Positions 1 through 64,000 of a stretch of DNA of 64,000 bases are shown piece by piece. The stretch comes from Enterobacter sp. CC120223-11 (lineage in GTDB: Bacteria > Pseudomonadota > Gammaproteobacteria > Enterobacterales > Enterobacteriaceae), in contig NZ_OBEF01000011.1 of NCBI RefSeq assembly GCF_900215375.1, positions 62,001 through 126,000 of the forward strand, in the 5' to 3' direction. A model generated the notes under the pieces. It did not search any database, was not told the DNA's origin, and saw only the letters and a program-made list of their open reading frames with translations. Position 1 is the stretch's first letter; each line of letters begins with the position of its first letter. The position numbers and the translations under genes are program-made.

Positions 1-771
1 ATGAAGGGCGAACTCTCCCGTGAACAGCAGCGTCTGGTGGTGCTGAGCATGTTTGGCCTGTGGGTGCTGATGGGGATTGGCTTCATCGCTTCTATCCTGC
101 ACCTGGGCTCACCGCTGCGGGCGTTTAACTCGCTGAACCGCATTGGTGAATCTTCGTTGAGTAACGAAATTGCCAGCGGCTCCGTGTTCTTTGCGGTCGG
201 CGGTATTGGCTGGCTGCTGGCGGTGCTCAATAAGCTGCCTCAGGCGCTGCGCAGCCTGTGGCTGGTCCTGACGATGGTGCTGGGCGTGATTTTTGTCTGG
301 ATGATGGTGCGCGTCTATAACACCATCGACACCGTCCCGACCTGGTACAGCATCTGGACGCCGATGAGCTTCTTCCTGACGATGTTTATCGGCGGGCCGC
401 TGCTCGGTTTCCTGCTGCTTCGCGTGGCGGGCGTCGACGGCTGGGCAATGCGTTTATTGCCTGCTGTGTCGCTGCTGGCGCTGGTGGTCAGTTCGGTCGT
501 GGTGATGATGCAGGGCAGTGAGCTGGCAACGATCCACAGCTCAATCCAGCAGGCTTCTGCGCTGGTTCCGGCCTACGGTTCGCTGATGGCCTGGCGTCTG
601 GTTGCACTGGCCTTGGCGCTGGTGTGCTGGATTGCACCACAGCTGAAAGGGCACCAGCCCGCCGTTCCTCTGCTGAGCCTGGCCTTCGTGCTGATTGTGG
701 TGGGTGAGCTGATTGGTCGCGGCGTGTTCTACGGCCTGCATATGACCGTCGGTATGGCGATCGCCAGCTAA
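1..771 (+). CDS. dmsC: DMSO reductase membrane anchor subunit DmsC (5' end outside window)
   Basis: DmsC anchors the DmsAB dimethyl sulfoxide reductase in the inner membrane and passes electrons from menaquinol to it during anaerobic respiration. The reading frame is open from the first base and ends at a TAA. The first Met codon matches about residue 32 of the 287-residue E. coli protein, so roughly the first 31 codons, with the first membrane segment, lie upstream of the window. The visible 256 residues contain about seven hydrophobic segments and conserved stretches such as MFGLWVLMGIGFIAS and HLGSP. dmsA and dmsB should lie just upstream. In E. coli ycaC follows dmsC; here ycaD follows directly. 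Confidence 0.95.
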   Translation: MKGELSREQQRLVVLSMFGLWVLMGIGFIASILHLGSPLRAFNSLNRIGESSLSNEIASGSVFFAVGGIGWLLAVLNKLPQALRSLWLVLTMVLGVIFVWMMVRVYNTIDTVPTWYSIWTPMSFFLTMFIGGPLLGFLLLRVAGVDGWAMRLLPAVSLLALVVSSVVVMMQGSELATIHSSIQQASALVPAYGSLMAWRLVALALALVCWIAPQLKGHQPAVPLLSLAFVLIVVGELIGRGVFYGLHMTVGMAIAS

Positions 772-779
772 GCCGCGTA

Positions 780-808
780 TTGCACCGGACTGCAAGGGTC
801 CGGTGCAA
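780..808 (+). terminator. Hairpin after dmsC, possible terminator
   Basis: A perfect 11-bp inverted repeat (780-790 with 798-808) with a 7-base loop begins 8 bases after the dmsC stop. It is followed by an A-rich rather than T-rich stretch, so it may stabilise the dms mRNA 3' end or act only as a weak terminator. Confidence 0.5.
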
Positions 809-1045
809 CAAAAAATGCGGGCCTTCCATGAAATATTTCAACTGACAGCAATCGCACATTTCCCTGATTATTTAATAAAAACAATGGAATAATTTAAAAA
901 TAAATTCCGTTGTCGCTTCGCTGGATAAAAAACTTCAATTGTTCCCCTGAAAACCGCGCCAGCTCTGGGCTGGAGGGAATTGACTTTATTCGTGGCGGTG
1001 GCATGATGCGCACGAATTTTGAACTTCCTCACGGTTTTTTAATCC

Positions 1046-2194
1046 ATGTCCACCTATTCCCGCCCGGTGCTGCTTCTGCTCTGTGGCTTACTTTTGCTGA
1101 CGCTGGCGATCGCAGTGCTGAACACGCTCGTCCCGCTTTGGCTCGCCCATGAACATTTACCGACCTGGCAGGTGGGTATGGTCAGCTCATCCTATTTCAC
1201 CGGCAATCTGGTGGGGACGCTGCTCTGCGGGCGATTGATTAAGCGCTTTGGCTTCAATCGTAGCTACTATTTGGCGTCGCTGATTTTTGCCGTGGGCTGT
1301 GTCGGATTAGGGCTGAACGTGGGCTTCTGGAGCTGGCTGAGCTGGCGCTTTATTGCGGGCGTGGGCTGCGCGATGATTTGGGTCGTGGTGGAAAGCGCGC
1401 TGATGTGCAGCGGCACCTCCCACAATCGTGGCCGCCTGCTCGCCGCCTATATGATGGTGTATTACGTAGGAAGCGTTCTGGGTCAGCTGATGGTCAGTCA
1501 GCTTCCAACCGATTTGATGAGCGTCCTGCCGTGGGTAACAGGGATGGTGCTGGCCGCCATTCTGCCGCTGCTGTTCGCCCGCATCGTTAATCAGTCGCAG
1601 GAAGAGCACGCGCCGACGCAGGTCTGGCCAATGCTGAAGCTGCGTCAGGCTCGTCTGGGCGTGAACGGCTGCATTATTTCCGGTATCGTGCTTGGCTCAC
1701 TGTATGGCCTGATGCCGCTGTTTCTCAATCATCAGGGCGTGAGCGACGCCGGGATTGGCTTCTGGATGGCGGTCATGGTCAGCGCCGGAATTATCGGGCA
1801 GTGGCCGATTGGTCGTCTTGCCGATCGCTATGGTCGCCTGTTGGTCCTTCGTGTTCAGGTCTTCGTGGTGATTCTGGGCTGTCTGGCGATGCTCAGCGGT
1901 GCGGCAATGGCGCCAACGCTGTTTATCCTTGGCGCGGCGGGCTTTACGCTTTATCCAGTGGCGATGGCGTGGGCATGCGAAAAAGTGCAGCATCATCAGC
2001 TGGTTGCGATGAACCAGGCGCTGCTGCTGAGCTACACCATCGGCAGCCTGCTGGGCCCAACGTTTACCTCGATGCTGATGCAGAACTACTCGGACAACCT
2101 GCTGTTCGTGATGATTGCCAGCGTTTCGTTCATCTATCTGCTCATGCTGCTGCGCAAAGCCGGGCACCACCCGACGCCGGTGGCGCACGCCTGA
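1046..2194 (+). CDS. ycaD: MFS transporter YcaD
   Basis: This is a 382-residue inner-membrane protein of the major facilitator superfamily, the same length as E. coli YcaD and very similar along its whole length. About twelve hydrophobic segments are visible. The loop between segments 2 and 3 carries the MFS motif CGRLIKRFG (residues 61-69), and its echo GRLADRYGR follows in the second half (about 256-264). The substrate of YcaD is not known. It stands alone: 274 bases separate it from dmsC and a strong terminator follows its stop. The upstream gap is AT-rich, but no convincing sigma-70 promoter could be picked by eye. Confidence 0.93.
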
Positions 2195-2198
2195 TTCG

Positions 2199-2230
2199 AA
2201 AAGCCTGTCGACCGACAGGCTTTTTTCTTT
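2199..2230 (+). terminator. Rho-independent terminator of ycaD
   Basis: The GC-rich inverted repeat gcctgtcg/cgacaggc has a 2-base spacer, is flanked by A and T runs and is followed by TTTTTTCTTT. Confidence 0.9.
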
Positions 2231-2278
2231 CTGTACTCTCCGATAAGGTATCTGCTTTCCTGCAATGAAGGATGGCTG

Positions 2279-3151
2279 ATGGAACTGCTACGTTTTACGT
2301 TTGCCCAGATTGAAGCCTTTGCCTGCGTGTGCGAGACAGGGACGCTCACCCAGGCCGCTAAGAAGCTGAAAAAAGACAGAACCACGGTGAGCGAACTGCT
2401 CGATTACCTGGAGGTCGATCTCGGTTACAGGCTGTTTGACCGCTCGACGCGTCCGCTGACCCTGACGCCACAGGGGCAGCTGCTTTATCGCCAGGCGCGG
2501 CTGTTTTTACATGAGGCTGAAGCCTTCTCCCGCATAGCCAGACAAATTCCCGACAGTATCGAAACGCACCTCACGCTGTGTTATGACCTGTTCACGCCCC
2601 GCGCATTGCTGCTCCGGCTGGCAGAGCAGCTACAGGCGCAGCATATTCAGTTGGACATGATTGCCTGTGAACGCGTGCAGGCTGAGCAGTGGCTGGACGA
2701 AGGCAGCGTCGATGTGGCGCTGTTTCAGGCGATGAACCGTTCCGTTAACGATCATCTGCACTGGCGAGCCGTGGGCAGCGTTTCACTCGCCGTTTATGCC
2801 CGAAAAGGCTACTTCGCGAAGCAACCTGCGTCACTGCTGCATCTGGCTTCCCGGCCTCAGCTGATGCCGTTTCGCGACTTACCGCCGTCGCTTGCCGGGC
2901 GGCTGCGGATTGCCGACAGCTTAATTCACGTTAATGAAATTTCACTGCTGGAAGGTTTGTTGCAGGCCGGTGCAGGCTGGGCATTTCTGCCGGACCATTT
3001 CACCGCCGACCGGCTGGAGGGCGTGATGCGTGTCAATACGGAAATGGGCGATAACGGGCTGACGCATCCGCTAGTGGCGCTGTGGAAACCGGGCGTTGTG
3101 AACGGACCCCTGTTGGCTCAGGTCCTTGCCGCGCTGGAAGAAGAGATATAA
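2279..3151 (+). CDS. LysR-family transcriptional regulator, target unknown
   Basis: The 290-residue protein has a LysR-type N-terminal winged helix-turn-helix (about residues 8-66, including GTLTQAAKKLKKDRTTVSEL and the wing sequence LFDRSTRPLTLTPQG). A periplasmic-binding-protein-like effector domain follows (about 90-290). The ATG is preceded by AAGGA with a 6-base spacer. It sits between ycaD and pflA, where E. coli has ycaM, ycaN and ycaK. I could not show that it is the ycaN orthologue, so no symbol is given. It is convergent with pflA, and no operon partner or divergent target gene is adjacent. The effector domain is of the usual size, and nothing in it reveals a ligand. Confidence 0.85.
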   Translation: MELLRFTFAQIEAFACVCETGTLTQAAKKLKKDRTTVSELLDYLEVDLGYRLFDRSTRPLTLTPQGQLLYRQARLFLHEAEAFSRIARQIPDSIETHLTLCYDLFTPRALLLRLAEQLQAQHIQLDMIACERVQAEQWLDEGSVDVALFQAMNRSVNDHLHWRAVGSVSLAVYARKGYFAKQPASLLHLASRPQLMPFRDLPPSLAGRLRIADSLIHVNEISLLEGLLQAGAGWAFLPDHFTADRLEGVMRVNTEMGDNGLTHPLVALWKPGVVNGPLLAQVLAALEEEI

Positions 3152-3153
3152 AA

Positions 3154-3173
3154 ACAGCCTCCGAAGAGGCTGT
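3154..3173. terminator. Bidirectional terminator between the LysR gene and pflA
   Basis: The stem acagcctc/gaggctgt has a cgaa loop. On the minus strand it is followed by TTTTTAT, so it best serves pflA. It lies between two convergent genes only 27 bases apart. Confidence 0.8.
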
Positions 3174-3178
3174 GTGAA

Positions 3179-3919
3179 TCAGTACATCACTTTGTGACCG
3201 TATTGCTCAAGGATGCCCTTGACGCGGTCCATCGTCTCTTTCTTCGGCGGATGCACGCCGTCCAGCTTGTACTCTTCGCCCATCGCCACCCATTTGTGTT
3301 TGCCGAGTTCATGGTAGGGCAGCAGCTCAATTTTTTCGACGTTGCCCATATCGCGGGTAAATTCGCCGAGACGGTGGGCAGAATCGTCATCGTCGGACCA
3401 GCCAGGCACAACGACATAGCGGATCCAGACGTTAATATTCTTGTTCGCCAGATAGCGGCAAAACTCCAGGGTGCGATGGTTGGAGACGCCCACCAGGTTC
3501 TGGTGAATATCGTCGTTCATCTGCTTGAGATCGAGCATCACCAGGTCGGTCACCTCCAGTAGTTCATCAATTACCGGGTCGTAGCGACGGACAAAGCCGT
3601 TGGTGTCGAGGCAGGTGTGGATGCCTTCTTTGCGGCAGGCGCGGAACCAGTCACGCACAAATTCAGCCTGCAAGATGGCTTCGCCGCCGGAAGCCGTGAC
3701 GCCGCCGCCGGACGCATTCATAAAGTGGCGATAGGTCACCACTTCCTTCATAAGTTCTTCAACGGTGATTTCTTTGCCGCCGTGGGTGTCCCAGGTGTCG
3801 CGGTTGTGGCAGTACAGGCAGCGCATCAGGCAGCCCTGGAAGAAAGTGATAAAGCGGATCCCCGGGCCATCGACGGTGCCACAGGATTCGAAGGAGTGAA
3901 TGCGACCAATTGCTGACAT
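3179..3919 (-). CDS. pflA: Pyruvate formate-lyase-activating enzyme PflA
   Basis: PflA is the radical-SAM enzyme that makes the glycyl radical on PflB under anaerobic conditions, using S-adenosylmethionine and a [4Fe-4S] cluster. The cluster motif CxxxCxxC is present as Cys30, Cys34 and Cys37 in [11 protein letters not shown]. The frame extends 18 codons further upstream, but the ATG giving [11 protein letters not shown] produces 246 residues, exactly the E. coli length, so that start is chosen. It lies downstream of pflB on the same strand, with a terminator-like hairpin between them, which fits read-through or separate expression at a lower level than pflB. Confidence 0.97.
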
Positions 3920-4073
3920 TGCGGTGTTTTCTCCAGATACGGCCCATCCGGGGCCAGTGTATGCACAGCTCAAAACCGGCTGTGTTAAGTCTGTTTTGGC
4001 AGAGACCCATACCTTTTCAAAGTATAGATGGCTGGCAAAGCAGGCTGGAGCAGGAGCAGGAGAGTAATTGTTA

Positions 4074-4099
4074 AAAAGGCCCCACGGGTGTGGAGCCTT
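4074..4099 (-). terminator. Terminator after pflB
   Basis: Read on the minus strand, a 10-bp stem with one G-U pair (4076-4085 with 4090-4099) is followed by TTTTTAA. It lies 41 bases past the pflB stop and probably limits transcription into pflA. Confidence 0.8.
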
Positions 4100-4140
4100 T
4101 ATTGTACGCCGATTACTGCGTAATTTCAGTCAAAACCCAA

Positions 4141-6423
<2,283 letters not shown>

Positions 6424-6474
6424 GTAACACCTACCTTCTTATGTGGATTTTTTATTTACTGCCTGAAACAACCG

Positions 6475-7332
6475 TTAGTGCTGGTCGTTGCCACGCAGGT
6501 AAATGACCCAGTACGTCAACCCGACTAACAGACCACCGCCGATAATGTTGCCGATTGTCACCGGAATCAGGTTATCAGTGATGAAGTTCATGACAGTCAA
6601 GTGTGAGAAATGGTCCGGAGTGGAACCGACAGCGGTCCAGAATTCCGGGCTGGCGAAGTTCTTAACGACGATCCCCATCGGGATCATAAACATGTTTGCG
6701 ATGCTGTGCTCAAAGCCGCTGGCGACGAACATCGCAACCGGCAGCACCATGATCATCGCTTTGTCCATCAGGCTGCGGCCGGAGTAGCTCATCCATACGG
6801 CCAGACACACCATCAGGTTTGCCAGAATACCGAGGCAGACGGCCTCAATAAAAGTATGATGCATTTTGTGGTCGGCAGTTTGCAGGACGTTCAGGCCCCA
6901 TCCACCGTTGGCGGTCATATATTCGCCAGAGAGCCACATCAGCAAAACAAAGAGCAGACAACCAATCAGGTTACCAACATAGACGTTGAACCAGTTCTTC
7001 GCCAGCTGCCCCCAGGTGATTTTACCGCTCGCTTTCGCGACAACGATCAGCACCGTAGAGGTGAAGAGATCGGCCCCGCAGATCACGCACAGGATAAGAC
7101 CCAGTGAGAAGCAGATACCACCAATCAGCTTGGCAACGCCAAACGGCATACCTGCTGTGCCTGTTGTGGCGGTGATATAGAAGACGAAGGCAATAGAGAT
7201 GAAGACACCCGCAGTAATCGCCAGGAAAAAGGTTTTGAGCGGTTGTTTCGTTGCTTTATAGACACCCGCTTCCTCGGCCACTTTGGCCATCTCAGCTGGG
7301 AGTAAAAGATCAAAAGGGTTGTCAGCTTTCAC
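6475..7332 (-). CDS. focA: Formate channel FocA
   Basis: FocA is the pentameric inner-membrane channel that exports, and can re-import, the formate made by PflB. It belongs to the formate/nitrite transporter family and shows six membrane-spanning stretches. The start chosen is a GTG encoding VKADNPFDLLLP, preceded by a GAGAGAG ribosome-binding stretch. It gives 285 residues, as in E. coli, where the start is also GTG. The open frame continues upstream only because no stop intervenes; that extension falls in promoter DNA. Expression should rise without oxygen through the FNR site about 60 bases upstream. Confidence 0.96.
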   Translation of the reverse strand: MKADNPFDLLLPAEMAKVAEEAGVYKATKQPLKTFFLAITAGVFISIAFVFYITATTGTAGMPFGVAKLIGGICFSLGLILCVICGADLFTSTVLIVVAKASGKITWGQLAKNWFNVYVGNLIGCLLFVLLMWLSGEYMTANGGWGLNVLQTADHKMHHTFIEAVCLGILANLMVCLAVWMSYSGRSLMDKAMIMVLPVAMFVASGFEHSIANMFMIPMGIVVKNFASPEFWTAVGSTPDHFSHLTVMNFITDNLIPVTIGNIIGGGLLVGLTYWVIYLRGNDQH

Positions 7333-7392
7333 ACTAACTCTCTCTTTATTAAGTCGGCGACGAGATACTAACAAAGCATTATAGAAGAGAAA

Positions 7393-7406
7393 TTGATATA
7401 GATCAT
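7393..7406 (-). promoter_or_regulatory. FNR-binding site upstream of focA
   Basis: TTGAT-ATAG-ATCAT matches the FNR consensus TTGAT-N4-ATCAA at nine of ten defined positions. It lies about 60 bases upstream of the focA start, as in E. coli, where FNR activates the pfl operon anaerobically. Confidence 0.85.
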
Positions 7407-7659
7407 ATCTCGCCTGGCTTATAGGCCCGCAAAGCGCGTGGTTTTTCAGCGAAAGCGGCGTAACTTTTTGATTATCAAAATAAAAATAAATTTTAAAATT
7501 TGCAAATAGAGTTGAATTTTCTTGCCGCACCCCCATTAACGCAGTTAATTAAAATGGAGTAATATGCATTAAAATTAACATCCGTCGTCAACTACCAATA
7601 ATAGTATTTACGCATGGTTAACTTAATTATTACAAATTAGCGATCGGGCCGAAGAAAAT

Positions 7660-7688
7660 AAAAACGGGGCCCACTTTGTGGCCCCGTA
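7660..7688 (-). terminator. Rho-independent terminator after ycaO
   Basis: The stem cggggcc(c)ac/gtggccccg lies about 45 bases past the ycaO stop. On the minus strand it is followed by GTTTTTATTTT. It separates ycaO from the focA control region. Confidence 0.85.
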
Positions 7689-7731
7689 ATATAGCGCAGG
7701 CGAATAATTTCGCCATACCTTATTTAAGGTT

Positions 7732-9498
7732 TTACTGCTGGTCTGCCCAGAAGTTAGCTTTTGCGCGCTGCAGCTTTTCGTAGGCTTTCAACAGCGACTG
7801 GTGTGCCGGGAAGGCGACGAGATCGCTGTCAACAGGCTGCAGGCCGTAGAAGGCTGCTTCCCCGCTGAGTGCGGCGCTTGCCGCTTCCACTGCATCTGCA
7901 CCGTACATGCGCACGAAGGCATTCAGATACTGCAGCGGCTGGCGTTCTTCTTCCTGAGACAGCAGAAGAAGGGTTTGCAGGCAGCGGTAGTAGTTGGCGC
8001 GTTCAGCGCTGAAAATGGACGCATTGAATTCCATGGTCCATTCGGTCCAGATCAGGGCCTGTTCCATATCGCCGCCCGCCAGCGCCAGCATCGCTTTCAG
8101 TTCGCCGATGCGCAGCGTGTACCAGCCGTTGTCTTTGCCGGTCGCCATACCCAGCAGCTCACGCACGCGGGTGAAGTCGTCCAGACCTTCGTCATCCATT
8201 TGCTCAATCAGCGCCAGGTAATCCTCTTTTTCCCATTCGCTGTTTGGCAGAGACAAAATAGTCTCACGCAGATGGCTGCCCATATTGTTATTTGCCAGCC
8301 ACAGATCTTCAGCCGGATAAATATCAGACATGCCAGGCACGATAATACGACAGGCGTAAACGCTCAGATGCTCGTAGTCGGCGATATACACTTCTTTATC
8401 TTCCGCCTGGAAAATAGCCATCAGGGTGGCGAACTCTTCCTCGGTGGTGCCGGAGAAGTTCCAGTCTGCAAACGGGTAGTCCGCATCCTGTTTGAACATA
8501 TCCCAGGAGATCAAACCGCTGGAGTCGATGAAGTGGGTTTCGAGGTTGGCGTGCTCGGCCACTTCTTCGTCGTCGAAGGTTGGTGGGGTGAACACGTCGA
8601 GATCTTTCAGGCCGCGGCCCTGGAGCAGCTCGGTCACGGTACGTTCCAGCGCCACGCCAAAATCAGGGTGCGCGCCGAAGGAAGCAAAACAGGTGCCGTT
8701 GGCCGGGTTGAACAGGACCACGCAAATCACCGGGTATTTACCGCCCAGGGAACCGTCGTAAGCGAAGATAGGGAAGCCTTCTGCTTCGAGTTTGGCAATG
8801 GATTCCACTACGCCCGGGTAGCGCGCCAGCACGTCGGCAGGAATTTCCGGCAGGCTGATGCTTTCGGCAATGATGCGGTTTTTGATGTGGCGTTCGAACA
8901 CTTCAGACAGGCCCTGAACGCGCGCTTCGTTTGCCGTGTTGCCCGCAGACATACCGTTGGAGACATACAGGTTACCGACGATGTTCATCGGAATATAAAC
9001 GGTTTCCCCATCGGACTGACGGGTAAACGGCAAGCCGCAGACGCCACGATCGTCATTCCCCGACTGCAGATCGACCAGGCCGCTGGCGGTGAGCTGATCG
9101 TCAGGATCGTAGAAGGCACGCAGGCGAGCATCCAGCAGGCCTTCTGGCACATCATCATCTTCTGGCAGTGGGAACCACTTCTCATTCGGGTAATGCACGA
9201 ACGGGCCGTTGGCGATGGTTTCGCCGAGCCAGAAGTCAGCGAAGAAATAGTTGGTGGACAGACGCTCAAAGTATTCGCCGAGCGCAGAGGCCAGGGCCGC
9301 TTTTTTTGTCGCGCCTTTACCGTTGGTAAAGCACAGCGCGCACTCTTTGTCGCGGATGTGCACGGACCAGACGTTTGGCACCGGGTTCAGCCAGGAGGCT
9401 TCTTCAATGTTGAATCCGAGATCCGTCAGTTTTTGCTGGAAGCGGGCGATGGAGTCTTCCAGTGCGGCGTCTTTGCCGGGAATAAAGGTTTGAGTCAT
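7732..9498 (-). CDS. ycaO: YcaO, ribosomal protein S12 methylthiotransferase accessory factor
   Basis: YcaO is the founding member of the ATP-dependent YcaO family. In E. coli it assists RimO in beta-methylthiolation of an aspartate of ribosomal protein S12. The protein has 588 residues against 586 in E. coli. The start at MTQTFIPGKDA is preferred to an upstream Met because it matches the family. The N-terminal YcaO domain carries the ATP-site stretch NGKGATKKAALASALGEYFE (about 60-80). The C-terminal part (about 430-588) is helical and TPR-like. Neighbours focA and pfl are not functionally linked to this role, but the order is conserved in enterobacteria. Confidence 0.95.
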   Translation of the reverse strand: MTQTFIPGKDAALEDSIARFQQKLTDLGFNIEEASWLNPVPNVWSVHIRDKECALCFTNGKGATKKAALASALGEYFERLSTNYFFADFWLGETIANGPFVHYPNEKWFPLPEDDDVPEGLLDARLRAFYDPDDQLTASGLVDLQSGNDDRGVCGLPFTRQSDGETVYIPMNIVGNLYVSNGMSAGNTANEARVQGLSEVFERHIKNRIIAESISLPEIPADVLARYPGVVESIAKLEAEGFPIFAYDGSLGGKYPVICVVLFNPANGTCFASFGAHPDFGVALERTVTELLQGRGLKDLDVFTPPTFDDEEVAEHANLETHFIDSSGLISWDMFKQDADYPFADWNFSGTTEEEFATLMAIFQAEDKEVYIADYEHLSVYACRIIVPGMSDIYPAEDLWLANNNMGSHLRETILSLPNSEWEKEDYLALIEQMDDEGLDDFTRVRELLGMATGKDNGWYTLRIGELKAMLALAGGDMEQALIWTEWTMEFNASIFSAERANYYRCLQTLLLLSQEEERQPLQYLNAFVRMYGADAVEAASAALSGEAAFYGLQPVDSDLVAFPAHQSLLKAYEKLQRAKANFWADQQ

Positions 9499-9635
9499 GG
9501 CGGTCACTTTTGTCGTACGGAAAGCGCGCAATGATACGGGTTTTGCGTGTCAGGCGCTATCGTCCCGGCGTCGGCGGCGAAAATAAAAGCCTCAGCTACG
9601 CTTAGAGACATTAACCTCCTGTTCAGGCTGAAAAA

Positions 9636-10328
9636 ATGCAAGCATTCGATCTACATCGTATGGCCTTCGACAAGGTCCCGGTAGATTTTCTTGGGGAAGT
9701 GGCGCTGCGCAGCCTCTACACCTTTGTGCTGGTGTTCCTGTTTTTAAAGATAACCGGGCGACGCGGTGTGCGGCAGATGTCGTTGTTTGAAGTGCTTATT
9801 ATCCTGACTTTGGGCTCAGCGGCGGGCGACGTTGCGTTTTACGACGATGTGCCGATGTTGCCCGTGCTGGTGGTGTTTATCACGCTTGGCGTGCTGTACC
9901 GGCTGGTGATGTGGCTGATGTCGCACAGCGAAAAACTGGGAGATTTGCTGGAGGGCAAACCGGTGATTGTCGTCACTGACGGCGAACTGGCCTGGGAAAA
10001 ACTGCGCGCCGAAAATCTGACGGAGTTTGAATTCTTTATGGAGCTGCGCCTGAGCGGCATTGAGCATCTCGGGCAGGTCAAGCGGGCAATCATGGAAACC
10101 AATGGCCAGATCAGCGTCTATTACTTTCCCGATGAAGAAGTGAAGCCTGGTTTGCCGATTTTACCGGGCAAGTGCGTCAAACGCTTTACCGTGCTGCCGG
10201 AAGAAAACCTCTACGCCTGTACAAAATGCAGCGCGATTTTTCATTTACAGGCAGGTGACCGACAATTGTGCGCCCGCTGTGCAAATCCGCAATGGGCGAA
10301 GGCCAGTCGGGCAAAACGGGTGACCTGA
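9636..10328 (+). CDS. ycaP: DUF421 membrane protein YcaP
   Basis: The 230-residue inner-membrane protein of the DUF421 (YetF-like) family has the same length as E. coli YcaP. Hydrophobic segments lie at about residues 20-45, 48-65 and 70-90, and a soluble domain follows with GKPVIVVTDGEL. The C terminus carries two CxxC pairs, CTKC and CARC (about residues 196-216), arranged as a zinc ribbon. No function is established for this protein. It is divergent from ycaO with 137 bases between them and is followed by a 177-base gap before serC. Confidence 0.92.
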   Translation: MQAFDLHRMAFDKVPVDFLGEVALRSLYTFVLVFLFLKITGRRGVRQMSLFEVLIILTLGSAAGDVAFYDDVPMLPVLVVFITLGVLYRLVMWLMSHSEKLGDLLEGKPVIVVTDGELAWEKLRAENLTEFEFFMELRLSGIEHLGQVKRAIMETNGQISVYYFPDEEVKPGLPILPGKCVKRFTVLPEENLYACTKCSAIFHLQAGDRQLCARCANPQWAKASRAKRVT

Positions 10329-10505
10329 CAGCAATTATGTCGGCATTGTGACGTCAAGTCGGCAGATTCTGTTGTGTGATGCTTCCCGCATTTTTTAACG
10401 CGCACTGATTTGCCATTGCGGGCTGTGTCACTGAATGGTAAAACCGATAGCCACAGGAAACACTTATGCCTGCGGGCCGATACTTGTACAGCGTGGTGAG
10501 GGGAA

Positions 10506-11594
10506 ATGACTCAGGTCTTCAATTTTAGTTCTGGTCCGGCAATGCTTCCGGCGGATGTTCTTAAACTGGCGCAACAGGAGCTGTGTAACTGGCAGGGGCT
10601 GGGCACTTCGGTGATGGAAATCAGCCATCGCGGAAAAGAGTTCATCCAGGTGGCTGAAGAAGCGGAAAAAGATTTACGTGACCTGCTCAATATCCCTTCC
10701 AACTATAAAGTGCTGTTTTGCCACGGCGGCGGCCGCGGCCAGTTCGCTGGCGTTCCGCTGAACCTGCTGGGTGATAAAACTGCCGCAGATTACGTGGATG
10801 CAGGATACTGGGCTGCAAGCGCCGTGAAGGAAGCGAAAAAGTACTGCGCTCCTAACGTTATCGACGCAAAAATTACCGTAGATGGGCTGCGTGCCGTCAA
10901 GCCGATGCGCGACTGGCAGCTCTCCGATAACGCTGCCTATCTGCATTACTGCCCGAACGAAACCATCGACGGCATTGCCATTGATGAAACGCCGGACTTT
11001 GGCAAAGACGTTATCGTCGCCGCGGACTTCTCGTCCACGATCCTCTCAGGCCCTATTGACGTCAGCCGCTACGGCGTGATTTATGCCGGCGCACAGAAAA
11101 ACATCGGCCCTGCGGGCCTGACTATCGTCATTGTGCGTGAAGACCTGCTGGGTAAAGCACATCAATCCTGCCCGTCGATTCTCGACTACACCGTGCTGAA
11201 CGACAACGACTCCATGTTCAACACGCCACCGACGTTTGCCTGGTACCTTTCAGGCCTGGTCTTCAAGTGGCTGAAAGAGCAGGGCGGCGTTGCGGCAATG
11301 GATCGCATCAACCAGCAAAAAGCCGATCTGCTGTATGGCGTTATCGACAACAGCGACTTCTACCGTAACGACGTGGCGAAAGCTAACCGTTCACGCATGA
11401 ACGTGCCGTTCCAGCTGGCGGACAGCGCGCTGGATAAGCTCTTCCTCGAAGAGTCCTTCGCGGCCGGTCTGCATGCGCTGAAAGGCCATCGCGTAGTCGG
11501 CGGGATGCGCGCATCCATTTACAACGCCATGCCGCTGGCAGGTGTTGAAGCTCTAACCGACTTTATGAAAGCGTTCGAACGCCGCCACGGTTAA
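10506..11594 (+). CDS. serC: Phosphoserine aminotransferase SerC
   Basis: SerC is the PLP-dependent enzyme that makes 3-phosphoserine for serine synthesis and the matching hydroxythreonine phosphate for pyridoxal phosphate synthesis. It has 362 residues, as in E. coli. The PLP lysine is Lys198 in [10 protein letters not shown]. The ATG follows GTGAGGGGA. It forms the serC-aroA operon with the next gene, an arrangement kept across enterobacteria. A terminator-like attenuator in the 68-base gap probably lowers aroA transcription relative to serC. Confidence 0.98.
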
Positions 11595-11608
11595 TGCCCC
11601 TGTTTCAT

Positions 11609-11636
11609 CCCCATGGCCCGTCCATGGGGTTTTTTA
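11609..11636 (+). terminator. Attenuator-type terminator between serC and aroA
   Basis: The stem ccccatgg/ccatgggg has a 5-base loop and is followed by TTTTTTTA. It lies inside the operon, so it should act as a partial terminator. Confidence 0.85.
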
Positions 11637-11662
11637 TTTTCTGCTTTTGAGAGTTGAGTTAC

Positions 11663-12946
11663 ATGGAATCCCTGACGTTACAACCCATCGCGCGCGTAGA
11701 TGGCACCATCAATTTACCTGGTTCTAAGAGTGTCTCTAACCGCGCCCTGCTGCTGGCGGCATTAGCCCGTGGCACCACCGTGCTGACCAACCTGCTGGAC
11801 AGCGATGACGTGCGCCATATGCTCAATGCGCTGACTGCGTTAGGCGTTCAGTACAGGCTCTCTGACGACCGCACCCGCTGCGAAGTAACGGGCAACGCTG
11901 GCCCGCTGCAGTCTGCTTCGGCTCTGGAATTGTTCCTTGGCAACGCCGGAACGGCGATGCGCCCACTGGCGGCAGCGCTGTGCCTCGGCAGCAACGATAT
12001 CGTGCTGACCGGCGAGCCGCGCATGAAGGAGCGCCCAATTGGGCACCTGGTGGACGCGCTGCGTCAGGGCGGCGCACAAATTGAATACCTTGAACAGGAA
12101 AACTATCCGCCGCTGCGCCTGAAGGGGGGCTTCACCGGTGGCGAAGTCGCGGTTGACGGCAGCGTATCCAGCCAGTTCCTGACGGCGCTGCTGATGACGG
12201 CACCTGTTGCGCCGCAGGACACCGTTATCACCATCAAAGGCGAACTGGTGTCAAAGCCGTACATTGATATCACCCTGAATCTGATGAAGACCTTTGGGGT
12301 GGAGGTTGAAAATCAGCAATATCAGCGCTTTGTGGTCAAAGGCGGTCAGGTTTATCAGTCTCCTGGCGCGTACCTGGTCGAGGGCGATGCTTCCTCCGCT
12401 TCTTACTTCCTCGCGGCAGGTGCCATTAAAGGCGGCACGGTGAAAGTCACCGGTATCGGCCGCAACAGCGTGCAGGGCGACATCCGTTTTGCCGATGTGC
12501 TGGAAAAAATGGGCGCAACCATCACCTGGGGCGACGATTTTATTGCCTGCACCCGCGGGGAACTGAACGCCATCGATATGGACATGAACCATATCCCTGA
12601 CGCAGCGATGACCATCGCAACGGCTGCGCTGTTCGCCAAAGGCACGACCACGCTTCGCAACATCTATAACTGGCGCGTGAAAGAAACGGATCGTCTGTTT
12701 GCGATGGCGACCGAACTGCGCAAAGTTGGCGCCGAAGTGGAAGAGGGCGAAGACTACATTCGCGTGACGCCGCCTGCACAGCTGACCTTCGCAGAAATTG
12801 GCACCTATGACGATCACCGTATGGCGATGTGTTTCTCGCTGGTGGCGCTGTCGGACACGCCGGTCACGATTCTCGACCCGAAATGTACGTCAAAAACCTT
12901 CCCTGATTACTTCGAACAGCTCGCACGCATCAGCACGCTTGCCTGA
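11663..12946 (+). CDS. aroA: 3-phosphoshikimate 1-carboxyvinyltransferase (EPSP synthase) AroA
   Basis: AroA transfers enolpyruvate from phosphoenolpyruvate to shikimate 3-phosphate, the sixth step of the shikimate pathway. The protein has 427 residues starting at [10 protein letters not shown]; the frame runs three codons further upstream to a TTG that is not used. It shows the class I signature [10 protein letters not shown] with Lys22, the phosphoenolpyruvate-site segment [11 protein letters not shown] (about 94-104) and RVKETDR further on. The wild-type class I sequence at that segment predicts normal glyphosate sensitivity. It is the second gene of the serC operon. A hairpin without a T tract follows at 12957-12976. 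Confidence 0.98.
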
Positions 12947-12956
12947 TTCTCACTGT

Positions 12957-12976
12957 GCTGCGCCTGCGGGCGCAGC
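12957..12976 (+). terminator. Hairpin after aroA
   Basis: An 8-bp GC stem (gctgcgcc/ggcgcagc) with a tgcg loop lies 10 bases after the aroA stop. No T run follows, so termination may need Rho or be weak. Confidence 0.55.
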
Positions 12977-13080
12977 GCAGAATGACGATTCCTGACATTC
13001 CCTTCGCTCATTTCTTCTACACTCACCTTCAAACTGTCTGTTATTTGCAACCAGTATTACCGGTTACCTGTAATGGCGCG

Positions 13081-13086
13081 TATAAT
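13081..13086 (+). promoter_or_regulatory. Probable -10 element of cmk promoter
   Basis: A perfect TATAAT lies 45 bases upstream of the cmk start. No good -35 hexamer is visible at 16-18 bases (ttaccg is the nearest), so the assignment rests on the -10 box and position. Confidence 0.5.
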
Positions 13087-13130
13087 GCGCGGCGTTTATG
13101 TAACTGACGCCTTGAATGAAGGAGAGAAAG

Positions 13131-13814
13131 ATGACGGCAATTGCCCCGGTAATCACCATTGATGGGCCAAGCGGTGCAGGCAAAGGCACCCTGTGCAAGG
13201 CAATGGCGGAAGCGTTGCAGTGGCATCTGCTGGATTCAGGCGCTATCTACCGCGTGCTGGCCCTGGCGGCATTACATCATCACGTTGATGTGACCTCAGA
13301 AGAGGCGCTGGTACCGCTGGCGGCGCACCTTGATGTGCGTTTTGTGTCCACCGATGGCAATCTCGAAGTGATCCTTGAAGGCGAAGACGTCAGCGGTGAA
13401 ATCCGCACTCAGGAAGTGGCGAACGCAGCTTCTCAGGTTGCCGCTTTTCCCCGCGTGCGTGAAGCGCTCCTGCGCCGTCAGCGCGGATTTCGTGAGGCCC
13501 CTGGCCTGATTGCCGACGGTCGCGATATGGGCACCGTGGTGTTCACCGATGCGCCAGTCAAAATTTTCCTTGACGCTTCCCCGGAAGAACGTGCGCAGCG
13601 CCGTATGCTTCAGTTGCAGGAAAAGGGCTTTAGTGTTAACTTTGATCGCCTTTTGGCAGAGATCAAGGAACGCGACGATCGTGACCGCAACCGTGCGGTG
13701 GCGCCGCTGGTTCCCGCTGCTGATGCTTTAGTCCTCGATTCAACGCGATTAAGCATTGAGCAAGTGATTGAAAAAGCGCTACAATATGCGCGCCAAAAAC
13801 TGGCCGCTGTCTGA
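13131..13814 (+). CDS. cmk: Cytidylate kinase Cmk
   Basis: Cmk phosphorylates CMP and dCMP with ATP, recycling cytidine nucleotides. It has 227 residues, as in E. coli. The P-loop is GPSGAGKGT (residues 12-20), and the NMP-binding and lid regions include IADGRDMG and [10 protein letters not shown]. The start follows GGAGAG, and the in-frame codons upstream of it are not used. It precedes rpsA, and the main rpsA promoter lies inside its 3' end, as in E. coli. The E. coli neighbour ycaL is missing between aroA and cmk. Confidence 0.97.
13756..13785 (+). promoter_or_regulatory. rpsA P1 promoter inside cmk
   Basis: TTGAGC, an 18-base spacer and TACAAT lie in the last 60 bases of cmk, about 165 bases upstream of the rpsA start. 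The position agrees with the major rpsA promoter of E. coli. The resulting leader of about 155 bases would contain the region through which S1 represses its own translation. Confidence 0.72.
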
Positions 13815-13949
13815 TGACAGGCAGGCGAGCCTCCGAATTTTTGCTGTATTAGTAGTACCCCCGCTGCAACGGAGTGTGAGCGGGTATGTAAAACAACCCC
13901 ATCCGACATGAAGCCAGATGGACGTTAATCTAACTTTTGAAGATTAAAC

Positions 13950-15623
13950 ATGACTGAATCTTTTGCTCAACTGTTTGAAGAATCACTGAAAGAAATCGAA
14001 ACCCGTCCGGGTTCCATCGTTCGTGGCGTTGTTGTCTCTATCGACAAAGACGTTGTCCTGGTTGATGCGGGCCTGAAATCTGAATCTGCAATCCCTGCAG
14101 AGCAGTTCAAAAACGCAGCCGGCGAACTGGAAATCCAGGTTGGTGACGAAGTTGACGTTGCGCTGGACGCAGTAGAAGACGGCTTCGGCGAAACTCTGCT
14201 GTCCCGTGAGAAAGCTAAGCGTCACGAAGCTTGGATCACGCTGGAAAAAGCATACGAAGACGCTGAAACTGTTGTTGGTGTTATCAACGGCAAAGTTAAA
14301 GGTGGCTTCACTGTTGAGCTGAACGGTATTCGTGCGTTCCTGCCAGGTTCTCTGGTAGACGTGCGTCCAGTTCGCGATACGCTGCACCTGGAAGGCAAAG
14401 AGCTTGAGTTCAAAGTTATCAAGCTGGACCAGAAGCGTAACAACGTTGTTGTTTCTCGTCGTGCCGTTATCGAATCCGAAAACAGCGCAGAGCGCGATCA
14501 GCTGCTGGAAAACCTGCAGGAAGGCATGGAAGTTAAAGGTATCGTTAAGAACCTCACTGACTACGGTGCATTCGTTGATCTGGGCGGCGTTGACGGCCTG
14601 CTGCACATCACTGACATGGCCTGGAAACGCGTTAAGCACCCAAGCGAAATCGTGAACGTTGGCGACGAAATCACTGTTAAAGTGCTGAAATTCGACCGCG
14701 AGCGTACCCGTGTTTCTCTGGGTCTGAAGCAGCTGGGCGAAGATCCATGGGTAGCTATCGCTAAGCGTTACCCAGAAGGCACTCGCCTGACTGGCCGCGT
14801 GACCAACCTGACCGACTACGGCTGCTTCGTTGAAATCGAAGAAGGCGTTGAAGGCCTGGTACACGTTTCCGAAATGGACTGGACCAACAAAAACATCCAC
14901 CCATCCAAAGTTGTTAACGTTGGTGATGTAGTGGAAGTAATGGTTCTGGACATCGACGAAGAGCGTCGTCGTATCTCCCTGGGTCTGAAGCAGTGCAAAA
15001 ACAACCCATGGCAGCAGTTCGCAGAAACCCACAACAAGGGCGATCGCGTTGAAGGTAAAATCAAGTCAATCACTGACTTCGGTATCTTCATCGGCCTGGA
15101 CGGTGGCATCGACGGTCTGGTTCACCTGTCTGACATCTCCTGGAACGTTGCAGGCGAAGAAGCAGTTCGTGAATTCAAGAAAGGCGACGAAATCGCTGCC
15201 GTTGTTCTGCAGGTTGACGCAGAGCGTGAGCGTATCTCCCTGGGCGTGAAGCAGCTGGCTGAAGATCCGTTCAACAACTGGGTTGCTCTGAACAAGAAAG
15301 GCGCTATCGTTAACGGTAAAGTGACTGCAGTTGACGCGAAAGGCGCAACCGTAGAACTGGCTGACGGCGTTGAAGGTTACCTGCGTGCTTCTGAAGCATC
15401 CCGTGACCGCGTTGAAGATGCAACTCTGGTTCTGAGCGTTGGCGACGACGTTGAAGCTAAATTCACCGGTGTTGACCGTAAGAACCGTGCAATCAGCCTG
15501 TCTGTTCGTGCTAAAGACGAAGCTGACGAGAAAGATGCAATCGCTTCTGTTAACAACAAACAGGAAGAAGGCAACTTCTCTAACGCTATGGCTGAAGCAT
15601 TCAAAGCAGCTAAAGGCGAGTAA
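13950..15623 (+). CDS. rpsA: 30S ribosomal protein S1 RpsA
   Basis: S1 binds mRNA on the 30S subunit and is needed to start translation on most mRNAs. The 557 residues equal the E. coli length, with six S1 (OB-fold) domains of about 70-85 residues. The first two bind the ribosome; the later ones repeat motifs such as GFGVF-type [25 protein letters not shown] and [13 protein letters not shown]. The ribosome-binding site is poor (TTTTGAAGATTAAAC before ATG), which is typical of rpsA. It relies on a structured leader for efficient, S1-repressible translation. Codon use is highly biased. Confidence 0.98.
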
Positions 15624-15682
15624 TCAGGTAACTCTTTACGAGTCACTTGACAGATTACAGGATTCGTCCTGTAATCAATGAC

Positions 15683-15706
15683 AAAGGGCGGCTACGGCCG
15701 CCCTTG
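15683..15706 (+). terminator. Hairpin between rpsA and ihfB
   Basis: The stem aagggcggc/gccgccctt closes a TACG loop, a member of the stable UNCG tetraloop class. A weak T stretch follows. It lies 60 bases after rpsA and 47 before ihfB, so it probably terminates only part of the rpsA transcripts. Confidence 0.75.
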
Positions 15707-15751
15707 TTCAAGCTGTCAGCTAACCTTTCCTGAAAGGAAACCGGAGGAATC

Positions 15752-16039
15752 ATGACCAAGTCAGAGCTCATCGAACGACTTGCAAGCCAGCAATCTCACA
15801 TTCCTGCGAAAGCGGTTGAAGATGCTGTGAAAGAGATGCTGGAACATATGGCCTCTACGCTGGCCCAGGGCGAGCGCATTGAAATCCGCGGTTTCGGCAG
15901 TTTCTCTTTGCATTACCGTGCCCCACGCGTTGGGCGCAACCCAAAAACAGGCGATAAAGTCGAGCTGGAAGGTAAATACGTTCCACACTTTAAGCCGGGT
16001 AAAGAATTGCGCGATCGCGCCAACATTTACGGCGATTGA
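15752..16039 (+). CDS. ihfB: Integration host factor subunit beta IhfB
   Basis: IhfB pairs with IhfA to form the DNA-bending protein IHF, which acts in recombination, replication and transcription. It has 95 residues, one more than in E. coli because of a final Asp. The body matches the DNABII family: the conserved RGFGSFSL segment and the DNA-inserting Pro64 in GRNPKTG at the tip of the beta arm. The start follows a strong GGAGG. It lies downstream of rpsA, as in other enterobacteria, and a strong terminator closes the unit. Confidence 0.97.
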
Positions 16040-16071
16040 GTTTCCACGGGTTACCGTGAAACTTGAACGTG

Positions 16072-16097
16072 AAAAAAGCACCTGCGGGTGCTTTTTT
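16072..16097 (+). terminator. Rho-independent terminator of ihfB
   Basis: The stem aaaaaagcacc/ggtgctttttt has a tgcg loop and a run of six T. Confidence 0.93.
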
Positions 16098-16274
16098 CGT
16101 TTCTGCCTCAGGCTTATCTGTCACAAGCCACTGCTCAGTATTGAAGCTACCTCGCAATTTCATTTCTGCGTGCAGCAAGCGCGCAAACTCACTGGAAAAC
16201 GCCTCGCATAATCCCTTTCTACCGGAAGACGGCCATGCCTGAATTCGCAACACTGTTTGCGACAAGGAGGCGTC

Positions 16275-18533
16275 ATGCGCGTACCGACATTTGCTCTCTG
16301 TACCATCATGGGTATCTGCCCGCTGCTCTGGCTGGCGGAACTCCCGGCGGTCACAACCACAGCTTTTTTCACCCTGCTGGCAACGCCGCTTTGTTTTTCC
16401 TCCAGTCAGTTAAGAATGGTCGGCCTGACGCTGCTTTTCTTCTGCTGGGGGATCCTGGCTGCTCAGAAGGCTGTCTTACCGGCAAATAGCTATTCGGGAA
16501 AAGTTGTCGAGGCGGAGGCGGAGATTATCTCCGTTTACGACGAAAAGAAGTACTACGCAAAACTACGGCGAATCAATGGGCAGCGGCAATCCCCAGCCCC
16601 CGGCATCATGCTTTACGGGCAGAGTTTACCCAACGGAGCTTGCGCGGGGCAGGTATGGCAGATGACAGTCCGGACCCGGGCAGTTCATGGCCAGCTTAAT
16701 GAAGGTATGTTTGACAGCCAGCGCTATGCACTTTCTTTGCATCGCTCCTTAACCGGCCGCTTCACCGGGGCCCGGGTTATACAGCAAAGCTGTAGCCTGC
16801 GTTCCCTTTTTGTTACTTCACTTCTGAAGCACGTTGAACGCTACCCCTGGCATCAGGTGATGCTGGCGCTGGCCGTCGGGGAGAGGGCATCTGTATCGTC
16901 AGAGATTAAGCTGCTGCTGCAGCAAACCGGAACCTCTCATCTGATGGCGATTTCCGGCCTGCATATTTCGCTGGTTGCAATGGTGGGTTGGTTGGTAATG
17001 CGTGGAGTACAAAGCGTAATGCCTTGCGGATGGATTGGCTGGCGAGTCCCTCTCTGCGCCTCTTTTTGTATGGCCGCTTTTTATGCATGGTTAAGCGGTC
17101 TGGAGCCCCCCGCATTACGCACGGTTATCGCCACAGGTATCTGGCTTTTCTCACGCATGAGAGGCAACAAGTGGACTTCTTGGGAGGTGTGGCTATGCTG
17201 CGTGGCGGCGATTCTTATCTTCGATCCGCTGGCAATACTGTCGCAAAGTTTGTGGCTTTCAGCCTTCGCGGTCGCGACGCTGATTTTCTGGTACCAATGG
17301 GTGCCGTGTCGCCGCATTGGAAGCTCCGCTCTGCTGAATGCCGTCTGGAGTCTGCTTCATCTGCAGCTCGGCCTGATGTTTCTTCTGCTCCCGTTACAGG
17401 TCTTTATCTTTAACGGCATCTCCTGGACGTCTTTACCGGCCAACTTTATCGCGGTGCCGCTGGTCACTCTGGCGGTGCTCCCATTGTTATTAGCCGGGAT
17501 GGTATTGCATCTGGTCGGCCCCGAGGTAATTGAAAAGGGCGTCTGGTTTCTGGCAGACCGTTTGCTTGCCTGCCTGTTCTGGTTTTTGCGTTCTCTGCCA
17601 GAGGGCTGGAAAGAAACGGATTATCGCTGGCAAGGGGCGGCGATATTACCCTGGCTGGCGACTCTTTTCTGGCGGCTGAACGGTTGGAGCAGATGGCCCG
17701 GATTGGCCATAGCAAGCTGCGCGCTGCTGGCTTATCCGGTATGGCGTCCGCTATCGCGGGACTGGTCCGTGACGATGCTCGATGTTGGCCAGGGACTCTC
17801 CATGGTCATCGCCCGCAATGGTAAAGCGATTTTGTATGATACCGGGCTGGCATGGAAAGGAGGAGACAGCGCAAAGCAGCTGATTATCCCCTGGCTGCGC
17901 TGGCACCACCTTCAGCCTGAGGGCGTGATCCTCAGCCATGAGCATCTGGATCACCGCGGAGGGCTGGATTCGTTACTCAAAACCTGGCCGAACTTATGGG
18001 TCAGAAGCTCTCTCAACTGGCCCAGTCATCAACCCTGTTTCAGAGGAGAGACCTGGCGCTGGGAGGGTCTGACTTTTCGGGCATTATGGCCTCTGGTTGG
18101 CGCGTCAGCTGAAGGGAATAACCGTTCATGTGTGGTCAGAGTCGATGACGGCAAACACAGCCTGTTAATGACGGGAGATATTGAAATCCCGGCAGAAATA
18201 TCAATGCTGAGCCACTACTGGCAACATCTTGCGTCTACACTTGTTCAGGTGCCACATCACGGCAGTGGGACCTCTTCATCACCTGCGTTACTTCGTGCGG
18301 TGGGTGGACGAGCGGCGCTGTCATCTGCGGCACGATACAACGCATGGCATTTTCCGTCAGCTAAGGTCAAGGCGCGTTATACGCAAAGGCATTATCAGTG
18401 GTTTGACACAGCCCGTCAGGGGCAAATAACGGTCAACTTTTCAGCAGAAGGTTGGCAAGTCCAGAGCTTACGCGATCAAATATCCCCCCGCTGGTATCAT
18501 CAGTGGTTTGGCGATGCCCGTGATAACGGGTAG
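16275..18533 (+). CDS. ycaI: ComEC/Rec2-type DNA-uptake channel protein YcaI
   Basis: This is a large inner-membrane protein of the ComEC family, which forms the channel for single-stranded DNA uptake in competent bacteria. Its role in enterobacteria is not well defined. It has 752 residues. The ATG preceded by AAGGAGG is chosen over a TTG six codons upstream that would lie in the ribosome-binding site. Order: N-terminal membrane segments and DUF4131-like soluble part (about 1-170), Competence domain with MAISGLHISLVAM and several membrane helices (about 200-480), and a C-terminal metallo-beta-lactamase-like domain with ILSHEHLDHRGG and VPHHGSGTSS. It seems to be a full-length gene. The next gene, msbA, starts 36 bases later. 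Confidence 0.93.
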   Translation: MRVPTFALCTIMGICPLLWLAELPAVTTTAFFTLLATPLCFSSSQLRMVGLTLLFFCWGILAAQKAVLPANSYSGKVVEAEAEIISVYDEKKYYAKLRRINGQRQSPAPGIMLYGQSLPNGACAGQVWQMTVRTRAVHGQLNEGMFDSQRYALSLHRSLTGRFTGARVIQQSCSLRSLFVTSLLKHVERYPWHQVMLALAVGERASVSSEIKLLLQQTGTSHLMAISGLHISLVAMVGWLVMRGVQSVMPCGWIGWRVPLCASFCMAAFYAWLSGLEPPALRTVIATGIWLFSRMRGNKWTSWEVWLCCVAAILIFDPLAILSQSLWLSAFAVATLIFWYQWVPCRRIGSSALLNAVWSLLHLQLGLMFLLLPLQVFIFNGISWTSLPANFIAVPLVTLAVLPLLLAGMVLHLVGPEVIEKGVWFLADRLLACLFWFLRSLPEGWKETDYRWQGAAILPWLATLFWRLNGWSRWPGLAIASCALLAYPVWRPLSRDWSVTMLDVGQGLSMVIARNGKAILYDTGLAWKGGDSAKQLIIPWLRWHHLQPEGVILSHEHLDHRGGLDSLLKTWPNLWVRSSLNWPSHQPCFRGETWRWEGLTFRALWPLVGASAEGNNRSCVVRVDDGKHSLLMTGDIEIPAEISMLSHYWQHLASTLVQVPHHGSGTSSSPALLRAVGGRAALSSAARYNAWHFPSAKVKARYTQRHYQWFDTARQGQITVNFSAEGWQVQSLRDQISPRWYHQWFGDARDNG

Positions 18534-18536
18534 AAT
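18508..18536 (+). promoter_or_regulatory. Probable msbA-lpxK promoter
   Basis: TTGGCG, a 17-base spacer and TAGAAT overlap the end of ycaI and end 33 bases before the msbA start. The two boxes match sigma-70 consensus at four and five of six positions. Confidence 0.55.
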
Positions 18537-18569
18537 GTGCGGCTATCTCAACATAAGCTGGTTTTTTGA

Positions 18570-20318
18570 ATGCAGAACGACAAAGATCTTTCGACGTGGC
18601 AGACTTTCCGCCGACTCTGGCCAACGATAGCGCCTTTCAAAGCGGGCCTTATCGTGTCTGCGGTCGCGTTAATTCTTAACGCCGCCAGCGACACCTTTAT
18701 GCTGTCGCTCCTTAAACCGTTACTGGATGACGGTTTTGGTAAAACGGATCGCTCTGTGCTGCTATGGATGCCGCTGGTGGTGATCGGATTAATGATCCTG
18801 CGTGGTGTCACCAGCTATATCTCGAGCTATTGCATTTCCTGGGTTTCGGGCAAGGTCGTGATGACCATGCGCCGCCGTCTGTTCGGCCATATGATGGGCA
18901 TGCCGGTCTCCTTTTTCGACAAACAGTCCACAGGAACGTTGCTGTCGCGTATTACCTATGATTCCGAGCAGGTTGCTTCCTCCTCTTCCAGCGCTCTGAT
19001 AACCGTAGTGCGCGAAGGTGCCTCCATCATCGGGCTGTTTATCATGATGTTCTGGTACAGCTGGCAGCTGTCGCTGATCCTCATTGTACTGGCACCTATC
19101 GTCTCCTTCGCTATTCGTCTGGTCTCCAAACGCTTCCGCAATATCAGTAAAAATATGCAGAACACCATGGGCCAGGTCACCACCAGCGCGGAACAAATGC
19201 TTAAAGGGCATAAAGAAGTGCTGATGTTTGGTGGCCAGGAAGTGGAAACCAGCCGCTTCGATAAAGTCAGCAACAAGATGCGTCTGCAGGGTATGAAGAT
19301 GGTTTCAGCCTCTTCAATTTCCGACCCGATTATTCAGCTGATTGCTTCTCTGGCACTGGCTTTTGTTCTCTATGCCGCAAGCTTCCCGAGCGTTATGGAA
19401 ACGCTGACTGCCGGTACGATCACCGTAGTCTTCTCCTCAATGATTGCTCTGATGCGTCCGCTGAAATCTCTGACTAACGTCAACGCCCAGTTCCAGCGTG
19501 GTATGGCGGCTTGTCAGACGCTGTTCGCGATTCTCGACAGCGAGCAGGAGAAAGATGAAGGCACCCGAGTGATTGAGCGTGCAAAAGGCAGCGTCGAATT
19601 CCGTGATGTAACCTTCACATACCCGGGTCGTGAAGTTCCTGCCCTGCGTGATATTAATCTGAATATTCCGGAAGGGAAAACCGTCGCGCTGGTGGGCCGT
19701 TCCGGCTCCGGCAAATCAACCCTGGCAAGCCTGATCACCCGTTTTTACGATGTGGATCAGGGAAGCATTGCTCTTGATGGGCACGATATTCGCGAATATA
19801 CGCTAGCCTCCCTGCGCGATCAGGTTGCGCTGGTTTCGCAGAACGTTCATCTGTTTAACGATACGGTTGCTAACAATATTGCGTATGCCCGTACCGACAT
19901 CTACAGCCGCGAAGACATCGAGAAAGCCGCGAAAATGGCCTATGCCATGGACTTCATCAACAAGATGGATAACGGCCTGGATACGATTATTGGTGAAAAC
20001 GGCGTGCTGCTCTCCGGCGGCCAGCGACAGCGTATTGCTATTGCGCGTGCGCTGCTGCGCGACAGCCCAATCCTGATTCTGGATGAGGCAACTTCAGCGC
20101 TGGATACGGAATCAGAGCGCGCTATTCAGGCGGCTTTGGATGAGCTGCAGAAAAACCGCACCTCGCTGGTGATTGCTCACCGTCTGTCGACTATCGAAAA
20201 AGCCGATGAAATTGTGGTGGTGGAGGATGGCCGCATCGTGGAACGCGGTAGCCATCAGGATCTTATCGAACACCGCGGCGTTTACGCGCAACTGCATAAG
20301 ATGCAGTTTGGGCAATGA
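18570..20318 (+). CDS. msbA: Lipid A export ATP-binding/permease protein MsbA
   Basis: MsbA is the homodimeric ABC exporter that flips lipid A-core from the inner to the outer leaflet of the inner membrane. It has 582 residues, as in E. coli. A six-helix transmembrane domain (about 1-325) precedes the nucleotide-binding domain. That domain has Walker [10 protein letters not shown] (about 376-384), the ABC signature LSGGQRQR (about 481) and Walker [12 protein letters not shown] (about 500-510). It overlaps lpxK by four bases (ATGA), so the two essential lipid A genes are translationally coupled. Confidence 0.98.
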
Positions 20319-21295
20319 TCGCACGTATCTGGTCCGGAGAATCACCTCTCTGGCTGCTGTTGCTGCCGCTTTCCTGGCTGTATGGCCTGGTAAGCGGCGC
20401 TATTCGCCTGAGTTATCGCCTGGGCCTGAAAAAAGCCTGGCGTGCGCCGGTGCCGGTGGTGGTGGTGGGGAACCTCACCGCAGGCGGCAATGGCAAAACG
20501 CCGGTGGCCATCTGGCTGGTGGAGCAACTTCAGCAGCAGGGCATTAAAGTCGGAGTGGTTTCTCGCGGTTACGGCGGGAAGGCTGCCCACTATCCTTTGT
20601 TGCTGAATCCACACACAGTGCCCGCGGAAGCAGGTGATGAGCCAGTGCTGATTTATCAGCGCACGGGCGCGCCGGTTGCCGTCTCACCCAACCGTAGCGA
20701 AGCCGTTCAGGCACTGCTCGCCTCAAACGATCTGCAAATCATTATCACTGACGACGGCCTCCAGCATTACCGCCTCGCCCGTGACGTTGAAATTGTCGTT
20801 ATTGACGGCGTTCGCCGCTTTGGCAACGGCTGGTGGTTACCGGCAGGGCCGATGCGCGAACGTGCCTCGCGCCTGAAGAGCGTGGATGCCGTTATCGTTA
20901 ATGGCGGCGTACCGCGTGCGGGCGAAATCCCGATGCAGCTTGCTCCTGGCCTGGCGGTGAATCTCAGAACAGGTGAAAAGCGTAGTGTGTCGGCGCTGAC
21001 AAATGTGGTTGCTATGGCCGGTATCGGTCATCCTCCGCGCTTTTTTGCCACTCTGGAGCAGTGCGGCGTCCGTCCGGTAAAGACCGTGGCGCTGGCCGAT
21101 CATCAGGCGCTGGCTGCCGCAGATGTGCAGGCTCTGGCAACGAATGAACAAACGCTGGTGATGACGGAAAAAGATGCGGTGAAGTGCCGTAACTTTGCGC
21201 AGGATAACTGGTGGTATTTACCCGTGGATGCCGTTTTCGATCACGACAGCGCACCGCGGCTGATCCAGAAACTGGTCAGCCTGACGCTGCGTTAA
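20315..21295 (+). CDS. lpxK: Tetraacyldisaccharide 4'-kinase LpxK
   Basis: LpxK phosphorylates the 4' position of the lipid A disaccharide precursor on the cytoplasmic face of the inner membrane. It has 326 residues (328 in E. coli). A hydrophobic N-terminal stretch is followed by the Walker A-type loop [16 protein letters not shown] (about 50-65) and the conserved [11 protein letters not shown] region (about 145). It starts inside the msbA stop (ATGA). The next gene, ycaQ, begins 40 bases later and may be read from the same transcript. Confidence 0.97.
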
Positions 21296-21335
21296 CCGAG
21301 GGCGCGCGGGTGGGCAAAGCAGACGAGGACATTGA

Positions 21336-22565
21336 ATGTCAGAAGTAACGCTTTCACTTACCGCCGCGCGCCATCTCCATCTGGCCGCCCAGGGTCTGCT
21401 CAAAAAACAACGTCGCCGCCCTCAGCCTGAGGACGTTCTCGCCACCATCCAGGGCATGTCGCTGCTGCAAATCGACACCATCAACGTTGTCGCCCGCAGC
21501 CCTTATTTAGTGCTGTTCAGCCGCCTTGGAGCCTACCCTCAAACCTGGCTTGATGATGCGCTTTCCCGCGGCGAACTTATGGAATACTGGGCTCACGAAG
21601 CCTGTTTCCTGCCTCGCGCTGACTTTTCGCTGGTCCGTCACCGAATGCTCTCCCCGGAGAAAATGGGCTGGAAATATCGCCCTGAGTGGATGACGGAGCA
21701 TGCCGCAGAGATTCAGGCCCTTATCGATCACATTCAGCACAACGGGCCTGTTCGTTCGGCTGATTTCGAACATCCCCGGAAGGGTGCCAGCGGCTGGTGG
21801 GAGTGGAAACCGCACAAGCGGCATCTGGAAGGGCTGTTTACGGCAGGTAAGGTGATGGTTATCGGTCGTCAAAACTTTCAGCGAATCTACGACCTGACTA
21901 CGCGAGTGATGCCGCACTGGAATGATGCGCGTGATTTACTGTCGCAGGAGCACGCCGAAGAGCTAATGTTGCAGAACAGCGCGCGAAGCCTCGGCATATT
22001 TCGTGGGCAGTGGCTGGCGGATTATTACCGTTTACGCCAGCCCGCGCTGCCGCCTTTGCTGGCGCGCTGGCAGGAGGAAGGCCGCATCTTACCCGTTGAA
22101 GTCGAAAACCTTGGCGCGATGTGGCTGCATACCGATTATCTGCCGCTGCTGGAGCTGGCGCAGGCAGGCAAACTGACCGCCACGCACAGCGCCGTGTTGT
22201 CGCCTTTCGATCCTGTCGTCTGGGATCGCAAACGCGCCGAGCAGCTGTTTGATTTTACCTACCGCCTTGAGTGCTACATGCCCGCGGAAAAGCGTCAGTT
22301 TGGTTATTTCGTCCTGCCGTTGTTGCACCAGGGAAAACTGGTTGGTCGTATGGACAGCAAAATGCATCGCAGGACAGGCGTGCTGGAGATTTTCGCGCTT
22401 TACCTTGAGCAAGGCGTTCGGGTCAGTCAGTCGCTGGAAAAAGGGCTGACGCAGGCGATAAATGATTTTGCACGCTGGCAGGGCGCTGTTCGGGTTGAAA
22501 TCAGGCAACGCCCTGGCGAACTTTTCAGCGCTCAGCCGTCTGGCTGGGAAATTGACGCCGCATAA
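21336..22565 (+). CDS. ycaQ: DNA interstrand crosslink glycosylase-like protein YcaQ (AlkX)
   Basis: The 409-residue protein of the HTH_42 (AlkZ-like) superfamily is close to E. coli YcaQ, which unhooks DNA interstrand crosslinks and removes bulky N7-alkylguanines. The family's catalytic Q-x-D type motif is visible near the N terminus in SLLQIDTINVVARSPY (about residues 45-60). Winged-helix repeats typical of the fold fill the rest. It lies between lpxK and ycaR in the same direction. Whether it belongs to the msbA-lpxK transcript cannot be read from the sequence. Confidence 0.93.
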   Translation: MSEVTLSLTAARHLHLAAQGLLKKQRRRPQPEDVLATIQGMSLLQIDTINVVARSPYLVLFSRLGAYPQTWLDDALSRGELMEYWAHEACFLPRADFSLVRHRMLSPEKMGWKYRPEWMTEHAAEIQALIDHIQHNGPVRSADFEHPRKGASGWWEWKPHKRHLEGLFTAGKVMVIGRQNFQRIYDLTTRVMPHWNDARDLLSQEHAEELMLQNSARSLGIFRGQWLADYYRLRQPALPPLLARWQEEGRILPVEVENLGAMWLHTDYLPLLELAQAGKLTATHSAVLSPFDPVVWDRKRAEQLFDFTYRLECYMPAEKRQFGYFVLPLLHQGKLVGRMDSKMHRRTGVLEIFALYLEQGVRVSQSLEKGLTQAINDFARWQGAVRVEIRQRPGELFSAQPSGWEIDAA

Positions 22566-22619
22566 ATCCCCGCTGTGCTATGCTGCGCGAGATACTTTTT
22601 CGGTCCGTTCGGAGGAACC

Positions 22620-22802
22620 ATGGATCACCGCTTACTTGAAATCATCGCTTGCCCGGTCTGCAACGGTAAGCTCTATTACAGTCAGGATAAGCAAGAGCTT
22701 ATCTGCAAACTCGACAGCCTGGCCTTCCCGCTGCGTGATGGCATTCCCGTCCTGCTGGAAAACGAAGCCCGTCCATTGAGCGCAGAAGAGAGCCACCCAT
22801 GA
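22620..22802 (+). CDS. ycaR: Trm112-family zinc-binding-type protein YcaR
   Basis: The 60-residue protein ([18 protein letters not shown]...) has the same length as E. coli YcaR. The single CPVC pair near residue 11 and the short fold place it in the Trm112/UPF0434 family; its function is unknown. The upstream in-frame codons are rejected because the ATG after GGAGGAACC matches the family. It overlaps kdsB by four bases (ATGA), so translation of the two is coupled. Confidence 0.94.
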
Positions 22803-23545
22803 GTTTCGTCGTCATCATTCCCGCTCGCTACGCCTCTACCCGCTTGCCGGGCAAGCCTCTGCAGGATATCAACGGCAAACCGATGATTGTGCACGTGCTG
22901 GAGCGCGCGCGTGAGTCAGGTGCTGAGCGCATTATTGTTGCTACCGATCACGAAGAAGTCGCCCGCGCGGTTGAAGCCGCCGGTGGCGAAGTCTGCATGA
23001 CCCGCGCTGACCACCAGTCCGGCACCGAGCGTCTGGCGGAAGTTGTGGAAAAATGCGGATTCAGTGACGACACGCTTATCGTCAACGTGCAGGGCGACGA
23101 ACCGATGATCCCACCGGTCATTATTCGCCAGGTTGCAGAAAACCTCGCCGCCAGCCAGTCCGGCATGGCGACGCTGGCCGTGCCGATTCATGACGCAGAA
23201 GAAGCCTTTAACCCCAATGCGGTGAAAGTGGTCATGGATGCGCAAGGCTATGCGCTCTACTTCTCCCGCGCGACCATTCCGTGGGACAGAGATCGCTTCG
23301 CGCAAAGCCGTGACGCGATTGGCAATACATTGCTACGACATATCGGCATATACGGCTATCGTGCGGGCTTTATTCGCCGCTACGTTACCTGGGCGCCAAG
23401 CCCGCTGGAGCATATTGAGATGCTCGAGCAGCTGCGCGTGCTGTGGTACGGCGAAAAAATTCACGTTGCTGTGGCGAAAGAAGTGCCGGGCACCGGTGTG
23501 GATACGCCTGAAGATCTTGCCCGCGTTCGCGCTGAACTGCGCTAA
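22799..23545 (+). CDS. kdsB: 3-deoxy-manno-octulosonate cytidylyltransferase KdsB
   Basis: KdsB activates Kdo with CTP to give CMP-Kdo, the donor for the inner core of lipopolysaccharide. It has 248 residues, as in E. coli. The nucleotide-binding start [19 protein letters not shown], the NVQGDEPMI segment and the GIYGYR region are all present. It is translationally coupled to ycaR and followed by a terminator hairpin. With msbA and lpxK it forms a lipopolysaccharide-related neighbourhood. Confidence 0.98.
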
Positions 23546-23554
23546 TTGCCTTAA

Positions 23555-23582
23555 CTCCCCTCTGCGCTGAGGGGAGCCTTTC
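23555..23582 (+). terminator. Terminator after kdsB
   Basis: The stem ctcccctc/gaggggag has a 6-base loop and is followed by a short CCTTTC stretch, 9 bases past the kdsB stop. Confidence 0.65.
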
Positions 23583-23689
23583 CCGCCTCGTATTCCCTCA
23601 CTTTTTGCCCCGTTTTTGATCTTAACCGGTGACATCTCCGGCGTCGGCGCTCATTATAAAAACAGTAGTCTTCACAGGGGTAACCAGAT

Positions 23690-24583
23690 ATGGAACAACT
23701 GCGTGCCGAACTGAGCCATCTGCTGGGTGAAAAGCTGAGTCGGGTGGAGTGCGTGAGTGAGAAAACGGATTCATCATTGTGGTCGCTCTACGATGCTCAG
23801 GGTCATCCGATGCCGTTGATGGCCCGAAGTTTTGTCACCCCCGGTCTTGCCAGACAGCTGGCCTGGAAAATATCGACCCTCGCCCGAAGCGGAACCGTGA
23901 GGATGCCGGTGGTCTACGGCGTGATGACTCACGAGGAACATCCCGGGCCGGATGTCCTGTTGCTCGAACGCCTGCGAGGGGTTCCCGTTGAGGCCCCGGC
24001 CAGAACGCCCGACCGCTGGGAACAGCTCAAAGATCAGATTGTAGAAGGCCTGCTGGCCTGGCACCGTCAGGACAGCGGTGGCTGCGTCGGCACCGTCGAC
24101 AGCACTCAGGAAAATCTCTGGCCGCTGTGGTACCGCCAGCGCGTGGAAGTGCTCTGGGGAACGCTGAATCTTTACAACAACACCGGGCTGACGATGCAGG
24201 ACAAACGCATTCTGTTTCGCACCCGCGAATGTCTGCCTGCGCTTTTTGACGGCTTCAATGACAACTGCGTGCTGGTCCACGGTAACTTTACGCTGCGCAG
24301 TATGCTGAAGGACTCACGCAGCGATCAGCTGCTGGCGATGGTCGGGCCGGGCATTATGCTCTGGGCTCCGCGCGAATATGAGCTGTTTCGCCTTGCGGAC
24401 AGCGGGCTTGCGGAAGGGCTGCTGTGGCGCTACCTCCAGCGCGCGCCGGTGGCGGAAGCCTTCCTATGGCGGCGCTGGTTGTATCTGTTGTGGGATGAAG
24501 TCTCGCAGTTGGTAAACACCGGGCGGTTTAACCGGGCGAACTTCGATCTTGCGGCGAAATCACTGCTCCCCTGGCTCGCCTGA
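23690..24583 (+). CDS. ycbJ: Phosphotransferase-fold protein YcbJ
   Basis: The 297-residue protein is the same length as E. coli YcbJ and very similar to it. It resembles aminoglycoside phosphotransferase/kinase folds: a Brenner-like segment VLVHGNFTLRSML is visible at about residues 196-208. The usual HGD aspartate is Asn, and the DxD-type metal-binding motif that should follow is replaced by GPGIMLWAPREYE. A catalytic role is therefore doubtful. No function is established. The gene is monocistronic, and its 3' end overlaps the convergent elyC gene by 24 bases. Confidence 0.9.
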   Translation: MEQLRAELSHLLGEKLSRVECVSEKTDSSLWSLYDAQGHPMPLMARSFVTPGLARQLAWKISTLARSGTVRMPVVYGVMTHEEHPGPDVLLLERLRGVPVEAPARTPDRWEQLKDQIVEGLLAWHRQDSGGCVGTVDSTQENLWPLWYRQRVEVLWGTLNLYNNTGLTMQDKRILFRTRECLPALFDGFNDNCVLVHGNFTLRSMLKDSRSDQLLAMVGPGIMLWAPREYELFRLADSGLAEGLLWRYLQRAPVAEAFLWRRWLYLLWDEVSQLVNTGRFNRANFDLAAKSLLPWLA

Positions 24584-25336
24584 GCCTTTGAGCCACTGCC
24601 AGATGCGCCCGAGCGTTTCGTAGCCCACGCGATCGCTGTGCATTAGCCAGACGGGTGAAGGAATGATGCGCTCCCACGGGTTCAGCGGCGAGTCAATGGC
24701 CAGCTGGTTTGCCGGGGCGGGCAGCGGGTGCAGCCCCTCATGCTGAAAGAAAATCATCGCGCGCGGTAAATGGGATGCAGAAGTCACTAACAGGAAAGGG
24801 GCCTCGCCAATCGCCTGCTTTACCGCCGCAGCTTCTTCTTCGGTGTCTTTTGGCGTATCAAGAACGATAATCTCGCTGCGCGGAACGCCGAGGCTTTCTG
24901 CTACGCGAGCGCCTGCTTCGCCGGTGCTTACCGGATTGGTTTTTGCCGCCGCGCCGGTGAAGATCATCTTCGCGCCCGGGTTTTGCTGCCATAAGCGTAT
25001 CCCTTCCGCAAGGCGCGGCAGGCTGTTACTGATCAGGTTTGAACTTGGGGCCCAGTCGTCGTTCCAGGTATAGCCGCCGCCCAGCACCACCACGTACTCA
25101 ACGCGTTCGCTTCCTCGCCAGGTGGGATAGGTGTTTTCAATCGGCCGCAGCAGGCCATCGGCAACGGGCTGCAGGCTCAACAGCAGCAGCGCCAGCCAGC
25201 CGAGACTAAGACAAATCTTACCGGTTCGCTGAAAACGACTGAACCAGAGCAGCGCCAGACCGAGCGCCATGACCAGCAGGAGAAACGGCAGCGGCAAAAT
25301 CAGACCACCAATAAACTTCTTTAGCGTAAAAAGCAT
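24560..25336 (-). CDS. elyC: Envelope biogenesis factor ElyC (YcbC)
   Basis: ElyC is a DUF218-family inner-membrane protein needed in E. coli for normal peptidoglycan synthesis at low temperature. It has 258 residues (259 in E. coli). Two hydrophobic segments occur near the N terminus (about 8-32 and 38-56). The DUF218 domain follows with the conserved VVLGGGYTWNDD (about 83-94), LTSASH-type VTSASHLPRAM and the C-terminal WLKGSGEP. It is convergent with ycbJ, with a 24-base overlap, and divergent from cmoM. Confidence 0.94.
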   Translation of the reverse strand: MLFTLKKFIGGLILPLPFLLLVMALGLALLWFSRFQRTGKICLSLGWLALLLLSLQPVADGLLRPIENTYPTWRGSERVEYVVVLGGGYTWNDDWAPSSNLISNSLPRLAEGIRLWQQNPGAKMIFTGAAAKTNPVSTGEAGARVAESLGVPRSEIIVLDTPKDTEEEAAAVKQAIGEAPFLLVTSASHLPRAMIFFQHEGLHPLPAPANQLAIDSPLNPWERIIPSPVWLMHSDRVGYETLGRIWQWLKGSGEPGEQ

Positions 25337-25458
25337 CCGTGTTGGTTCCTTTTTTAACCATCTGACAGGAGAGTGGCAGGGATATTACACCAGATAGCTT
25401 CCCTCTCGCTGTGGGTATGACAAAATAGCGGGTTTGTGGCAGTGAGTGGAGTCAGATC

Positions 25459-26253
25459 GTGCAGGATCGCAATTTCGATGGGATCGCAGAGCGCTTTTCG
25501 CGCAATATTTATGGCACCACCAAGGGCCAGCTGCGCCAGGCGATCCTCTGGCAGGATCTGGACAGGTTGCTGGATTCCTTCGGCGACAAGCCTTTACGCA
25601 TTCTGGACGGCGGCGGCGGGGCCGGGCAAACCGCAATTCGGATGGCAGAGCGTGGGCATCATGTTACCCTATGCGACCTGTCAGCCGAGATGATAGCCCT
25701 GGCAACAGAGGCCGCCGCGAAGAAAGGTGTGAGCCACAACATGCATTTCGTACAATGCCCGGTGCAGGACATTGCACAGCATTTGGAAAGCCCGGTTGAT
25801 CTGATATTGTGCCATGCAGTGCTCGAATGGGTGGGCAATCCGCAGGCGGTGTTAAGCGCTTTGTGGTCGGTACTGCGCCCGGGCGGCGCGCTGTCGTTAA
25901 TGTTCTACAATGCTAACGGTCTGCTGATGCACAACATGGTCGTCACCAACTTTGATTACGTCGAAGCGGGCATGCCAAAGACGCGTAAACGCAAGCTTTC
26001 GCCAGACTACCCGCGCGATCCGCAGCAGGTTTACGGCTGGCTGACTGATCTCGGCTTGCAGATCGTCGGCAAAACAGGCGTGCGGGTTTTTCATGACTAT
26101 CTGCGTGAAAAACATAAGCAGCACGAGCGCTACGAGCAGTTGCTGGCCTTAGAAACCCGCTATTGCCGGGAAGAACCCTGGGTTAGCCTGGGCCGCTACA
26201 TTCATGTCACCGCGCGAAAACCGCAGGTAGATACAAGGACTAACGATGAGTGA
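25459..26253 (+). CDS. cmoM: tRNA 5-carboxymethoxyuridine methyltransferase CmoM (SmtA)
   Basis: CmoM methylates the carboxyl of 5-carboxymethoxyuridine at the wobble position of some tRNAs, using S-adenosylmethionine. It has 264 residues against 261 in E. coli. The start is a GTG giving (M)[15 protein letters not shown], which matches E. coli from the first residue. The SAM-binding motif I is [15 protein letters not shown] (about 50-64). It is the first gene of the cmoM-mukFEB operon and overlaps mukF by 8 bases. Confidence 0.96.
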
Positions 26254-27568
26254 TTTTTCCCAGACAGTCCCCGAACTGGTTGCCTGGGCCAGAAAAAATG
26301 ATTTTTCGATCACGTTGCCGGTCGACAGGCTGTCGTTCCTGATGGCCGTGGCGACGCTGAACGGCGAACGGCTGGAAGGCGAGCTTACCGAAGGTGAGCT
26401 GATTGACGCTTTCCGCCACGTCAGTGATGCGTTTGAGCAAACCAGCGAAACCATCAGCGTGCGTGCCAACAACGCGATTAACGACATGGTGCGTCAACGT
26501 CTGCTGAACCGCTTTACCAGCGAACTCACCGAAGGCAACGCGATCTATCGCCTGACGCCGCTCGGCATCGGCATTACGGACTATTACATTCGCCAGCGTG
26601 AGTTTTCCACGCTGCGCCTCTCCATGCAGCTGTCTATCGTCGGCGGTGAACTGAAGCGTGCGGCAGACGCAGCAGACGAGGGCGGCGATGAGTTTCACTG
26701 GCATCGCAACGTTTATGCGCCGCTGAAATACTCGGTGGCGGAAATCTTCGACAGCATCGATCTGACCCAGCGTGTGATGGATGAGCAGCAGCAATCGGTC
26801 AAAGACGACATCGCTCAGCTGCTGAACAAAGACTGGCGCGCGGCAATTTCAAGCTGCGAAATGCTGCTGTCTGAGACTTCCGGCACGCTGCGTGAACTGC
26901 AGGATACGCTGGAAGCGGCGGGCGATAAGCTGCAGGCCAACCTGCTGCGTATTCAGGATTCGACCATGGCGCACGACGATCTCCACTTCGTCGACAGGCT
27001 GGTCTTCGACCTGCAAAGCAAACTCGACCGCATCGTCAGCTGGGGCCAGCAGGCCATCGATCTGTGGATCGGCTACGACCGTCACGTACACAAATTTATC
27101 CGTACCGCTATCGATATGGATAAAAACCGCGTCTTCGCTCAGCGTCTGCGTGTTTCCGTGCAGAACTACTTTGATGCGCCGTGGGCGCTGACGTATGCCA
27201 ACGCCGACCGCCTCTTCGACATGCGTGACGAAGAGATGACGCTGCGTGATGAAGAGGTGACCGGCGAGCTTCCGCCGGATCTGGAGTATGAAGAGTTCAA
27301 CGAAATCCGTGAGCAGCTGGCGGCGCTGATTGAAGCGCAGCTGGTTATCTACAAAGAGAAAGGATTGCCGCTGGATTTAGGCCTGGTGGTGCGCGAATAT
27401 CTGGCGCAGTACCCACGTGCTCGCCATTTCGACGTGGCGCGTATCGTGGTCGATCAGGCCGTCCGGCTGGGCGTAGCACAAGCAGATTTCACCGGACTGC
27501 CGCCGAAGTGGCAGCCGATTAATGATTACGGAGCCAAGGTACAGGCACATGTCATCGACAAATATTGA
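26246..27568 (+). CDS. mukF: Chromosome partition kleisin MukF
   Basis: MukF is the kleisin subunit that bridges the MukB heads and holds MukE in the SMC-like MukBEF complex, which compacts and segregates the chromosome. It has 440 residues, as in E. coli. The N-terminal winged-helix dimerisation region (about 1-115), central helical region and C-terminal winged-helix part that binds the MukB head all match in order. It overlaps cmoM by 8 bases and mukE by 20 bases, consistent with coupled translation of a fixed-ratio complex. Confidence 0.97.
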
Positions 27569-28259
27569 ACACGTGATGCCAGTTAAGCTGGCACAGGCCC
27601 TGGCCAATCCGTTATTTCCGGCGCTGGACAGCGCCCTGCGTTCCGGCCGTCATATTGGTCTGGACGAACTGGACAACCACGCCTTTCTGATGGACTTCCA
27701 GGAGTACCTGGAAGAATTTTACACCCGCTATAACGTGGAACTGATTCGTGCGCCGGAAGGATTCTTCTATTTGCGCCCGCGTTCCACCACGCTGATTCCA
27801 CGCTCGGTGCTTTCCGAGCTCGACATGATGGTCGGCAAAATCCTCTGCTATCTCTATCTCAGCCCGGAGCGTCTGGCCAACGAGGGGATTTTCAGCCAGC
27901 AGGAGCTGTATGACGAACTGCTGAGCCTCGCCGATGAAACCAAACTGCTGAAACTGGTCAATAACCGCTCAACGGGGTCAGATTTGGACCGCCAGAAGCT
28001 GCAGGAAAAAGTGCGTTCATCGCTGAACCGCCTGCGCCGTCTGGGCATGGTGTGGTTTATGGGCCATGACAGCAGCAAATTCCGCATCACGGAATCGGTG
28101 TTCCGCTTCGGCGCAGACGTCCGCTCCGGCGATGACGCCCGCGAAGCGCAGCTGCGCATGATCCGCGATGGCGAAGCGATGGCGATTGAAAACCATCTGC
28201 AGCTCAATGATGAGAACGACGATGCTCAGCCGGATACGGATAGCGGGGAGGAAGAATAA
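27549..28259 (+). CDS. mukE: Chromosome partition protein MukE
   Basis: MukE binds MukF and DNA in the MukBEF complex. It has 236 residues from the ATG giving [16 protein letters not shown], matching the 234-residue E. coli protein. The upstream in-frame ATG inside mukF is rejected on that basis. It is built of winged-helix domains with an acidic C-terminal tail (about 215-236) that is slightly longer than in E. coli. Its start lies 20 bases inside mukF, and its TAA shares one base with the mukB ATG (TAATG). Confidence 0.96.
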
Positions 28260-31200
28260 TGATTGAACGCGGTAAATTCCGTTCACTGACCCTGATTAAC
28301 TGGAACGGCTTCTTCGCCCGAACCTTTGATCTTGATGAACTGGTCACCACGCTTTCGGGCGGCAACGGGGCCGGTAAATCCACGACGATGGCTGCGTTTG
28401 TTACGGCGCTTATTCCCGATCTGACGCTGCTGCACTTCCGTAACACCACCGAAGCCGGTGCGACCAGCGGTTCCCGCGATAAAGGTCTGCACGGGAAGCT
28501 GAAAGCGGGTGTCTGTTATTCGATGCTCGACGTGATGAACTCGCGTCACCAGCGCGTGCTGGTGGGCGTGCGCCTGCAGCAGGTTGCCGGACGCGATCGC
28601 AAAGTGGACATCAAGCCGTTTGCTATCCAGGGTCTGCCGATGTCCTTCCAGCCAACGCAGCTGGTGACGGAAACCCTTAGCGATCGCCAGGCTCGCGTGC
28701 TGACGCTTCAGGAGCTGAAAGAGAAGGTCGAAGAGATTGAAGGCGTGCAGTTCAAGCAGTTCAACTCCATCACCGATTACCACTCGCTGATGTTCGATTT
28801 GGGCGTCGTCGCGCGTCGTTTGCGCTCCGCCTCGGACCGCAGCAAATACTACCGCCTGATTGAAGCCTCGCTGTACGGCGGGATCTCCAGCGCCATTACC
28901 CGCTCGCTGCGCGATTACCTGCTGCCGGAAAACAGCGGTGTGCGTAAAGCGTTCCAGGATATGGAAGCGGCGCTGCGCGAAAACCGCATGACGCTGGAAG
29001 CGATTCGCGTCACCCAGTCGGACCGTGACCTTTTCAAGCACCTGATTTCCGAAGCGACAGATTACGTAGCGGCGGACTACATGCGCCACGCCAACGAGCG
29101 CCGTGTGCATCTGGACAAGGCGCTGGAGTTTCGTCGTGAGCTGCTGACCTCGCGTCAGCAGCTGGCCTCCGAACAGTACAAACACGTCGATATGGCGCGT
29201 GAGCTGCAGGAGCATAACGGCGCAGAAGGCGACCTTGAAGCCGATTACCAGGCCGCGAGCGATCACCTGAACCTTGTGCAGACGGCGCTGCGTCAGCAGG
29301 AAAAAATCGAACGTTACGAATCCGATCTCGACGAGCTGCAAATCCGTCTCGAAGAGCAGAATGAAGTCGTAGCCGAAGCCGCCGAACAGCAGGAAGAAAA
29401 TGAAGCCCGCGCCGAAGCCGCAGAACTGGAAGTGGATGAGCTGAAAAGCCAGCTTGCCGACTACCAGCAGGCGCTGGATGTGCAGCAAACTCGCGCCATT
29501 CAGTACAGCCAGGCACTTCAGGCGCTAGCCCGTGCGAAAGAACTTTGCCATCTGCCGGATCTGAACCCGGAGAGCGCCGACGAATGGCTGGAAACCTTCC
29601 AGGCCAAAGAGCAGGAAGCGACCGAGAAACTGCTGTCGCTCGAACAGAAAATGAGCGTGGCGCAAACCGCCCACAGCCAGTTCGAGCAGGCGTATCAGCT
29701 GGTGGCTGCCATCAACGGGCCGCTGGGGCGTGATGAAGCCTGGGACGTGGCGCGTGATTTGCTGCGTGAAGGCGTGAATCAGCGCCATCAGGCAGAACAG
29801 GCCCACGGCCTGCGCGGTCGCCTGAACGAACTTGAACAGCGCTTACGTGAGCAGCAGGATGCCGAGCGTCTGCTGGCAGAATTCTGCAAGCGTCAGGGCC
29901 GTCATATTGAGATTGACGAGCTGGAAGCGCTGCACCAGGAGCTGGAAGAGCGGATTTCCTCCCTCTCCGACAGCGTAACCTCCGCCAGCGAGCAACGCAT
30001 GACGCTGCGCCAGGAGCTGGAGCAACTTCAGGGCCGTACTCAGACGCTGTTGCAGCGCGCACCAGTCTGGCTTGCGGCGCAAAGCAGCCTGACGCAGCTC
30101 TGCGAGCAGAGCGGGGAAGAGTTTGAGTCCAGCCAGGATGTTACCGAGTTCCTGCAACAGCTGCTGGAACGCGAGCGTGAAGCGATTGTAGAACGTGATG
30201 AAGTGGGCGCGCGCAAACGTGCCGTTGACGATGAAATCGAACGTTTAAGTCAGCCTGGTGGTTCCGAAGATCAGCGCCTGAATACGCTGGCCGAACGCTT
30301 CGGTGGCGTGCTGTTGTCGGAAATCTATGACGACGTCAGCCTCGAAGATGCGCCGTACTTCTCCGCACTTTATGGCCCGTCTCGTCACGCCATCGTGGTG
30401 CCGGATCTGTCGCTTATCGCCGATCAGCTCGAGGGTCTGGAAGACTGTCCGGAAGATCTCTACCTCATCGAAGGGGATCCGCAGTCCTTCGATGACAGCG
30501 TGTTCAGCGTCGACGAGCTGGAAAAAGCGGTGGTGGTAAAAATCGCCGACCGCCAGTGGCGCTACTCCCGCTTCCCGTCGCTGCCGCTGTTTGGACGTGC
30601 GGCGCGTGAAAACCGCATCGAAGCGCTGCACGCCGAGCGTGAAACGCTTTCAGAACGCTTCGCCACGCTGTCGTTTGACGTGCAGAAAACGCAGCGTCTG
30701 CATCAGGCCTTCAGCCGCTTTATCGGCAGCCATTTAGCCGTGGCGTTTGAAGCGGATCCGGAAGCGGAAATTCGCAAGCTGAATACTCGTCGCGGTGAGC
30801 TTGAGCGTGCGCTCAGCAACCACGAAAACGACAACCAGCAGAGCCGTGCGCAGTTCGAACAGGCGAAAGAGGGCGTGGCGCAGCTGAACCGCCTGCTGCC
30901 GCGCCTGAATCTGCTGGCTGACGAAACCCTTGCCGATCGCGTCGATGAAATCCAGGAGCGCCTCGACGAAGCCCAGGAAGCTGCGCGCTTTATTCAGCAG
31001 CACGGCAACCAGCTGGCCAAACTGGAGCCGATCGTTTCGGTCCTGCAAAGTGACCCGGAACAGTTCGAACAGCTGAAAGAGGATTACACGTACTCGCAGC
31101 AGGTGCAGCGCGAAGCGCGTCAGCAGGCGTTTGCCCTGACGGAAGTGGTACAGCGCCGCGCGCACTTTGGCTATTCAGATTCAGCAGCGATGCTGGATGG

Positions 31201-32707
31201 CAATACCGATCTGAACGAGAAGCTGCGCCAGCGTCTGGAGCAGGCGGAAGCCGAGCGTGCCCGTGCGCGTGAAGCTTTGCGTACTCACGCCACGCAGCTC
31301 AGCCAGTACAGCCAGGTGATGGCCTCGCTGAAAAGCTCCTTCGACACCAAGAAAGAGCTGCTGACGGATTTACACCGTGAATTGCAGGATATCGGCGTTC
31401 GTGCCGACAGCGGTGCAGAAGAGCGCGCGCGTTCCCGCCGCGATGAGCTGCACACGCAGCTTTCCAATAACCGTAACCGCCGCAGTCAGCTTGAGAAAGG
31501 TCTGACCTTCTGCGAAGCGGAAATGGATAACCTGACCCGCAAACTGCGCAGTCTGGAACGTAACTACCTCGAAATGCGTGAGCAGGTAGTGAGCGCGAAA
31601 GCGGGCTGGTGCGCGGTGATGCGCCTGGTGAAAGACAACAACGTCGAACGTCGTCTGCACCGTCGCGAGCTGGCGTATCTCTCCGCTGACGATCTGCGTT
31701 CAATGTCGGATAAGGCGCTCGGTGCGCTGCGTCTGGCTGTGGCAGATAACGAACACCTGCGCGACGTGCTGCGCATGTCGGAAGATCCGAAACGTCCTGA
31801 GCGTAAAATTCAGTTCTTCGTGGCGGTGTATCAGCATCTGCGTGAACGTATTCGTCAGGATATTATTCGCACCGACGACCCGGTTGAAGCCATCGAGCAG
31901 ATGGAAATCGAACTGGGCCGTCTGACGGAAGAATTGACGGCGCGTGAGCAGAAGCTGGCCATCAGCTCCCGCAGCGTGGCGAATATCATTCGCAAGACGA
32001 TTCAGCGCGAGCAGAACCGTATCCGCATGCTCAACCAGGGCCTGCAGAGCGTGTCGTTTGGTCAGGTGAACAGCGTGCGTCTGAACGTCAACGTCCGTGA
32101 GACGCACTCTCAGCTTCTGGAAGTGCTGGCCGCTCAGCATGAGCAGCATCAGGATCTGTTCAACAGCAACCGTCTGACCTTCTCAGAAGCGCTGGCGAAG
32201 CTCTATCAGCGCCTGAACCCGCAGATCGATATGGGTCAGCGCACGCCGCAGACCATCGGTGAAGAGCTGCTGGACTACCGTAACTATCTCGAAATGGATG
32301 TTGAAGTTAACCGTGGTTCCGATGGTTGGCTGCGTGCGGAATCAGGTGCGCTGTCGACGGGTGAAGCGATCGGTACCGGGATGTCGATTCTGGTGATGGT
32401 GGTTCAGAGCTGGGAAGAGGAGTCTCGTCGCCTGCGTGGCAAAGACATCTCGCCTTGCCGTCTGCTGTTCCTTGATGAAGCAGCACGTCTGGATGCTCGT
32501 TCTATCGCCACGCTGTTTGAACTGTGTGACCGTCTGGAGATGCAGCTCATCATCGCGGCGCCGGAAAACATCAGTCCGGAGAAAGGCACTACCTATAAAC
32601 TGGTGCGTAAGGTCTTCCACAATACCGAACACGTACATGTGGTCGGACTGCGTGGCTTCGCGGCTCAGCTGCCGGAGACGCTGCCCGGCACGGCGGATGC
32701 TTCGTAG
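28259..32707 (+). CDS. mukB: Chromosome partition SMC-like ATPase MukB
   Basis: MukB is the SMC-like ATPase of MukBEF. It has 1482 residues (1486 in E. coli). Order: N-terminal half-head with Walker [10 protein letters not shown] (34-42); long coiled coils rich in Glu, Gln and Arg (about 340-640 and 830-1200) around a hinge (about 650-780, including [20 protein letters not shown]); C-terminal half-head with the signature region [14 protein letters not shown] and Walker [12 protein letters not shown]. The hinge side also binds topoisomerase IV in E. coli. It is the last gene of the operon, closed by a strong terminator. Confidence 0.98.
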
Positions 32708-32730
32708 CAAGTCAGTTCAGTTCTGAGACA

Positions 32731-32756
32731 AAGGCGACAGTGATGTCGCCTTTTTT
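32731..32756 (+). terminator. Rho-independent terminator of the cmoM-mukFEB operon
   Basis: The stem aaggcgaca/tgtcgcctt has a gtga loop and a run of six T. Confidence 0.92.
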
Positions 32757-32892
32757 GTTATCCATTTTTGGCTCCGATGGTTGTATTATCTTTAATCTTC
32801 TTTACATTTGGTCAGGCAAAAGCGTTTTCGCCTTCATATACTGAGAGTAAGCCCCGGTTCGGTGGGCAGTAATGAGAGACAGGGGGCAAGGG

Positions 32893-34695
32893 ATGTCACT
32901 GGAAAAATTATATGGTCGTCGGCTGTCAGCGCTGAGTTTATGCCTGGCGCTGGCATTTGCTCCACTGTTTAGCGTTCAGGCTGATGAGCCTGAACTAGTA
33001 CCGACGGACGGTTCCGCCACGCTCGGCGATGCGTCACAGGCAATGGCGCAGGCGGACGGTCAGGCGCCTGCCGTGGCGATGATGGCTGGCATTCAGCCGC
33101 TGCCGGAGGGCGCTGCGGCGAAAAGTCGGGCCGATATTCAGTCGCTGCTGCCAGCAAACGCCACCCCGGTTTATATGAACCAACTGGCGGCGCTCTATGC
33201 CGCCAGATCCATGAAGCCGATGTGGGAAAACCGTGATGCCGTTCAGGCGTTTCAGCAGCAGCTTGCCGAAGTGGCGATTGCCGGTTTTCAGCCTCAGTTC
33301 ACGCACTGGGTCGAGTTACTGACAGATCCTGCCGTGACCGGTATGGCGCGTGACGTCGTGCTTTCCGATGCGATGATGGGTTATCTCCATTTCATCAGTA
33401 ATATTCCGATGCAGGGCAACCGCTGGCTCTACAGCGATAAGCCTTATGCGCTCTCCACGCCGCCGCTGTCGGTCATTAACCAGTGGCAGCTGGCACTCGA
33501 TAACGGTGCGCTACCGCAGTTTGTGGCAAATCTGGCACCTCAGCATCCTCAGTATGCCGCGATGCACCAGGCGCTGCTGGCACAGCTTACGGACACCCGC
33601 CCGTGGCCACAGCTCACGGCGGTAACCAAGCTTTCTCCAGGCCAGTGGAGCAAAGATATCCCGGCACTGCGCGAGATCCTGCAACGTACCGGCATGATGG
33701 ATTCTGCGCCGAATATTGCGCTGCCGGGTGATGTGGTCAGCCCGTCAGCTCAGCCCGCGAAAAAAGCGAAAGCAAGCAGTAACGCCCCCGCGGTGTATGA
33801 CCGACAGCTGGTGGATGCGGTAAAACGCTTCCAGGCGTGGCAAGGGTTAGGTGCCGATGGCGTCATCGGCCAGTCGACGCGTGACTGGCTCAACGTCAGC
33901 CCGGCGCAGCGTGCGGGCGTGCTGGCCTTGAATATTCAGCGATTACGTCTGCTGCCTGGAAAATTGTCCACCGGCATTATGGTCAACATTCCGGCTTATT
34001 CCCTGGTGTATTACCTCGATGGCAATCAGGTTCTGGATTCTCGCGTAATTGTCGGACGTCCGGACCGTAAAACGCCGATGATGAGCAGCGCGTTGAACAA
34101 CGTTGTCGTCAACCCGCCGTGGAACGTGCCGCCGACGCTTGCCCGTAAGGATATTTTGCCTAAAGTGCAGAATGATCCTGGCTACCTGGAACAGCATGGC
34201 TATACGGTGATGCGCGGCTGGAACAGCAGAGAGGCGCTGAATCCTTACAACATCGACTGGTCGACAATTACGGCCTCAAACCTGCCGTTCCGCTTCCAGC
34301 AGGCGCCGGGGGCACGAAACTCGCTGGGCCGTTATAAGTTCAATATGCCGAGTTCAGATGCTATCTATCTGCACGATACGCCGAACCACAATCTGTTCCA
34401 GAAGGATGCCCGGGCGCTGAGTTCAGGCTGCGTTCGCGTCAATAAGGCCTCGGAACTGGCTAATATGCTGTTACAGGATGCGGGCTGGAACGACACGCGA
34501 ATCTCAGATGCGCTCAAGCAAGGTGATACTCGCTACGTCAATATCCGCCAGAGCATCCCGGTTAATCTGTATTATCTGACGGCGTTTGTTGGGGCAGACG
34601 GTAAGGCACAATATCGAACAGATATTTACAATTACGATCTCACTGCGCGATCTGGCGCACAAATTCTGCCAAAAGCGGAACAATTAATCAGGTAA
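32893..34695 (+). CDS. ldtD: L,D-transpeptidase LdtD (YcbB)
   Basis: LdtD makes 3-3 cross-links in peptidoglycan and lets cells survive some beta-lactams and outer-membrane stress. A start at 32893 gives 600 residues and has AGGGGG six bases upstream. An ATG seven codons earlier is possible but less well placed. A signal peptide is visible, ending near SVQA. Order: signal (1-29), scaffold domain, a peptidoglycan-binding domain around [18 protein letters not shown], and the YkuD catalytic domain with HDTPNHNLF and SSGCVRVN (catalytic Cys513). E. coli has 615 residues; the linker before the binding domain is shorter here. mepK follows. Confidence 0.94.
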
Positions 34696-34874
34696 ATGAA
34701 GAAGTTCAGATAATTCAGTTGTCGTATCTATGCGTCATTCAGGGTCCGGATCGCTACAGGGCCCGGATTGACTGGGGTCAGGGAGCCTTGACGTCGCTTC
34801 TTTCGGCGGTTAAGGTGCCCTACGTGCGCCAGAAGTGCATAAATAACGATCACTTACTTGTAGACCTGATTATC

Positions 34875-35426
34875 ATGGACAAATTTGACGCTAATCGCCG
34901 CAAACTGCTGGCGTTGGGTGGTGTTGCGCTGGGCGCAGCGGCCATCCTGCCTACGCCTGCATTTGCCACCCTCTCGACACCTCGTCCGCGTATTTTGACG
35001 CTCAACAACCTGCACACCGGTGAGTCGCTCAAGGCGGAGTTTTTCGATGGCAGAGGCTATATTCAGGATGAATTAGCAAGACTCAACCATTTTTTCCGTG
35101 ATTTTCGCGCGAATAAAATGAAATCCATCGACCCGAAACTGTTCGATCATCTCTACCGTCTGCAAGGACTGTTGGGGACCAACAAGCCCGTGCAGCTCAT
35201 TTCAGGTTACCGATCGCTCGATACCAATGATGAACTGCGCGCCCGCAGCCGCGGTGTGGCGAAGCACAGCTACCACACCAAAGGCCAGGCGATGGATTTC
35301 CATATTGAAGGCGTTTCGTTGAGCAATATTCGCAAAGCTGCGTTATCTATGCGCGCAGGTGGTGTAGGATACTACCCACGTAGTAACTTTGTGCATATTG
35401 ATACCGGGCCGGTCAGGACCTGGTAA
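34875..35426 (+). CDS. mepK: Murein endopeptidase MepK (YcbK)
   Basis: MepK is a periplasmic M15-type peptidase that cuts 3-3 and 4-3 cross-links. It has 183 residues (182 in E. coli). A longer in-frame ORF extends 52 codons upstream but lacks family similarity. The N terminus MDKFDANRRKLLALGG carries a twin-arginine signal ending near AFA (about residue 31). Zinc ligands are His134, Asp141 and His174, with His143 in YHTKGQAMDFH. Its place beside ldtD fits joint 3-3 cross-link turnover. gloC follows 15 bases later. Confidence 0.95.
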   Translation: MDKFDANRRKLLALGGVALGAAAILPTPAFATLSTPRPRILTLNNLHTGESLKAEFFDGRGYIQDELARLNHFFRDFRANKMKSIDPKLFDHLYRLQGLLGTNKPVQLISGYRSLDTNDELRARSRGVAKHSYHTKGQAMDFHIEGVSLSNIRKAALSMRAGGVGYYPRSNFVHIDTGPVRTW

Positions 35427-35441
35427 CGAAACAGGAGCCTC

Positions 35442-36089
35442 ATGAACTATCGTATTATCCCGGTTACGGCATTCGCTCAAAACTGTTCACTTATCTGGTG
35501 TGAGCAAACCAAACTTGCCGCCCTGGTCGATCCGGGCGGTGATGCTGAGCGAATCAAAGAGGAAGTCGCGGCAGCGGGCGTTACGCTGATGCAGATCCTG
35601 CTGACTCACGGTCATCTCGATCACGTCGGTGCTGCGGCGGAGCTGGCACAGCATTACGGTGTGCCGGTTATCGGACCGGAAAAAGAAGATGAGTTCTGGC
35701 TCCAGGGGCTGCCGGCGCAGAGCCGGATGTTCGGCCTCGAAGATTGTCAGCCGTTAACGCCAGACCGCTGGCTGAATGAAGGTGATTCAGTCAGCGTCGG
35801 CAACGTCAGCCTGCAGGTGCTGCACTGTCCGGGCCATACGCCGGGCCACATTGTTTTTTATGACGCGGCTTCGCAGCTGCTGATTTCAGGCGATGTGATT
35901 TTCAAAGGTGGAGTAGGGCGCAGCGATTTCCCGCGTGGCGATCACAGCCAGCTTATCGATTCGATAAAGCGTAAACTGTTGCCGCTGGGGGATGAGGTGA
36001 GCTTCATTCCGGGCCACGGCCCGATGTCGACGCTCGGACATGAGCGTGTGCATAATCCTTTCCTGCAGGATGAAATGCCAGTCTGGTAA
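35442..36089 (+). CDS. gloC: Hydroxyacylglutathione hydrolase GloC (YcbL)
   Basis: GloC is a type II glyoxalase of the metallo-beta-lactamase superfamily that hydrolyses S-lactoylglutathione in methylglyoxal detoxification. It has 215 residues, as in E. coli. The metal-binding signature THGHLDH is present (His56, His58, Asp60, His61), with further ligands in [16 protein letters not shown] and GHGP. It lies 15 bases after mepK and probably shares its transcript. The terminator shared with convergent aspC ends the unit. Confidence 0.96.
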
Positions 36090-36111
36090 GCTAACGGACT
36101 GAAGCAGAAAC

Positions 36112-36138
36112 AAAAAAGGCCGCTAAGCGGCCTTTTTT
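36112..36138. terminator. Bidirectional terminator between gloC and aspC
   Basis: The 12-bp arms aaaaaaggccgc/gcggcctttttt have a 3-base loop and give U runs in both directions between the convergent genes. Confidence 0.93.
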
Positions 36139-36149
36139 AATGGCTGGAA

Positions 36150-37340
36150 TTACAGCACGGCAACGATGGCTTCACACAGCGGGGCCATGTTGTCCGGGGT
36201 CATTCCTGCAACGTTGATACGGCCGGAAGCGACGGCGTAGACACCGAACTCTTCACGCAGACGCAGCACCTGGTCTTTGGTCAGGCCACTGAAGGAGAAC
36301 ATACCGTTCTGCCTGGTGATAAAGGTGAAATCACGCTCTGCACCTTTCTCCGCCAATGTGTTCACAAACAGCAGACGCATGCGCTGAATGCGCTGGCGCA
36401 TATCGGTCAGCTCCTGTTCCCAGATGGCGCGCAGCGCGTCATTGCTGAGAATGGTCGCGACAACCGCCGCACCGTGCGCCGGTGGGTTGGAGTAGTTGGC
36501 ACGAATAACCGCTTTCATCTGGCTGAATGCGCGGTCGGCGGTTTCTGTATCCGCACAAACCAGCGTACAGGCACCTACACGCTCATTGTAGAGGCCAAAG
36601 TTTTTCGAGAAGGAGCTGGCAACCAGCAGCTCTTTATGGACGGCAGCGAACGCACGCAGCCCTTCTGCATCTTCTTCCAGCCCACGAGCAAAGCCCTGAT
36701 AGGCGAAGTCGAAGAGCGGCAGCCAGCCTTTCTCGACGGAAAGTTTCGCGAGCTGTTCCCACTGCTCAAGCGTCGGGTCGATGCCGGTTGGGTTATGGCA
36801 GCAGCCGTGGAAGAGAACGACATCGCCCGCCTGCGCTTCATTCAGGCTTGCCAGCAGGCCGTTAAAATCCAGTCCGTGCTGCGCGGCATCGTAATAAGTG
36901 TATTCACGAACTTCCAGGCCCGCAGAGTTGAATACGCTCTTGTGGTTAGGCCAGCTTGGGTTGCTGACCCATACGCGTTTAACGTCGGTATTTTTTGCGA
37001 GGAAATCCGCTGCTACGCGCAATGCGCCTGTGCCGCCAGGCGTCTGGGCGGTGCGTGCACGTTTGTCGGTAACAACCGCGCTGCCTTTTCCGAACAGCAG
37101 CTCCTGAGTGCAGCGGCCGAACTCCGGAATACCATCAATGCCGAGATAGTTTTTGGTGGTTTCGTTTTCCAGCAGATAGAGCTCTGCCTTTTTCACGCTG
37201 GTCAGAACAGGGGTTTTGCCGGTTTCATCTTTGTAAACACCAATGCCGAGGTTGATTTTACTCGGACGGTCATCGGCACGAAACAGATCGGCAAGACCCA
37301 GAATGGGGTCGGCAGGGGCAGCGGTAATGTTCTCAAACAT
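36150..37340 (-). CDS. aspC: Aspartate aminotransferase AspC
   Basis: AspC is the PLP enzyme that interconverts aspartate/2-oxoglutarate and oxaloacetate/glutamate and also acts on aromatic amino acids. It has 396 residues, as in E. coli. The PLP lysine lies in [15 protein letters not shown], and the substrate-binding arginine region is near the C terminus (SGRINVAGM). It is transcribed on the minus strand downstream of the porin gene, with its own 186-base upstream gap that contains the porin terminator. Confidence 0.98.
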
Positions 37341-37470
37341 GACGAGGTTCCATTGTGGTTACGGAAGGGAAATCCGCTATCAGGTTAACGGGAGATTTGC
37401 GAAAAGCCAACCGTTTGCAGCAAAAACCGAGGGGCTTTTCGAAAGTCACCATTATTAACTGCCAGGCATA

Positions 37471-37495
37471 AAAAAACAGGGCCGAAGCCCTGTTT
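37471..37495 (-). terminator. Rho-independent terminator of ompF
   Basis: Read on the minus strand, aaacagggc, a ttcg tetraloop and gccctgttt are followed by TTTTATG, 32 bases past the stop. Confidence 0.92.
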
Positions 37496-37526
37496 CTTAA
37501 TGGCATATAACTCAGTGGCGTGAGTC

Positions 37527-38741
37527 TTAGAACTGGTAAACGATACCTACAGCAGCCTGGTCGTCGGTAGCCAGACCGGTTGTTTTAGAGTAGGCGTTGT
37601 CGTCCAGCAGGTTGAATTTGTACGCTGCATAGACGTTCATGTTCTTGTTGAAGTAGTACCAGGTACCTACTTCGATATATTTCACGAGGTCAGCATCGCC
37701 GCCCTTGAAGGATTCGCCATTGGTGATGTTGGTACGAGCCAGCAGGTCTTTACCTTTAGACTGTACGTAACCGATGGATGGACGCAGGCCGAAATCGAAC
37801 TGGTACTGAACCACTGCTTCGATGTTCTGAGTTTTGTTAGCAAAGTTGCTATCTGGCTCGCGAGTCATATTAGTGGTTTCAGCGTACATCACAGCAGCGT
37901 ATACGTTGTTCGCATCGTATTTGAACGCAGTAGACCATGCTTCAGCGCGATCGCCGCCAGCGCTTGCTGCACCGTAAACCTGACCAGCATATGGACCAGC
38001 TGGGATTACGTAAGTCGTTGGGTTAACCTGCGCGTTAGTACGGTCAGCAGTTTCATAACCAGCGGCTACGCTGAAGCCTTCCAGGAATGCGTACTGTACG
38101 GAGGTGCTGAAACCGTCGCCGTTTGCTTTAGCGCCGTTGCCGCTCAGGCTGTAGCTTTGAGCTGCGCCGTTGTCGTCGTCATAATCAACGTTGATTGGGC
38201 TGTTGCGATCGTTTTTACCCTGATACTGCAGGGCGAAGCTCAGGCCATCAACCAGACCGAAGAAGTCGGAGTTACGGTAGGTCAGAACGCCAGTGGTACG
38301 GCCGTTCATGAAGTTGTCGGTTGCAGCCCAGGAGTCGCCGCCCCACTCAACCAGCATATCGGTATATGCCGCTACGTCGTAGATGGCACCGTAGTTACGA
38401 CCGTAGTCGATAGAACCTGCGTCACCAAACTTCAGACCTGCGAAGGCCAGACGAGTTTTGGTACCCTGGGAGCCTTCGACATTGGATGCATCCAGGTTGT
38501 ATTCCCACTGACCGTAACCGGTGATCTGGTCGTTGATCTGAGTTTCACCTTTGAAGCCGATACGGGCATAAGTGGTGTCTTCGTTGGAGGTGTTGCCGTT
38601 GGTGGTCCAGATGTGTTCACCAACTGCTTTACCATAGAAGTCCAGTTTGTTGGCATTTTTGTTATAGATTTCTGCTGCGTTTGCCGCACCAGCTGCCAAC
38701 AGGGCAGGGATAACCACTGCCAGGATATTGCGCTTCATCAT
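37527..38741 (-). CDS. ompF: OmpF-type outer membrane porin
   Basis: This trimeric 16-stranded general porin admits small hydrophilic solutes, including many antibiotics. Its position between aspC and asnS and its control region identify it as the ompF (OmpK35/Omp35) orthologue. Its 404 residues exceed the 362 of E. coli OmpF. A 22-residue signal peptide ends in AANA; the final YQF is the usual beta-barrel end. The extra length lies mainly in surface loops at about 178-210 and 237-264. In constriction loop 3 the usual PEFGG reads VEWGG (131-135). The double ATG start is as in E. coli. Confidence 0.93.
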
Positions 38742-38859
38742 TATTTATTACCCTCATTGGTTTTTTTATTGACACTCGCCACTGCCGCCAATGAATTCCG
38801 TCAATAAAAATTTACGGAACTATTGATGAGAGTTTGGTGTCTTTCTGTGTCTGACAGGC

Positions 38860-38888
38860 ATATTTCCATTCATGACAACGTTTCGCTA
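38860..38888 (-). promoter_or_regulatory. ompF promoter
   Basis: On the minus strand TAGCGA, a 17-base spacer and AAATAT align with the weak E. coli ompF promoter, predicting a start near 38853 and a leader of about 112 bases. The poor boxes fit a promoter that needs an activator. Confidence 0.7.
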
Positions 38889-38892
38889 GCCG

Positions 38893-38953
38893 GAAAGTGC
38901 TACAAACATCGCAACTGAGTAACAAAAAGAAATAATGTGTAATAAATTGTGAA
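38893..38953 (-). promoter_or_regulatory. OmpR-binding region of ompF (F1-F3-like sites)
   Basis: Directly upstream of the -35 box the minus strand reads three tandem, 20-base-spaced sequences: TTCACAATTTATTACACATT, ATTTCTTTTTGTTACTCAGT and GCGATGTTTGTAGCACTTTC. They line up with the F1, F2 and F3 OmpR sites of E. coli ompF. The last half (TTTGTAGCACTTTC) is identical. This predicts control by EnvZ-OmpR. Confidence 0.75.
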
Positions 38954-39296
38954 TTTTCGGGAACTTTGTGAACCACCTCAAATTTCCTTGAGCATCGCCT
39001 GATTAATGACCGGGTCCTTATCTATCTATATGAAATGCTTATTTTAATTTTCAATAAGGGCTTTTCTTATCTAAGAATGCTTCTCATCTCACTTTTTCTT
39101 ATGACGCAAAGTTAACTTTTTGTGCGCGTTGCCGGTGGTTATTTTGTGTGCTAAGTCCGAAAGCCTCACTTAAGCGCCACTGAATGATTGGTGAAAAAAT
39201 GTGCGGAATTATTACAGGACACGAGGCGTAACATTTTGGCGGGGGAGGGTGGTTGACCTTTATGTTTGTAGAAATTTGTTCACAAATACTGACACA

Positions 39297-39330
39297 GGCC
39301 AAAAAAAAGCCAGCATGAATGCTGGCTTTT
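39297..39330 (-). terminator. Rho-independent terminator of asnS
   Basis: The arms aaaagccagcat/atgctggctttt lie 16 bases past the asnS stop and are followed on the minus strand by a run of T. Confidence 0.9.
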
Positions 39331-39345
39331 AAAGGGAAGTGTTAC

Positions 39346-40746
39346 TTAGAAAGTGGCGTTACGTGGCGTACGTGGGAACGGGATCACGTCGCGAACGTTC
39401 TGAACGCCGGTAACGTAGGCGATGAGGCGCTCAAAGCCAAGACCGAAGCCAGCGTGCGGCACGGTGCCGTAGCGACGCAGGTCGCGATACCAGCTGTAAT
39501 CTTCTTTATTGAGACCCATTTCAGCCAGACGTGCATCAAGCACATCCAGACGCTCTTCACGCTGCGAACCGCCGATGATCTCGCCAATGCCCGGGGCCAG
39601 TACGTCCATCGCGGCAACGGTTTTGCCGTCGTCGTTAAGGCGCATATAGAAGGCCTTGATGTCTTTCGGGTAGTTTTTCACAACCACTGGCGCTTTGAAG
39701 TGTTTCTCTGCCAGATAACGTTCGTGCTCGGAAGAGAGGTCTACGCCCCAGAACACAGGGTTCTCGAACGCCTGGCCGCAGTTTTCCAGGATGGTTACCG
39801 CATCGGTGTAATCTACCTGAGCAAAGTCTGCTTCAACAAAGCGTTCCAGGCGAGTGATGGCATCCTGATCAACGCGCTCTGCGAAGAATTTCATGTCATC
39901 AGCACGCTCTTCAAGCACGGCTTTGAAGACATACTTCAGCATGGCTTCCGCCAGCGCGGCGTTATCTTCCAGGTCGGCAAAGGCTACTTCCGGCTCCAGC
40001 ATCCAGAATTCCGCCAGGTGGCGGCTGGTGTTGGAGTTTTCGGCGCGGAACGTTGGGCCAAAGGTGTAAACCTTGGACAGCGCACAGGCATAAGTTTCGG
40101 CGTTCAGCTGGCCGGAAACGGTCAGGAAGGATTCACGACCAAAGAAGTCTTTGTCGTAATCCACCTTGCCCTGGTCGTTACGCGGCAGGTTTTCCAGATC
40201 CAGCGTGGAGACGCGGAACATCTCGCCCGCACCTTCGGTATCGGAAGCCGTAATCAGCGGGGTAGAAACCCAGAAATAACCCTGCTCGTGGAAGAAGCGA
40301 TGCAGCGCCTGCGCCAGAGTGTGACGCACGCGGGCCACTGCACCAATCAGGTTGGTGCGCGGACGCAGGTGAGCAACTTCACGCAGATACTCGATGCTGT
40401 GGCGTTTGGCCGCCATCGGGTAAGTATCCGGATCTTCAACCCAGCCGGTCACTTCAACCCGAGAGGCCTGAATTTCGAAGCTCTGGCCCTGACCCTGAGA
40501 GGCGACAACTTTACCGGTGACAATCACGGAGCAGCCAGTGGTCAGACGCAGCACTTCCTGATTGTAATTGGGCAGAGAATTACTGACGACGGCCTGTACT
40601 GGATCAAAGCAGGAACCGTCATAGACGGCGAGGAAGGAAAAGCCAGCTTTTGAATCTCGACGGGTACGCACCCATCCGCGCACGGTGACTTCGCTGTCAA
40701 CGGCTACGCGGCCCTGGAGTACGTCGGCTACAGGCACAACGCTCAT
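39346..40746 (-). CDS. asnS: Asparaginyl-tRNA synthetase AsnS
   Basis: AsnS charges tRNA-Asn with asparagine. It has 466 residues, as in E. coli. Order: an N-terminal OB-fold anticodon-binding domain (about 1-105, with [18 protein letters not shown]), then the class II catalytic core with motif 2 ([21 protein letters not shown]) and motif 3 ([15 protein letters not shown]). It lies 173 bases downstream of pncB on the same strand, with a hairpin between them, so it probably has its own promoter. The order pncB-asnS-ompF-aspC matches E. coli. Confidence 0.98.
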
Positions 40747-40884
40747 AGTTATCTCTCTGTTAGTAATCCGGAATAATGTTTTCTCTTTCCGCCCTTTATA
40801 AAAAGGGGGTTCTCTATGTTACCTGTCATCTTTTAACAGACAAGCGGAAATCGCAGGGAGACGGGGAGAATTGAGAAAATAATA

Positions 40885-40911
40885 AGAAGAAAGGAGCCCT
40901 GAAGGCTCCTT
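40885..40911 (-). terminator. Terminator after pncB
   Basis: The 8-bp stem aaggagcc/ggctcctt has a 5-base loop and is followed on the minus strand by TTTCTTCTTATT, 9 bases past the pncB stop. Confidence 0.75.
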
Positions 40912-40919
40912 TTTGCTGA

Positions 40920-42122
40920 TTAGCTGGCTTTTTTGACCTGAGGCAGGTCAAAGGCTTTGCGCAGTGCTCTGACGAAGGCCTTGTCGTGGCAGATAGTTTT
41001 CCCCGGGCTGTCGGAGAGTTTCGCCACCGGCTTGCCGTTACATTCCACCAGTTTAATGACGATATTTAGCGGTTTAACCTGAGGGATATCGCAGGTCAGG
41101 CGCGTGCCGATCCCGAAGCTCAGATTCACGCGCGAAGAGAAGTGGCGGTAAAGCTCAACGGCTTTGTTCAGATCGAGATTATCGGAGAACACCAGCACTT
41201 TACTCATCGGATCGATGCCGAGCTTCTGGTAGTGCGCAATGGCTTTTTCACCCCATTCCACCGGGTCCCCGGAGTCATGGCGCAAGCCCTGATAGCGCTC
41301 GGCAAACTCCGGGCCGAAGTCACGCAGGAAGGCATCCATGGTGATGCAGTCGGTCAGGGCGATGCCGAGCTGATCCGGGTACTCTTCGAGCCATGCGGCG
41401 AGCGCCACGCGCTGGCTGGTGGCCAGTTCAGGGCTGATTTGCTGGTGTGCCTGGAACCATTCGTGTGCCTGGGTGCCCATCGGTTCAAGCGACAGGCGGC
41501 GAGCCAGATCGTAGTTGCTGGTGCCAATAAACCATTTTTCCTGCTGAAGACGCTCGACAATCGCCTGCTGCACTTCGCGAGAGAAGCGACGGCGGGTGCC
41601 GAAGTCCATCAGGCGGAAGCCGGACATGTCGATATCCTGAGTCAGCTGTTTGAACTCTGCAAGCTTGCGCTCCAGCGTTGACAACGCAAGTTCAACGCCC
41701 GCTTCAGGCGAGCGATAGCGGTGGACCAGCTCACTGATCACGGCGAGCAGCGGGACTTCCCACATGATCACCTCGCGCCACGGGCCGGTGATGCGAATGT
41801 TCAGTTTGCCGTTGTCGTTACGAACGGTGACCTGCTGCGGGTTATAGCGAAACTCGCGCAGCCAGTTCAGGTAGTCTGATTTGAAGAAAGGCAGGCCAGA
41901 CAGCCACTGAAACTCATCGTCCTTCAGCCGCAGCGACTGCATCGCTTCGACTTGTTCACGAATGGCGTCTGCGTAAATTCCAAGCAGGTCGTCACCGCGG
42001 CAGCGGAATTCTGCAGCCACCTGCACATCATAATAATGATGGAAGACGGCCTGCTGCATGTGCAGCTTATAAGCATCTGTATCAAGCAGAGTCTGCAGAA
42101 CAGGGGAAGCGAATTGTGTCAT
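40920..42122 (-). CDS. pncB: Nicotinate phosphoribosyltransferase PncB
   Basis: PncB makes nicotinate mononucleotide from nicotinate and PRPP, coupled to ATP hydrolysis, in NAD salvage. The start giving [13 protein letters not shown] yields 400 residues as in E. coli; an in-frame ATG three codons earlier is less likely. Conserved regions include [14 protein letters not shown] near the N terminus, GTQAHEW, which contains the histidine that is phosphorylated in the reaction cycle, and LRHDSGDP, which binds PRPP. A NadR box lies 29 bases upstream of the start, which indicates repression when NAD is plentiful. Confidence 0.97.
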
Positions 42123-42150
42123 GGTGCGCAATAGCGTCCTCTTAAAGGAG

Positions 42151-42168
42151 CGTTTAGTACAATAAACA
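42151..42168 (-). promoter_or_regulatory. NadR operator upstream of pncB
   Basis: The minus strand reads TGTTTA-TTGTAC-TAAACG, matching the NadR consensus TGTTTA-N6-TAAACA at 11 of 12 defined positions. Its place just before pncB is where NadR represses this gene in E. coli and Salmonella. Confidence 0.85.
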
Positions 42169-42386
42169 ACGGCTGAAACCGCAGGAGTATACCTTGTTTA
42201 TCGATTTATTGAACCCCGATCACACCACAAGGCTTTCGGTGGGTCGAGGGCAAATCGTGCCGCGTGTTATCAATATGTAGCAATTTGCGTGCTTACCCCT
42301 GAAAAGATGAACATTCTGCGTAGCGCCAAAGTTACAACAGGAATAGACTGAGGCCGATACTTTACAAAAGATGCTAAAGGTTTTTT

Positions 42387-44999
42387 ATGACACAACAGCC
42401 CCAAGCCAAATACCGCCACGACTACCGTGCGCCGGAATACCTGATCAGCGATATCGACCTGACCTTTGACCTGGATGCCGCAAAAACCGTCGTGACGGCT
42501 GTCAGCCAGATTACCCGTCACGCTGCGTCTGCCACGCCACTGCGCTTGAACGGTGAAGACTTAACGCTGATTTCACTGCACGTGAATGATGAGCCGTGGA
42601 GTGAGTATAAAGAAGAAAACAATCAGCTGGTGATCGACGGCCTGCCGGAGCGTTTTGAGCTGCGCATCGTCAACGAAATCAGCCCGGCTGCGAATACCGC
42701 GCTGGAAGGGCTTTACCAGTCCGGTGAAGCGCTCTGTACGCAGTGTGAAGCTGAAGGCTTCCGCCATATCACCTGGTATCTCGATCGCCCGGATGTGCTG
42801 GCGCGCTTTACCACCAAAATTATCGCCGATAAGAGCAAGTACCCTTATCTGTTGTCCAACGGCAACCGCGTTGCTGAAGGTGAACTCGAAAACGGTCGTC
42901 ACTGGGTGCAGTGGCAGGATCCGTTCCCGAAACCTTGCTACCTGTTCGCGCTGGTGGCCGGTGACTTCGACGTGCTGCGTGATAAATACGTCACCCGTTC
43001 TGGCCGTGAAGTGGCGCTGGAGCTGTTCGTCGATCGCGGTAACCTGGACCGCGCGCCGTGGGCGATGACTTCGCTTATCAACTCCATGAAGTGGGACGAA
43101 GAGCGCTTTGGCCTCGAGTACGATCTCGACATCTATATGATTGTCGCCGTCGACTTCTTCAACATGGGCGCAATGGAGAACAAAGGCCTCAACGTCTTTA
43201 ACTCCAAATATGTGCTGGCCCGCACCGATACGGCAACCGATAAAGACTATCTCGATATCGAACGCGTTATTGGCCACGAATACTTCCACAACTGGACCGG
43301 CAACCGCGTTACCTGTCGTGACTGGTTCCAGCTGAGCCTGAAAGAGGGCTTAACGGTGTTCCGCGATCAGGAGTTCAGCTCCGACCTCGGCTCCCGCGCG
43401 GTGAACCGCATCAGCAACGTGCGCACCATGCGCGGCATGCAGTTTGCAGAAGATGCCAGCCCAATGGCGCACCCGATTCGCCCGGACATGGTTATCGAAA
43501 TGAACAACTTCTACACCCTGACGGTGTATGAGAAGGGTTCAGAAGTGATTCGCATGCTGCACACGCTGCTTGGCGAAGCGAACTTCCAGAAAGGGATGCA
43601 GCTGTACTTTGAGCGTCACGACGGCAGTGCCGCCACCTGCGATGATTTTGTGCAGGCGATGGAAGATGCCTCCAATGTCGATCTCTCCCACTTCCGCCGC
43701 TGGTACAGTCAGTCCGGCACGCCAGTTGTGACCGTGCATGACGACTACAACCCGGAAACCGAGCAGTACACGCTGACCATCAAGCAGCACACGCCGCCGA
43801 CCTCAGAGCAGCAGGATAAGCAGCCGCTGCACATTCCGTTCGATATCGAGCTGTATGACAACGAAGGCAAAGTGATTCCGCTGCAGAAGGGCGGTCATCC
43901 GGTACATAACGTGCTGAACGTGACCCAGGCCGAGCAGACGTTCATCTTCGACAATGTGTACTTCCAGCCTGTGCCGTCCCTGCTGCGTGAGTTTTCTGCG
44001 CCGGTGAAGCTGGAGTATAAGTGGAGCGATCAGCAGCTGACTTTCCTGATGCGTCACGCTCGCAATGACTTCTCCCGCTGGGATGCCGCGCAGAGCCTGC
44101 TTGCCACCTACATCAAGCTCAACGTCAATCGTCATCAGCAGCACCAGCCGCTGTCGCTGCCGGTTCACGTGGCCGATGCGTTCCGCGCCATTCTGCTGGA
44201 TGAGAACATCGACCCGGCGCTGGCGGCCGAAATTTTGACGCTGCCTTCGGTGAATGAAATCGCCGAGCTGTTCGAGATCATCGATCCGGTGGCCATTGCG
44301 ACGGTGCGTGAAGCGCTGACCCGCACGCTGGCCAAAGAGCTGGCGGACGAGTTCCTGGCTATCTACAACGCCAACAAGCTTGATGCTTATCGCGTTGAAC
44401 ATGCGGATATTGGCAAGCGCTCCCTGCGTAACACCTGCCTGCGCTACCTGGCGTTTGGCGATGCAGAGCTTGCGGATAAGCTGGTTCAGCACCAGTATCA
44501 TCACGCTGACAACATGACCGACGCTCTGGCAGCGCTGGGCGCGGCGGTGGCGGCTCAGCTGCCGTGTCGCGATGCGCTGATGCAGGAGTACGACGACAAA
44601 TGGCACCATGACGGTCTGGTGATGGACAAGTGGTATATTCTGCAAGCCACCAGCCCGGCGGAAAACGTACTGGAAACCGTGCGTGGCCTGCTGAAGCACC
44701 GCTCTTTCACCCTGAGCAACCCGAACCGCATTCGTTCGCTGATTGGGGCTTTTGCGATGAGCAACCCGGCGGCGTTCCATGCGCAGGATGGCAGCGGTTA
44801 TCAGTTCCTGGCAGAAATGCTGACCGAACTGAACAGCCGTAACCCGCAGGTGGCTTCCCGTCTGATTGAACCGCTGATCCGCCTGAAGCGTTACGATGCA
44901 GCGCGTCAGGAAAAAATGCGCGCAGCGCTGGAGCAGCTGAAAGGCCTGGAGAATCTCTCCGGCGATCTGTTCGAGAAGATCGGCAAAGCGTTAGCGTAA
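42387..44999 (+). CDS. pepN: Aminopeptidase N (PepN)
   Basis: PepN is the cytoplasmic M1-family zinc aminopeptidase that does most of the broad-range peptide trimming in enterobacteria. It has 870 residues, as in E. coli. The exopeptidase motif GAMEN lies in MGAMENKGLN (about 261-265). The zinc motif HEYFH, followed by the glutamate ligand in LKEGLTVFRDQE (about 297-320), is complete. A beta-sandwich domain and a large helical C-terminal domain follow. It is divergent from pncB, with 264 bases between. A GC-rich hairpin follows, and then the accessory block begins, so pepN marks the left border of that insertion. Confidence 0.98.
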   Translation: MTQQPQAKYRHDYRAPEYLISDIDLTFDLDAAKTVVTAVSQITRHAASATPLRLNGEDLTLISLHVNDEPWSEYKEENNQLVIDGLPERFELRIVNEISPAANTALEGLYQSGEALCTQCEAEGFRHITWYLDRPDVLARFTTKIIADKSKYPYLLSNGNRVAEGELENGRHWVQWQDPFPKPCYLFALVAGDFDVLRDKYVTRSGREVALELFVDRGNLDRAPWAMTSLINSMKWDEERFGLEYDLDIYMIVAVDFFNMGAMENKGLNVFNSKYVLARTDTATDKDYLDIERVIGHEYFHNWTGNRVTCRDWFQLSLKEGLTVFRDQEFSSDLGSRAVNRISNVRTMRGMQFAEDASPMAHPIRPDMVIEMNNFYTLTVYEKGSEVIRMLHTLLGEANFQKGMQLYFERHDGSAATCDDFVQAMEDASNVDLSHFRRWYSQSGTPVVTVHDDYNPETEQYTLTIKQHTPPTSEQQDKQPLHIPFDIELYDNEGKVIPLQKGGHPVHNVLNVTQAEQTFIFDNVYFQPVPSLLREFSAPVKLEYKWSDQQLTFLMRHARNDFSRWDAAQSLLATYIKLNVNRHQQHQPLSLPVHVADAFRAILLDENIDPALAAEILTLPSVNEIAELFEIIDPVAIATVREALTRTLAKELADEFLAIYNANKLDAYRVEHADIGKRSLRNTCLRYLAFGDAELADKLVQHQYHHADNMTDALAALGAAVAAQLPCRDALMQEYDDKWHHDGLVMDKWYILQATSPAENVLETVRGLLKHRSFTLSNPNRIRSLIGAFAMSNPAAFHAQDGSGYQFLAEMLTELNSRNPQVASRLIEPLIRLKRYDAARQEKMRAALEQLKGLENLSGDLFEKIGKALA

Positions 45000-45006
45000 T
45001 AAGCCA

Positions 45007-45030
45007 GCCCGGCGAGGCCACTCGCCGGGC
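45007..45030 (+). terminator. Hairpin after pepN
   Basis: A perfect 10-bp inverted repeat gcccggcgag/ctcgccgggc with a gcca loop lies 7 bases after the pepN stop. It is followed by CAAAATC rather than T, so termination strength is uncertain. It marks the edge between conserved and accessory DNA. Confidence 0.6.
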
Positions 45031-45084
45031 AAAATCAAAATCCGCCGTTATAGTAAGAATAGTGTGCTCAACAGGCGAATGGCG

Positions 45085-45813
45085 ATGTCTTACTCCATTG
45101 GTGAATTTGCCCGGCTCTGCGGAATTACCCCCGCGACTCTTCGGGCGTGGCAGCGCCGTTATGGTCTGCTCCGGCCACTGAGAACCGACGGCGGGCACAG
45201 GCAGTACACTGAAGACGATGTGCAGCAGGTTTTAATCATTCTCGACTGGATCAAGAAGGGCGTTTCCGTCGGGCAGGTGAAGCCTTTGCTGACTCGCGCC
45301 ACGCAGCCGCAGCACCACAACTGGCGCGATATGCAGGACGCAATGCTCCAGCGACTTAAAGAAGGAAAAGTAGAATCGCTTGGACAGCTCCTCTATGACG
45401 CCGGGCGCGACTATCCCCGCACGGATTTAGTAAGAGAAGTGCTTCGTCCTCTGCGCAGCAAAGTCTCCGCCAATATTCCCGTCATGCAAACTCTGCGCAA
45501 CCTTCTCGATGGGATCATCATTTCCTACGTCTCATTTTGTTTACGCGCCGATAAAAAAGCCTCAGGCGAGAATGTTCTGCTTTGCGGCTGGCATCTCAAT
45601 GACCCGTGTGAAATCTGGCTCGAGGCGCTGATGCGTACCGGGCAAGGGCTACGCATCGATCTGCTTCCGTCAGGCTTCACCACGCTGTCGCCGGAGATAT
45701 TCCCTGACCGAAAGTGGCTGTTGGTCACCACCGGAGAGCTCACGGCAGGCAGACAAAAACAGATCCAGCAATGGCGGCAAGAGGTTCATTCGCTGGAGGT
45801 GATTACGCTCTGA
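45085..45813 (+). CDS. MerR-family regulator, MlrA/BluR/LitR-like
   Basis: The protein has 242 residues from MSYSIGEFARLCG. An ATG two codons earlier and a GTG seven codons earlier are also open; the start is chosen because AGG lies about 9 bases upstream and the MerR domain begins there. Residues 3-70 form the MerR DNA-binding domain (TLRAWQRRYGLL, GGHRQYTEDD). A helical segment (about 80-155) and an alpha/beta C-terminal part (162-240) resemble the cobalamin-binding half of CarH/LitR regulators. The DxHxxG cobalamin motif reads DPCEIW (173-178), so B12 binding is unlikely. It probably controls the eight-gene operon that starts 216 bases downstream. Confidence 0.85.
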   Translation: MSYSIGEFARLCGITPATLRAWQRRYGLLRPLRTDGGHRQYTEDDVQQVLIILDWIKKGVSVGQVKPLLTRATQPQHHNWRDMQDAMLQRLKEGKVESLGQLLYDAGRDYPRTDLVREVLRPLRSKVSANIPVMQTLRNLLDGIIISYVSFCLRADKKASGENVLLCGWHLNDPCEIWLEALMRTGQGLRIDLLPSGFTTLSPEIFPDRKWLLVTTGELTAGRQKQIQQWRQEVHSLEVITL

Positions 45814-45956
45814 AATTGTGGGTACGCTCTGCCGATTACTTAAATATCCCCCTAAACCTGTCCACTTTGGCGGCCAGTAGCTACGCTTGACGTTTACGCT
45901 CGCCTTCTCGTAATAAACTGAAAAATCGACAAAACAGAATATATCGTTCTCAAATC

Positions 45957-45985
45957 TTGGACAGATTTCGCACAGTGTCTAAGTT
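45957..45985 (+). promoter_or_regulatory. Predicted promoter with overlapping inverted repeat, head of the accessory operon
   Basis: TTGGAC, a 17-base spacer and TAAGTT form a plausible sigma-70 promoter 45-73 bases upstream of the first structural gene. The near-perfect inverted repeat TTGGACA-N12-TGTCTAA (45957-45982) spans from the -35 box into the -10 box. A further half-site, TGTCCA, lies at 45859-45864. This is a good candidate operator for the neighbouring MerR-type protein. Confidence 0.5.
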
Positions 45986-46029
45986 TTAATCATGGGCGCT
46001 TTTCGTCTCTCACCACAAGGGCGGGCAAC

Positions 46030-46464
46030 ATGAGTACTCCTTCTGGCGTCATTGACCGCTTTGTTCAGTATTACGTGGCTCTGGATAACCAGCCTGTCTC
46101 CACGGTCCGGACCCTTTATCACCCTGCAGCCCGGCTCGTTGATCCGTTTGGCGAACACCAGGGCAGTGAGGCGATCGCACGTTATTTTGAGCATCTGCTG
46201 GCCAATGTGCGCCAGTGCCGATTCGACATCGACAAAATTCTGCAGCAGGGCAACGACTTCTCGGTGTCCTGGATCATGCGGTGGGCGCATCCTCGTATAA
46301 AGGGCGGTGAAATTTTGTCCCTCCCTGGCTGCTCAATGGTGACGTCTCAGGGCGAAACCGTCATTTATCAGCGTGATTATTACGATGCCGGGGAGATGCT
46401 GTACGAACATCTGCCGATTTTGGGCTGGGCGGTACGCGGTGTGAAAAGGCGGGTGCGCGTATGA
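46030..46464 (+). CDS. NTF2/SnoaL-like domain protein
   Basis: The 144-residue protein begins MSTPSGVIDRFVQYYVALD. The pattern of an initial helix, a YHPAARLVDPFG segment and later strands SVSWIMRWAHP and VIYQRDYYDAGEML fits the SnoaL-like NTF2 fold. That fold forms a small cone-shaped cavity used either for binding lipophilic ligands or for isomerase-type chemistry. Its exact role is unknown. It is the first gene of the accessory operon, and similar proteins occur beside the same dehydrogenase and amine-oxidase-like genes in other proteobacteria. Its stop overlaps the next start (ATGA). Confidence 0.82.
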   Translation: MSTPSGVIDRFVQYYVALDNQPVSTVRTLYHPAARLVDPFGEHQGSEAIARYFEHLLANVRQCRFDIDKILQQGNDFSVSWIMRWAHPRIKGGEILSLPGCSMVTSQGETVIYQRDYYDAGEMLYEHLPILGWAVRGVKRRVRV

Positions 46465-47180
46465 AGACCGTGCTTATCACCGGGGCCAGTTCAGGTATTG
46501 GCGAAGGATTGGCAAAGTCATGGGCCGATGATGGCTGGCAGGTGATCGCCTGCGGTCGCGATCGGCAGAGGCTGGACGCGCTGGAACAATACCATGGCCG
46601 TATCAGCGGGCGTGTGTTTGACATCACCGACGCAAACGCCTGTCAGCAGGCGCTGGCAGACTGTGCCGCCGATCTGGTGATTCTCTGCGCGGGAACCTGT
46701 GAATACATGGATCAGGGCGTGATTGATGCAGCAAGCGTGGAACGGGTCATGGCGACCAACTTTATGGGGCCGGTCAACTGCCTTGCTGCGCTTCAAAGCC
46801 GGCTGACCCCCGGTTGTCGGGTGGTGCTGGTGAGTTCCATGGCGCACTGGCTCCATTTTCCCCGAGCAGAGGCTTACGGTGCGTCGAAAGCCGCTGTCAC
46901 CTGGTTCGCTCGCTGCCTGCGGCTGGAGTGGGAGCGAAAAGGTATCGCCGTCACGGTTGTGTTCCCGGGTTTTGTCGACACGCCACTGACGCAGAAAAAT
47001 GATTTTGCGATGCCGGGCCTGGTCAGCGTTGAAGAGGCGGTGAGGGCCATTCGGCGCGGTGTTGCAAAAGGCAAAGCAGAGATCGCGTTTCCGCAAGGTT
47101 TTGGCCTGGTGTTGCGAGCGCTCGGCGCATTACCCGCTTTTGCTCAGCGCGCCCTGCTGCGCAGGATGGTGCGACCATGA
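46461..47180 (+). CDS. Short-chain dehydrogenase/reductase
   Basis: The 239-residue protein is a classical SDR. It has the cofactor loop TGASSGIG (7-14), an Asn-Ala-Gly equivalent reading CAG (76-78), the catalytic serine region VLVSSMAHW (Ser125/126), and the YxxxK pair Tyr139 and Lys143 in AYGASKAAV. PGFVDTPL follows (169-176). CGRDR after the second strand suggests NADP(H). In this context it probably reduces or oxidises a lipid-derived carbonyl or alcohol; that is inference. It is coupled to both neighbours by ATGA overlaps. Confidence 0.88.
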   Translation: MKTVLITGASSGIGEGLAKSWADDGWQVIACGRDRQRLDALEQYHGRISGRVFDITDANACQQALADCAADLVILCAGTCEYMDQGVIDAASVERVMATNFMGPVNCLAALQSRLTPGCRVVLVSSMAHWLHFPRAEAYGASKAAVTWFARCLRLEWERKGIAVTVVFPGFVDTPLTQKNDFAMPGLVSVEEAVRAIRRGVAKGKAEIAFPQGFGLVLRALGALPAFAQRALLRRMVRP

Positions 47181-48439
47181 AGATCGCGATAGTCGGGAGC
47201 GGGATTGCTGGCTTAACCTGCGCCTGGCGGCTGGCCGGGCATCATCAGGTCACTCTTTTTGACGCAGGCGTGACGGCTGGCGGCCACACGGCAACGGTGG
47301 ACGTCGACACGCCTCAGGGAACCTATGCCATCGACACGGGTTTTATCGTCTACAACGATCGCACCTATCCGCGTTTTATCGGGCTGTTGAGCGAGCTGGG
47401 TATCAGCGGGCAAAAAACGGAGATGAGTTTCTCCGTACACAACCCGGTAAGCGGCCTGGAATATAACGGTCACACGCTCGCTTCGCTGTTTGCCCAGCGC
47501 CGTAATCTTTTCAATCCCTCTTTCTGGGGATTGCTCAAAGAGATACTGCGCTTTAATCGCCTGGCCAAGCAGGCATTAACTGCGCCTTTACGTGAGAGCG
47601 ACACGCTGGAGAGCTTCCTGGAAAAGCACGGCTTCAGCGCTTTTTTCGCAAAGCATTATATTTTGCCGATGGGCGCCGCCATCTGGTCCTCTTCGCTTCA
47701 GGAAATGCGTCGCTTCCCACTCCCGCTGTTTTTACATTTTTTTGAGCATCACGGTCTGCTGGACGTGACGCAACGCCCGCAATGGTACGTGGTGCCCGGC
47801 GGGTCGCGGGAGTACGTCCGGGCCATGCTTAATGCCCTGGGTGGACGCATTGACCTGAAGCTGGACTCACCAGTGCAGAAAGTCATTCGGCACGAGCGGG
47901 GTGTTGAACTTGAGGCGGGTGGCGCGACTTACGCCTTCGATCAGGTGATATTTGCCTGCCATTCCTCGCAGGCCCTTTCCTTGCTGGAGCAGCCTTCAAA
48001 GAGTGAGGAGGAGATCCTCGGCGGGATTAGCTGGCAGCGTAATGAAGTGATTTTGCACAGCGACGCGCGCTGGCTGCCGAAGCGCAAACGGGCCTGGGCG
48101 AGCTGGAATTATCGCCTGAGCGAACACGACGAGGCCCGGGCCTGTATGACCTACAACATGAATATTTTGCAGGGGCTTCCTGAGGGCAGCCCACTCTTTT
48201 GCGTCACGCTCAACCCGGACTCTCCCATAGATGAGCGTTTCGTATGGCGACGTTTTGAGTATGAGCATCCGCTGTTTACGCCGCAAAGCGCGCTCGCTCA
48301 GGCACGGCGTAAAGAGATTAACGGCCAGCAGCGGAGCTGGTTCTGCGGGGCTTACTGGTACAACGGCTTTCACGAGGACGGCGTGCGCAGTGCGCTGGAT
48401 GTGGTGCAGGGGATTGCCAGAGAGGAGGGTGCCCAATGA
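47177..48439 (+). CDS. FAD-dependent amine-oxidase-like protein (COG2907 type)
   Basis: The 420-residue flavoprotein has the dinucleotide-binding motif GSGIAG (7-12) in IAIVGSGIAGLTCAWRLAG, followed by HTATVDVDTPQG and IDTGFIVYN, features of the NAD(P)-binding Rossmann-like amine-oxidase group. The middle part includes LPMGAAIWSSSLQEMRRFPLP and the C-terminal part FCGAYWYNGFHEDGVRSAL. The group is similar to phytoene desaturase and protoporphyrinogen oxidase and is usually found beside DUF1365 and Cfa-like genes. A role as a fatty-acyl desaturase or oxidase in lipid modification is likely but not proven. ATGA overlaps occur on both sides. Confidence 0.87.
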   Translation: MKIAIVGSGIAGLTCAWRLAGHHQVTLFDAGVTAGGHTATVDVDTPQGTYAIDTGFIVYNDRTYPRFIGLLSELGISGQKTEMSFSVHNPVSGLEYNGHTLASLFAQRRNLFNPSFWGLLKEILRFNRLAKQALTAPLRESDTLESFLEKHGFSAFFAKHYILPMGAAIWSSSLQEMRRFPLPLFLHFFEHHGLLDVTQRPQWYVVPGGSREYVRAMLNALGGRIDLKLDSPVQKVIRHERGVELEAGGATYAFDQVIFACHSSQALSLLEQPSKSEEEILGGISWQRNEVILHSDARWLPKRKRAWASWNYRLSEHDEARACMTYNMNILQGLPEGSPLFCVTLNPDSPIDERFVWRRFEYEHPLFTPQSALAQARRKEINGQQRSWFCGAYWYNGFHEDGVRSALDVVQGIAREEGAQ

Positions 48440-49158
48440 ACAGCTGCCTCTATCAGGGAATGCTGCGTCACCGTCGCATGCACCCGCGAATCCATCAGTT
48501 TCAGTACCGCCTTTTTATGGCGTGGCTCGACCTGGATGAACTGGACGCACTCCCTTCAGTGGGGATCCGACGTAATCGGTTTGCCGTCGCCTCGTTTCAC
48601 GACAGCGATTATCCGCTGGGGACGCCGCTCAAGGCGCAGGTATTAGCGCGGCTGGAAGCGCTGACGGGCCAGCGCCCTGAAGGACGGGTGATGCTTCTGA
48701 CCCAATTACGCTATTACGGCTTTCATTTCAACCCGGTTAATTTTTATTACTGTTATGACCGGGCAGGCACGCTTGGCTGGATCCTGGCGGAAGTGCGCAA
48801 CACGCCGTGGAATGAGAGGCACTACTATGCGGTTGACGGGCAGCGGACGTTGCCGGTTGCTAAAGCGTTCCACGTTTCGCCGTTTAACCCCATGGATATG
48901 GTTTATCACTGGCGCTTCAACTGCCCGGGCCAGACTTTGCGCATGCACATCGAAAACCATCAGCAGATGAAAATTTTTGACGCCACCCTGATGCTGACCC
49001 GTTTGCCTCTCACGCGTCCGGTGCTGGCGAGGTTGATGCGCCGACTCCCCCTGATAACGCTGAAAACGGTTGTCGCTATCTACTGGCAGGCGCTGCGGCT
49101 CTGGTTTAAGCGTGTGCCACTTCATTCTCACCCCGCTAACAGGAGCGAACGCTCATGA
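48436..49158 (+). CDS. DUF1365 family protein
   Basis: The 240-residue protein begins MNSCLYQGMLRHRRMHPRIHQFQYRLF. The starting hydrophobic-basic pattern, LTQLRYYGFHFNPVNFYYCYDR (central) and KAFHVSPFNPMDMVYHW identify DUF1365. The many conserved aromatic and His residues suggest a binding site, but no reaction is established. DUF1365 genes nearly always sit between the amine-oxidase-like and Cfa-like genes, which points to one pathway. The start lies in the preceding stop (ATGA), and its own stop overlaps the methyltransferase start. Confidence 0.87.
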   Translation: MNSCLYQGMLRHRRMHPRIHQFQYRLFMAWLDLDELDALPSVGIRRNRFAVASFHDSDYPLGTPLKAQVLARLEALTGQRPEGRVMLLTQLRYYGFHFNPVNFYYCYDRAGTLGWILAEVRNTPWNERHYYAVDGQRTLPVAKAFHVSPFNPMDMVYHWRFNCPGQTLRMHIENHQQMKIFDATLMLTRLPLTRPVLARLMRRLPLITLKTVVAIYWQALRLWFKRVPLHSHPANRSERS

Positions 49159-50375
49159 CCGATCCCGCCTTAGCGCTTGAACCTGGTATTCCTCGCAAAG
49201 CCCGTATCGCGCGGCGATTGCTGTTCCGCCTGTTGGCTGGCATTGAACAGGGGTCGATCACCGTCATCGACGGCGGCCGTCATTTTCATTTTGGCAATCC
49301 TGCCGATGCGCTGAGCGCAGAGGTGCGGGTCGTCAATTCAGTCGCCTACTGGCGCGTGCTGACCGGTGGCAGTCTTGCCGCTGCCGAAACCTGGATGGAC
49401 GGCGAGTGGGAAACGCCCCATCTGACGGTGCTGCTGCAGATCCTGGCTCTTAATGGAACGGTTCTCGGGCGGCTGGAATACGGCTTCAGGTTGCTGGGGG
49501 CCCCTGTCGAACGCATACGCCACTGGATGCGTCGTAACCACCGGTCCCAGGCCAGGGAGAATATCGCGGCCCACTACGATCTGGGTAATTTGTTCTATGC
49601 CCATTTCCTCGATGAAGATCTGCTTTATTCCAGCGCGCTGTTTAGCGCCGACAATCAGGATTTGCGCAGCGCTCAACGGGCGAAAATGGCGCGGCTGTGC
49701 GAGCAACTGGCGCTGCAGGCCGGGGATCATCTGCTGGAAATTGGCAGCGGATGGGGAGCCATGGCGGAGTATGCCGCTCGTCATTATGGCTGCCGGGTGA
49801 CGACGGCGACGCTCTCCCAGGAGCAGTACGACTGGACCCGCAGGCGAATCGCCCTGGCCGGGCTGCAGGACAGAGTGGAAGTGCTGCTTTGCGATTATCG
49901 TGATTTAAACGGCCAGTATGACAAGCTGGTTTCTGTCGAAATGATCGAAGCGGTAGGCCAGCGCTATCTGCCTGAGTTTTTCCGCACCTGTCAGGCTCGT
50001 CTCGTTCCGGGCGGCAAAATGGTGATTCAGGCGATTACCATCCAGGATCAGCGTTTTCAGGATTATAGGAAAAGCGTTGATTTTATTCAGCGTTATATCT
50101 TTCCGGGCGGATTCCTGCCGAGCATCACGGTCATGAGTCAGCTCATGACCCGCCATACCGATTTTGTCGTGCGCAACGTCTTTGATATGGGGCCCGACTA
50201 CGCCCGGACGTTATCACACTGGCGCCAGCGTTTCGTGCAGGCCTGGCAGGATATTGAAAAACTCGGCTTTGATGAACGGTTTCGGCGGATGTGGCTTTAC
50301 TACTTTGGTTACTGTGAGGCGGGATTCAATGCCCGGACCATCAGCGTCGTTCAGCTCACTGCCGAACGTGTATGA
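49155..50375 (+). CDS. Cyclopropane-fatty-acid-synthase-like SAM methyltransferase
   Basis: The 406-residue protein belongs to the Cfa/mycolic acid methyltransferase family. An N-terminal lipid-binding domain (about 1-125) is followed by IAAHYDLGNLFY and SAM motif I LLEIGSGWG (193-201), SVEMIEAVG and DMGPDYARTL. Compared with E. coli Cfa, the bicarbonate-site residues Cys139 and His266 are replaced by Ser160 and Gln292, while Glu265 and Tyr349 remain. It should still bind SAM and phospholipid acyl chains, but may methylate without closing a cyclopropane ring, as UfaM-type enzymes do in furan fatty acid synthesis. It is not the housekeeping cfa gene, which lies elsewhere in enterobacteria. Confidence 0.87.
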   Translation: MTDPALALEPGIPRKARIARRLLFRLLAGIEQGSITVIDGGRHFHFGNPADALSAEVRVVNSVAYWRVLTGGSLAAAETWMDGEWETPHLTVLLQILALNGTVLGRLEYGFRLLGAPVERIRHWMRRNHRSQARENIAAHYDLGNLFYAHFLDEDLLYSSALFSADNQDLRSAQRAKMARLCEQLALQAGDHLLEIGSGWGAMAEYAARHYGCRVTTATLSQEQYDWTRRRIALAGLQDRVEVLLCDYRDLNGQYDKLVSVEMIEAVGQRYLPEFFRTCQARLVPGGKMVIQAITIQDQRFQDYRKSVDFIQRYIFPGGFLPSITVMSQLMTRHTDFVVRNVFDMGPDYARTLSHWRQRFVQAWQDIEKLGFDERFRRMWLYYFGYCEAGFNARTISVVQLTAERV

Positions 50376-50857
50376 GCCCCCGTCTGCGGGTTGCGTTGCT
50401 GGCCGTGGGTTTCGATATCTACTGGACGCTGGTGGTGTTGCTTCGTGAACGTGGGGAATATATTTGGTTGGCGCTGGCGATAGTGGCCTGCGGTATTTTG
50501 CCTGCTCGCCAAAGCATCCTGGCGGTGGCGCTCACCCTGGCGGGCTGCCTGCTGGACAGCCTGTGGCTGAAAACAGGGCTGGTCTTATTTGAAGGCAGCC
50601 AGTTTCTGCCGCTGTGGATGATGTCGCTCTGGCTGATGTTCGCCTCCGTCTGGACGCATTTGATGTGTACCACGACGCTGCCGCTCTGGCTGATGACGCT
50701 GCTGGCCACGGTCGGTGGCCCGGCGGCCTATGTGATTGGCCAACATGTAGGGGCAATGGTCTTCCTGAAGCCCTGGCTTACGGTGTGCAGCGCCATGGCG
50801 TGCGGATGGCTGGTGCTGGCGCTTCTGTTTCATTGGATGGTGAGGCAATGGCGATGA
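50372..50857 (+). CDS. DUF2878 integral membrane protein
   Basis: The 161-residue, highly hydrophobic protein has five or so membrane segments: about residues 3-20, 25-50, 60-95, 98-120 and 130-158. It matches the DUF2878 group in size and composition and is typically encoded right after the Cfa-like gene. Its role is unknown; an inner-membrane partner that presents or moves lipid substrates is possible. It starts in the methyltransferase stop codon and ends in the next start (ATGA at both junctions). Confidence 0.82.
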   Translation: MSPRLRVALLAVGFDIYWTLVVLLRERGEYIWLALAIVACGILPARQSILAVALTLAGCLLDSLWLKTGLVLFEGSQFLPLWMMSLWLMFASVWTHLMCTTTLPLWLMTLLATVGGPAAYVIGQHVGAMVFLKPWLTVCSAMACGWLVLALLFHWMVRQWR

Positions 50858-51381
50858 TAGGCAAGGCGTTGCTCCTGATTGGGCTGACCATCGCGCTGCC
50901 CGTGTTGGCCACCACAAGCTGGCTGAACTGGCAAAAAGTGGGTGAGGCGACGCTCACCTGGGGGCCGTTTACCGTATACCATTCACAGCTTTTCACGCCC
51001 GATGGTCGTCCGGGCGGGCCGGGTAGCGATCGGGCTCTGGTCATTACCTATCTGCGAGATGTCGATCGGGAGGATCTTATCGAGGCCACCCGTAAACAGT
51101 GGCAGGCGCTGGGGATAATGACGAATGAAGCAGAAAGCGAGGCATGGCTCAAGCAGCTTGATGGCTTCTGGCCGGACGTGCATCCGGGCACCCAGCTCAC
51201 GTTTTCCATCATAAGTCAGCAAGGCCAGTTCTGGTATCGCGCATCCGCAGCACAAAAGGGGTTCATTCCGATAGGGCCGCCGCAATCGCTACGCTTCAGC
51301 CAAAGCTTTTTGGCGATATGGCTCGATCCTCACACCCAGTATCCTGAGCTGCGTCAGCAGCTACTCGGAGGCAGACAATGA
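50854..51381 (+). CDS. Secreted chalcone-isomerase-like protein
   Basis: The protein has 175 residues from the ATG that overlaps the DUF2878 stop (ATGA). An ATG two codons earlier is in frame, but the ATGA start fits every other junction and has TGAGG eight bases upstream. The N terminus MIGKALLLIGLTIALPVLAT is a signal peptide or anchor, so the domain faces the periplasm. LNWQKVGEATLTWGPFTVYHSQLFTPDG and SQSFLAIWLDP fit the chalcone-isomerase-like fold (Chalcone_3 type), whose relatives bind fatty acids. No flavonoid chemistry is implied. It is likely a fatty-acid-binding partner of the pathway. Confidence 0.8.
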   Translation: MIGKALLLIGLTIALPVLATTSWLNWQKVGEATLTWGPFTVYHSQLFTPDGRPGGPGSDRALVITYLRDVDREDLIEATRKQWQALGIMTNEAESEAWLKQLDGFWPDVHPGTQLTFSIISQQGQFWYRASAAQKGFIPIGPPQSLRFSQSFLAIWLDPHTQYPELRQQLLGGRQ

Positions 51382-51908
51382 GACGAATAGTAACGGCGTG
51401 CCTGGCACTGATGATGCTACTGAGTGGATGCAGCACCGAAATCACTGACTACCGACAGCAGCAGCCCGCGTTAGATATATTTCACTATTTCAACGGGCAA
51501 ACGGAAGCCTGGGGCATGGTGCAGGATCGGCAGGGGAAACAGCTCCGCCGTTTCCACGTGGTGATCAACGGCACGGTAGTGGGTGACACCCTGACGCTTG
51601 CGGAGCAGTTCCGCTATGACGATGGAGAAAAACAGCAGCGCGTCTGGCACATTCGGCGCACCAGCCCGGGACGCTACGAAGGCAGGGCGGGCGATATTCA
51701 GGGCGTTGCGAAAGGGCAGTCGGCGGGGAACGCCCTGCACTGGCAGTACAGCATGAACGTGAAGGCCAACGGCAAAACCTGGCTGCTGGACTTTGATGAC
51801 TGGATGTACCTGCAGGACGGTCAGCACCTGTTTAATAAAACGGAAATGAAAAAATTTGGCTTCACCGTGGGTGTGGTCACGCTGTTTTTCTCCAAATCAG
51901 CGTCGTGA
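51378..51908 (+). CDS. DUF3833 lipoprotein
   Basis: The 176-residue protein has a lipoprotein signal: basic start MRR, hydrophobic core and lipobox LSGC with acylated Cys18. The next residue is Ser rather than Asp, which favours outer-membrane sorting by Lol. The body (HYFNGQTEAWGMVQDRQGK, YLQDGQHLFNKTEMKKFG) matches DUF3833 and looks lipocalin-like, with alternating strands. Its function is unknown; a lipid-binding or chaperone role in the periplasm is inferred from context. It is the last gene of the operon and is followed by a long-stem terminator. Confidence 0.83.
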   Translation: MRRIVTACLALMMLLSGCSTEITDYRQQQPALDIFHYFNGQTEAWGMVQDRQGKQLRRFHVVINGTVVGDTLTLAEQFRYDDGEKQQRVWHIRRTSPGRYEGRAGDIQGVAKGQSAGNALHWQYSMNVKANGKTWLLDFDDWMYLQDGQHLFNKTEMKKFGFTVGVVTLFFSKSAS

Positions 51909-51920
51909 AAGCTGTCGCAG

Positions 51921-51970
51921 CGCGACGTGAGGTTTTGCACGGGTGATTGCGAACCCTCACGCGCGATTTT
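51921..51970 (+). terminator. Terminator of the accessory operon
   Basis: Arms cgcg(a)cgtgagg and cctcacgcgcg pair along about 11 bp with one bulged A around a 22-base loop, followed by ATTTTCTG. It lies 13 bases past the last gene. Confidence 0.7.
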
Positions 51971-52003
51971 CTGCGAGCAGATGCACGTGTATGTATTGAT
52001 GCC

Positions 52004-52771
52004 TCAAGCTTTCTGACGAACAGGCGCCTGCGGAGCGCCACGTTTCATCACCCGATTTAACACTTCAGCTTCCAGTTCTGCCAGGCGCGCCGATCCTTTT
52101 CGGCGCGGGCGAGGGAGATCAATCGTCAGATCGAGGCCAATTTTGCCTTCCTCAATCAGCAGCACCCGGTCGGCCATCGCCACCGCTTCGCTGACGTCGT
52201 GCGTCACCAGCAGCACGGTGAAACCCTGACTCAGCCACAGCGTTTCAATCAGATCCTGCATCTCCAGCCGCGTGAGGGCATCGAGTGCACCCAAAGGTTC
52301 ATCCAGCAGCAGTAAGCCCGGGCGATGAATCAGGGCCCGCGCCAGCGCCACGCGCTGTTTTTGTCCACCGGACAACGCCGCAGGCCACTCCCCGGCGCGA
52401 TCGTCCAGCCCAACGGCCTCCAGCGCATCGAGGGCGCTTTGCCGCCAGCTGCCTTTCAGACCCAGGCCGACGTTATCGATGACCGTCTTCCACGGCAGCA
52501 GCCGCGCATCCTGAAACATCATTCTCGTTTCCTGCTGGCTGGCGCTCAGCGGCCCGTTGCCCGCCAGAAGTTCGCCCTCATTAGGTTTTTCCAGCCCGGC
52601 CAACAGGCGAAGCAGCGTGCTTTTACCGCCACCGCTGCGGCCCACTACCGCCACAAACTGGCCCGCAGGTATGTGCAGATTGAGCTCATTGAGTACAGTG
52701 TTCGTGCCGTAGCGTTTGCCGATGCCGTTCAGCAGCAGCGGAATGCCGGGGTTCAGACGCGCCGTATTCAT
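52004..52771 (-). CDS. ssuB: Aliphatic sulfonate ABC transporter ATP-binding protein SsuB
   Basis: SsuB is the ATPase of the SsuABC importer, which brings alkanesulfonates into the cell as a sulfur source. It has 255 residues, as in E. coli. Walker [10 protein letters not shown] (about 43-51), the ABC signature LSGGQKQR and Walker [13 protein letters not shown] are intact. It is the last gene of the ssuEADCB operon and overlaps ssuC by four bases. Its stop faces the accessory operon, so it forms the right border of that insertion. Confidence 0.96.
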
Positions 52772-53559
52772 ACCGCAGCCTCCTTCAGTTGATAAGCCGG
52801 GTTCCAGCGTAGCCAGACGCGTTCCAGAAGCTGCGCGCTGACGTCAGCCAGTTTGCCCAGCAGGGCGTAAAGAATAATGGCGACCACCACCACATCCGTT
52901 TGCAGAAATTCGCGGGCGTTCATCGCCAGATAGCCGATGCCGGAGTTGGCAGAAATGGTCTCCGCGACGATCAGCGTCAGCCACATCAGGCCGAGGGCGA
53001 AACGTACGCCGACCATCATCGACGGCAATGCGCCAGGTAAGATTACGTGCCAGAAAAGGGCAAAACCGGACAGCCCATAGCTGCGTGCCATCTCCACCAG
53101 ACCCCGATCGATATTGCGGATGCCGTGCCAGGTGTTGATATAAATGGGGAACAGCGTGCCGAGCGCGACGAGGAAAATTTTGGCGCTCTCATCAATGCCA
53201 AACCACAGGATAACCAATGGGATGAGCGCGAGGTGTGGCACGTTGCGCAGCATCTGGATTGACGTATCCAGCAGGCGCTCTCCCCAGCGCGACAGGCCGC
53301 TGATAAGCCCCAATACCAGCCCAATCGATCCGCCGATGGAGAAGCCGATCAGCGCCCGCCAGGTGCTGATCGCGAGGTGTTGCCACAGCTCGCCGCTGGC
53401 CGAAAGGGACCAGAAGGCTTCAACGACGCCCTCTGGCGAGGGCAGAATGCGGTTTGAGAGCCCGCCGGTGACGGAGGCGATTTGCCAGACGATCACGATG
53501 CCCACCGGCAGCAGCCAGGGGGCAAGGCGCAGTAGCCATTTGCTTGCAGATGCTGCCAT
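52768..53559 (-). CDS. ssuC: Aliphatic sulfonate ABC transporter permease SsuC
   Basis: SsuC is the inner-membrane permease of the sulfonate importer. It has 263 residues, as in E. coli, with about six hydrophobic segments. The BPD-transport cytoplasmic loop that contacts SsuB reads [24 protein letters not shown] (EAA-type motif, about 155-178). It lies nine bases downstream of ssuD, overlaps ssuB by four bases and shares their transcript. Confidence 0.96.
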
Positions 53560-53568
53560 AAATGCTCC

Positions 53569-54714
53569 TTAGCTCTGTGCAACCTTGCGCGGCAGAAATT
53601 CGTTAGCGACCGCTTCACCCTGCACCTGCAATGACTGCGGTTGAGGAACTTCAGGGATGGCGACATCCAGGTGCGGGAACAGCAGTTCGCCGACTTTGTA
53701 GGCCTCTTCAAGGTGTGGGTAGCCTGAGAGCACGAAGCTGTCGATGCCCAACGCGGCGTATTCATTAATGCGAGCCGCCACGGTCGGACCATCGCCAACC
53801 AGTGCCGTGCCCGCCCCGCCGCGAACCAGGCCGACGCCTGCCCACAGGTTTGGGCTGATTTCCAGGTTGCTGCGTCTGCCGCCGTGCAGGGCGGCCATCC
53901 GCTGCTGGCCTACGGAATCAGTCCGGGCGAATGCTGCCTGCGCTTTGGCTATGGTGTCGTCGTCCAGTCTTGAAATCAGGCGATCGGCAGCGGCCCAGGC
54001 TTCGGCATTGGTTTCACGAACAATCACGTGCAGGCGAATGCCGAATCTCACTTTTCGCCCGTGTCGAGCGGCTTTTTCGCGTACCTGGGCAATCTTCTCT
54101 TTAACCTGCTCCGGCGGCTCGCCCCAGGTCAGATATAAATCGACCTGTTCAGCAGCCAGCTCCTGCGCCACCTCCGAAGAACCACCAAAGTACAGCGGCG
54201 GGCGAGGCTGCTGAACAGGCGGGAACAGCAGTTTTGCGCCACGTACTTTCTGGAATTTACCGTCAAAATCGACCGTTTCACCCTCCAGCAAGCGCCGCCA
54301 GATGTGAGTAAATTCCGCTGACGCTTCATAACGTTCTGTGTGATCGAGGAAAACGCCATCGGCGGCCAGCTCCTGCGGGTCGCTGCCGGTAACAAGATTG
54401 AACAGCGCGCGGCCATTGGAGAGCCTGTCGAGCGTCGCTGCCTGGCGTGCGGCCACCGTCGGGGAAATCACGCTTGGGCGCAGCGCCACTAAAAATTTAA
54501 GCCGCTGGGTCACCGGGATCATCGAGGCGGCGACCAGCCAGGCATCCTCGCAGGAGCGGCCGGTCGGGATCAGCACGCCGGTAAAGCCGATCCGATCGGC
54601 GGCCTGGGCAATCTGTTGCAGGTAGCCATGATCGACGGGGCGGGCGGCGTCATCGCTGCCCAGATAGTGGCCGTCACCGTGGGTGGGTAAAAACCAGAAC
54701 ATATTCAGACTCAT
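53569..54714 (-). CDS. ssuD: FMNH2-dependent alkanesulfonate monooxygenase SsuD
   Basis: SsuD cleaves alkanesulfonates to aldehyde and sulfite with O2 and the reduced FMN supplied by SsuE. The 381 residues equal the E. coli length, and the protein belongs to the bacterial luciferase-like superfamily. Conserved stretches include [15 protein letters not shown] at the N terminus, [20 protein letters not shown] and [18 protein letters not shown] near the C terminus. It overlaps ssuA by four bases. Confidence 0.97.
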
Positions 54715-55685
54715 GATTTTGCTCCTTGTTGGGCGGCTGGCTGCCAGATGCGGCTTTTGATATCGACTTTTTTCGGCACCAGGCGGTTGTCATAGAACAG
54801 GTCCGCGGTCTGCTGCTGACGACGTGCGGTTTCCTCGCTGACCGGGCCGATTACCGTCGGCGGACGATGACTCAGATAGCTGGCAATCACCGCCTCCGGC
54901 AGACCCATGGTTTTCGCCAGCAGCTCGGTGCTTTGTGGACGCTGGCTGATGGTCAGCGCATCGGCCTGGCTGAAGGTGTCCAGCACGCCCTCAATAAAGG
55001 TGCCATTCTTTTCTGCGTATGGCCGGGAAGCCAGGTAGAAGGATCCGGTTTGCTTCAGTTCACTACCGTCGGTTAAGACACGCACGTCACCTTGTAACAG
55101 CGCTGCGGAATAGTACGGATCCCAGATGGCCCAGGCATCCACGTTGCCCTGCTGGAAGGCTGCCCGGGCGTCCGCGGGCGTCAGGTAAGTGGGCTGGATA
55201 TCGGTGAATTTAAGGCCCGCCAGCTGTAACGCTCGCAGCACTAAGTTGTGCGAACTGGAACCTTTCTGGAAGGCGACTTTGTGACCTTTCAGATCGGCGA
55301 CGGTTTTAATCGGACTGTTTTCCGGAACCAGAATGACCTCGGCTTTGGGCTTCGGCGGCTCAGCCCCTACGTAGACCAGGTCCGCGCCTGCTGCCTGGGC
55401 AAAAATCGGTGGAATATCGCCAGTGCTGCCCAAATCAATGCTGCCGACGTTCAGCGCCTCGAGCATTTGCGGGCCTGCCGGGAATTCAACCCAGGAAATT
55501 TTGGTGTTCGGGTAGCGTTTTTCCAGCAGTTCGTGGCTTTTCGCCAGCACCATGCTGACGCTGCCCTTTTGATAGCCGATTCGCAACGCGTCAGGGGCGG
55601 GTTCGGCGGCCTGGCTCCAGGCTGAAAGCGACAGCAAGCCAGTGAGCGCCAGGGTGCGAATACGCGGGCGGAACAGGTTAAACAT
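54711..55685 (-). CDS. ssuA: Aliphatic sulfonate-binding protein SsuA
   Basis: SsuA is the periplasmic binding protein that delivers alkanesulfonates to SsuBC. It has 324 residues (319 in E. coli). A signal peptide ends near SQAAE (about residue 27). The mature part starts with [13 protein letters not shown] and continues with [15 protein letters not shown] and [11 protein letters not shown], which line the ligand cleft. It overlaps ssuE by 8 bases and ssuD by 4. Confidence 0.96.
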
Positions 55686-56253
55686 GGGCGACTCCTTGCT
55701 TCAGATGGAAGGCCGGGACGCGAATGTCGCGGCGGTGCAGCGCCTGCCAGAAGGTTTCCAGGGCGCTGTCGAGGCGTTTTTCGAGGTTGGGGCTGAACTG
55801 CGGTTTGTGCTGATAGTCCTGCACCTGGCTGTCATCGGCGAACACACCGTGCAGAATTTCCTGGGCCTTCAGTGCGCTGAGTACGGGTTTCAGGGCGTAA
55901 TCCACCGCCAGCATGTGGGCAACGGTGCCGCCGGTCGCCAGCGGCAACACCACTTTGCCTTCCAGCGCACGCTCCGGTAACAGGTCCAGCAGGGTTTTTA
56001 ATGCGCCAGAAAAGGAGGCTTTATAAATGGGCGTGGCGACGATCAGTCCGTCAGCCTGTGCCAGTTGCTCAATCAGCGTTTGCAGGGCAGGGCTGTCGAA
56101 GCGGGCATACAGCAGATCTTCAGGCTCGAAATTTTGCAGGTGCCAGTGGCAGACTTCGACATCCACCCTGGAGAGGGTTTCTCTGGCATATTCCAGCAGG
56201 GCGCTGGAGCGTGAGGGAAAACGCGGACTGCCCGCTAACGTGATGACGCGCAT
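55678..56253 (-). CDS. ssuE: NAD(P)H-dependent FMN reductase SsuE
   Basis: SsuE reduces FMN for SsuD. It has 191 residues, as in E. coli, with a flavodoxin-like fold. The FMN phosphate loop is [16 protein letters not shown] (about 7-22), and the [14 protein letters not shown] segment follows. It is the first gene of the ssu operon. The 234 bases upstream, shared with divergent pyrD, should contain its CysB/Cbl-controlled promoter. I could not assign the activator sites by eye. Confidence 0.97.
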
Positions 56254-56376
56254 ACTCTCTCCTTATAACCAAATGTTTGCTTTTATCTAACATTGATAAC
56301 AATAAGTCGAGTTTGTCAGAGGCGCGGGCGTTCACTAAATGATTTATCCGGCACTGGATTGCCGAAAACTGCAAAT

Positions 56377-56392
56377 AAGAAAACGTTTGCGC
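56377..56392 (+). promoter_or_regulatory. PurR operator upstream of pyrD
   Basis: The sequence aagaaaacgtttgcgc matches the palindromic PurR consensus ACGCAAACGTTTGCGT at 13 of 16 positions. It lies about 110 bases before pyrD, where PurR represses this gene in E. coli. Confidence 0.72.
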
Positions 56393-56444
56393 ATAACGTG
56401 GCATTTTTTGCCACAGGTCAATTCCCTTTCGCAGCCGGATAGAA

Positions 56445-56472
56445 CATAATACGCCCCCGGTTTGCTACCGGG
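56445..56472 (+). promoter_or_regulatory. pyrD -10 box, start-site-switching region and leader hairpin
   Basis: CATAAT is followed by ACGCCCCCGG, the pyrimidine-sensitive start region. The 5' end of a transcript starting at the C run can form the hairpin cccggt/accggg (56456-56461 with 56467-56472), just before AGGAG. In E. coli, high CTP favours the start that makes this hairpin and lowers pyrD translation. The elements are all present here. Confidence 0.72.
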
Positions 56473-56487
56473 AATCCAGGAGAGTTC

Positions 56488-57498
56488 ATGTACTACCCCT
56501 TCGTTCGTAAAGCCCTTTTCCAGCTCGATGCAGAGCGCGCTCATGAATTTACTTTTCAAAACTTACGTCGCGTCAGCGGCACGCCATTAGAAGCGCTGGT
56601 GCGTCAGAAAGTACCTGCCAAGCCGGTAACCTGCATGGGGCTGACGTTTAAAAACCCACTGGGTTTAGCCGCAGGACTCGATAAGAACGGGGAGTGCATT
56701 GACGCCCTCGGCGCGATGGGCTTCGGATCCATCGAAGTCGGTACGGTGACGCCACGTCCGCAGCCTGGTAACGATAAGCCGAGGATCTTCCGTCTGGTCG
56801 ATGCCGAAGGCTTGATCAACCGTATGGGCTTTAACAACCACGGCGTTGATAACCTGGTTGAGAACGTAAAAAAAGCGCATTTTGACGGCGTACTCGGTAT
56901 TAATATCGGCAAAAATAAAGATACGCCGGTGGAGCAGGGCAAAGATGACTATCTGATTTGTATGGAAAAAGTCTATGCTTATGCGGGTTACATTGCGGTC
57001 AATATTTCGTCACCAAATACTCCAGGCCTGCGCACGCTGCAATACGGTGAAGCACTCGACGATCTCTTATCAGCGATTAAAAATAAGCAAAAAGAACTCC
57101 AGGCTGTGCACCATAAATATGTGCCAGTGGCGGTGAAGATCGCCCCGGATCTTTCACATGAAGAATTGATCCAGGTGGCCGACAGTTTGGTTCGCCATAA
57201 TATTGATGGTGTTATTGCCACCAATACTACCCTCGATCGATCGCTGGTCCAGGGAATGAAATATTGTGATGAAACCGGCGGTTTAAGCGGTCGTCCATTA
57301 CAGTTAAAAAGTACGGAAATTATTCGACTGCTGTCTGCTGAATTAAATGGCAGCCTGCCGATTATTGGCGTCGGCGGTATCGATTCTGTGATGGCGGCCC
57401 GCGAGAAGATGGCTGCCGGTGCTACGCTGGTGCAGATCTATTCCGGGTTTATTTTTAAAGGCCCACCGCTGATTAAAGAAATCGTTACCCACATCTAA
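56488..57498 (+). CDS. pyrD: Dihydroorotate dehydrogenase (quinone) PyrD
   Basis: PyrD is the class 2, membrane-associated, FMN-dependent dehydrogenase that oxidises dihydroorotate to orotate and passes electrons to quinones. It has 336 residues, as in E. coli. The N-terminal helices (about 1-38) form the quinone and membrane site. The FMN-binding AAGLDKNGE and the catalytic-serine region [11 protein letters not shown] (about 172-182) are intact. The ribosome-binding site CCAGGAGAG directly follows the regulatory hairpin. It is divergent from ssuE and has its own terminator. Confidence 0.98.
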
Positions 57499-57516
57499 TC
57501 TTTCCTGCGCAAATTT

Positions 57517-57552
57517 CAACCGGGGCTTTATTTCCTGCCCTGGTTGTTTTAT
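57517..57552 (+). terminator. Terminator of pyrD
   Basis: The stem caaccggggc/gccctggttg with one G-U pair and a 10-base loop is followed by TTTTAT, 18 bases past the stop. Confidence 0.75.
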
Positions 57553-57666
57553 ATTCCTCAACTGTTGCTAATTTAAACTTTATGGTCTTTTCTTAATTCA
57601 GGCAAATAAACGAAACGGGATGATGTTGTTTCGGGCAACGGATGCTTAAGAGGACGGGGGAGAGAA

Positions 57667-58209
57667 ATGCGAATTAAACCTGACGATAACTGGCGTTGGT
57701 ATTTTGATGAAGAGCATGACCGCATGATGCTCGATTTAGCCAATGGTATGTTGTTCCGTTCTCGTTTTGCCCGCCGAATGTTGACGCCAGATGCCTTTGA
57801 TCCTACAGGCTTTTGTGTCGATGATGCCGCACTCTATTTCTCTTTTGAAGAAAAATGCCGTGACCTCGAATTAACCAAAGAGCACCGCGCCGAACTCATT
57901 CTTAACGCCCTCGTTGCGATTCGTTTCCTGAAACCGCAGATGCCAAAAAGCTGGCACTTTACCGCTCACCACGACAGCTGGCAGCCCGCGACCGGTGATG
58001 CCGCGGCGGTGTGGCTGAGTGACAGCGGTGAACGTGTGAATCTGCTGGTGGTGGAGCCGGGCGATAACGCCGCACTCTGCCTGCTGGCCCAGCCGGGGCT
58101 GACGCTTGCCGGGCGCACCATGCAGTTAGGCGACGCTATTAAGGTGATGAATGACCGCCTCCAGCCGCAGCCATTTACGGCTGCAGTGAGCTACGGCCAG
58201 GCCGTTTAA
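57667..58209 (+). CDS. zapC: Cell division protein ZapC
   Basis: ZapC (YcbW) is a cytoplasmic protein that binds FtsZ and promotes bundling of its filaments at the division ring. It has 180 residues, as in E. coli, beginning [20 protein letters not shown]. It has no transmembrane segment. The start follows GAGGACGGGGGAGAG. It is monocistronic and convergent with ycbX; the two stops overlap by four bases. Confidence 0.96.
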
Positions 58210-59315
58210 CGCGCCAGCCGCAGTGCCGTTTTCGGAATGCAGCTGCAGGAAAGGATGGTGCCATCTTCGCCCACGGCGCTTTTCTTCATCGGACTGACTT
58301 CCCCTTCAACAAGCGTTACCCGGCAGCTCCCGCAAATGCCCGCGCGGCAGGAATAGGGCACGCGAATACCCTGTTGTTCCAACTGTTCCAGCAGCACCTG
58401 CTGGTTATTGCCTTTGAAGACTTCACCCTGCCAGTCGATTTCTACGACGGCATCGGATTCACGGGTGACGTCAACGCTCTCTTCCACAACGCCTGCGCCA
58501 TACGCTTTGCCCGGACCCGTCGAGAGGATTTCCACTTCATCGCCGACGCGCACCACGCCGCTGTTACGGGCGATCAGGTTCTGGCCGAAATCAACATCGC
58601 CATTGTCCTTTGCCGTGCGGAATGTTTGCAGTGTCGAAAGTGGCTCACCGGAAGGATGTTTTTGCCCTTTTTCGGGACTCACGGTCGTGAAAACGCAGCG
58701 GCTGCAGGGTTTAACAACATCAAAAACCACATCACCAATGCGCACCACTTTCCAGGTGTCTTCTTCCCAGGCCTGCGTGCCGGTCACCACCAAATTGGGG
58801 CGAAACTGCTCCATTTGCACGCTGGCAGAACAACGATGTTGTAAGTCACGCAGCGACGCTTCGCTGGTCAGCAAGTAAGGAAAACCGTCAGCAAAGGAGA
58901 GGGGAACCGTGTCAAAGTTTTTAACCCGACGCGTCGGGTCCTGTCCTACCCAGCGAAGCTGGACTTCGCGTTTAAAGAAACCAGATAGCCACTGGTTTAT
59001 CGCGGCAGGCGCGATGCGCGCCGTAAAATGAGCACTCCAGACCTGGGTCGGTTCTGACTGTTCGGCAAAATCTGCAAAACGAATCACAGCCGTTGTGTTG
59101 TCGGGGGCGGTGAGGTGTATACCATCGTGCATTGGCACCGGCGTGAAACGCACCATCTGCGGATACTGGCGGGCGGTAATAAAGGTGCCATCCGGCTCCG
59201 TCACCATAAAAATACGGTCAAAAGCCATGCCGCTGATGTCGGCCAGGGCGTGCGTTATGCCAATCCCCCGCATTGATTTTACCGGGTGAATAAAGAGCCG
59301 TGATAACGTCGCCAT
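58206..59315 (-). CDS. ycbX: MOSC-domain 2Fe-2S protein YcbX
   Basis: YcbX is a molybdenum-cofactor-dependent enzyme that, in E. coli, reduces N-hydroxylated base analogues such as 6-hydroxylaminopurine. The start giving [20 protein letters not shown] yields 369 residues. The frame extends 26 codons further but overlaps the rlmL promoter side and has no family match. Order: N-terminal MOSC barrel (1-120), MOSC domain with RPNLVV and [11 protein letters not shown] (Cys ligand for the cofactor), and a C-terminal plant-type ferredoxin domain with CRAGICGSC and a fourth Cys in SCSC. It is divergent from rlmL. Confidence 0.95.
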
Positions 59316-59408
59316 TCCGCTGTCCTCTGCGTGTGAAAAAAGTCGCCCTATATGAAGCCCAGATTCGCTATAATGCGCAACAATTTTCTGCAAGTAATAA
59401 GTGACGAT

Positions 59409-61514
<2,106 letters not shown>

Positions 61515-61526
61515 AGGAAAGAATAA

Positions 61527-63431
61527 ATGTCTTTAATTAGTATGCATGGCGCCTGGCTGTCGTTCAGCGATGCGCCGCTTCTCGATAATACTGAACTGCA
61601 TATCGAGGACAACGAACGCGTCTGTCTGGTCGGGCGCAACGGCGCCGGTAAATCGACGCTGATGAAGATCCTCAACCGCGAACAGGGTCTGGACGACGGT
61701 CGCATCATCTATGAACAGGATCTGGTGGTGGCGCGTCTGCAACAGGATCCGCCGCGCAACGTGCAGGGCAGCGTTTACGACTTTATTGCCGAAGGTATTG
61801 AAGAGCAGGCGGTTTATCTCAAGCGCTATCATGAGATTTCCCATCTGGTGATGACCGACCCGAGCGACAAAAACCTGAATGAGCTGGCGAAAGTGCAGGA
61901 GCAGCTGGATCACCACAACCTGTGGCAGCTGGAAAACCGCATTAATGAAGTGCTGGAGCAGCTGGGTCTGGAAGCGGATATGCAGCTCAGTGCGCTCTCC
62001 GGCGGCTGGCTGCGTAAAGCGGCGCTGGGGCGTGCGCTGGTCAGCGGGCCTCGCATTCTGCTGCTCGACGAACCGACGAACCACCTGGACATCGAAACCA
62101 TCGACTGGCTGGAAGGGTTCCTGAAAACCTTCAAAGGCACCATTATCTTCATCTCCCACGACCGCTCCTTTATTCGCAATATGGCGACCCGCATCGTCGA
62201 TCTCGATCGCGGCAAGCTGGTGACTTACCCGGGCAGCTACGATCAGTACCTGCTGGAGAAGGAAGAAGCCCTGCGCGTGGAAGAGCTGCAAAATGCAGAA
62301 TTCGACCGCAAGCTGGCGCAGGAAGAAGTGTGGATCCGTCAGGGCATCAAGGCTCGCCGTACCCGTAACGAAGGCCGCGTGCGTGCGTTGAAAGCCATGC
62401 GTCGCGAACGCAGCGAGCGCCGTGAAGTGATGGGCAGCGCCCGTATGCAGGTTGAAGAGGCCAGCCGCTCAGGCAAGATTGTCTTCGAACTTGAAAACGT
62501 CGATTATCAGGTCGATGGCAAAGTGCTGGTGAAAGACTTCTCCGTTCAGGTTCAGCGTGGCGACAAAATTGCCCTGATCGGCCCGAACGGCTGCGGTAAG
62601 ACTACGCTGCTGAAGCTGATGCTGGGTCAATTACAGGCCGACAGCGGGCGCGTTCACGTCGGTACCAAGCTGGAAGTGGCCTACTTCGATCAGCACCGTG
62701 CCGAGCTGGACCCCGACAAAACCGTGATGGACAACCTGGCCGAAGGCAAGCAGGAAGTGATGGTCAACGGCAAGCCGCGTCACGTGCTGGGCTACCTGCA
62801 GGACTTCCTGTTCCACCCGAAACGCGCCATGACGCCGGTGCGTGCGCTTTCGGGCGGGGAGCGCAACCGTCTGTTGCTGGCGCGTCTGTTCCTCAAGCCA
62901 AGCAACCTGCTGATCCTCGATGAACCGACCAACGACCTCGACGTCGAAACGCTCGAGCTGCTGGAAGAGTTGATCGACGGCTATCAGGGCACCGTCATGC
63001 TGGTCAGCCACGATCGTCAGTTCGTCGATAACACCGTTACCGACTGCTGGATTTTCGAAGGCAACGGCAAAATCGGGGCCTACGTTGGCGGCTATCATGA
63101 TGCACGAGGTCAGCAGGCGCAGTCGCTGGCGCAAAAACAACCGATTACTGCGAAGGTTCTGAATGAGGCGCCGAAAGCAGGATCTGTCAAACGCGCGAGT
63201 AGCAAACTAAGCTATAACCTGCAGCGCGAATTAGAGCAGCTTCCTCAACGTCTTGAAGAACTTGAAGCTAACCTGGAAAGCTTACAGGCACAGGTAGCGG
63301 ATGCCTCTTTCTTCAGCCAGTCTCATGACCACACCCAACAGGTGCTGTCAGAGATGGCTGCGGCAGAGAAAGCGCTGGAAGAAGCGTTCGAACGCTGGGA
63401 AGAGCTCGAAGCGTTGAAAAACGGCGGTTAA
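61527..63431 (+). CDS. uup: ABC-F family ATPase Uup
   Basis: Uup is a soluble ABC-F protein with two ATPase domains that acts on the ribosome and affects precise excision of transposons. It has 634 residues (635 in E. coli). First domain: Walker A GRNGAGKST (about 37-45), signature LSGGWLRKAALG and LLLDEPTNHLD. Second domain: GPNGCGKTT (about 351-359), LSGGERNRLLLAR and LILDEPTNDLD. The linker between them is basic and helical. The C-terminal 70 residues form a charged coiled coil (LEQLPQRLEELEANLESLQA) that binds DNA in E. coli. The pqiA gene follows 16 bases later. Confidence 0.97.
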   Translation: MSLISMHGAWLSFSDAPLLDNTELHIEDNERVCLVGRNGAGKSTLMKILNREQGLDDGRIIYEQDLVVARLQQDPPRNVQGSVYDFIAEGIEEQAVYLKRYHEISHLVMTDPSDKNLNELAKVQEQLDHHNLWQLENRINEVLEQLGLEADMQLSALSGGWLRKAALGRALVSGPRILLLDEPTNHLDIETIDWLEGFLKTFKGTIIFISHDRSFIRNMATRIVDLDRGKLVTYPGSYDQYLLEKEEALRVEELQNAEFDRKLAQEEVWIRQGIKARRTRNEGRVRALKAMRRERSERREVMGSARMQVEEASRSGKIVFELENVDYQVDGKVLVKDFSVQVQRGDKIALIGPNGCGKTTLLKLMLGQLQADSGRVHVGTKLEVAYFDQHRAELDPDKTVMDNLAEGKQEVMVNGKPRHVLGYLQDFLFHPKRAMTPVRALSGGERNRLLLARLFLKPSNLLILDEPTNDLDVETLELLEELIDGYQGTVMLVSHDRQFVDNTVTDCWIFEGNGKIGAYVGGYHDARGQQAQSLAQKQPITAKVLNEAPKAGSVKRASSKLSYNLQRELEQLPQRLEELEANLESLQAQVADASFFSQSHDHTQQVLSEMAAAEKALEEAFERWEELEALKNGG

Positions 63432-63447
63432 TTTAAGAGGAACGTTC

Positions 63448-64000
63448 ATGTGCGATGAACACCAGGGCGCAGGGCATATCCTGTGCCCGCAATGCGATAT
63501 GCTGGTGGCGTTACCGCACCTGGAACATCGTCATAAAGCGTTGTGCCCACGCTGTGGCACTACGCTTACCACGGAATGGGACGAGCCGCGACAGCGCCCG
63601 ACAGCCTACGCGCTGGTGGCGCTTTTTATGCTGCTTTTGGCGAACCTCTTTCCTTTCGTTAATATGAACGTGGGGGGAATCAGCAGTGAAATTGAGCTGC
63701 TTGAGATCCCTCATGTGCTCTTCTCCGAAGACTACGCAAGCCTCGGCACCTTCTTCCTGCTGTTTGTGCAGCTGGTGCCGGCTTTTTGCCTGCTGACCAT
63801 CATCATGCTGGTAAACCGTGTTCCGCTGCCGCAGAAGGTCCAGATTTTCCTCGCCCGCATATTGTTCCACCTGAAAACGTGGGGCATGGCGGAAATATTT
63901 CTCGCTGGCGTATTAGTGAGCTTTGTAAAGCTTATGGCGTACGGCGATATCGGCGTCGGTGCCAGCTTCTTGCCGTGGTGCCTGTTTTGTCTGCTGCAGC
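63448..64000 (+). CDS. pqiA: Intermembrane transport protein PqiA (3' end outside window)
   Basis: PqiA is the inner-membrane component of the PqiABC lipid-transport pathway, which was first found through its paraquat induction. Only the first 184 codons are in the window, and the frame is open to the last base. The visible part begins MCDEHQGAGHILCPQCDMLV. Two CxxC pairs (CPQC and CPRC, about residues 13-36) form a zinc or rubredoxin-like site. Membrane segments begin at about residue 53 (ALVALFMLLLANLFPFVNMNVGG) and about 98. AAGAGGAA precedes the ATG. It sits 16 bases after uup, as in E. coli, and pqiB should follow. Confidence 0.96.
   Translation, partial: MCDEHQGAGHILCPQCDMLVALPHLEHRHKALCPRCGTTLTTEWDEPRQRPTAYALVALFMLLLANLFPFVNMNVGGISSEIELLEIPHVLFSEDYASLGTFFLLFVQLVPAFCLLTIIMLVNRVPLPQKVQIFLARILFHLKTWGMAEIFLAGVLVSFVKLMAYGDIGVGASFLPWCLFCLLQ

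Follow-up and report, generated by a model that had tools for sequence, protein, structure and literature searches.

In a stretch of 64,000 nucleotides from Enterobacter sp. CC120223-11 (hereafter the window), a block of nine genes between pepN and ssuB is probably an accessory photo-oxidative-stress lipid operon, a reading built on sequence and on analogy with described systems, in which the identity of the fatty acid and that of its inducer are the inferred parts. The enzymes of the block are a known kind of pathway, whereas its switch site and its link with further genes of light damage appear to be new. The end product would probably be a methyl-branched or furan fatty acid built into the membrane against light or oxygen damage.

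The gap between pepN, which ends at 44999, and ssuB, which lies on the minus strand and ends at 52004, is about 7 kb long, and the nine open reading frames at 45085-51908 are all intact and on the plus strand, the last eight of them tightly packed, as the sequence-only reading of this DNA had described them. The features are:

45085..45813, plus strand: MlrA/BluR-type MerR regulator gene (merR), 242 aa; Pfam MlrA_helical, MlrA_C, MerR_1
45958..45981, plus strand: predicted operator TGGACA-N12-TGTCTA, 48 bases upstream of the ntf2 start codon
46030..46464, plus strand: NTF2/SnoaL-like gene (ntf2); Pfam SnoaL_2
46461..47180, plus strand: SDR oxidoreductase gene (sdr), with ATGA overlap; Pfam adh_short
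47177..48439, plus strand: UfaD-like FAD desaturase gene; Pfam Amino_oxidase
48436..49158, plus strand: UfaO-like DUF1365 gene; Pfam PF07103, 269 bits
49155..50375, plus strand: UfaM-like fatty-acyl methyltransferase gene of the Cfa superfamily; Pfam CMAS, 289.5 bits
50372..50857, plus strand: DUF2878 membrane protein gene; Pfam DUF2878
50854..51381, plus strand: chalcone-isomerase-like exported protein gene, with ATGA start at 50854; weak Pfam Chalcone_3
51378..51908, plus strand: DUF3833 lipoprotein gene with LLSGC lipobox; Pfam PF12915

A spacer of 216 bases separates merR, for which an ATG at 45079 is a possible alternative start, from ntf2. Because all seven junctions from ntf2 through DUF3833 are four-base ATGA overlaps, these eight genes almost surely form one transcript. 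A scan for sigma-70 promoters and terminators gave no excess over shuffled sequence, and no Rfam family was matched. The gene labels given from the sequence alone agree with Pfam throughout, except that the chalcone-isomerase-like protein stays below threshold (Chalcone_3, 24.2 bits, where 27 is the cut-off); the family is matched at E ≤ 0.01 by 13 of 25 aligned proteins, and the window protein has a hydrophobic N terminus as judged by eye. The lipobox motif of the DUF3833 protein is present in 68 of 70 relatives. When the block is compared with two relatives (L099 and L067), dN lies at 0.125-0.47 and dS, near-saturated, is at least 1.0, with DUF2878 showing the weakest constraint among the genes; that dN is well below dS counts in favour of the photo-oxidative-stress lipid operon.

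Within the genus, two of the seven genomes sampled have DUF1365; the counts are 35 of 295 for genomes of the family, 20 of 154 for genera and 153 of 398 for genomes sampled across the phylum. One DUF1365 scan supplied the relative loci used here (the best 80 of 84, some cut by contig ends), which span Klebsiella, Enterobacter, Citrobacter, Rahnella and others. Co-occurrence of the eight genes had been named beforehand as a test of the block, and it holds: all eight are present in 60 of these 80 best loci and all nine in 46, and the genes are colinear on one strand in 79, which is far removed from chance. The ufaD-like, DUF1365 and cfa-like genes are each found in 80/80, followed by sdr (78), ntf2 (77), DUF3833 (70), DUF2878 and the chalcone-isomerase-like gene (65 each) and merR (57).

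The constant trio at the centre of the block points to its chemistry. Rhodobacter sphaeroides ufaM, ufaD and ufaO, the last with a DUF1365 domain within its product, are enough to convert cis-vaccenate to a methylated furan fatty acid; three other genes of the operon, RSP1087-1089, are reported to be dispensable for the furan (PMC7380195), so the extra genes of the window may serve another purpose. Halomonas has ufaM, ufaD and ufaO consecutively; its ufaM in E. coli gave 11-methyloctadec-12-enoate, and cyclic fatty acids were also present in Halomonas cells with ufaM (PMC12089945). The window trio has the families and the order expected of UfaD-UfaO(DUF1365)-UfaM, with the gene of a FAD amine-oxidase/phytoene-desaturase-type flavoprotein, as in UfaD, adjoining the UfaO-like gene. 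Among 26 phylum-wide loci (the new ones among the best 30 of the 153 genomes with DUF1365), a UfaD homologue stands 5' of DUF1365 in all 26 and a Cfa-like gene 3' of it in 25. Residues H12, H20, D58, E119, N122 and H146 of DUF1365 are invariant in 34 sequences and form a possible metal site.

Aligned to the E. coli Cfa structure 6bqc, the window methyltransferase has S160, E262, E265, A266, Q292 and Y349 in place of C139, G236, E239, H240, H266 and Y317, so that E239 and Y317 are retained. Its 105 relatives have E, E, A and Q at the G236, E239, H240 and H266 positions in 104 of 104 readable sequences each and Y at the Y317 position in 103 of 103; the C139 equivalent is S in 97, A in five and G in two. 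In E. coli Cfa, C139, G236 and H266 are site residues; the positions compared here bind the catalytic bicarbonate, for which a glutamate at 236 can presumably substitute. In Cfa this bicarbonate accepts the proton (PMC10491745). Because key active-site positions are changed, also in nearly all 105 relatives, the Cfa-like enzyme of the block is probably no cyclopropane synthase. A PDB search with it, like one with the regulator, returned relatives only. The membrane fatty-acid modification pathway of the sequence-only reading is supported by the families of the trio, their order and a non-Cfa active site.

As for the site of the block, we take pepN and ssuB to stand in the same order in E. coli, and E. 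coli genomes gave no match in our searches. The block is an extra at this site because pepN and ssuB are only ~80-105 bp apart in six further genomes from the genus, and since pepN was not found in the available flanks, some of them short, of any of the best 80 of 84 relative loci, pepN-ssuB looks unusual as a block site. One of these six, G005, carries a block at another place; the proteins it encodes share 65-80% identity with those of the window (DUF2878 53%), against 95% for PepN over the part aligned, 91% for SsuC and 86% for SsuB. The low identity of the block relative to PepN would suggest separate recent acquisitions within the genus. In the tree, the two copies are sisters (SH-aLRT 97) on long branches, which may reflect either fast divergence with relocation or separate gain; neither is favoured, because the tree unites the copies despite their low identity. 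GC content gives no mark of insertion (57.2% in both block and pepN). Plasmid mobility was considered and set aside: DUF1365 is matched by 96 of 72,556 plasmid records, with identity above 60% only in two, both Klebsiella, one of which is probably a chromosome because it is 5.4 Mb long.

The regulator is, judged from its sequence, the third MlrA/BluR-type MerR of this genome, with a MerR HTH and MlrA helical and C-terminal domains in Pfam. It is 44% identical to a paralogue on contig C19, MlrA-like as judged by its neighbours, and 38% identical to one on C13, which is BluR-like because it lies directly 3' of a BLUF gene. Its score of 214 against the NCBIfam MlrA equivalog, whose cut-off is 417, makes it a relative of MlrA and not MlrA itself; MlrA is a curli activator and is not known to be light-driven. 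Pfam found no B12-binding domain in the window regulator, nor the B12-binding_2-like region of the class II LitR (PplR/PmlR) light regulators, whose DNA binding is lost in light. BLUF photoreceptors occur in 21 of the 35 block-positive genomes; this count does not support a BLUF protein as a universal sensor, and no universal photoreceptor was found.

The inverted repeat TGGACAGATTTCGCACAGTGTCTA at 45958-45981 is the predicted operator, a candidate site backed by conservation. In relatives, scanned with TGTACA-N12-TGTACA, it takes the form TGGACA-N12-TGTGTA and variants, mostly 72-79 bases upstream of ntf2 and within a longer repeat AAACTTGGACAA...TTGTGTAAGTTT; three Mangrovibacter loci have a perfect TGTACA-N12-TGTACA. 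The Rahnella/Erwinia group has merR as first gene, preceded by TGTACA-N13-TGTACA, and in the N12 group no operator repeat was found upstream of merR or downstream of DUF3833. At most 300 bases upstream of merR or ntf2, 69 of the best 80 of 84 loci have the repeat (48 N12 and 21 N13), compared with 0/80 for the reversed pattern and a rate of 0.00125 for shuffled sequence; the final pattern was fitted to the data, N13 having been added for Rahnella/Erwinia, with the reversed and shuffled controls as its only safeguards. The 11 loci without the repeat are six merR-less Pectobacterium loci (L131, L133-L136, L144), two loci that are cut (L074, L127) and three from outside the enterobacteria (L141-L143), and 14 of the 80 have the repeat without an adjacent merR. 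The window's own genome has the N12 pattern at four places, against two for the backward control: the site in the window and one upstream of a sensor-kinase-like gene are intergenic, and two are coding. Each half-site of the window is one base off the operator published for PplR/PmlR, which respond to light, T(G/A)TACA-N12-TGTA(C/T)A, with the same N12 spacing (PMC9758184).

In 33 of the best 80 of 84 loci, rudS is the next gene after DUF3833, on the same strand and at a distance of -50 to +123 bases. A protein sampled from the rudS cluster has the Pfam 2-thiouracil desulfurase and DUF1722 domains, which is the make-up of RudS, a tRNA 4-thiouridine desulfidase (PMC11417400). In both genomes read that have the repeat without an adjacent merR, a merR 69-70% identical to that of the window lies far from the block and is separated from rudS by one small transthyretin/HIUase-family gene, and in both of them TGGACA-N12-TGTGTA lies ~32 bases upstream of this rudS. 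The window operon is without rudS; its genome has rudS beside phr on C10, where the N12 repeat was not found. Distant relatives combine rudS-merR-phr with all eight genes (L242), or sigma, ChrR, rudS and phr with the block (L241) or with ntf2 to cfa-like only (L239). Vibrio cholerae VC1122, which is Cfa-like, rises in blue light, and the blue-light response of this species runs overall through ChrR and a MerR (PMC5241685); for E. cloacae, a UVA-induced drop in 4-thiouridine has been recounted and a merR near rudS noted (PMC11417400). The link to stress and light in the sequence-only reading has thereby gained an operator of light-regulator type, a linked rudS and, in distant relatives, phr and sigma/ChrR.

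Put together, a UfaM-like enzyme would use SAM to methylate cis-vaccenoyl chains of membrane phospholipid, a UfaD-like flavoenzyme would then desaturate the branched chain, and DUF1365/UfaO would insert oxygen derived from O2, leading to closure of the furan ring. The NTF2-like and SDR proteins might assist or tailor these steps, while three others, the membrane protein DUF2878 and the exported chalcone-isomerase-like protein and DUF3833, may act on the lipid, or on what is made from it, within the envelope. The MlrA/BluR-type MerR would bind TGGACA-N12-TGTCTA at 45958 and repress the operon until light or singlet oxygen, directly or via a partner protein, releases it. In relatives, rudS, whose product removes the near-UV-sensitive tRNA base 4-thiouridine, is either part of this operon or preceded by a repeat of the same kind.

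Three other explanations share part of this evidence. That the block encodes an additional cyclopropane fatty acid synthase together with helper genes would agree with the CMAS match, with the retained E239 and Y317, and with related loci in which the DUF1365 neighbour is annotated as belonging to the cyclopropane-fatty-acyl-phospholipid synthase family; it is nevertheless very improbable, as C139, G236, H240 and H266 have become S, E, A and Q, the last three identically in 104/104 readable relatives, and C29 of the same genome already encodes a Cfa with the canonical C, G, E, H, H and Y. A canonical cyclopropane synthase was rejected on the active-site positions. It is possible, if rather unlikely, that the trio works as described and the SDR, NTF2-like and chalcone-isomerase-like proteins lead on to another methylated, oxygenated or cyclised chain and not to the known furan. 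R. sphaeroides needs three genes only (PMC7380195), yet ntf2 and sdr are kept here nearly as constantly as the trio (77 and 78 of the best 80 of 84 loci), and an NTF2-SDR-FAD-DUF1365-cfa-DUF2878 set is co-regulated in Aeromonas (PMC10012899); no known chemistry requires a further step, however, and the helpers could equally supply a cofactor or handle the product.

A switch that controls the same lipid pathway but senses flavin, redox, temperature or growth phase in place of light or singlet oxygen is likewise possible, if rather unlikely. The nearest relative of the regulator within its genome is MlrA (44%), named from its neighbours, the block-positive genomes share no universal photoreceptor, and the Aeromonas cluster answers to riboflavin (PMC10012899), but the operator type, rudS, phr and the sigma/ChrR linkage all indicate light damage, and VC1122 is up in blue light (PMC5241685).

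A wider proposal, which we advance tentatively, is that many Enterobacterales, among them Klebsiella pneumoniae and the Enterobacter cloacae group, have a light/singlet-oxygen regulon that has drawn little notice, under a third, B12-free MlrA/BluR-type MerR, which would join lipid remodelling, with a furan fatty acid that the chalcone-isomerase-like protein and DUF3833 would carry across the envelope, to the removal of tRNA 4-thiouridine, and in which DUF1365, where H12, H20, E119 and H146 are invariant, would represent a new metal-dependent oxygenase. Such a joint lipid and tRNA regulon, if true, would account for the drop in 4-thiouridine reported for E. cloacae under UVA. Should our reading of the block hold, common enterobacteria make these fatty acids with a MerR as a simple switch, and protection of the membrane is coupled to that of tRNA. 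Thanks to the conserved repeat, the regulon can be tested in dozens of strains; the NTF2, SDR, DUF2878, chalcone-isomerase-like and DUF3833 genes, constant as they are, mark a further part of the pathway. The sequence-only reading had not noticed the operator, the frequent position of rudS as the following gene, the changed active site or the variation in insertion site; none of the open-access papers searched describes the Enterobacterales operator, the fact that rudS shares it, or the active-site signature.

Compared with known systems, the block shares the FAD desaturase-like, DUF1365 and SAM methylase families with UfaM-UfaD-UfaO of R. sphaeroides and Rhodopseudomonas palustris, where the genes answer to ChrR, whereas the window has a MerR with a candidate operator; ufaM of R. 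sphaeroides lies apart, whereas the window trio is contiguous, with five further genes in the run (PMC7380195). The light-inducible pmlR1/pplR cluster of Pseudomonas has a MerR-family regulator, SDR, FAD oxidoreductase and UfaM in common with the window, but holds phrB and genes that its description leaves unnamed, whereas the block is without phr. In P. mendocina, PmlR2, which has a LOV partner, binds TGTACA-N12-TGTACA and represses the light-inducible promoter of the phrB, SDR, FAD oxidoreductase and UfaM cluster; PmlR1 (318 aa) and PmlR2 (321 aa) have a B12-binding_2-like region, whereas the window MerR, at 242 aa, combines the MlrA helical domain with the C-terminal one, and the half-sites TGGACA/TGTCTA differ from those of PplR/PmlR (PMC9758184). 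Aeromonas salmonicida has NTF2, SDR, FAD oxidoreductase, DUF1365, cfa and DUF2878 in a predicted operon, as in the window; its expression falls with riboflavin, the setting in which it was studied, and the published passages on the cluster do not mention merR, an operator or a rudS linkage (PMC10012899). RudS light-responsive operons place rudS near MerR regulators and photolyase, as happens here, but the main text describing them is without DUF1365 or cyclopropane, whereas here lipid genes and rudS have the type of operator, and in many cases the operon itself, in common (PMC11417400). The gene set is thus already in print for Aeromonas and in part for Pseudomonas and Erwinia amylovora (PMC8465259), and what looks new is its regulatory and genomic variant in Enterobacterales.

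The lipid operon is present twice in Ewingella americana strain E4, on separate scaffolds (loci L118 and L132), and these two copies fall in different branches of the tree. At L118, the regulator consists of just a short HTH piece, sdr is partial and ntf2 was not found. Six Pectobacterium loci (L131, L133, L134, L135, L136 and L144) retain ntf2-sdr-ufaD-DUF1365-cfa-like and lack merR, the predicted operator repeat and the last three genes of the block; downstream of the block genes, five of the six carry a gene for a Cu-Zn superoxide dismutase (SodC). The DUF1365 gene of Serratia silvae (L102, 9001-9720) contains a stop codon within the matched stretch. Adjoining merR or ntf2, a divergent gene encodes a Blc-like lipocalin lipoprotein at L221, L222 and eight loci that carry cluster c28.

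Within the genome of the source strain itself, we located the following features:

C10:22000-36000 (L146), 5009-7387: full-length RudS-type (tRNA 4-thiouridine desulfidase) gene, DUF1722 match
C22 (L152), 4284: perfect TGGACA-N12-TGTCCA repeat, 5' of a large sensor-kinase-like gene
C13 (L226), 3399-5566: BLUF-domain gene, then an MlrA-family MerR gene

The RudS-type gene adjoins phr, a photolyase-type gene, and lacks the N12-spaced repeat that precedes the lipid operon. The repeat on C22 could be either a second target of the window's MerR or a chance occurrence, and the two genes on C13, which resemble a BluF-BluR pair, are a possible partner for that regulator.
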